A stretch of 32,734 nucleotides of DNA, taken from NCBI GenBank assembly GCA_023137255.1, contig JAGLPR010000128.1, forward strand, positions 1-32,734. Reading direction: 5' to 3'. This document shows positions 1 through 32,734 of the stretch, piece after piece. Under the pieces are notes generated by a model. That model was not told the origin of the DNA. It ran no database searches and was given only the letters and a program-made list of their open reading frames with translations. A program made the position numbers and the translations under genes. Every line of letters begins with the position of its first letter. The first letter of the stretch is position 1. Source of the stretch: Bacteroidales bacterium (GTDB lineage Bacteria > Bacteroidota > Bacteroidia > Bacteroidales > GCA-2748055).

Positions 1-171
1 CTCGGGTTCAGATACTTGGGATTCTACAGGAGTGGATGATTCATTCTCCTGTGAAAATTCTTCCTTTTTGCTCTCCTTTTCCTCTTGAAGCGGTTTTGTT
101 TGCTTTGTTTCTGGTGGCTGCTCTTCGTGTATCTTATCTTTCAGAGGATCGTTTTCATCAATAGTTTTCAT
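1..171 (-). CDS. N-terminus of an acidic low-complexity protein, truncated by the window edge
   Basis: An open frame starts with ATG at 171 and runs to base 1 without a stop, giving 57 residues. They begin MKTIDENDPLKDK and are dominated by Glu, Lys, Gln, Ser and Pro, so the segment is probably disordered. No signal peptide or membrane segment is visible. Bacteroidota DUF349 proteins commonly begin with acidic disordered tails of this kind, so that family is one guess, but the folded part lies outside the window and no function can be assigned. The gene diverges from trmD across a gap of about 110 bases. Confidence 0.6.
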   Translation of the reverse strand, partial: MKTIDENDPLKDKIHEEQPPETKQTKPLQEEKESKKEEFSQENESSTPVESQVSEPE

Positions 172-256
172 AACAGGTAGAGGGTTAGTAGCTCGCTAGA
201 TCATACAAATTAGTCATTTTTCATTAAACGGGCACTTTTTCAGAAAAAAACTGTTC

Positions 257-264
257 TATCTTCG
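257..264 (+). promoter_or_regulatory. possible -7 box upstream of trmD
   Basis: TATCTTCG differs at one base from the Bacteroidota -7 consensus TAnnTTTG and lies 17 bases before the trmD ATG. A T-rich stretch sits upstream, but no clear -33 TTTG is seen. This is a weak call based on position and similarity only. Confidence 0.25.
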
Positions 265-281
265 TAGCAAATCAAACAGGT

Positions 282-971
282 ATGCGGATCGACATTATTA
301 CGGTAATACCTCAATTGCTTGACGGACCTCTGACCCACTCCATCGTAAAGAGGGCCAGAGAGAAAGGACTTGTGGAAATTCACGTTCACGATCTCAGGGA
401 CTTTTCTCTGGACAAGCACCGGAGGGTGGATGATTATGCTTTTGGCGGGGATGCCGGCATGGTCATGGCCATCGAACCGATCCAGAGGGCAATCTCGCAT
501 CTGACCTCACAAAGAAGCTACGACGAGGTGATCTATACCTCCCCGGACGGAAACAGTTACAACCAGCAGGAAGCCAATCGCCTGGCCCTCGCTGACAACA
601 TTATCATTCTTTGCGGACACTATAAAGGCGTGGATCAGCGGATTAGGGACCACTTGATCACACGAGAGTTCTCCATCGGAGATTATGTACTCACCGGAGG
701 TGAACTGGCTGCTGCGGTGATTACCGATAGTGTAATCAGGCTTCTTCCAGGTGCCATTTCAGATGAGACCTCTGCGCTTACTGACTCGTTTCAGGATGGA
801 TTGCTGGCTCCTCCTGTCTATACACGGCCGGCCGATTACCAGGGCTGGAAGGTGCCGGAAATACTATTGTCGGGGCATGCAGCCAAAATCGACCAGTGGA
901 AACATGAGCAATCGCTGGAACGAACACGTAAACTGAGGCCCGATCTGCTTGAAGGCAAGGAGGAGGATTAA
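282..971 (+). CDS. trmD: tRNA (guanine-37-N1)-methyltransferase TrmD
   Basis: TrmD uses S-adenosylmethionine to methylate N1 of G37 next to the anticodon, preventing +1 frameshifting. The 229-residue product has the family's usual length and begins [17 protein letters not shown]. The SPOUT trefoil-knot signatures are visible: [13 protein letters not shown] early, [13 protein letters not shown] in the middle, and [14 protein letters not shown] followed by a V-R-L-LPG segment. The C-terminal part with [19 protein letters not shown] is typical of the family. The gene stands alone on the plus strand and its stop lies one base from the stop of the convergent channel gene, leaving no room for a separate terminator. 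Confidence 0.97.
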
Positions 972-972
972 T

Positions 973-2715
973 CTATCGCAATACTTTCCGCACAAAAGCT
1001 ACTGTAAAATAGGACATCAGGAACAGTCCGAAAAATCCTTCAATGGCTGAGACCCAGCGAACCGCACCAAAAGGGTAGTGATCACCGTAACCTATGGTAA
1101 GAAATGTAATGGCACTGTGGTAGAAAGACCTGGCCACCATGGAGAGATGATCATCTACAGAGGCCACAATATCGGCAGAGGTCTGCCACAGAAGCAGCAG
1201 GTAGATCAGGCTAAAAATAATGAAGCAGGTTAACATGGTAATCAGCACCCTTACCGGACTGGTGGCGTAGAGCCCGGCTTTGTCAAACAGACCCAGCTTG
1301 AACCAGTAGAGGGGATATTGATAAAGTCCGTTCACGCGCTTCTGTTTCACCGATTCGGTCAGATTGGCCTTTGATTCACACCTTTTGAATTCCACATAGG
1401 CGTAATCCTCCGAATTGTAAAGGCCGAGGTTCTTAAAATTCTCCTTCAGAATCCTGAACTGCTCAGCTCTGATACGATAACTACTCTGCAACTGGGAACT
1501 AATCAACCTTTTTACCTTGTTCCTGCTCCAGTCGATGTAGAGTCGGCCAATAAGCCGCATGCCAGCCATGTATAGTGTCTGTACCTCTGCTGAGAATTCA
1601 TGTGGATTCAGATCAATGATGTCCCGGATGATGGTATTGGACAGGTCAATGGTTTCACTCTGCTGAACCCTCAGGTCCACAAATCCATCGAGGTGACAAA
1701 AGCTGAGTGAGAGGGTGTGAAACCATGATTTATAGAAGCTTACCTTCTCAGGGCCGAAACTGGTGCGTTCGAAGCTCACATCCACATTTTCAAACATCAC
1801 CTCTTCAAAACTAAAGGTACCGGATCCCAACACAGCACGTTTAAAGCTGAATTTGCCGGAATCCATCTCACACTCATCGAACACCACCTCTCCCTCACCA
1901 AACAAAGACCGGTTGAAATTAATCCGTCCCGTCCCGAATTCCACGGTCCGGAAATCCACACGACCCTGTCCAAATTCGGTTCTTTCAAAACTGACATTTC
2001 CATCCTTAAAGGATGCAAAGTGAAAATCCACTTTTCCTGTACCAAAACGGGCCACCTTAAACGAGGCATCGTTGCTGCCAAAATCTGTATTGATGAAGTT
2101 CACATTGCCCTCAAGAAATTCAGTATTTACAAACGAGAGGCTGCCCGTACCAAATGAGGCGTACTGAAAATCTTTGGTCCCGTTTCCAAACCGGCAGTTC
2201 TTGAATGAAACCTCTGCAACATCGATAATCACATTTTTAAAATCGAAGTACCCCTCCGGAAAACGTGTGTTATGAAAAGTAACCTGTTCTGTTTTAAAGT
2301 GTGCAGCCTCAAACACAACATCTCCCCTGTTTATCCAGGCATCTCCGAGACTAAACTCTATCCCTTCAAATACTGCGTTTGAAAAATCGAGGCTTGCATC
2401 TCCACCAAAGAGGGAGTTCCTGGCTGTAAATCCATTCAGAACAACAACTTCCTTTTCATCCATGTTCCTGGTTAGTCTGTAGTCGCGAAGCGAAAATTTA
2501 TCTATAAAACAGTTGTCGAGGTTCAACTCCTCTCCCCTGTCAATGGCTTTGTAGATCTCCTTTTCACCCAGGTAACCCATCAGTTCGACCAAGGGTTTCT
2601 CTCTCTCCTCCACCAGGAAATGGATCAAAGCTGTTCCAGGAAATCTTCTCCCCGCATCAGTTTCAAATTTGAGTTTCTTGATTTCAGCTTTAAAGGAGGA
2701 GTGTCCCGGTATCAT
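973..2715 (-). CDS. pentapeptide-like repeat protein with C-terminal K+-channel pore
   Basis: The 580-residue protein has three parts. Residues 1-110 are soluble and unassigned. Residues 111-338 form 19 consecutive 12-residue units of pattern FxxxxFGxGxVx, likely a right-handed beta-helix related to pentapeptide repeats. The C-terminus has a membrane helix at about 488-510, a pore loop carrying TIGYGD at 540-545, and a second helix at about 554-575, the two-helix plan of Ion_trans_2 potassium channels. The selectivity signature is intact, so it should conduct K+ as a tetramer in the inner membrane, with the repeat domain in the cytoplasm. It lies 34 bases downstream of addB and may be cotranscribed. 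What the repeat domain senses is unknown. Confidence 0.85.
   Translation of the reverse strand: MIPGHSSFKAEIKKLKFETDAGRRFPGTALIHFLVEEREKPLVELMGYLGEKEIYKAIDRGEELNLDNCFIDKFSLRDYRLTRNMDEKEVVVLNGFTARNSLFGGDASLDFSNAVFEGIEFSLGDAWINRGDVVFEAAHFKTEQVTFHNTRFPEGYFDFKNVIIDVAEVSFKNCRFGNGTKDFQYASFGTGSLSFVNTEFLEGNVNFINTDFGSNDASFKVARFGTGKVDFHFASFKDGNVSFERTEFGQGRVDFRTVEFGTGRINFNRSLFGEGEVVFDECEMDSGKFSFKRAVLGSGTFSFEEVMFENVDVSFERTSFGPEKVSFYKSWFHTLSLSFCHLDGFVDLRVQQSETIDLSNTIIRDIIDLNPHEFSAEVQTLYMAGMRLIGRLYIDWSRNKVKRLISSQLQSSYRIRAEQFRILKENFKNLGLYNSEDYAYVEFKRCESKANLTESVKQKRVNGLYQYPLYWFKLGLFDKAGLYATSPVRVLITMLTCFIIFSLIYLLLLWQTSADIVASVDDHLSMVARSFYHSAITFLTIGYGDHYPFGAVRWVSAIEGFFGLFLMSYFTVAFVRKVLR
1702..2385 (-). repeat. 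19 tandem 12-residue coding repeats (FxxxxFGxGxVx)
   Basis: The segment encodes residues 111-338 of the channel protein. Read in frame it falls into 19 units of exactly 12 residues with no indels, for example FERTEFGQGRVD, FRTVEFGTGRIN and FNRSLFGEGEVV. Phe is nearly invariant at unit position 1 and very frequent at position 6, while Gly is common at 7 and 9 and a hydrophobic residue usually occupies 11. The repeats have diverged at DNA level, so this is a protein-level repeat and not a recent DNA duplication. The F-to-F spacing resembles Pentapeptide_3-type repeats but with a longer period than I recall for them. Confidence 0.9.
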
Positions 2716-2749
2716 TGGTCAAAGGTTTATCTACTAAATATAGTGAATC

Positions 2750-5623
2750 TCATTCAATGGAATTCCGGCTGCAGAGCGCTGCAAAATCACAATAGCTGCA
2801 TTTCTGGTCATTTTCCCTTTGGGTAAAAGGAGTGTCAGGATCATACAAGCGCTGAAGCACACCCTTCAACTGCTCCAGGAACTCCTCCTCAAGCTCACCA
2901 AATGAATCAACTCTTCCCCCCTGACCACCACTCTTCATCACCAGGGCCGGATCGAACTGCTCCCCGAAAAGAGCTTTCATGATATAGAGTCCGGGCAGAA
3001 TCTGTTCACCAGGATAGGAAGCATCGACGAGCCATGCATAAAGCAGAGTTTGCATGGCAGCCGCATTCCTGCTTCTTTGACCGGTGTCAAAAAGCGATTC
3101 CAGGGAGGGAAATTCCTGGCTTGCACCACCTGTTTTATAATCAATGACACGCAGAACGTTCCCCACTCTGTCGACCCTGTCGATTTTGCCTCCAAGACGG
3201 ATCACCAGGGGGCCTTTACCGGTCTCTATTTGCAGGCTCCTTTCGAAACGATCTTCAGCAGACACCAGTGTAAACGGAGCCATGGAAAGGTCCGTATGAA
3301 TAATCTTCACCAGGTAGCGTAACATGACCTGGAACATGATGATGTTCCTGCCCTCCAGTTTTCCTCTTTTTCTTCCCCTGAAGTGATGCCTGATAAATAC
3401 CTCCCGGAGCACGCGTTCAGCCTGATCGGAATGGACAAGGGCCTTTAACTCCTTGATGGTAATCTGCTGATTGTTCCTCTCAGCAATCTCAGTGTACAGG
3501 AGTTGCAGCGTATCGTGTACTACAGTACCAAAACCAGCCGCACCGATCTCCTCCTCTACTTGATCAGGTTCTCCGATACCAGCCAGGTACCGCAGGTAGA
3601 ATTTCAGTGAACAATCGATGTAGGTATTGATGGCCGAAGGTGAGAGGTACCGTCCATTCTCCTGATCCAGGATATAGACTTCAAGCTTCTTATCAATCTC
3701 CTGGGTGTGATCCACCTCCACAGGCGGAATCTCCCTGGTTTTAACTTCCAGGCCAGGTCTGATTACGCCGGTGCCCCTTTCAAAGATCACCTGGTGGAGG
3801 TACCGGCTCATCTCCCCAGATTTTACACCCTCAGACCCGCTGTTATACAGAAGATCGACCTTTTCGGCACGTTGAAGCAGCCGATAGAAGTAGTAAGCGT
3901 AAATAGCATCCATATCCTCTCGCGCAGGCATGTGGAACGCCAGACGGAGGGAATAGGGGATGTTGGATTGTGATGTATGGGAGGCAGGCATCGTCTCCTC
4001 GTTCATGGAGAGCAGGATCACATGCCGGAAATCGAGCAGCCGGGTCTCCAGGATTCCCATGACCTGTAATCCGGAAAGCGGTTCCCCCTCAAAAGGGATC
4101 CGAAGGCCCGTAAGAGTTTTCCTGAGCAACCTTTCCAGAATGGCCTTAGTGATGGAAGGCCTTTGTATCAATAATGTATCCAGTTTATTCAAATGGGTCA
4201 GCAAACGGAAAATAAATTCACGATCCAGTGCTGTCTGCATCTGCTCTTCCAAACCGGCAAGCTGATCCAGGATGAGGTTAAAGATTTCCCGGAGGTAATC
4301 TACCAGTCCGGAGGCCCGTTCCACAGAGCGAAATATCCTTTGCTCCAACTCCCCTGTAAATAGATTTTGCTCCACCATGATCAGGTTGCTTTTCAGAATC
4401 TCGGCGGTGAGTTCACCGGCGGAGTTACCAGCTATCTTCCTGAAGTAAGGATGGAGAAGGATAGCCATTACATCCTTGTGATAGAAAGAGATCCCTCCCT
4501 CTCGGACCGGTCTGACATGGTGGTGCAAGCGAAGCAGAGCATCGGTAAAACTAAATACCGGTGTATTCTTCATGGGATATCCCATGGTCACATTGATCTC
4601 TTCAGTATCCCCTGGAAGGGACATCAGGACCGGCAGCAGCAACTCCTCATCGCATAGCACCACTGCTGTATCGGTACAATCCCGTGGAGATTCCGCTCCT
4701 CTCCCTTCCATGATCCTGTGTACTGTTTTGGCCTGAAGCACATCGGTGGGGAGCTCAAAGATCCTGATCTCCTTCTTCCTGTCCAGACCCCTGAAATCCT
4801 CAAGTTCAGCAGCTTGAGGAAATAGTCTCAGGTTCTCTCTCAGAAATCTCCCTGCTTCGCTGCGCTGGTCGCCAACATACCGCTTATCATAATCCCAGTA
4901 AAACTCTGCCCCGTTGTTCTGCAACCAGGCAAAAATTCGTTTCTCACATCGGTTGAGCGCATTGAAGCCTGCCACAATAGTCCTCCCTTCCCAGCCATGC
5001 TCCATCTCTCCCTCTGCGATCCGTTCAGCGATCTCCCGGTACTGCATTCCCTGGTAAGCTCTGCCCCTGGAAAAGAGCTCCTTCCTGAACCGGCCATAGA
5101 TCATGGGAAGAAGGTTCCAGTTAAGCAAAAACTCCTCCTTCTCACGGGTCTGCTCGCCCGAATGGAAACCCGTCCAAAACTGCCGGATAAATTCAATCTG
5201 ATCCTGTTCAAGTCCGGCCAGGGGCTCCTCAAGTGCTTTCAGATCCATGATGTTGGTAAACAACATCTCGGCATCCACCAGGTATTTGTCCAGCTCATCA
5301 AAATCCCTGATCATTGTTTCACCCCGGTGGTAGAACTCGTCCAGTGTGGAGGGCTGGTCCACCAGCTCCTGGTAAATATCGCACAGAGCAAAGAGCAGTT
5401 CCACCGGTTCACCATGTTCCAGCTCACTGATCTCATTAATAAAATCGGTCATGGAGAACACAAGGGGGGCCCACCCTACCTTCGCGCTATGCACTGCAAG
5501 ATGCCTCTGCAGAAAAAGTCCGGCCCGCCGGTTGGGCAGGATAATGCGTGTCCTGCCCAGCAGATCCGGATCGCTACCTGAAAGGTGTATAGCCAGTGTT
5601 TCAAGTATGGGCTGTTGCATCAA
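2750..5623 (-). CDS. addB: AddB-like subunit of a helicase-nuclease, with PD-(D/E)XK nuclease and Fe-S staple
   Basis: This 957-residue protein is the likely AddB-type partner of the AddA protein encoded upstream. The N-terminus (RIILPNRRAGLFLQRHL) resembles the inactivated helicase start of AddB and has no Walker A lysine. The C-terminal nuclease begins near SPSAINTYIDCSLKFYLRYL and carries the catalytic signature RVIDYKTG. A cysteine in the first motif together with CSYCDFAALC (C-x2-C-x5-C) near the C-terminus matches the four-cysteine 4Fe-4S staple of AddB nucleases. The complex resects double-strand breaks to feed RecA. The start at 5623 overlaps the stop of the radical SAM gene by four bases. 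It could be annotated simply as a PD-(D/E)XK nuclease family protein. Confidence 0.9.
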   Translation of the reverse strand: MMQQPILETLAIHLSGSDPDLLGRTRIILPNRRAGLFLQRHLAVHSAKVGWAPLVFSMTDFINEISELEHGEPVELLFALCDIYQELVDQPSTLDEFYHRGETMIRDFDELDKYLVDAEMLFTNIMDLKALEEPLAGLEQDQIEFIRQFWTGFHSGEQTREKEEFLLNWNLLPMIYGRFRKELFSRGRAYQGMQYREIAERIAEGEMEHGWEGRTIVAGFNALNRCEKRIFAWLQNNGAEFYWDYDKRYVGDQRSEAGRFLRENLRLFPQAAELEDFRGLDRKKEIRIFELPTDVLQAKTVHRIMEGRGAESPRDCTDTAVVLCDEELLLPVLMSLPGDTEEINVTMGYPMKNTPVFSFTDALLRLHHHVRPVREGGISFYHKDVMAILLHPYFRKIAGNSAGELTAEILKSNLIMVEQNLFTGELEQRIFRSVERASGLVDYLREIFNLILDQLAGLEEQMQTALDREFIFRLLTHLNKLDTLLIQRPSITKAILERLLRKTLTGLRIPFEGEPLSGLQVMGILETRLLDFRHVILLSMNEETMPASHTSQSNIPYSLRLAFHMPAREDMDAIYAYYFYRLLQRAEKVDLLYNSGSEGVKSGEMSRYLHQVIFERGTGVIRPGLEVKTREIPPVEVDHTQEIDKKLEVYILDQENGRYLSPSAINTYIDCSLKFYLRYLAGIGEPDQVEEEIGAAGFGTVVHDTLQLLYTEIAERNNQQITIKELKALVHSDQAERVLREVFIRHHFRGRKRGKLEGRNIIMFQVMLRYLVKIIHTDLSMAPFTLVSAEDRFERSLQIETGKGPLVIRLGGKIDRVDRVGNVLRVIDYKTGGASQEFPSLESLFDTGQRSRNAAAMQTLLYAWLVDASYPGEQILPGLYIMKALFGEQFDPALVMKSGGQGGRVDSFGELEEEFLEQLKGVLQRLYDPDTPFTQRENDQKCSYCDFAALCSRNSIE

Positions 5624-6564
5624 TCTGATTTAAAGTGTTTGCCCTGCCAGCTGTCATGTTTTTCGAGCAACTCTTCAAAAGCACGCAGCACAGCATCGTA
5701 TCTTTTCCCCCATCCCTCTCTCAATCCCATTCCCGGATTTACCTCTCCGGCGATGCGCTCCACCACGAAAGCAGGATTGAGTCTTTCCAGCATCTCCATC
5801 ATCAGCTGCAGATAGCTTTCCATGGTAAACTCCTCAAAATCGCCGGGACTTTCTACATATTCCTGCGCCATAACGGTCCCTTTAATAAGCTGAAGCTGGT
5901 GGAACTTAATGCTGCTCAGCGGCCATGTTGAAACCAGATCTGCTGCTTCCAGAAAATCTGTCCTGCTCTCGCCCGGCAACCCGACAATCATGTGTCCACC
6001 CACACGAATTCCCCTTCGGGCCGTCTCCTGAATTTCCCGGAGACTCGTCTCTACATCGTGCCCGCGGTTCACCCGCTCCAGGGTCCTGTTTAATACCGAT
6101 TCGATGCCGTACTCCACCACCACATAACACCGCTGTGAGAGCTCCTGGAAAAAATCGAGTTTCTCCCCGTCCACGCAATCGGGCCTGGTACCCACCACTA
6201 TTCCGATTATTCCGGGAACCTCGAGTGCTTGCTCATACAATGCTTTCAGCTCATCCAGTTCGGCATACGTATTGGAATATGCTTGAAAATAGGCCAGATA
6301 CTGCGTGGCTTTCCTGTATCTCTTCCTGTGAAATGCCATTCCCTGCAGAATCTGGTCGCTGACCGACTTCTCAGGATGGTTGTACGAAGGGTTAAAAGCC
6401 CTGTTGTTGCAGAAGGTGCAACCTCCCCTACCGCAGGTTCCGTCACGGTTGGGACAGGTAAACCCGGCATCAATGGTAATTTTCTGAACCCTTTGTCCGA
6501 AATGCTTCCGGAAATAGTCGCTGTACGCATTCAGTCTTCGTTCTGTGCCCCAGGGATAGATCAT
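5620..6564 (-). CDS. YhcC-type (TIGR01212) radical SAM protein
   Basis: The 314-residue protein starts MIYPWGTERRLNAYSDYFR. It carries FTCPNRDGTCGRGGCTFC, the characteristic cluster-binding region of the TIGR01212/YhcC family, in which the cysteines hold the radical-SAM 4Fe-4S centre. GGHMIVGLPGE later in the protein is a typical SAM-domain strand. The substrate of this family is not known to me. The gene overlaps addA (ATGA at 6561-6564) and addB (ATGA at 5620-5623) by four bases each, so all three are very probably one translationally coupled unit. That placement suggests, without proving, a link to DNA repair. The length is normal and no damage is seen. Confidence 0.92.
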   Translation of the reverse strand: MIYPWGTERRLNAYSDYFRKHFGQRVQKITIDAGFTCPNRDGTCGRGGCTFCNNRAFNPSYNHPEKSVSDQILQGMAFHRKRYRKATQYLAYFQAYSNTYAELDELKALYEQALEVPGIIGIVVGTRPDCVDGEKLDFFQELSQRCYVVVEYGIESVLNRTLERVNRGHDVETSLREIQETARRGIRVGGHMIVGLPGESRTDFLEAADLVSTWPLSSIKFHQLQLIKGTVMAQEYVESPGDFEEFTMESYLQLMMEMLERLNPAFVVERIAGEVNPGMGLREGWGKRYDAVLRAFEELLEKHDSWQGKHFKSD

Positions 6565-9500
6565 GATGTCTCTATTTTTACAGTAAGGTCGAGCATCACA
6601 TACCAGAGGTATCCCTCCACCCTTTTGAATCCCATTTTTTTCAGTTGCTCCATATAATTGCTAACCTGCCTATGGTAGGAGGGTTTCTCCAATTCACCGA
6701 ACTTAAAATCGACTACCGTAGCCCGATCTCCCTCCACAATCACCCTGTCTGGTCGCAACACCTCCCCCTCACTGCAGAGCAGGCTCCGTTCCTTGAATAT
6801 GGTTCCCGATCCTGATGGAGAGAACCAATCAGATATCCCCTTCCGGCCAATCATCTCCCGCACATTTTCAGCCAGCAATTCACGCTCCTTTTCAGGCAGA
6901 AGCCCCTCCCTGTGCAGGATATCCACCGCCCGATCCACATCATCTACGGTATCGATCTTTGAAAAGAGCTGATGCATCATGTTGCCATACATTCTGCCGG
7001 TCCTGAATACTCCCTCCTCATCCACAAAATACTGATCGCTGCGCAAGCGCACCTTCAGCAGTCGTTTTCCCCTGTTCACAGGATAGGTCACAAACTTCCA
7101 GGGATCTTCCTTCTCCGGTTCAGACTTATAGCGGGGCATTTTCCCAAGCGAAATCACCTGGCCCTTCATTGAAGTTTTCAGGGCCCCTGTACAGGGTTGC
7201 TCACCGGGATGCTGATCCAGAATGACCTGCATCAGGTCCCCGGTATTCTTCACTCCTTTTACCTCCCTAAGCGGGATTCCGATATAGAGCATATCCCTGG
7301 CTCTGGTAAACGCCACATACATCAGGTTCAGGCGATCCATATACCCTTTCATCCGCTCGGTATAATAGGCCCCGGAAAACAGGGTGGTTGACATTTTTGA
7401 ACTGAAACGTACCGGAACCACCGGGATCCGCTCCAGGGGGGTACCTGAAGTTTTGCACCAGAGTATGTTGATGTTCCTGGCATCTGTGGTCAGGTCCCAG
7501 TCACAGAAAGGGACTACCACTGCCTTGAACTCCAGTCCCTTGGCCTTATGAATGGTAATGATCCTGATGGCATTGGATGTTTCAGAGAAGGAGATGCTTT
7601 TTCCGGCACCGGTCTGCTCCCAGTATTCAAGAAACTCCCCGATCCCCACCGGTCCCCTGCGCTGCAGATCAATGACCAGATCCTGAAGTGCCTGAAGATA
7701 GGGCAGCTCATCCGGGCGGTTCCCAAGACCCAGCAGGTCGATCATGCTCTCGATCAACTCAAACAGGGGTAGCTGTTTAAGCAAGTTCTGACGCGATATG
7801 AAATCGTCTGACAGAAGTTCTTCCGGGGTGAGATCGTTTTCGAGCAGACGCCCGGTCCCTATCCCCGAAATCAATCCCGCCTGGCAGGCGTGATACTTCA
7901 GCAGGGCATTGTTGATCTCGTTGTCGGGATAGAGCAGGTAGCGCAGCGTGGATATAAGCAGCGATACCGCTGTGTTGTACCCCAGAAGAAGCGAATCGTT
8001 GGAAACCAATCTGAACTGCCGGTCATTGCCACTGCTCCTGGCATGCTCCAGCAGCTTGTTGGCCACTGCAATCCCTTCCTTCCTGGTCCGGACCAGGATC
8101 GCAATTTCACCAGGTTCGATCCCTGTTTCCAGAATTTCGTCTACCCAGGCAGGCAGTTCATGAAGCACCTGCTCCCTGAAGGGCGTCTCCTCTGTATCAA
8201 ACATCTCTGCCCTTACTCTGCCACCTGTGCCCTGCAGGTGATCGGGAATCTGCTGCACCACATCTTTCCATGCGCTCCTGAACCGGTTCACCTCCATGTC
8301 GGCCTCCTCTCTGTGTGCAGAGGAACCATGCAGCTCATCTTCAATAATCTCTGAAAGCAACCGGGAGGAGAGCTGGAAAACGGTATTGTTGAACCTGACC
8401 ACCTGTTCCCTGCTTCGATAGTTCTCCTTCAGCGGTTCCACATGGATCTCCTGATGACCAAAATCGGCTTCCAGCTCCGAGGCCAGGATTTTCCAGTCGG
8501 AGTTTCTCCAGCGGTAGATGGACTGCTTCACATCCCCAACCACCAGACTTTGCTCCCCTGCCGCCAGTGAGTTATCGAGCAGTGGCCTGAAGTTGTCATA
8601 CTGAAACAATGAGGTGTCCTGAAACTCATCCAGCATGATGTGACTGAAGCGATTCCCAGTCCTCTCATAAACAAACGGTACCTGGTTCCCTCCAATAATT
8701 CCTCTTAAGAAGCGACCCGAATCTGCAATCAGAAACAGGTTGCGCTCACTGGTATAGTTTTGCACATACTCCCTGATATCGCCCAGGATCCCGAGTGCGT
8801 AGAAATTGGCACGGACCGCGGCAATAGTGTTCAGTGTTTCCTGGTGGCCATAGATCTGATTAAGCAGGGGAATCAGCTGCTCGGTCGTTAGAATCTCCAT
8901 CGCTTCAGAAGCTCCTTTTTTAAGCCACTTTTCGGCTTGCTCCAGTGCTGCGATTTTCGAAGCAGTAAAATCAATATCCTTCCCATCCCTGGCGGATACA
9001 AAAATGGTAGCAGGTGACCTGCCGGCTCCTTTGAACTCTTCCGGAGTAACTCCCTGCTTCACAATATGACCCAGAGCCTGAGTTGCTATACCCATCATCC
9101 CCTGGCGGGCCTGCTCCTCCAGTTGCCTCAAATCGGCCAGGAAAAGATCCAGATGACTCTTCTCCAGCAATGCAAAGTCGTTTTGCAGGAACAACTCCTG
9201 GAAGGATTCCTTGAAAAGCTGTTCTCCCAACTGAATCATCTCACGCCTGAAATCCCAGGAGAGCGAACTCTCCATGCGCTCCATGGCATAACGAATAAGC
9301 CACTTCTGAAGCTCCGGATGGTTTCCAAGGTCCTGGAACAGGCTGTCCACTGCCAGCGAGAGTACCCTCCGGTGGTCCAGTTCCAGGTTATATCCGGGCT
9401 GGATCCCAATCTCGTGAGTGAAGGCACGTATCACCGACTGAAAAAACTTATCGATGGTCCCCACCGAGAACCCGGAATAGTCGTTGAGAATTTCATGGAG

Positions 9501-9782
9501 CAACTCCCCGGCCCTGCGGCTGATGATCAATTCATCCAGTCCGGTGGCCTCTTTAAGTTGTTTCATCTCCTCGTCGCATCCTCCTTCGGCGGGCCTGGAG
9601 AGACAGTGAAGCCTGCCCAGGATCCGCTGCTTCATCTCCCCTGCAGCCTTATTGGTAAAAGTAACTGCCAGGATGTGGCGGTGAATGCCCGCACGCGCAT
9701 AAAGCAACTTCAGGTAGGCCAGGGTCAGGGCGAAAGTTTTTCCTGATCCTGCAGAAGCCTTATATATGTTCAGGGGGGACAT
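6561..9782 (-). CDS. addA: AddA-like UvrD/RecB-family helicase-nuclease
   Basis: The 1073-residue protein is a superfamily 1A helicase fused to a C-terminal nuclease. All helicase motifs can be read in order: Walker A ASAGSGKT near residue 10, LDEFQDT (motif II), VGDVKQSIYRWR (III), LKENYRS (IV), ITIHKAKGLEF (V) and YVAFTRARD (VI). The C-terminal part has MYGNMMHQLF, LRPDRVIVEGD and VVDFKFGE, the H, D and D-x-K elements of an active RecB-like nuclease. It should unwind and cut DNA ends together with AddB, 0.9 kb downstream. The start at 9782 begins MSPLNIYKASAGSGKT and faces mnmA across about 60 bases. No frame damage is visible. Confidence 0.95.
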   Translation of the reverse strand: MSPLNIYKASAGSGKTFALTLAYLKLLYARAGIHRHILAVTFTNKAAGEMKQRILGRLHCLSRPAEGGCDEEMKQLKEATGLDELIISRRAGELLHEILNDYSGFSVGTIDKFFQSVIRAFTHEIGIQPGYNLELDHRRVLSLAVDSLFQDLGNHPELQKWLIRYAMERMESSLSWDFRREMIQLGEQLFKESFQELFLQNDFALLEKSHLDLFLADLRQLEEQARQGMMGIATQALGHIVKQGVTPEEFKGAGRSPATIFVSARDGKDIDFTASKIAALEQAEKWLKKGASEAMEILTTEQLIPLLNQIYGHQETLNTIAAVRANFYALGILGDIREYVQNYTSERNLFLIADSGRFLRGIIGGNQVPFVYERTGNRFSHIMLDEFQDTSLFQYDNFRPLLDNSLAAGEQSLVVGDVKQSIYRWRNSDWKILASELEADFGHQEIHVEPLKENYRSREQVVRFNNTVFQLSSRLLSEIIEDELHGSSAHREEADMEVNRFRSAWKDVVQQIPDHLQGTGGRVRAEMFDTEETPFREQVLHELPAWVDEILETGIEPGEIAILVRTRKEGIAVANKLLEHARSSGNDRQFRLVSNDSLLLGYNTAVSLLISTLRYLLYPDNEINNALLKYHACQAGLISGIGTGRLLENDLTPEELLSDDFISRQNLLKQLPLFELIESMIDLLGLGNRPDELPYLQALQDLVIDLQRRGPVGIGEFLEYWEQTGAGKSISFSETSNAIRIITIHKAKGLEFKAVVVPFCDWDLTTDARNINILWCKTSGTPLERIPVVPVRFSSKMSTTLFSGAYYTERMKGYMDRLNLMYVAFTRARDMLYIGIPLREVKGVKNTGDLMQVILDQHPGEQPCTGALKTSMKGQVISLGKMPRYKSEPEKEDPWKFVTYPVNRGKRLLKVRLRSDQYFVDEEGVFRTGRMYGNMMHQLFSKIDTVDDVDRAVDILHREGLLPEKERELLAENVREMIGRKGISDWFSPSGSGTIFKERSLLCSEGEVLRPDRVIVEGDRATVVDFKFGELEKPSYHRQVSNYMEQLKKMGFKRVEGYLWYVMLDLTVKIETS

Positions 9783-9818
9783 TAGGTAAAGATAAAGATT
9801 GGATTGCTTAGAATTTCA

Positions 9819-9826
9819 TATTTTTG
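9819..9826 (+). promoter_or_regulatory. -7 box of the mnmA promoter
   Basis: TATTTTTG matches the Bacteroidota consensus TAnnTTTG exactly. A TTG at 9799-9801 lies 17 bases upstream and may be the -33 element. Transcription would start near 9833, after the TTG codon at 9824 but before the TTG at 9842, which helps decide the mnmA start. Confidence 0.5.
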
Positions 9827-9841
9827 TGCAAAATCAGAACA

Positions 9842-11023
9842 TTGGCCTTACGTGTAGTAGTCGGACTGTCGGGAGGAGTAGACTCCAGTGTGGCTGCATA
9901 CCTTTTGAAAGAACAGGGGTATGAGGTCATCGGACTTTTTATGATCAACTGGCACGATAAGACCGGGGTGATCGATGCCGATTGTCCCTGGGACGAAGAT
10001 GTGGTCTTCGCTGAACTGGTCGCCAAAAAACTGGACATTCCATTCCATGTGGTGGACCTGAGCGAACCCTACCGGGAGAGGGTCATCGACTATATGTTTT
10101 CTGAATACCAGAAAGGGCGGACCCCCAATCCCGATGTGCTGTGTAACCGGGAGATCAAATTCGATGCATTCCTAAAGGCAGCGGATGCTTACAAACCCGA
10201 CTTTGTGGCCACCGGACACTACTGTAAAAAAGAGACCACCACCGTGGATGGCACACCGGTTCACCACCTGCTGGCCGGTGATGACCCCAACAAGGACCAG
10301 AGCTACTTCCTTTGTCAGCTATCACAGCAACAGCTCTCGCGGACCCTTTTCCCCATCGGTCACTTTAAAAAACCGGAAGTGCGGAAGATAGCCAAAGCTG
10401 AAGGACTGGCGTCGGCCGAAAAAAAAGATTCCCAGGGGATCTGTTTTGTGGGCAAGGTACACCTGCCCGTCTTCCTGCAGCAGAAACTGAAAGCGAGGGA
10501 AGGTAACATTTTTGAGATCCCGGCAGACCTCCACCCGTACAGTTCAGAAAAACAGGACCTGGCGGACCTGGATTCGGTATGTTATCCATGGAGATATGTG
10601 AAGGAGGACGGTACATGGACAGGGAAGCACCAGGGGGCCCATTTCTTTACAGTGGGTCAGCGCAAAGGCCTTAATGTGGGAGGAAAAACAAAGCCCCTCT
10701 TTGTGATTGCCACCGATGTGGTAAACAACCGGATTTACGTGGGACAGGGCCAGTCCCATCCGGGCCTGTTTCGCAGGGGACTACTTATCATTCCTCAGGA
10801 GATTCACTGGATCAGAAGGGACCTGGAGATGCAAGCGGGAGAGACCCGGGATTACCTGGTCAGGATCCGTTACCGCCAGCCCTTGCAGAAAGGAACCCTG
10901 CACAGGACCGAAGAGGGTCTGTTTATCACCTTCGAGGAAGCTCAGCGTGGCATTGCAGCCGGACAATTTGCGGCCTGGTATGACGGGAAGGAGCTGTTGG
11001 GATCGGGTGTAATCAATGAATGA
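9842..11023 (+). CDS. mnmA: tRNA-specific 2-thiouridylase MnmA
   Basis: MnmA adenylates and thiolates U34 of the Lys, Glu and Gln tRNAs. The PP-loop [15 protein letters not shown] lies at the N-terminus. The two catalytic cysteines are in [11 protein letters not shown] and [10 protein letters not shown], and [10 protein letters not shown] is the usual segment after the second. A longer loop between SQGICFVGK and GQRKG, with [14 protein letters not shown], resembles the Bacteroidota version of the enzyme. The frame has no ATG before the PP-loop. I prefer the TTG at 9842 over the TTG at 9824 because the apparent -7 box covers 9819-9826; the product is then about 393 residues. The stop is six bases from the convergent cysH stop. 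Confidence 0.93.
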
Positions 11024-11029
11024 CCGGAG

Positions 11030-11755
11030 TTATCTTTTGTGGAGGCCGCACTCTTTGTGCACCTCATTCTCCCACCACCAGCGACCTGCACGAATGTCCT
11101 CTCCAGGTTCAATGGCCCGTGTGCAGGGCTCACAGCCTATGCTCGGAAATCCACTGTCGTGCAAAAGGTTATACGGTATATTGTGCATTTTTATATAGTC
11201 CCACACCTCTTTCTCGGTCCAGTTGATCAAGGGATTGATCTTTACCAGTCCGTTGTTGGCATCCCACTCCACCATCTTGTTGAAGAACCTGGAAACCGAC
11301 TGGTCCTTCCGCAATCCACAAATCCAGGCATCCATTCCGGCAAAAGCCCTGGGCAGCTGTGCCACTTTCCGGATTCCGCAACACATTTTTCGTTTCTCCA
11401 CACTATCATAAAAAAGATTGATGCCATTTTCGGCCACCATCTTTTCCACCGCCATGGGTTCAGGAAAATAGGTAAGCATACGGATGCCAAAATATTTATT
11501 GGTCCGGGCAATCAGATCATAGGTTTCGGGAAACAATCTCCCTGTATCGAGGGTAAAGACATCAACGTCCCGTTTCTGATGCAATACCATCTCTGTAAGC
11601 ACCTGGTCTTCCAGTCCCAGACTGGTAGATAAAATAATGCGTTCACCAAAATGAAGGAGGAAGTAAGCAATTACACCTACGGCACTCTTTCCCTTCAGAT
11701 CATCGTTCCATTGCGCAATCTGCGCCTTCATATTTTCAGTCGCTTCCATATTCAT
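11030..11755 (-). CDS. cysH: CysH-family reductase, adenylylsulfate (APS) reductase type
   Basis: The 241-residue protein belongs to the CysH family that reduces activated sulfate to sulfite with thioredoxin or a similar donor. It has the nucleotide-binding STSLGLEDQVL segment, FTLDTGRLFPETYDL, KRKMCCGIRKVAQLPRA, IGCEPCTRA and a C-terminal ECGLH. The CC and CxxC pairs together are the 4Fe-4S ligands that mark APS reductases, and true PAPS reductases of the E. coli type lack them. The start ATG overlaps the TGA of the nucleotidyltransferase (TGATG), so the two are coupled. Its placement after cell-wall sugar genes is unexplained. With aprBA also in the window, the organism has two kinds of APS reductase. 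Confidence 0.92.
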   Translation of the reverse strand: MNMEATENMKAQIAQWNDDLKGKSAVGVIAYFLLHFGERIILSTSLGLEDQVLTEMVLHQKRDVDVFTLDTGRLFPETYDLIARTNKYFGIRMLTYFPEPMAVEKMVAENGINLFYDSVEKRKMCCGIRKVAQLPRAFAGMDAWICGLRKDQSVSRFFNKMVEWDANNGLVKINPLINWTEKEVWDYIKMHNIPYNLLHDSGFPSIGCEPCTRAIEPGEDIRAGRWWWENEVHKECGLHKR

Positions 11756-12471
11756 CAGGCATATGATTCGAGTTTACCCATGTCGGTCCAGGTATCGCGA
11801 TCGTGCATGTGAAGATAAACCGGATGGCTCTTGGCAAGTTCCAGGTAAAATGGCATCAAAGGAAACTTTTCCTCGCTTGGGAAAAGCGAAAAAACTTTTG
11901 GATCCATCACATGAATGGCGCTGAAAGCGATGGGAAACAATTCCTCCTTCTCCTGGTCCACCAGGATGGTCTCCCCGGTGCGATTGTCGCGCCACCCTTT
12001 CAAAAATCCTTCCCGGTTCCTTAACAGACTGCGTGAAGTTACCCGTTCCTTCACTGCCATGGTGGCAATGGCTCCATTGCTGATGTGCGCCCTGTACAAT
12101 GCACCCAGGTCAATGTTGCTGTTTACATCCACATTGTACACCAGAAAAGATTCATCTTTCAGAAACCAGGAGGCTTTTGCAATTCCCCCTCCGTTGTCGA
12201 GCAACTTCTCTTTTTCATGAGAAAACTCTATCTGGATACCGAATTGCTCCCTGGAACTGATATACTCCATGATCATCTCTGCATAGTGGTGCACATTGAT
12301 GATAATTCGGGTAAATCCTTCCGATTTCAATTTAAGGATAACATGTTCCAGCATGGGGATCCCATCCCACGTGACAAGCGCCTTGGGTTTGTTGTCGGTC
12401 AGTGGTTTAAGCCGGGTTCCCAATCCGGCCGCCAGTATCATCGCTTTATGTCCTTCGGCTTGCAACACCAT
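11755..12471 (-). CDS. sugar-1-phosphate nucleotidyltransferase, possibly MurU-like
   Basis: The 238-residue protein has the nucleotidyltransferase start AMILAAGLGTRLKPLTD, then NKPKALVTWDGIPMLEH, LLDNGGGIAKA and FLVYNVDVNSNI, the metal-binding core of NTP:sugar-1-phosphate transferases. Its size and context fit MurU, which makes UDP-MurNAc from MurNAc-1-phosphate in cell-wall recycling. No AmgK-type kinase gene, which would supply that substrate, is in the window, so other sugars are possible. Two starts compete: ATG at 12471, which keeps the whole first beta-strand, and ATG at 12441, which would overlap the stop of the small Cys-rich gene by four bases. The stop overlaps the cysH start. Confidence 0.85.
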   Translation of the reverse strand: MVLQAEGHKAMILAAGLGTRLKPLTDNKPKALVTWDGIPMLEHVILKLKSEGFTRIIINVHHYAEMIMEYISSREQFGIQIEFSHEKEKLLDNGGGIAKASWFLKDESFLVYNVDVNSNIDLGALYRAHISNGAIATMAVKERVTSRSLLRNREGFLKGWRDNRTGETILVDQEKEELFPIAFSAIHVMDPKVFSLFPSEEKFPLMPFYLELAKSHPVYLHMHDRDTWTDMGKLESYA

Positions 12472-12578
12472 TTTTCTTTTGGAGATTGTTTTTCACATTT
12501 TACACAAAAATAGTTCATCTGCCTGTCCCGGATCTTCTCATCAAGTCCATCGTCCTCCTTGCACAGCTTTTTGCTCAT
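12438..12578 (-). CDS. 46-residue cysteine-rich (zinc-ribbon-like) protein
   Basis: ATG at 12578 opens a 46-codon frame ending with TGA at 12438-12440. The product starts MSKKLCKEDDGLDEKIRDRQ and contains NYFCVKCEKQSPKEKWCCKP, that is a CxxC pair followed by a second CC pair 9-10 residues later, which could bind one zinc ion. It is rich in Lys and Asp and has no signal peptide. It lies head to tail with the nucleotidyltransferase and its TGA overlaps a possible ATG start of that gene, a common sign of a real coupled gene. I recall similar short CxxC proteins in Bacteroidales genomes but know no function for them. Confidence 0.7.
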   Translation of the reverse strand: MSKKLCKEDDGLDEKIRDRQMNYFCVKCEKQSPKEKWCCKPKDIKR

Positions 12579-12672
12579 CTATTCTCTCTATTCTGAAAAT
12601 AACAAGGGAGAAGGAGAATTGTTTTCTTCTATGGTGCAATGGTCCCGATCACCAGATCTATCGGATACTTCA

Positions 12673-13392
12673 CTAAGATTTTAAATACTTTTCATATATC
12701 TCCCGGGTACGTTCCAGATGCTCCTTCATGATGGAATAGGATTGAGCTTCATCTTTCCCACGGATCGATTCCAGGATTGAGCGGTGAAATCTCAGGGTAT
12801 TGGCCTTTTCTCCATCGATGTTACCATAGATGTAATTACGCATCCTTGGGAGCAATGAGTAGATGGGCTCCATGGTCACCTGCACAATGGGATTCTGAGT
12901 GGCTTTGGTAATGAATAGATGAAACTTGTTGTCCAGGTCAGCTTCCAGCTGGGTATTGTCGGGATCGCACTGTTCAAACTCCACCACGTTTGCATCCAGC
13001 AGCGTGAGATCCTTATCTGTCCGGTTCATTGCAGCCAGCCTCGCAATCTCAGGCTCAAAAAGAGACCTTACTTCAATGATCTGCGACAACAGATTCTTAT
13101 CGAACTTCAGATCATAATAGAGGTTGAGAGTGTCAATGGCATCCTCTATATTTATCTCGGAAACATACATGCCGCTCCCTTTCTGGATGTTGATCAGTCC
13201 GCGGGCACTCAGGCGCCGCAGCGCTTCACGCAATGCTGTTCTGCTGACCCCGAAAGATTCACACATTTCTCTTTCTGTGGGCAGCTTTGATCCAATGGCC
13301 AGTTTCTTCTCCCTGATGGCACTCTCGATGGTTCTCTCGATCCTTTGACTCAGAGTAAGTTTGTTGCCAATATTTTGAAAAATATCGTCCAT
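12673..13392 (-). CDS. GntR-family (FadR/FCD subfamily) transcriptional regulator
   Basis: The 239-residue protein has an N-terminal winged helix-turn-helix with the GntR signature GSKLPTEREMCESFGVSRTA, then LREALRRLSARGLI and the wing at GSGMYVSE. The remaining ~150 residues are helical, consistent with an FCD effector-binding domain that usually binds a carboxylated ligand. It sits between the GHL10 glycosidase and the small Cys-rich gene, all on the minus strand, and near the divergent kinase-etherase gene. It may therefore regulate amino-sugar or peptidoglycan turnover, with a sugar acid such as a muramic-acid derivative as a plausible ligand. That assignment is inference from context. 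The start ATG at 13392 begins MDDIFQNIGNKLTL. Confidence 0.93.
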   Translation of the reverse strand: MDDIFQNIGNKLTLSQRIERTIESAIREKKLAIGSKLPTEREMCESFGVSRTALREALRRLSARGLINIQKGSGMYVSEINIEDAIDTLNLYYDLKFDKNLLSQIIEVRSLFEPEIARLAAMNRTDKDLTLLDANVVEFEQCDPDNTQLEADLDNKFHLFITKATQNPIVQVTMEPIYSLLPRMRNYIYGNIDGEKANTLRFHRSILESIRGKDEAQSYSIMKEHLERTREIYEKYLKS

Positions 13393-13456
13393 CTATTCAA
13401 ATTTACTAGGTGTTAAATATATTTCTTTACCTAATGACCCTGGCCTGACAGGATTC

Positions 13457-14983
13457 CTATTGCACCTCAAGCGGATCGCTCAACTGGCTCTCATTGTTGA
13501 GCCGGTCCAGGGCAGCAATGCGGTAGATGCCACCAGGAACCCTCTCTCCAAAAGTGATCCGGGTTTCGCCGGTAAGCTCCACCAGATTATTTACACTTTT
13601 TATTTGGGTGTTCCCGCCGGGATCAAACCTGTAAACCGCAAAAAACCTGGGACGATCCATCTCATCTGAAATCTCCGGCAAATCCCAGATCAGAGCGTCC
13701 CCTTCGAGCCTTAAACCCGTGGGGCGCAATGGTGCCTGTGAATCGATCCAGTGCATCTCAGGAACCAGCGCAGGAGTATGGCAATGGTTCTTTTGCAGAG
13801 TTTTGTTCAGCTTTGCCAGCTCCTTCCTGAAGAAATGTTTGCTGCTGAAATAACCGAAGCCATCAAGCCCTTCCAGTTCGCGGATCAAATCGATCTGCCT
13901 GAGGAGATACTTCTCCTTCCGCCATTGTGGATATTTTGACTTCCTATCAAGCCGGTAAGGAGCCAGTCCCACATACGTGTGCCGCCCATATCCAAAGTCG
14001 TTCCACCAGTACGCCAGAGTGGAGAATCCCACCGCAGGATGGTTCTCCCTCCAGTACAACTGCGGCATCAGGTAATCGATCCATCCATTTCTTTGCCAAA
14101 GCAGTACATCTGCATACAAGCCATCATAATTTGAGGTGCCCGCTGTAGTTTCTGAACCTTTATCATCCTCTGAACGGTTTCTCCAGACGCCAAAGGGACT
14201 GATCCCAAACTTCACCCACGGTTTCTCAGCTTTGATGGCTGCTCCGAGAATAGAGATGATGGTATCCACGTTGTGTCTTCTCCAATCCCCGATCCGGTCA
14301 GGGTAGAACTCCCCTCCATATAGTTCGAAATCCACGCTGTCGGGGAGTTCCTGATCTGCAATCTTATAGGGATAAAAATAATCATCAAAATGGATCGCAT
14401 CCACGTCATATCTTCTGACCACATCGACAACCACCTCGGTTAAAAAATCCCATACCAGGGGATTGGCCGGGGAGAAATAACTCCTCTCACCGTAACTAAA
14501 AATCCAATCGGGGTGCTCAAGACAAATGTGATTCCCGCTCAATGAATCAGTAGTATCCAGAGTGATCCTGTAAGGATTGAACCAGGCGTGCAGTTCCATG
14601 CCTCGCTTATGTGCCTCACGGATCCAGAACTCGAGCGGATCATACCAGGGCACAGGAGCCTCTCCCTGCTCTCCGGAAATAAATCGGGACCAGGGTTCCA
14701 GTTCAGAATAATAGAGGGCATCTGCAGTGGGACGCACCTGCAGGATGATTGCATTTACCTCGTTTTTCTTGTGCAGATCCACGATTTCCAGAATCTCTTC
14801 CTGCTGCTGAGAAGTGCTCAGACCTGGTCTTGAGGGCCAGTCTATGTTGGCCACCGTGGCCACCCAGACCCCTCTGAATTCCCTCTTTGGAGGCTGACCC
14901 AGGAGAGCTTGTATGACAAATGTGCAGAGGATACTAAGAAGCAAAAGACGCTGGTACATAACAGTTAATGTCTTGTGATACAT
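13457..14983 (-). CDS. secreted GHL10-family glycosidase (DigH/YngK-like) with Fn3-like C-terminus
   Basis: The 508-residue protein starts with a signal peptide (YQRLLLLSILCTFVIQALLG) and enters the mature part at about QPPKREFRGVWVATV. The RGVWVATVANIDWPS start, the LQVRPTADALY segment, HAWFNPYR and the DAIHFDDYFYPY strand are hallmarks of the glycosyl hydrolase-like 10 family (PF02638). E. coli DigH of this family cleaves denuded peptidoglycan glycan strands, so a similar periplasmic role is likely. The last ~90 residues (PTGLRLEGDALIWDL to the end) look like a fibronectin type III domain. ATG at 14983 and ATG at 14959 are both possible, and the second gives the more typical signal peptide. 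It diverges from the kinase-etherase gene. Confidence 0.9.
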   Translation of the reverse strand: MYHKTLTVMYQRLLLLSILCTFVIQALLGQPPKREFRGVWVATVANIDWPSRPGLSTSQQQEEILEIVDLHKKNEVNAIILQVRPTADALYYSELEPWSRFISGEQGEAPVPWYDPLEFWIREAHKRGMELHAWFNPYRITLDTTDSLSGNHICLEHPDWIFSYGERSYFSPANPLVWDFLTEVVVDVVRRYDVDAIHFDDYFYPYKIADQELPDSVDFELYGGEFYPDRIGDWRRHNVDTIISILGAAIKAEKPWVKFGISPFGVWRNRSEDDKGSETTAGTSNYDGLYADVLLWQRNGWIDYLMPQLYWRENHPAVGFSTLAYWWNDFGYGRHTYVGLAPYRLDRKSKYPQWRKEKYLLRQIDLIRELEGLDGFGYFSSKHFFRKELAKLNKTLQKNHCHTPALVPEMHWIDSQAPLRPTGLRLEGDALIWDLPEISDEMDRPRFFAVYRFDPGGNTQIKSVNNLVELTGETRITFGERVPGGIYRIAALDRLNNESQLSDPLEVQ

Positions 14984-15025
14984 TAAGATTTCTGAATACC
15001 AATTTCTCCATTATGTTGCAATTTA

Positions 15026-15033
15026 CAAATATA
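15026..15033 (-). promoter_or_regulatory. -7 box for the GHL10 gene
   Basis: On the minus strand the bases read TATATTTG, an exact match to TAnnTTTG, about 43 bases before the 14983 start. No good -33 TTTG was found at the expected distance, so confidence is moderate. It lies back to back with the plus-strand promoter of the kinase-etherase gene. Confidence 0.45.
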
Positions 15034-15042
15034 ATCTGGAAA

Positions 15043-15073
15043 TTTGTCATACATCATTCATGTGATAGTTTTG
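15043..15073 (+). promoter_or_regulatory. promoter of the kinase-etherase gene (-33 TTTG, 19-base spacer, -7 TAGTTTTG)
   Basis: TTTG at 15043-15046, a 19-base spacer and TAGTTTTG at 15066-15073 reproduce the Bacteroidota sigma-A promoter layout with no mismatch. Transcription would begin near 15080, giving a leader of about 35 bases. This is the best promoter in the window. Confidence 0.65.
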
Positions 15074-15090
15074 AGTGCAGAACATGAATG
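15055..15090. promoter_or_regulatory. 9-bp inverted repeat centred on the -7 box (candidate operator)
   Basis: CATTCATGT at 15055-15063 and ACATGAATG at 15082-15090 are perfect inverted copies separated by 18 bases. Their midpoint falls on the -7 box of the kinase-etherase promoter. A bound repressor would block the polymerase, and the nearby GntR protein is the obvious candidate. A separate TTGTCATACAT at 15044-15054 is one base from the FadR-subfamily pattern TNGT-N(0-3)-ACNA. Binding by either is unproven. Confidence 0.4.
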
Positions 15091-15114
15091 TAATTAACCG
15101 GAAAATAGACTGGA

Positions 15115-16788
15115 ATGATATTAATAGCTGATAGCGGAGCTACCAAAACTGACTGGAGACTGGTCTCTGAAAATGAAATAAGGGTCATGTCTACCAAGGG
15201 AATCAATCCCTACCACTCCAGTGAAGATGAGATTGCAGATGAACTGGAAAAGCTCGACCTGGCAGGAAAAGAGAGGAGCATCCTGGAGATCTATTTTTAC
15301 GGATCGGGCGTAGCAAATGAGGAGATGAAGGATGTGATACGAAGGAACCTGCAGCAGAGGATCGGAGTACATCCCTATATCCAGGTGAATGATGATCTCC
15401 TGGGTGTGGCCCGCTCTCTTTTCCATGAGAAAAGCGGCATAGCATGCATACTGGGAACCGGATCAAATTCAGGTCTTTACATCAACGGGGTGATCTCTGA
15501 CAAGGTACCAGCCATGGGATACTCCCTGGGTGATGAAGGAAGCGGAACAGATATTGGAAAACGGCTGGTGAATTCCCTGCACAAGAGGAACCTGAGTGAT
15601 AAACTCAGGGAATCGATCATTGCCGAAGAGGGATTGACCATGGAGCAGATTCTGGAAAATGTCTATCAGAAATCTCATGCCAACAGATACCTCGCCTCCC
15701 TCACCAGGGTGGCCGCGAAATATATAGACAATCCGGAGATCAGGGAGATCATTACCCAGGCTTTTGAGGACTTTATTGAGAAGAACATAAGCAAATACAG
15801 TGATTACTCCTCCATGGATATCGGTTTTGCAGGTTCTGTTGCTTATCATTTTAGAGAGATTCTTGAGGAAGTACTTCAAAAACACAAACTGATTAGCGGG
15901 CAGATCATTGCCGCACCCATCGAAGGATTGGTTGAATTCCACAGAAAACAACACGGACTTAATAAGGGCATGGCATCCTCGATCACCGAATCGGCATCGA
16001 AGTATGAGAACCTGGATCAGATGTCTGTAAATGAGCTTCTTCAGAACATCAACAGGGAGGATAGTACGGTGCACCAGGCGGTACATTCGATCATTCCCGA
16101 GATTGAAAAACTGGTGGAAGGCATCATTCCCAGACTAATGAAAGGAGGCCGGCTTTTCTATGTGGGAGCAGGCACCAGCGGCAGGCTGGGTGTGGTGGAT
16201 GCTTCTGAGATCCCTCCCACCTTCGGTGTTCCATTTGATATAGTGATCGGGGTAATTGCCGGCGGAGACAAAGCCATTCGAAAAGCTGTTGAATCGGCCG
16301 AAGATGACATCCATGGTGCCTGGCGTGACCTGGCTCAGTTTAAGCCGGGCAAGAACGACGTGGTGGTGGGTATTGCAGCCTCCGGACGTACTCCATATGT
16401 CATAGGTGCGGTGCAGGATGCAAAGAAACAGGGTCTGCTCACTGCCTGCATCACCAACAATCCCAATAGTAAACTGGCTGAAGCTGTGGACATTCCGCTG
16501 GAGGCACTGGTGGGTCCTGAATTTATCACCGGAAGCACCCGGATGAAGTCAGGCACCGCACAGAAACTGATTCTCAATATGATCACCACCTCTGTCATGA
16601 TTAAACTGGGAAGGGTCAAGGGGAATAAGATGGTGGACATGCAGCTGACCAATGCCAAACTGGTGGAACGCGGATCAAGAATGATCAGCGAGGAACTGGG
16701 ACTGGAGCCTGAAGAGTCTAAACGTCTGCTGCTCCTCCATGGTTCGGTGAGAAATGTACTTGACAGCTTCAAAAAAGAGAACAAATAG
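15115..16788 (+). CDS. murQ: fused BadF/BadG-type amino-sugar kinase and MurNAc-6-phosphate etherase
   Basis: The 557-residue protein joins two enzymes. Residues 1 to about 283 are an ASKHA kinase of the BadF/BadG (N-acetylglucosamine kinase, MurK) type: MILIADSGATKTDW is the phosphate-1 loop, ILGTGSNSGLYINGV is phosphate-2, and GYSLGDEGSGTDIG follows. Residues about 293-557 are MurQ: INREDSTVHQAV, GAGTSGRLGVVDASEIPPTF and AVESAEDD. Glu365 and Glu396 match the catalytic Glu83 and Glu114 of E. coli MurQ. The pair would turn MurNAc into MurNAc-6-phosphate and then GlcNAc-6-phosphate plus D-lactate in the cytoplasm. The reading frame is continuous with no internal stop. Kinase preference for MurNAc over GlcNAc is inferred from the fusion. 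Confidence 0.92.
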   Translation: MILIADSGATKTDWRLVSENEIRVMSTKGINPYHSSEDEIADELEKLDLAGKERSILEIYFYGSGVANEEMKDVIRRNLQQRIGVHPYIQVNDDLLGVARSLFHEKSGIACILGTGSNSGLYINGVISDKVPAMGYSLGDEGSGTDIGKRLVNSLHKRNLSDKLRESIIAEEGLTMEQILENVYQKSHANRYLASLTRVAAKYIDNPEIREIITQAFEDFIEKNISKYSDYSSMDIGFAGSVAYHFREILEEVLQKHKLISGQIIAAPIEGLVEFHRKQHGLNKGMASSITESASKYENLDQMSVNELLQNINREDSTVHQAVHSIIPEIEKLVEGIIPRLMKGGRLFYVGAGTSGRLGVVDASEIPPTFGVPFDIVIGVIAGGDKAIRKAVESAEDDIHGAWRDLAQFKPGKNDVVVGIAASGRTPYVIGAVQDAKKQGLLTACITNNPNSKLAEAVDIPLEALVGPEFITGSTRMKSGTAQKLILNMITTSVMIKLGRVKGNKMVDMQLTNAKLVERGSRMISEELGLEPEESKRLLLLHGSVRNVLDSFKKENK

Positions 16789-16794
16789 GCTCTT

Positions 16795-17886
16795 CTACTT
16801 TCGTCCTATGGAACGTGCGTAGAGTAAGGCTGTGGTGCGATAGAAAATGTGTCCCATCTTGGTGAACGGCAGATACATGATCACGAACCACACTGCCACC
16901 AGGTGGAAAAAGTAGAGATGATAAGCCACGGACCAGTTCCCGAAACGGGCCAACTCCACCAGCGTTCCTGAAAGGGTCAGTAATCCAATGGCAGCAAGCA
17001 ACAGCCAGTCTGAATAGCTGCTCTTCCCAAAGACACTCCTGTTCATAAGGCGCTGGAACACCATGATGCCCAATCCTGAGTAGATCATCAGTGAGGCCAC
17101 ATTCCCTGCAATTTTAAATGGGTTGGTGAAAGGAAGCGGATAGTTGTGAGTGATGGTGGCCCAGATGGCATAAAGGGTAACCAGGATCAGCAGTCCGAAT
17201 CCAAAGAAGAGCGACATGTGGGCAATCTTTCGCAACTGCTGCGACCCGCAACCTGAAAAATTGGAGTGGGAGAGTATCTCACCCAGGACCCGGGCAATTG
17301 GGAACTTTTTCATTCCTGCCTCCCCGGGGGGAGTCAGTCGTTTCATATCTTTCCAGAATCTGACAATTCCAAACGAGGCCAATAGATAGAAAAAGAGAGT
17401 TATCGCCGAAAAAGTTGAATTTAGCAATCCGTGCGGAAAGAATGCCGAATAGTCAACCGGGCCCTCGGGAATCTTAAAGGTCCCTGCCAGGGAGAGTATG
17501 GCCATAATGACCACCACAGGAATGGCTATGGCCACTGGTAGCCATGCCGGGGAACTAACCAGTTTGCCCAGAAAACGGGGACGTGCATAGTGCAGGTAGG
17601 TTTGATGTCTTATGGCCGAGATCACATCGGCAGGTTTCACATCGCGCGGACAATAACTGCTGCAATCGCCGCACTGGTGACAGAGCCAGATATCCACGTT
17701 CCCAATCAATTTCTCCTTCAAACCCCAGCCTGACCAGACCATCTCCTTCCCGGGAAACGGCCTTTCGGCAGGAGCCAGTGAGCAAACTGCCGAGCAGTTC
17801 CCGCACTGCATACACTGGTTCAGTTGAGACCCACTCAATCTTCCCAGCTCCCGCTTAAATTTAATATCCGGCTTAATTATTCCCAC
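16795..17886 (-). CDS. qmoC: QmoC, membrane subunit of the quinone-interacting oxidoreductase
   Basis: QmoC anchors the Qmo complex and exchanges electrons with the quinone pool for APS reductase. The 363-residue protein begins with an HdrC-like ferredoxin part, with CMQCGNCSAVC and CHQCGDCSSYCP binding two 4Fe-4S clusters. A membrane part follows with about six hydrophobic helices, including PVAIAIPVVVIMAIL, LFFGFGLLILVTLYAIW and YHLYFFHLVAVWFVIMYLPF, like NarI/HdrE cytochrome b subunits. Histidines within the helices could bind heme b. This domain order is the diagnostic QmoC plan. It starts 36 bases after qmoB and its stop lies six bases from the convergent kinase-etherase gene. Confidence 0.93.
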   Translation of the reverse strand: MGIIKPDIKFKRELGRLSGSQLNQCMQCGNCSAVCSLAPAERPFPGKEMVWSGWGLKEKLIGNVDIWLCHQCGDCSSYCPRDVKPADVISAIRHQTYLHYARPRFLGKLVSSPAWLPVAIAIPVVVIMAILSLAGTFKIPEGPVDYSAFFPHGLLNSTFSAITLFFYLLASFGIVRFWKDMKRLTPPGEAGMKKFPIARVLGEILSHSNFSGCGSQQLRKIAHMSLFFGFGLLILVTLYAIWATITHNYPLPFTNPFKIAGNVASLMIYSGLGIMVFQRLMNRSVFGKSSYSDWLLLAAIGLLTLSGTLVELARFGNWSVAYHLYFFHLVAVWFVIMYLPFTKMGHIFYRTTALLYARSIGRK

Positions 17887-17922
17887 AAATTTCTAAATAT
17901 TAACTGCTTTCTGCTTTCTACT

Positions 17923-20013
17923 TTACATATCCTTGAAAGGATTGGGACCTATCAGCTCCAGTTCCTCCACATAGTCGTTTATAATCTCCTGAATTTCATG
18001 GTGATCTGTAATTTCCACAAAACGGGTTTGAATTCGTTCCGGCTCCAGCATCATCGTCTCCAGGGTCTCCTGCAGGTTCTCTCCCCGCTGCTCGGTCAGT
18101 TCACTTCCATGGATGAAATGACACTGGTAGTCATCGCCCGGTTTGCATCCAATCTGCAGGATGCCATCATACCCGTGCGACAGGGCATCTGAGATCCAGA
18201 CTTTGTTCACGGAGCCCAGGCAGCGTACCGGGATGATCCGTACAAAAGGGCTGTATCTTAAGCGGTGTACTCCAGCTGCGTCCAGTGCCGGATAGGCATC
18301 ATTCTCACATACAAAAACCAGCACCCTGGGCTTCTCTTTAAACTCGTCCGGCACGTGCACTGCCTTGATCATTGCCGAAACACTGTTGATGGAGAAATCT
18401 GAAAAACTTATAATCCGTTCCGGACAGGAGCCCACACAGATCCCGCACCTTCGGCACCTGGCCGGGTTGGGTAAGGGCGTACCCTTGTCTGTCTCGTCAT
18501 AACTTCCGAACGGACACTCCTCGGTACACCTTTTGCAATCGGTGCAGCGCTCCATATATAGTTCCGGATAGCTCATGTCGCCCGCCCTGGGATGAACCGC
18601 CTCTCCCCTTTTAACACATTCGATGCACTGGATTGCCTTCATCATGGCGCCCGCACCATCCTCCTGGCTCATCTCCATATCCATGGGTGCCCTTACCGTA
18701 CCGGCTGCATATACACCGGTCCTTCTGGTCTCATAAGGAAAACAGATGAAATGGGAATCTGAAAATTCGTATTCAAGCTCCGGCAGGCCCTCTCCCAGCC
18801 TGTATTGCAACTTCAGGTCGGAAGTGGTATTGGGTACCATACCCGTGGCCAGAACCACCAGGTCAGCAACAAGGGTGATTTGCTCGTCCAGCAGCGACTC
18901 ACCAACCACAACCTCCACCTCATTTCCCAGGTCCGAAACCGATTTGATTACTCCTTTGGTCATGAAAATGGCATCATCGGCCTGAACCAGCTTGTAAAAC
19001 TCCTCCTGGAATCCGGCGGTACGGATATCCCTGTATACGATGTACACTTCAGCTCCGGGATTTTTCTCTCTGATGTAAAGTGCCTGTTTCAGGGCAGCAC
19101 CACAACAGTAGGAGGAGCAATAGCTCAGGTGATTTTCATCTCGGGAGCCTGCACACAACACAAACAGCACTCTGTCTGGCGGCTGCTCCACCTGTACACT
19201 CTGTTCAAACTCTTCCAGGGTCTTTACCCTGGGGGATGCATATCCCAGCGCAGACAATTTGTCCGGATCATAAGGTTTCCAACCTGTGGCTGTCACCACC
19301 GATCCTACTTTCAGAGTTGCAGAGTCGCTGTTCCTGATTGCCACAAAGAAATTACCGGGTTCTCCCGAAATCGATTCAATGCTTGTTTCCAGGTGGACCT
19401 CCACACCCGGATGCGACATCACTTCACTGGTTCGGGCACTTAGGTCAATCTCATTATAAGGCGTTTTATAGATCCTGCCTGCATAGCCACCCAGTCTGTC
19501 TGACTTTTCCACCAGATGTACCCGGTAGCCGGCCGCAGCCCCTTCCAGTGCAGCGCTAACACCTGCAATACCCCCACCCACTACAAGAACATCGCTGTAC
19601 ACCTGTTCAGGCAGATAAGGGGTATTCTCTTTAATTGTGTCCAGTTTGGCCAGCACCATCCTGGTCTGGTCCTCTGCACACATTTGTGTATCCTCTTCGC
19701 CGGGTTCCATCACCCAGGCCAGCTGCTCACGAAGGTTTATCCGGTCCACATAGATCCCATCCATGGAGAATTCAGCTGTTTTCACCCTGGGAGAACAGGC
19801 TGCCACACCCAGGCGATCCACCCCTTTTTCCCGGGTAAATTTGCGGAGCTCTTCCAGTCCGGCTTCAGAGCACAGCGACTTGTGAGAAATGCATGAGATC
19901 CCATCAAATGCCTCCCTGACAGCATCGGTCAGTTTATCTGCATCGATACAGTTCCCAATGTCGCAGCCGGTACATATTGCAAGGGCCATATGTTTTTTTT
20001 CTGCCGACATCAT
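17923..20013 (-). CDS. qmoB: QmoB, HdrA-MvhD-like flavoprotein subunit
   Basis: QmoB is the large soluble subunit of the Qmo complex. The N-terminus carries ALAICTGCDIGNC, followed by an HdrA-like FAD domain with DVLVVGGGIAGVSAALEGA. Two 4Fe-4S motifs, CTDCKRCTEECPFG and CRRCGICVGSCPERI, lie before the C-terminal MvhD-like domain, which has VRCLGSVN and QIGCKPGDDYQCHF. This HdrA-plus-MvhD fusion is the QmoB hallmark. The longer frame opens at 20085, but the ATG ATG at 20013-20008 overlaps the qmoA TGA (ATGA) and starts just before the conserved region, so I use 20013, giving about 696 residues. Cotranscribed with aprBA, qmoA and qmoC. Confidence 0.93.
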   Translation of the reverse strand: MMSAEKKHMALAICTGCDIGNCIDADKLTDAVREAFDGISCISHKSLCSEAGLEELRKFTREKGVDRLGVAACSPRVKTAEFSMDGIYVDRINLREQLAWVMEPGEEDTQMCAEDQTRMVLAKLDTIKENTPYLPEQVYSDVLVVGGGIAGVSAALEGAAAGYRVHLVEKSDRLGGYAGRIYKTPYNEIDLSARTSEVMSHPGVEVHLETSIESISGEPGNFFVAIRNSDSATLKVGSVVTATGWKPYDPDKLSALGYASPRVKTLEEFEQSVQVEQPPDRVLFVLCAGSRDENHLSYCSSYCCGAALKQALYIREKNPGAEVYIVYRDIRTAGFQEEFYKLVQADDAIFMTKGVIKSVSDLGNEVEVVVGESLLDEQITLVADLVVLATGMVPNTTSDLKLQYRLGEGLPELEYEFSDSHFICFPYETRRTGVYAAGTVRAPMDMEMSQEDGAGAMMKAIQCIECVKRGEAVHPRAGDMSYPELYMERCTDCKRCTEECPFGSYDETDKGTPLPNPARCRRCGICVGSCPERIISFSDFSINSVSAMIKAVHVPDEFKEKPRVLVFVCENDAYPALDAAGVHRLRYSPFVRIIPVRCLGSVNKVWISDALSHGYDGILQIGCKPGDDYQCHFIHGSELTEQRGENLQETLETMMLEPERIQTRFVEITDHHEIQEIINDYVEELELIGPNPFKDM

Positions 20014-21227
20014 CTCTGCATCGCTTTTAGTGCGCAAGCAGTGGCATCCTTCACCGCTGATGAGACATCCATGGGACGTTTGCAACTGGCAGCCGGTATA
20101 ATTCCCGCACGCTGTTCGGGAAGATAGAATCCATATTTATTCACCTTCAGGCCGGCAGCAACATGATTTGGGGTCAATCCCATGGCCAGCACCACCATAT
20201 CAAATGCGTCCTCACGCCTGAAACCTTTGCTAATGTCTTCCACTTCCAGCACCAGGTTTGCCTCCCCTTCACCCTGTACAATTCTTCCCACCTTTCCTTT
20301 GGTCAGGGCAATCCTCTCTTTCCCTTCGGCCTGCTTCAGTAATTTTTCATTCCTGCCGGAAAGCCTCATATCGATGTAGAAAATCTCTGCATGAATATCC
20401 GGATACTCCGACTCAAGGGTCAATGCATGTTTCAACGATGTAGAGCAACAAACGGCTGAACAGTATGGAAGGTGATTTACATCCCTGGATCCCGCACACT
20501 GGACAAACGCAATGCGACGTGGAGTTTTGCCGTCGGAGGGCCTGGTCAGTTTTGTCTTCTCCCTGGTGCAGGCTGCAAGCATCCTTTCAAACTCCAGATT
20601 GGTCACCACATCGGGTTCCTCCTGATACCTGTAATTTTCAATCCGCGCAGCATCATAGAGTATCCAGCCGGTGGCCACAATGATTTTTCCCACCTGGAGC
20701 TCCACCTCGGCCGGTGATGCATTCAGCTGGATGGCATCATAATCACACACCTCCAGACACTTCCCGCACGCCTCCCGTTTGCATACTAAAGGATCGATAC
20801 AATATTTCATGGGGAAAGCCAGCCCGTTATTTATATAGGCCGCCTTCTCCCCTGCTTTTCTTCCCAGCTTCTGTGGCCGCTCCTCGGGACACACCTCTGC
20901 ACATAAGCCACAGGAGGTGCAGTTGTTATTGATCAGTCGTGGCTCCACACTTATCTTCACCCTGAAATCGCCATCTGATCCACAGATGCTTTCTACACTG
21001 GCCCCGGTGTGGTAACTGATGCGCGGATTGGAACGAATGCGTGAATAGTTGATTTCAAGTCCGCATGCAGGGGGACAAAGTTTAGGAAAGTAGTTATTGA
21101 AACGGGAAACATTCCCACCCAGGTAGTTAAGCCTTTCGATAAGCACCACCTGCTTCCCGGCCTCGGCCAGTTCAACTGCAGCAGTGATGCCGGCAATTCC
21201 TCCCCCTATTATTAAAGTCTGTAAAGT
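20010..21227 (-). CDS. qmoA: QmoA, HdrA-like flavoprotein subunit; start codon unresolved
   Basis: QmoA is an FAD protein of the Qmo complex. The first possible standard start, GTG at 21149, would remove the FAD-binding strand. Upstream in the same frame the sequence reads TLQTLIIGGGIAGITAAVEL, a perfect Rossmann motif, directly after the aprA TAG. From there to the stop is about 405 residues, the size I expect for QmoA, so the true protein must begin in this stretch. It contains no ATG, GTG or TTG. Later features are LGGNVSRFNNYFPKLCPP and two ferredoxin-like motifs, CTSCGLCAEVCPEE and CKREACGKCLEVC. The 3' end overlaps qmoB by four bases. Identity is secure, but the start mechanism is not. 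Confidence 0.85.
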   Translation of the reverse strand, partial: TLQTLIIGGGIAGITAAVELAEAGKQVVLIERLNYLGGNVSRFNNYFPKLCPPACGLEINYSRIRSNPRISYHTGASVESICGSDGDFRVKISVEPRLINNNCTSCGLCAEVCPEERPQKLGRKAGEKAAYINNGLAFPMKYCIDPLVCKREACGKCLEVCDYDAIQLNASPAEVELQVGKIIVATGWILYDAARIENYRYQEEPDVVTNLEFERMLAACTREKTKLTRPSDGKTPRRIAFVQCAGSRDVNHLPYCSAVCCSTSLKHALTLESEYPDIHAEIFYIDMRLSGRNEKLLKQAEGKERIALTKGKVGRIVQGEGEANLVLEVEDISKGFRREDAFDMVVLAMGLTPNHVAAGLKVNKYGFYLPEQRAGIIPAASCKRPMDVSSAVKDATACALKAMQR

Positions 21228-21229
21228 CT
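21213..21229 (-). repeat. 8-bp direct repeat at the aprA-qmoA junction
   Basis: TAAAGTCT occurs at 21213-21220 and again at 21222-21229 (plus-strand reading), a 9-base period. The copy at 21222-21229 contains most of the aprA stop codon. Removing one copy would keep the frame and would not create a start codon. Confidence 0.6.
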
Positions 21230-23105
21230 AAAGTAGATCGCGTTTGATCATCTCCCATTCACCCGTTTCCGGATCCCACCGGCAGTTGGCAAATGCCTCC
21301 CACTCCTCTTTCATGGTGGGATGGTCGGTTCGGAAATAGTAGCCGGGCCAGCGGGTCTCCTCCCTGAAAAGGACCGTTCGTATGTGCGATTCTGCCTGCC
21401 ACATCCGGTGTACATTCTCCCAGCAGCGCATCAGTTCATTCAGATCGCCCGCAGCCAGCTTCTCTGCATCCTCCTTCATAAACTGCAGGTACTCAAGCCC
21501 TTTAGTCAACAATGCCTCGGAGGTTTTAAATCCCACAGAAGCACCCCCTGCATACTCATCCATGATTTTTTGCAGGCGAAACATAAACATCCTGGGTTTG
21601 ATGTAGTTGGGATTTACATCCTCGTCGTTGGTATACCCGCTGTGCTCCCCGAACATCTTCAGCGGCTGCAGCACCTTCTCCTTCAATGCTGTGATTTGTT
21701 CCTCGCCGATTCCGGGAAGATCGGGATGGTCCACGCAAAATGCGATGGCCGCCTTGGCAGCAATCCTTCCCTCGGTAAAGGAGCCGGATGAAAATTTATG
21801 GGAAGAGGCTCCCGAGGCATCCCCGGCAGCAAATAGTCCCTTCACGGTAGTCATGTTGTCGTAACCCCAGTGGTGTTCGTCCGGAGCCAGGTCGTTCGGA
21901 CCGCTGATCCACGCACCGGAGGCACCTGAATGGGAACTAATGAAGTAGGGCTCACACGCCGAAATTTCTGAAGGGCTCTCCTCGGGCATGATGTTGTGTG
22001 ATGCCCAGTTAAGAGCCTGACTCACGGTCATATCGAGAAAATCTTCCCACGCCTCCGACTCCAGCTCTTTCATTTTCCGTTTAGCCTCTTTCTCATCAGG
22101 GATCTCTGCCACCAGCTTCTTGATTGCCTCGTCGGTTCGCATGTAGATGGGACCGTTTCCTTCCTCCAATTCAAGGAGCATCAGGTAGTTTCTTAGGTTG
22201 GCCGGAGTGGGTTTAGAGGTACCGTAGGGTGCCCAGTTTTCCAGTTCAGCTGCCCGGGTTTCCATATAATCCTCCCCTTTGGCATTGGTAGCTTTGGACT
22301 TGAAGAGCAGAAACCATGCTCCCACAGGACCATAAGAATCCTTGAATCTTACCGGTACAAAACGTACCTCCTGGCAGGTCATTTCGGCCCCCGCCTTCAG
22401 AGTGAAATAGGTACTGGCTCCGCTGTTAAACGGAGGATACCACGATCTGCCCAGTCCCTCGCCCACAGATTTGGGTCGAAAGATATGGACCGCTCCTCCC
22501 ATCACATCCAACACAGCCTTCGCCTTGAACAGATAGAACTTGTTTTCGCGAACACTAAAACCCACTGCACCCACACAACGGTCTCCGAACATCACTGGTT
22601 CGGTAATAAATACCCGCTCATAGTAGCTGCCGTTGTCTCCAAGCTCCCTAAGTGCATTCTTGGCAGCCTCCGATACAATGCTCTTATAGGATTCGCCATG
22701 GATCATGATCTGCCAGCGTCCCTCGTTCACGTAGTTGCCCTCTTCATCTTTCCAGATAGGTAAGCCCCATTTCTCAAAGAGGTGCACCGAGGAATCTACA
22801 TGGCGGGCAATGTTGGCCACCAGGTCCTTTCGGGCAATACCCATCAGGTCGTTCTTCACATAGCTTACATAATCGTCTACCGTGTTATTGCCCTTGCTTA
22901 CTCCCAGGTAGAGGTTGATGGCCGACAATCCCATGGCCACTGCACCACTGCGTTCCATGGAGGCTTTATCCACCACGGTCACACGCTGCTTATGCTTTTT
23001 CGCCCAGTGTGAGGCCTCAAAAGCTGCCCCACAGGCGGCCATTCCGCCCCCCAGGATCAACAGGTCGGTTTCAACCACAACCGTTTCAAAATTATCTGCG
23101 TTCAT
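21228..23105 (-). CDS. aprA: dissimilatory adenylylsulfate reductase alpha subunit AprA
   Basis: AprA is the FAD subunit that interconverts APS with sulfite and AMP in the cytoplasm. The 625-residue length is typical. The FAD strand TDLLILGGGMAACGAAFEA, the MERSGAVAMGLSAINLYLG segment, WGLPIWKDEEGNYV, SWYPPFNSGASTYFTLKAG and SSHSGASGAWISGP are all recognisable AprA motifs. Conserved residues expected around FAD and substrate appear intact. It lies 16 bases after aprB. Its TAG stop at 21228-21230 is directly followed, in the same frame, by qmoA coding sequence. Motif reading alone cannot separate the sulfate-reducing from the sulfur-oxidising AprA lineages. Confidence 0.96.
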   Translation of the reverse strand: MNADNFETVVVETDLLILGGGMAACGAAFEASHWAKKHKQRVTVVDKASMERSGAVAMGLSAINLYLGVSKGNNTVDDYVSYVKNDLMGIARKDLVANIARHVDSSVHLFEKWGLPIWKDEEGNYVNEGRWQIMIHGESYKSIVSEAAKNALRELGDNGSYYERVFITEPVMFGDRCVGAVGFSVRENKFYLFKAKAVLDVMGGAVHIFRPKSVGEGLGRSWYPPFNSGASTYFTLKAGAEMTCQEVRFVPVRFKDSYGPVGAWFLLFKSKATNAKGEDYMETRAAELENWAPYGTSKPTPANLRNYLMLLELEEGNGPIYMRTDEAIKKLVAEIPDEKEAKRKMKELESEAWEDFLDMTVSQALNWASHNIMPEESPSEISACEPYFISSHSGASGAWISGPNDLAPDEHHWGYDNMTTVKGLFAAGDASGASSHKFSSGSFTEGRIAAKAAIAFCVDHPDLPGIGEEQITALKEKVLQPLKMFGEHSGYTNDEDVNPNYIKPRMFMFRLQKIMDEYAGGASVGFKTSEALLTKGLEYLQFMKEDAEKLAAGDLNELMRCWENVHRMWQAESHIRTVLFREETRWPGYYFRTDHPTMKEEWEAFANCRWDPETGEWEMIKRDLL

Positions 23106-23121
23106 TACGTTTGATTTAAAA

Positions 23122-23535
23122 TTAAAGGGATTCCGGCTCGGTTCTCAGTACCGGCGATTTCAGGTCGTCCGACCCGGTTTCGAACCCCGCATCGGGTTCA
23201 ATGGTCCCTTCCGGAGTGGTGCGGATGGGGAATTTAAAACGCTTGACCTTTTTGTTGCGGAACTTCACTGCCCACATGATGGAATCGGTGCTCCTCAAAG
23301 GCTGAACCACCCCTCCCAGGGGCATAAAATCGGCATATCCACGGATCTCAATGGCCTGGGTAGGACAGATCTTAACGCAGCTGTAACACTCCCAGCACAT
23401 ATCCACTGCCCGGTTGTAGGCTTTGTTCTTCTCCTTATCCAGGACCATCAGGTCATTGGGACAGATATACTGACACGCAGTGCGATCCTGCGCCTTGCAT
23501 CCGTCGCACTTATCATTAATAACAAAACTCGGCAT
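23122..23535 (-). CDS. aprB: dissimilatory adenylylsulfate reductase beta subunit AprB
   Basis: AprB is the ferredoxin-like subunit that passes electrons to the FAD of AprA. The 137-residue protein has two 4Fe-4S sets: CDGCKAQDRTACQYICPNDL near the start and CWECYSCVKICPTQAIEIRG in the middle. The latter part (PLGGVVQPLRSTDSIMW and on) forms the beta-sheet and tail that wraps around AprA in known structures. It is the first gene of the aprBA-qmoABC run, with an exact -7 box about 23 bases upstream of its ATG. Confidence 0.95.
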   Translation of the reverse strand: MPSFVINDKCDGCKAQDRTACQYICPNDLMVLDKEKNKAYNRAVDMCWECYSCVKICPTQAIEIRGYADFMPLGGVVQPLRSTDSIMWAVKFRNKKVKRFKFPIRTTPEGTIEPDAGFETGSDDLKSPVLRTEPESL

Positions 23536-23557
23536 AGGTAGCTTAGTTTGTGAACAA

Positions 23558-23565
23558 CAAACATA
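23558..23565 (-). promoter_or_regulatory. -7 box of the aprBA-qmoABC operon
   Basis: The minus strand reads TATGTTTG, an exact TAnnTTTG match, 22 bases upstream of the aprB ATG at 23535. No convincing -33 TTTG was found at 17-23 bases. It is the only such box in the 103-base gap between the ClC gene and aprB, so it likely drives all five genes. Confidence 0.5.
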
Positions 23566-23596
23566 ATTAAATATTCCCGTGGGATGCTGTTGAAAA

Positions 23597-23610
23597 CCGG
23601 TAGGAACCGG
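23597..23610 (-). terminator. weak hairpin after the ClC gene
   Basis: On the minus strand CCGGT, a four-base loop and ACCGG form a five-pair GC-rich stem followed by TTTTC, about 29 bases after the ClC stop. It is short for an intrinsic terminator but sits correctly between the ClC gene and the apr promoter. Confidence 0.3.
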
Positions 23611-23638
23611 AATTTAGAATAAATTTAAAATTGGCGAT

Positions 23639-25411
23639 TTAGTCATCCGAAAAGTGTTTGAGCATCTCGCGGTAGGAAGAGAAGACACGGGCCCTTGAGA
23701 CGAAACCCAGGTATTTTCCGTTCTGGAGCACCGGGATGTTGTAGCGTCCACTCTCCGAGAACTGTCTGGCCACCTCCTCCATCTGGTCGGTGGTCTCGAT
23801 GGTCCACTCGGGAATGATCATCAGGTCGCTGATTTTGGTCACATCATACATCTCCTGGTTAAACATGATGTGCCGGATGTCGTCCAGTTTCACTATCCCC
23901 TTCAGGTTGTTTTGCTCATCCACCACCGGGTAGATGTTCCTGCTGGAAGTGGTGATGACATTAACCAGGTCGCGCAGGGTTTCATCGGATTTCACAGTCT
24001 TGAAATTGGTTTCAATCAGGTCAGCTACCTTCATCATCAGGAGAATGTTGCGGTCCTTGTGGTGTGTCATCAGTTCACCCCGCTTGGCCAGCTGTACCGT
24101 ATAGACCGAATTCTTTACAAAATAGCGGGTGGTCCCATAGGAGATGGTAGAGGCAAGCATCAGCGGTAAGAAGAGTTCATACCCCCCGGTAATTTCAGCA
24201 ATCAGGAAAATAGCGGTCAACGGGGCATGCACCACCCCCGCAATCATACCGGCCATCCCCACAAGTGCCATGTTGCTCACCGACACATCGATGCCCACCT
24301 GGTTCAGCACCAGGCCAAACAGTAAGCCTGTATTGGCTCCCATAAACAGTGTTGGAGCAAAGATACCCCCGATTCCTCCTGCTGCGAAGGTAAGAGTAGT
24401 AGCAATTACCTTGATTCCGATCACCAGCAGAAAGTATAACACTACCAGAACAAAGGTGTGGCTCCACCCTTCAAAAAAGGTATTTTCGAAGAGGTGAAGG
24501 TACTCTCCCCGAAGTCCCTGGTTCACCACCTCATATCCTTCCCCATACAGGGGTGGAAAAAAGAAGATGATGACACCAAGCAAAGCCCCGCCCACCAGAA
24601 GTCTTTTCCACGGGCTCTCAAACTTCTCGAACAGCGCTGTAATTCGTATGTAACTCTTTGTGAAATAGACAGACAACAAACCAACAATGATCCCGAGGAT
24701 CAGGTAATAATGGATCTGTCCCATATCGAAAGGCTCCGATAACTGGAACTGGTAAAGTACATTCTGTCCCAGGAAAAGGTAGGAGGTCAGAGCCGCAGTG
24801 GCAGAGGCAATCAGCAATGGGACAATTGCCCACATGGTAAGGTCCAGCATGATGACCTCCAGCGCAAAGACAATGCCCGCAATGGGTGCCTTGAATATGG
24901 CTGACAGGGCCCCTGCACTGGCGCACGATATCAGCAGTGTGATCTCCTTGTAGCTGAGCTTAAAAGCCTTGCCAATGTTCGATCCCACAGCACCCCCAGT
25001 AGCCACGGTTGGTCCCTCCAATCCCACCGAACCACCGAACCCAACCGTAAGTGCACTTGTTATAATACTGGAATAGAGATTGTGGGAGCGAATAATGCCA
25101 TTGTTTTTTGAGATAGAAAACAGTACACCGGGGATTCCGTGTCCCACAGGATGCTTATTCACGTACTTAATGTATACCACGGCGAGCAGGATACCGATAA
25201 GAGGGAGCAGGAACAGGAAATAGTGGCTGTTATCGCCCTGGAAACCATTTTGTAAGGCCTCTCGTATAAAGTGAACCAGGTTCTTAATTATTACGGCAGC
25301 CAGGCCCACGCCAAGGCCCACAATGACAGCCATAACATATAGGAATCTGTGACCAGATAAATATCTGATTTTAAAATTATTAACCCTATTAAGAAACCTG
25401 TTTTCGGACAT
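23639..25411 (-). CDS. ClC-family anion channel/transporter with C-terminal CBS pair
   Basis: The 590-residue membrane protein has the three ClC anion-path motifs: GHGIPGVLFSISKNNG (the GSGIP position), GSVGLEGPTVATGGAVGSN with the gating glutamate in GLEGP, and GGIGGIFAPTLFMGA. About ten or more hydrophobic helices fill residues 15-430. The last 130 residues form two CBS domains, with NIYPVVDEQNNLKGIVKLDD and YNIPVLQNGKYLGFVS, which often bind nucleotides. The serine usual in GSGIP is His here. It probably moves chloride or another small anion, as a channel or H+ exchanger. It lies upstream of aprBA in the same direction with its own promoter, so a role in sulfur-anion traffic is possible but only a guess. 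Confidence 0.93.
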   Translation of the reverse strand: MSENRFLNRVNNFKIRYLSGHRFLYVMAVIVGLGVGLAAVIIKNLVHFIREALQNGFQGDNSHYFLFLLPLIGILLAVVYIKYVNKHPVGHGIPGVLFSISKNNGIIRSHNLYSSIITSALTVGFGGSVGLEGPTVATGGAVGSNIGKAFKLSYKEITLLISCASAGALSAIFKAPIAGIVFALEVIMLDLTMWAIVPLLIASATAALTSYLFLGQNVLYQFQLSEPFDMGQIHYYLILGIIVGLLSVYFTKSYIRITALFEKFESPWKRLLVGGALLGVIIFFFPPLYGEGYEVVNQGLRGEYLHLFENTFFEGWSHTFVLVVLYFLLVIGIKVIATTLTFAAGGIGGIFAPTLFMGANTGLLFGLVLNQVGIDVSVSNMALVGMAGMIAGVVHAPLTAIFLIAEITGGYELFLPLMLASTISYGTTRYFVKNSVYTVQLAKRGELMTHHKDRNILLMMKVADLIETNFKTVKSDETLRDLVNVITTSSRNIYPVVDEQNNLKGIVKLDDIRHIMFNQEMYDVTKISDLMIIPEWTIETTDQMEEVARQFSESGRYNIPVLQNGKYLGFVSRARVFSSYREMLKHFSDD

Positions 25412-25418
25412 TGAATGA

Positions 25419-25448
25419 CAAAATTAGCATTTTAGCTTGCAGATCAAA
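25419..25448 (-). promoter_or_regulatory. promoter of the ClC gene (-33 TTTG, 18-base spacer, -7 TAATTTTG)
   Basis: On the minus strand TTTG at 25448-25445 is followed by 18 bases and TAATTTTG at 25426-25419, an exact match to the phylum's promoter. Transcription would start within a few bases of the ATG at 25411, implying a nearly leaderless mRNA. Confidence 0.55.
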
Positions 25449-25471
25449 ACGATTGCACGCTTAAGATCTAT

Positions 25472-25479
25472 TATCTTTG
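25472..25479 (+). promoter_or_regulatory. -7 box for the T9SS cargo gene
   Basis: TATCTTTG is an exact TAnnTTTG match, 45 bases before the ATG at 25525. TTG at 25453-25455 lies 16 bases upstream, a little close for the -33 element. Confidence 0.5.
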
Positions 25480-25524
25480 TAATCAGAGTTCCGGAAATAT
25501 TTTGAAACGGATCTGCGTTTATAT

Positions 25525-27057
25525 ATGGAGATGAATGTGAACCACAAATACAGGAGTGCTGGCCGCCGGGTAATTGTACTGGCAGTGACTCTTTTGCTTC
25601 CGCTCCTGGTTACTGCACAGGATCCTCCCGATATACCTGACCTGATCAGGGTGACTGTGGACCACAGCGATAATGGAGTTCTGATCCAGTGGGAGCCCAG
25701 TACAGACACCGATATCAGGTTTTATCACATCTATAAGTTGAATGCCCAACAGTCTTTTGAACAACTGTTCTCTTTCGATCCGAATACCTTTGAATACAAG
25801 CACATGACCAGTGGACTGAAAAATCTCGCTTACGCTGTTACCGCCGAGGACAGTACAGGAAATGAAAGTCTGTTCGGACAAAATGTACACAGGGCCGTTT
25901 TGGTATCATCGGAATTCGATCTTTGTAAAGGTACCAATGAGGTTCAGTGGACAGGGTATGAGGGTTGGGAAGGTGAAATTTCAGGGTACAAATTATTTGG
26001 GGGGATTGCCGGTGACGCTTTTCATTTGCTTGACTTCGTCCATGCTTCAACCACCTCCTTCAGCCACAGCGGTGTGGAGGTGAACACAAGCTATAGTTAC
26101 TATGTGGAAACGATTCATACAAGCGGACTCACTTCCTTTTCTTCCATTGATTCTGTCACCACCCTTTACCCGGAAGCACCTTCTTATGTGACTGTCGATT
26201 ACATCTCCGTGATCGATCAGCACACCATCGAACTTCAGTTTTCGGCAGACATCAACGGACCGGTCACCAGTTTCAGAATCATGCGTCGCAGCAATCCTGA
26301 GACTCCTTTTACAGAAGTCGAAACACTTTGGAACGTGGGACAATCCACAACGGTGTTCATGGATCAGTTTCCCACCGGAAGCATAAGTTATCAGTACATG
26401 ATACAATCTGTGTTTAAGCCTGTTGCATGCAACTCAACCCTGGTGATTTCTGAATCCAATACCGGAAACAACATCCTGCTGGTGAATGAACTGGCCGACC
26501 AGTTAGTTACCCTTTCCTGGACAGCCTATGAAGAATTTGAAACCGGGCTTGCGGGATATGTCATACAACGCAGGGGTGGCAACGGTGAGTTTTTCGATAT
26601 TCAGACAGTGGGACCAAATACCACCCAGTGGCAGGAAACGATAGAGTCGCTTGTAAACGGATTTCAACCCGGTGAAGTACAGTACAAAGTTCTGGCACTG
26701 AGTAACGATGGTGGCAATGGCGAGGCTGGAACCAGTATCTCCAACATCACCTCTGTTACCATTGAGACCAAGCTATTGGTTCCAAGTGCTTTTACTCCAG
26801 GTAATCCCGGCAGCAGTGGGGTGGATCATGAATTCAAACCTTTAATGGACTTCGGACCCAAGGAGTATATCATGATGGTGGTGGACAGGGGCGGTCGTAA
26901 ACTGTTTGAAACCACCAATCCGGACGACGGCTGGGACGGCACGTTCCAGAACGGCGAATATGTGAATGAAGGGGTGTACGTTTATTACATCCAGTACACC
27001 GATTATACGGGTCTAACCAAGTCTCTCACAGGGAATGTGACCGTATTGTATCTCTGA
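25525..27057 (+). CDS. secreted Fn3-repeat protein with T9SS type B (gliding-motility C-terminal) sorting domain
   Basis: The 510-residue protein has a signal peptide (AGRRVIVLAVTLLLPLLVTA, residues about 12-31). Four fibronectin type III-like segments follow, for example VLIQWEPSTDTDIRFYHIYK, IELQFSADINGPVTSFRIMR and VTLSWTAYEEFETGLAGYVI. The last ~95 residues match the gliding motility-associated C-terminal domain (TIGR04131): VPSAFTPGNPGSSGVDHEFK, YIMMVVDRGGRKLFET, GWDGTFQNGEYVNEGVYVYY and TGNVTVLYL. This signal sends proteins through the type IX secretion system to the cell surface. No catalytic domain is visible, so adhesion or a structural surface role is likely. It diverges from the ClC gene and ends 57 bases before rel. 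Confidence 0.88.
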   Translation: MEMNVNHKYRSAGRRVIVLAVTLLLPLLVTAQDPPDIPDLIRVTVDHSDNGVLIQWEPSTDTDIRFYHIYKLNAQQSFEQLFSFDPNTFEYKHMTSGLKNLAYAVTAEDSTGNESLFGQNVHRAVLVSSEFDLCKGTNEVQWTGYEGWEGEISGYKLFGGIAGDAFHLLDFVHASTTSFSHSGVEVNTSYSYYVETIHTSGLTSFSSIDSVTTLYPEAPSYVTVDYISVIDQHTIELQFSADINGPVTSFRIMRRSNPETPFTEVETLWNVGQSTTVFMDQFPTGSISYQYMIQSVFKPVACNSTLVISESNTGNNILLVNELADQLVTLSWTAYEEFETGLAGYVIQRRGGNGEFFDIQTVGPNTTQWQETIESLVNGFQPGEVQYKVLALSNDGGNGEAGTSISNITSVTIETKLLVPSAFTPGNPGSSGVDHEFKPLMDFGPKEYIMMVVDRGGRKLFETTNPDDGWDGTFQNGEYVNEGVYVYYIQYTDYTGLTKSLTGNVTVLYL

Positions 27058-27071
27058 TATCCAAAAAACAC

Positions 27072-27079
27072 TAATTTTG
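27072..27079 (+). promoter_or_regulatory. -7 box of the rel promoter
   Basis: TAATTTTG is an exact TAnnTTTG match, 35 bases before the rel ATG at 27115. TTG at 27046-27048 lies 23 bases upstream as a possible -33 element. Confidence 0.5.
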
Positions 27080-27114
27080 CAAGTCAGGTCCACCAATGGA
27101 CCGAGATAATTTAT

Positions 27115-29334
27115 ATGGCGGAAAAAGTAATCACAGAAGATCATGAGATAAACAGTCTGCTCGAACAGCTCATTCAGAACTGTTCCTACTGCAAGTCTTC
27201 CAAGGATGAAAAGCTGATCCGGAAAGCCTTTAAAATGGCCAACGATGCGCACAAGGGTATGCGAAGAAAATCAGGCGATCCCTTTATCATTCATCCCCTG
27301 GAAGTAGCATTGATTGTCAGTGAAGAGATCGGACTGGGGGTGACCAGTACGGTGTGCGCCATCCTGCATGATGTGGTGGAAGATACCGATCTGACCATTG
27401 AGGACATCGAGAATGCTTTTGGCAAGAAAATCGCCTCCATCATAGACGGACTCACCAAGATCTCAGGAGTGTTTGACAAGGAATCCAACTCCCTTCAGGC
27501 AGAGAATTTCCGTAAGATGCTTCTCACCCTTTCAGACGACGTACGTGTGATTTTTGTGAAACTGGCCGACCGCCTGCACAACATGCGCACACTGGGTTCA
27601 CTCCCTCGTAACAAACAGATTAAGATTGCAGGTGAAACCATATATCTCTATGCACCACTGGCCCACAGGCTTGGACTTTATATTGTTAAATCGGAGTTGG
27701 AGGACCTTAGCCTGAAATACAGGTATCCGGAAGTTTACAACGAAATTTCTGAGAAAATAAAGCTGACAGAGGAGCGCCGGCTGCACCTGATCAACCATTT
27801 CTCACTGCCCATTATTGATGCCCTGGATCGGAACGGATTTGAATTCAATATCTCGGGAAGACCCAAATCGATCTACTCCATCTGGCAGAAGATGCACCAG
27901 AAGAGTGTCTCCTTCGAGGAGATTTATGACCTGTTTGCCATAAGGATTGTGTTCCAACCCATGACGGAAGTTCCTGAAAAGACCCAGTGCTGGAACATCT
28001 ATTCCATCATCACCGATATCTATGCCCCCAAGCCCGAAAGGATTCGCGACTGGGTATCCACTCCCAAAGCCAATGGATACGAGGCGTTGCATACCACTGT
28101 AATGGGACCAAACGGAAAATGGATGGAGGTGCAGATCCGTTCGAACCGCATGGACGAAATTGCAGAAAGAGGTTTTGCTGCCCACTGGAAATACAAGGAT
28201 AAAACATCCCCTGAGACGGAGCTGGATAAATGGATCAAACGGATCAAAGAGACGCTGGAAGCGCCCTCGGGAGATGCACTTGAATTCCTGGACGATTTCA
28301 AACTGAATCTCTTCTCATCAGAAATCATGGTATTCACCCCCAAGGGGCATATCATCACGCTTCCCAAGGATGCCACAGCCCTGGACTTTGCCTATGATAT
28401 CCACACCGAAATAGGCAATAAGGCAATTGGTGCAAAAGTCAACCACCGCCTGGTTCCTCTAAGTCATACCCTTTCCAGCGGCGACCAGGTGGAGGTCCTT
28501 TCCTCCGATGTACAGAAGCCCACCCTCGAGTGGTACCAGTTTGTGACCACGGTCAAAGCCAAAACTGCCATTAAGAATGCACTGAAAGCGGAAATCAAGA
28601 ATCGTACAGAGGTGGGCAAACAGATCCTGATTGAAAAACTGAAGGAGTTGAACCTGACTCCAAGTTCCAGGATCCTGAAAAAACTTGTACCTGCATATGA
28701 TTCCACCCACAAAGATGAGCTCTATTCAAAGATTGGGAGCGGAATCATCAGCCTGGACGACCTGAAGGAGGTGCTTAGCAAAAACACCAAGAACAAATGG
28801 GTCAGGGTATGGGACCTCTCTGTGGGCCGGTCACAGAAGAAAATTGAAACCAGGGAGGAATTTGACTCCAGGGGTACACTGATCCTCCGGGAGAGTATAG
28901 GGAACGAAGAGAGCAACTACCACCTGGCTAAATGCTGCAACCCCATTCCAGGTGACGAGGTGGTGGCTGTCAGGCAGGAAAATAACACCCTGCTGGTCCA
29001 CCGTACCGATTGCAACACCGCTGTAAAAATTATGTCCAGTCAGGGAGACAAACTGGTGGCGGCCAAATGGACACAACATAAAGTACTCTCCTATCTGGCC
29101 AGGATCCAGTTGAACGGATGGGACCGTTTTGGGGTATATAACTCAATTACCAATGCCATTACCAAAGAGTTAAACATCAACATGCGGACCATCAACCTGC
29201 ATGGACACGATGGTATTTTCAATGGCACAATTGACCTCTATGTGCACAACACCAAAGACCTCAATAACCTGATCCTGAATCTCATGAAGCTAAAAGGCAT
29301 AGAATCGGTACACCGTGTTGAAGGGACTGAGTAA
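27115..29334 (+). CDS. rel: bifunctional (p)ppGpp synthetase/hydrolase (Rel/SpoT)
   Basis: The 739-residue protein makes and degrades the stringent-response alarmone. The HD hydrolase domain has FIIHPLEVALIV and AILHDVVEDTD, with the catalytic HD present. The synthetase domain has GRPKSIYSIWQKM, IYDLFAIRIVF and GYEALHTTVMGPNGKWMEVQ. The TGS domain starts at IMVFTPKGHIITLPKDA, a Zn/CC region with LAKCCNPIPGDEVV follows, and the ACT domain ends the protein (LARIQLNGWDRFGVYNSI). Both catalytic domains look complete, so a bifunctional enzyme is expected. It leads a rel-fur-purA run on the plus strand. Confidence 0.96.
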   Translation: MAEKVITEDHEINSLLEQLIQNCSYCKSSKDEKLIRKAFKMANDAHKGMRRKSGDPFIIHPLEVALIVSEEIGLGVTSTVCAILHDVVEDTDLTIEDIENAFGKKIASIIDGLTKISGVFDKESNSLQAENFRKMLLTLSDDVRVIFVKLADRLHNMRTLGSLPRNKQIKIAGETIYLYAPLAHRLGLYIVKSELEDLSLKYRYPEVYNEISEKIKLTEERRLHLINHFSLPIIDALDRNGFEFNISGRPKSIYSIWQKMHQKSVSFEEIYDLFAIRIVFQPMTEVPEKTQCWNIYSIITDIYAPKPERIRDWVSTPKANGYEALHTTVMGPNGKWMEVQIRSNRMDEIAERGFAAHWKYKDKTSPETELDKWIKRIKETLEAPSGDALEFLDDFKLNLFSSEIMVFTPKGHIITLPKDATALDFAYDIHTEIGNKAIGAKVNHRLVPLSHTLSSGDQVEVLSSDVQKPTLEWYQFVTTVKAKTAIKNALKAEIKNRTEVGKQILIEKLKELNLTPSSRILKKLVPAYDSTHKDELYSKIGSGIISLDDLKEVLSKNTKNKWVRVWDLSVGRSQKKIETREEFDSRGTLILRESIGNEESNYHLAKCCNPIPGDEVVAVRQENNTLLVHRTDCNTAVKIMSSQGDKLVAAKWTQHKVLSYLARIQLNGWDRFGVYNSITNAITKELNINMRTINLHGHDGIFNGTIDLYVHNTKDLNNLILNLMKLKGIESVHRVEGTE

Positions 29335-29405
29335 ATTTCCCTCTTTATCTGTTCTAAATTAAAATTATTGCTATATTAGCATCGTAATTTTTACTTAGAC
29401 TAATT

Positions 29406-29861
29406 ATGGTGCAAGAGGAGACCAAAGAGACTGTCAAGCAAATCTTCACTGATTATCTGGAGAGGAAAGGGCACCGTAAAACACCCGAACGATATGCCAT
29501 CCTGGATGAGATCTATTCCAGAGACGGTCACTTCGATATCGAGTCTCTATATATATTCATGAAGAATAAAAACTACCGGGTCAGTCGGGCCACTCTATAC
29601 AATACCATAGAGTTGCTTCTCGACTGCAGCCTGGTGGTAAAGCACCAGTTCGGGAAGAACATTGCACAGTTCGAAAAGGCCTACAGGTGCATGCAGCACG
29701 ACCACCTGATAGACATGGATACCGGCAATGTGATTGAGTTTTGTGATCCCAGGATTGAAGAGATTATCAAGACTGCCTGCGAACTCAACAACTTCACTCC
29801 CAGTCACCACTCCCTCTATATCTACGGTCGGAGCAAGAATGACCAGGACGGGAGTAAATAG
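29406..29861 (+). CDS. Fur-family transcriptional regulator
   Basis: The 151-residue protein has the Fur winged-helix domain ([20 protein letters not shown], then [19 protein letters not shown]) and a short dimerisation domain. [26 protein letters not shown] and [15 protein letters not shown] contain the His residues expected at the regulatory metal site. The two CxxC pairs that hold structural zinc in many Fur proteins are absent: the first position reads MDTG where many relatives have LDCG. It starts 71 bases after rel, in front of purA. Its metal (Fe, Zn, Mn or peroxide sensing) cannot be told from sequence. Confidence 0.9.
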
Positions 29862-29941
29862 GTACCGGTTTTTTTCTTATTTTTATCGGGTTATTAATTC
29901 CGGCGGACCGGACTGTAAGGTGCAAAAAAATCTCACAATTT

Positions 29942-31198
29942 ATGAAAGTTGATGTTCTCTTAGGTCTCCAGTGGGGAGACGAAGGCAAGGGTAAGGTGGT
30001 GGATGTTCTGACCCCACGTTATGACATTATCACACGTTTCCAGGGAGGTCCCAATGCCGGCCACACACTTGAATTCAACAATATAAAGCATATCCTTCAC
30101 AACATTCCTTCGGGCATTTTCCGTGAAGACAACCTGAACATGATCACCAATGGTGTAGTACTGGATCCCATAGTTTTCACACGCGAAATTGATTCACTGG
30201 AAGCGATGAATATGGATCTGACCAAAAATCTCTGGATCTCCAGGAAGGCCCATCTGATCCTTCCCACCCACAGGATCCTGGATGCCGCTTCTGAAGCTGC
30301 CAAGGGAAAATCCAAAATCGGATCGACCCTGAAGGGAATTGGTCCCACTTACATGGATAAAACAGGCCGAAACGGACTCCGTGTAGGTGATCTCGACCTG
30401 AACTTCATGGAGAAGTACGAAGCGCTGAAAGCTAAGCACCTGAAGTTGCTGAAACAATATGACTATGAATACAACCTGGATGAGGAGGAGCTTTTCTTCG
30501 AGGGTATCGAAGTAATCCGGAAATTCAACCGCGTGGATACAGAGTATGAGATCCACCGTTTCCTGGAGGAGGGGAAAAGCATCCTGGCTGAAGGAGCCCA
30601 GGGTACCTTGCTTGATATTGACTTTGGCTCATACCCATTTGTGACCTCCTCCAACACCATCTGCGCAGGTGCCTGTACAGGAATGGGTATCGCCCCCACT
30701 GCTGTGGGTGAGGTATATGGCATCTTCAAGGCCTACTGCACCCGTGTGGGCAGCGGTCCGTTTCCCTCAGAACTTGAGGATGAAGAGGGTCAGAAGCTCA
30801 GGGACATTGGCAAAGAGTATGGTTCTACCACCGGCAGGCCCCGCAGGTGCGGATGGCTCGATTTGGTGGCACTGAAATACAGCCTGATGCTCAACGGAGT
30901 CACCCAGCTGATCATGACCAAAACCGATGTACTGGATTCCTTTGACATCATCAAAGTGGCAACTGCCTACTCTATCGACGGGGAACTGACGGACCAGTTG
31001 CCTTACGACCTGAACGCTGGAGTGAAACCTCTATTTACAGAAATTCCCGGCTGGAAAACCGACCTGACCGGTGTCCGCCTCAAAGAACATTTCCCCAAAG
31101 AGCTCCAGGATTATGTCAGCTTCCTGGAAAAAGAGCTGCAGGTTCCCATCAAGTTCATCTCCGTGGGACCCGATCGCGAACAGATCATTGAAATGTAG
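29942..31198 (+). CDS. purA: adenylosuccinate synthetase PurA
   Basis: PurA joins IMP and aspartate, using GTP, to form adenylosuccinate, the first committed step to AMP. The 418-residue protein starts VDVLLGLQWGDEGKGKVVDV, the phosphate-binding loop, followed by TRFQGGPNAGHTLEF. IGSTLKGIGPTYMDKTGRNG, ILAEGAQGTLLDIDFGSYPF and GSTTGRPRRCGWLDLVALKY are further hallmark segments and all are intact. Length is normal for the family. It follows the Fur gene by 80 bases, an order I recall as common in Bacteroidota. Confidence 0.98.
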   Translation: MKVDVLLGLQWGDEGKGKVVDVLTPRYDIITRFQGGPNAGHTLEFNNIKHILHNIPSGIFREDNLNMITNGVVLDPIVFTREIDSLEAMNMDLTKNLWISRKAHLILPTHRILDAASEAAKGKSKIGSTLKGIGPTYMDKTGRNGLRVGDLDLNFMEKYEALKAKHLKLLKQYDYEYNLDEEELFFEGIEVIRKFNRVDTEYEIHRFLEEGKSILAEGAQGTLLDIDFGSYPFVTSSNTICAGACTGMGIAPTAVGEVYGIFKAYCTRVGSGPFPSELEDEEGQKLRDIGKEYGSTTGRPRRCGWLDLVALKYSLMLNGVTQLIMTKTDVLDSFDIIKVATAYSIDGELTDQLPYDLNAGVKPLFTEIPGWKTDLTGVRLKEHFPKELQDYVSFLEKELQVPIKFISVGPDREQIIEM

Positions 31199-31315
31199 AA
31201 CTAAAACTACAAATTTCTACGTTTGCCGCTTTCATAACAAATAGCTGAGCCTCTACGACATTTGAAGGTTCATCACATTAATTCATGAGGACTATTTCTA
31301 ATCAAATACGAAATC

Positions 31316-32506
31316 ATGAAATCCAATCTACATGTCAATAAGGTGACAGAACTTATCCCAGGATATCTGAATGGCGAGCTAATCGTAAAGATCTATTTTG
31401 AGTATAATAAGGAAATCATAGAAGCCATCAGAACCATTCCAGGAAGAAGATGGAACCTGGAGTTTCGCTATTGGTATATTCCCAAGAAGAGGTTCAGCCT
31501 TCCCATACTTCTTAGAATAATGGAACCGCTCACTCAAATAGATTATTCAGCTTTGGAGGCTTTTGATAAGGGATCCGAATACAGCCAAAAGCAAGAGCAC
31601 CACTCAACTCACGATAAAATCGATCCTATCAAAAGATTTGAAGAATCTGCACCCGCTCAGAATATTGAATTATCGCCTGAATACTTAAATAAGCTTGAAA
31701 GAAGAAGGTACAGCAAAAATACCATCAAATCCTAACTGGGTTATATGAAGGATTTCGTGAAGGAGCAAAGAGGCAAAGACCTCCTGGATATTTCTCCAGA
31801 AGAGATCAACGCCTACATCCTGAAGCTGATTCGCACAAAGGGCATCTCGCCATCCCAGCAAAACCAAAGGATCAATGCCATCAAATTCTACTACGAGAAA
31901 GTGCTTGGCCAAGAGAAGCGCTTCTATAATATCGAGCGACCGAAAAAATCCAGAACACTACCCAAGGTCCTCACCGAAACAGAAGTATTGTCCATATTAA
32001 AATCACTTGAGAACATCAAACACAAAGCAATCATTGGAACCATATACTCTTCAGGACTCAGAAGAAACGAACTGATTAACCTAAGGAAGCAGGACATCGT
32101 GTTTGAGAATAAAATATTAAATATTCGGGGAAGCAAGGGCAAGAAAGACAGAATATCGGTTCTGTCAGATTCCCTGGCAGTCGTACTCAAAAAGTATCTT
32201 GAAATCCATAAGCCAAATTACTGGCTATTCGAAGGTCCTAACCGAAAGAAATACAGCGCCACAAGCATCTCCAAAATACTCCACAGAGCTGCCCAAAAGG
32301 CAGGAATTGAGATGAGGGTAACCCCACATATGCTGAGACACTCATTTGCCACCCACCTGCTGGAGCAGGGAATAGATATCAGATACATCCAAATCATCCT
32401 AGGCCACGAATCGACCAAAACAACAGAAATCTATACCCATGTCAGCAAAAAATCTCTATCCAATATCAGCAGCCCCCTGGATGTCATTTTAAAGAAGGGA
32501 GGGTAG
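31316..32506 (+). pseudogene. tyrosine recombinase/integrase interrupted by one in-frame TAA
   Basis: Two frames, 31316-31735 and 31745-32506, are in the same phase and read as one ~396-residue integrase if the TAA at 31733-31735 is skipped. The N-terminal ~90 residues (FEYNKEIIEAIRTIPGRRWN, then FRYWYIP) match the extra domain on many Bacteroidota integrases. The core-binding domain begins YSKNTIKS, then the stop, then LGYMKDFV, where relatives usually have SYL, so the stop replaces an expected Tyr by a single base change. The catalytic domain is complete: SSGLRRNELINLR, HMLRHSFATHLLEQG, LGHES and the Tyr in IYTHV. The catalytic part has its own ATG at 31745, but it lacks the start of the DNA-binding domain and is probably inactive. 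Confidence 0.8.
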
Positions 32507-32734
32507 TTATGTTTTTTAGCAACCAGATGATGATTTCATGAAGAAATGATTACATTAATACCGCCATCAACCCCAACAATGTCTCTTGGCAACTCAGTAA
32601 CAAGTCCTAAAATTTCCGTATACAGATGCAGGGAATTCCAGGATTGTCTTTTGCAAAAAGATCTTTCGGGGTTTAATGACAAAACTCTCTGATTTGCCCT
32701 TTATACGGGCAAATCAGCGTAAATAACATATATG
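32507..32734. other. gene-free tail after the integrase
   Basis: This AT-rich stretch has no supported gene on either strand. It contains a short palindrome AAAGATCTTT at 32657-32666 and a strong inverted repeat at 32689-32717. It may be part of the mobile region to which the integrase belongs. Confidence 0.5.
32689..32717. repeat. perfect 11-bp inverted repeat with 7-base loop
   Basis: CTGATTTGCCC at 32689-32699 and GGGCAAATCAG at 32707-32717 are perfect inverted copies around TTTATAC. No T-run follows on the plus strand, so it is not a typical terminator for the integrase. It lies about 180 bases after the integrase stop and could be a recombination site, a small interspersed repeat or a protein-binding site. 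Confidence 0.75.

What the first reader, a model, noticed from the sequence alone, without database searches (positions are those of the whole stretch)
973..2715. K+-channel pore joined to a 19-unit, 12-residue beta-helix repeat
The repeats keep a strict 12-residue period with no indels over 228 residues, with Phe at positions 1 and 6 of each unit. Classical pentapeptide repeats have a five-residue period, and the Pentapeptide_3 arrays I recall have an eleven-residue F-to-F spacing. The domain is attached to an intact TIGYGD pore, suggesting an unusual cytoplasmic gating or scaffolding module.
Basis: partly seen in the sequence, partly recalled or inferred. Interest (0 to 1): 0.5.

Follow-up and report, generated by a model that had tools for sequence, protein, structure and literature searches.

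The report
Pentapeptide-type solenoid potassium channel in Bacteroidales
This gene encodes a bacterial potassium channel carrying a long spring-like repeat domain on its inner end; the repeat is a known type, but this conserved channel family, often encoded beside DNA-repair genes, appears unstudied.

Summary
A 580-aa ORF (973-2715, minus strand) has 19 gap-free 12-residue units (residues 109-336) and a C-terminal 2TM pore with a TIGYGD filter. A confident AlphaFold2 model (pLDDT 89.6) gives a four-sided solenoid with two units (24 residues) per coil. The claim that the 12-residue period is unusual fails: Streptomyces "pentapeptide repeat-containing proteins" have the same F+5/F+7 period and score to 2.9e-32 against Pfam Pentapeptide_3, as do 22 of 54 relatives of this protein (best 5.9e-16). 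Pentapeptide-repeat + K+-channel fusions are already annotated in plasmids, and one fold neighbour is HalA, the DNA-inhibited channel of Hailong phage defence. What remains new is the subfamily: 55 of 295 genomes of the order, none of about 390 sampled outside it, a length-locked solenoid, a conserved linker, and no domain after TM2, so regulation can enter only through TM1. The gene lies downstream of addB in 25 of 65 genomes (10 families), but without a HalB-type partner in the contexts examined. Best reading: an N-terminally gated K+ channel with unknown cytoplasmic ligand. Bold reading: an AddAB-linked, DNA-responsive relative of HalA.

The parts
973..2715 (-). ORF, 580 aa, solenoid K+ channel
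   Evidence: full-length relatives
2536..2715 (-). N-terminal cap, residues 1-60: three strands and a helix in the model
   Evidence: AlphaFold2 model
1516..2535 (-). beta-solenoid, residues 61-400, with four short strands per 24 residues
   Evidence: AlphaFold2 models pLDDT 89.6 and 94.1; 24-residue rows
1708..2391 (-). 19 x 12-residue Phe-rich repeats, residues 109-336
1258..1515 (-). helical linker, residues 401-486, with conserved L-K-E-N-F, E-D-x-A-Y and D-K-x-G-L-Y-A-T segments leading into TM1
   Evidence: invariant columns Q419 L423 K424 G431 E436 D437 Y440 R445 D478 G481 T485; helices
1183..1257 (-). TM1, residues 487-511
   Evidence: helix in model; Ion_trans_2
1081..1140 (-). pore helix and selectivity filter TIGYGD, residues 526-545 (filter 1081-1098)
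979..1062 (-). TM2, residues 552-579; the protein ends one residue later
2750..5623 (-). addB-like gene (PDDEXK_1 nuclease), directly upstream, 34 nt from the channel start; frequent neighbour of the channel
   Evidence: Pfam; linkage
5620..6564 (-). radical-SAM gene between addB and addA
   Evidence: Pfam
6561..9782 (-). addA-like gene (UvrD-type helicase)
   Evidence: Pfam
282..971 (+). trmD, convergent neighbour on the other side (used as a synteny control)
   Evidence: Pfam

Best explanation
It is a 2TM K+ channel (tetrameric by analogy) whose only cytoplasmic regulatory part is an N-terminal, length-fixed, pentapeptide-type beta-solenoid. Two 12-residue units (5+7) make one 24-residue coil. 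The solenoid ends in a conserved helical linker that runs into TM1, and only one residue follows TM2, so any cytoplasmic signal must reach the gate through linker and TM1. Shown by sequence and prediction: repeat, coil length, linker conservation, pore signature, absence of a C-terminal domain. Inferred: K+ conduction, tetramer, that the solenoid gates, and that its conserved polar corner residues (unit positions 4-5, residues about 169-276) bind a ligand or a neighbouring subunit.
For: Ion_trans_2 match in 54 of 54 aligned relatives. T[IV]GYGD in 54 of 54, but the set had been chosen with a filter pattern; of two full-length relatives that the filter dropped, one reads TAGYGD and one TVGYGE. 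All 54 end in [IV]LR right after TM2, as do the two dropped ones. DSSP shows four short strands per 24 residues, repeated. Solenoid length locked: 147-347 is 201 aa in 45 of 54, while one clade of 16 carries 82-84 extra residues (about 7 units) at the tip far from the membrane. The linker holds about 10 invariant residues. The exposed position after the first Phe is the most conserved exposed non-glycine position (mean 0.60 and 0.64, against 0.26-0.36 at positions 7 and 10; residues 220, 232, 244, 256, 268 at 0.8 or more). A classical pentapeptide channel from another Bacteroidota genome shares lead-in and pore (hhalign 97.4%).
Against: No measurement of conduction, oligomer or gating. No multimer prediction was possible. 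Alternation between odd and even units is not visible in sequence profiles (lag-2 residual correlation 0.031 against 0.002 at lag 1), so the 24-residue coil rests on the models. addB is not the neighbour in 40 of 65 genomes, so no single pathway is implied.
Confidence: 0.6

Rival explanations
1. HalA-like DNA sensor: the solenoid binds DNA or nucleotide oligomers, and the channel responds to the state of AddAB-processed DNA, acting as a guard against DNA damage or phage.
For: HalA (9nyi) is the top Foldseek PDB match of the full model, E 9.7e-5. A Priestia plasmid pairs a pentapeptide-channel gene, 4-nt overlap, with a nucleotidyltransferase that matches HalB in the PDB, E 0.007. addB lies directly upstream in 25 of 65 channel genomes, 18 within 200 nt, in 10 families, spread over the tree with at least 7 changes.
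Against: TM-score to HalA is low (0.37 by target, rmsd 9.4), and the solenoid-linker model alone gives HalA only rank 9, E 0.025. No sequence match of solenoid or linker to any PDB chain at E<=10. No Pol-beta-type nucleotidyltransferase among the neighbours examined. addB linkage may be slow decay of ancestral gene order: unrelated convergent trmD is also kept in 11 of 39 loci. The 16-member long clade has no addB neighbour.
Confidence: 0.12
2. The solenoid is a docking scaffold that places the channel beside a partner protein, with little effect on gating.
For: The functions of most pentapeptide-repeat proteins are unknown and several known ones act by binding other proteins (review PMC8145042, passages seen). 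The long clade sits downstream of a DUF6272-SiaC fusion in five genomes of two families, which suggests a signalling partner.
Against: The strongest conservation lies in the linker, the lead-in to TM1 and the pore, as expected for coupling to the pore; no partner gene is shared by the whole family.
Confidence: 0.22
3. The pore no longer conducts and is only a membrane anchor for the solenoid.
For: No functional data exist.
Against: Filter signature kept in all 54 aligned relatives (set chosen with a filter pattern) and, with one substitution each (TAGYGD, TVGYGE), in the two full-length relatives left out; Y532, T540, G542, Y543, G544, D545, P548 are invariant in the 54.
Confidence: 0.04

Closest known systems
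Pentapeptide_3 (PF13576) proteins of Streptomyces with a 12-residue F+5/F+7 unit
   Same: Same unit length and pattern (V-S-F-x-x-A-x-F-x-x-G-x); BLASTP 33% identity over 286 residues with 10 gap positions; Phe lag 12 = 41 in the same protein
   Different: The three Streptomyces proteins scanned carry no Ion_trans_2 match and their arrays are far more uniform
Pentapeptide-repeat K+ channels annotated in haloarchaea, Priestia and found in Bacteroidota (for example L155, L151, L080)
   Same: Order N-terminal solenoid, linker, lead-in (GYGxxPxR against LYATSPVR), 2TM pore, end just after TM2
   Different: Theirs are short classical five-residue repeats in proteins of 287-368 aa; the profile comparison aligns only lead-in and pore, not the solenoid
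HalA of Hailong anti-phage defence (PDB 9nyi)
   Same: Fold match across the full-length model (Foldseek E 9.7e-5). One paper describes poly-dA adducts of HalB blocking the HalA ion channel (PMC13275509, passage seen)
   Different: No HalB-type gene beside this family in the contexts examined; present along the tree of one order; no sequence match of the solenoid. The primary paper (PMC12360457) is not held, so HalA anatomy is otherwise recalled
Right-handed beta-helix enzymes and tailspikes (Sf6 tailspike 2vbk, 4urr)
   Same: VIA-align Z 22.7, rmsd 4.0 over 321 residues; Z 22.0, rmsd 3.5 over 299 residues
   Different: About 9% identity and no functional link; a common solenoid arrangement

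Membership tests
Pentapeptide repeat superfamily (Pentapeptide_3, PF13576) | Profile match, family level | tested here: met
   22 of 54 members match at E<=10, best 5.9e-16
Pentapeptide repeat superfamily (Pentapeptide_3, PF13576) | Profile match, window protein itself | tested here: inconclusive
   hmmscan gives none at E<=1 or E<=10; the genome search gives 21.6 bits, 28 with its neighbours in the frame against a cut-off of 27
Pentapeptide repeat superfamily (Pentapeptide_3, PF13576) | Small or aliphatic residue at i-2, Phe/Leu at i, recurring | tested here: met
   V/I/L at position 1 before F3; A/T/S/V at position 6 before F8
Pentapeptide repeat superfamily (Pentapeptide_3, PF13576) | Strict five-residue unit, 20 residues per coil | tested here: not met
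   5+7 unit, 24 residues per modelled coil; the same 12-residue period occurs in Streptomyces proteins that do match PF13576
Pentapeptide repeat superfamily (Pentapeptide_3, PF13576) | Right-handed quadrilateral beta-helix | tested here: inconclusive
2TM K+ channel (Ion_trans_2, PF07885) | Profile match above the curated cut-off | tested here: met
   36 bits against 22.5
2TM K+ channel (Ion_trans_2, PF07885) | T-x-G-Y-G selectivity filter | tested here: met
2TM K+ channel (Ion_trans_2, PF07885) | K+-selective conduction as a tetramer | not testable with these tools
   no experiment, no multimer prediction
Hailong HalA | Fold similarity to 9nyi | tested here: inconclusive
   E 9.7e-5 but TM 0.24/0.37 and rmsd 9.4; rank 9, E 0.025 without the pore
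Hailong HalA | Adjacent HalB nucleotidyltransferase | tested here: not met
   window neighbours and the scanned neighbours of other loci hold no Pol-beta-type nucleotidyltransferase; not every neighbour ORF was scanned
Hailong HalA | Binds DNA oligomers that hold the channel shut | not testable with these tools
   experiment needed

The most novel reading that the evidence does not exclude
A vertically inherited sister of the Hailong effector HalA: a K+ channel whose pentapeptide-type solenoid senses DNA ends, oligonucleotides or nucleotides made or removed by the AddAB recombination nuclease in whose operon it lies, so that damage to or inhibition of AddAB is turned into membrane depolarisation.
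Probability: 0.1. Interest if true: 0.75.

Novelty: new variant of a known kind. Interest (0 to 1): 0.36.

Why it matters
Most well-known gated 2TM K+ channels carry their cytoplasmic sensor after TM2 (RCK, CNBD, Kir C-terminal domain; recalled). This family, like other pentapeptide channels, puts it only before TM1 and ends at the gate, so it is a clean system for asking how a rigid solenoid moves TM1. Recurring placement beside addAB, and the fold likeness to a DNA-inhibited defence channel, make a testable link between DNA processing and membrane potential.

Tried and rejected
Rejected: that the 12-residue period is new. Rejected as evidence: SpoIIE genes near the channel, because these genomes hold 13-89 SpoIIE matches each (28 genomes); likewise SiaC domains are many (3-23 per genome, 28 genomes), so only the DUF6272-SiaC fusion directly upstream is noted. 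Led nowhere: PDB profile search with the solenoid and linker (0 hits at E<=10); PDB search with the Priestia channel did not list HalA at E<=1; paper searches for pentapeptide repeats joined to K+ channels, for Hailong with pentapeptide, for AddAB with K+ channels and for 12-residue pentapeptide solenoids gave nothing on this family in the listings shown. HalA is not among the 50 VIA-align rows shown, which excludes nothing. A 12-residue coil was considered and set aside because the modelled strands alternate with a 24-residue period. The Knotted Solenoid paper (PMC13123833, passages seen) concerns Brevundimonas proteins with triangular coils, not this family.

Rows dropped: the 54-row alignment holds ORFs over 560 aa that matched a T[ILMV]GYG[DN] pattern; L020, L031 and L061 (short or cut) and L024 and L028 (other filter letters) were left out and inspected; fragmentary relatives from five genomes (G297, G300, G307, G309, G313) were not counted in the 65 genomes. 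L143 gave no channel in the neighbourhood script, so neighbourhood counts are of 39 loci out of 40 fetched. addB matches counted as neighbours include partial ones at contig ends (for example G305), and the channel of G014 is a partial match at such a place. Four channel genomes had no addB match.

Full report
What is there. Window 973-2715 on the minus strand encodes a 580-aa protein. Residues 109-336 form 19 gap-free 12-residue units; Phe is at unit position 3 in 18 of 19 and at position 8 in 15 of 19, far beyond shuffles. Residues 506-578 match Ion_trans_2 and hold the filter TIGYGD. The protein stops at residue 580, one residue after TM2.

The family. In 295 genomes sampled from the window's order, 71 had some match at E<=0.001; 55 had a match better than 1e-60 (counted from the table), the others being mostly pore-only matches. 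In 395 genomes drawn across the phylum only the window's own genome matched over the whole profile; the other listed matches begin at profile position 423 or later, that is linker end and pore (the weakest matches are not listed there). Within the window's own family 15 of 28 genomes match, several only as fragments. Fifty-four non-redundant long ORFs were aligned (selection rules). Identity to the window protein runs from 75% down to 35%. The records name the carriers as Bacteroidales or Bacteroidia MAGs; that the order is Bacteroidales is inferred from these titles.

Length is locked. Residues 147-347 are 201 aa in 45 of 54 rows, 200 in 7, 199 in 1 and 202 in 1. One clade of 16 carries 82-84 extra residues, about seven units, near residue 141, at the end far from the membrane. 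Seven units would be three and a half coils, so only the distal tip could be turned relative to the rest.

Fold. AlphaFold2 with 54 sequences gave mean pLDDT 89.6 and pTM 0.78 for the whole protein, and 94.1 and 0.87 for residues 60-485. DSSP shows four short strands in every 24 residues, so two 12-residue units make one four-sided coil. Foldseek on the solenoid-linker model ranks the pentapeptide proteins EfsQnr, MfpA and a Clostridium protein first, but weakly (E 6e-3 to 1e-2). VIA-align gives Z near 22 to right-handed beta-helix tailspikes, a common arrangement. Full length, the best Foldseek match is HalA, 9nyi (E 9.7e-5, TM 0.24/0.37, rmsd 9.4).

Is the period unusual? No. A tblastn of the window protein against plasmids found 73 records, 65 of them Streptomyces; most of the 25 listed are annotated 'pentapeptide repeat-containing protein'. 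Three that were fetched have Phe lag-12 counts of 29, 49 and 41, with 5/7 spacing, and match Pentapeptide_3 with E 5e-21, 5.1e-29 and 2.9e-32. In this family 22 of 54 members match Pentapeptide_3; the window protein itself reaches 28 bits only when neighbouring matches in the frame are summed, against a cut-off of 27, and hmmscan lists none.

Is the architecture unusual? The kind is known from annotation. A classical pentapeptide channel from another Bacteroidota genome (L080) matches Pentapeptide, Pentapeptide_4 and Ion_trans_2 and finds 16 plasmid records, mostly haloarchaeal, most of them annotated pentapeptide repeat-containing. One, on a Priestia megaterium plasmid, overlaps by 4 nt a nucleotidyltransferase gene whose product matches HalB in the PDB at E 0.007; the channel protein matches Pentapeptide_4 and Ion_trans_2. 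So a Hailong-like pair carries a pentapeptide channel. The present family aligns with these channels only in lead-in and pore (hhalign 97.4% and 91.8%). A 2021 review of pentapeptide repeat proteins holds no occurrence of 'channel' in its text.

Where the conservation sits. Invariant columns lie in core Phe residues, in the linker (Q419, L423, K424, G431, E436, D437, Y440, R445), in the lead-in (D478, G481, T485, P487, R489) and in the pore. Among exposed non-glycine repeat positions the one after the first Phe is most conserved, with K220, H232, E244, R256 and N268 at 0.8 or more. These would form polar ladders at opposite corners of the solenoid, candidates for a ligand or subunit interface (inference).

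Neighbourhood. In the window the order is addA, radical SAM, addB, channel, all on one strand, with trmD convergent. Of 65 genomes with the channel, addB lies upstream on the same strand within 5 kb in 25 and within 200 nt in 18, over 10 families; 4 had no addB match. On the channel tree 20 of 54 rows are addB-linked, needing at least 7 changes, with linked rows in several deep branches (quick tree, some weak forks). Control: the functionally unrelated trmD is kept beside the channel in 11 of 39 loci against addB in 17 of 39, so part of the linkage is slow decay of gene order. Where addB is absent the neighbours scanned are varied and give no common partner. In the long clade a DUF6272-SiaC fusion lies directly upstream in five genomes from two families.

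Reading. The best-supported account is a K+ channel gated, if at all, through its N-terminal solenoid, linker and TM1. The ligand is unknown. The DNA-sensing reading draws on the HalA likeness and the addAB linkage; it is kept at low probability because the fold match is loose, no sequence match exists in the solenoid and no HalB partner was seen. All functional steps are inference.

Noticed in passing
L151:2812-4415 (NZ_CP065336.1, Priestia megaterium plasmid): Pentapeptide K+-channel gene overlapping by 4 nt a Pol-beta nucleotidyltransferase gene that matches HalB at E 0.007: a Hailong-like pair.
   Followed up: partly
L137:6466-8007, L138, L140, L144 and L071 (upstream of the long-clade channel): A DUF6272-SiaC fusion gene directly upstream of the channel in two families; L137 also has a polyphosphate kinase gene just downstream of the channel, with a related ORF in L138.
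   Followed up: partly
28 channel-bearing genomes of the order: 13 to 89 SpoIIE-type phosphatase matches per genome, a large partner-switching repertoire together with 3-23 SiaC matches.
   Followed up: no
L128 and L129, between addB and the channel: A 1331-aa ORF stands between addB and the channel in two genomes; it clusters with a PAS-histidine kinase ORF.
   Followed up: no
G000:C40:15095-15325 (L145, L150): A second Pentapeptide_3 protein (206-aa frame) elsewhere in the window's genome.
   Followed up: no
L077:418-1812: Another Bacteroidota K+ channel with an irregular repeat-like N-terminal domain that no Pfam repeat model matches.
   Followed up: no
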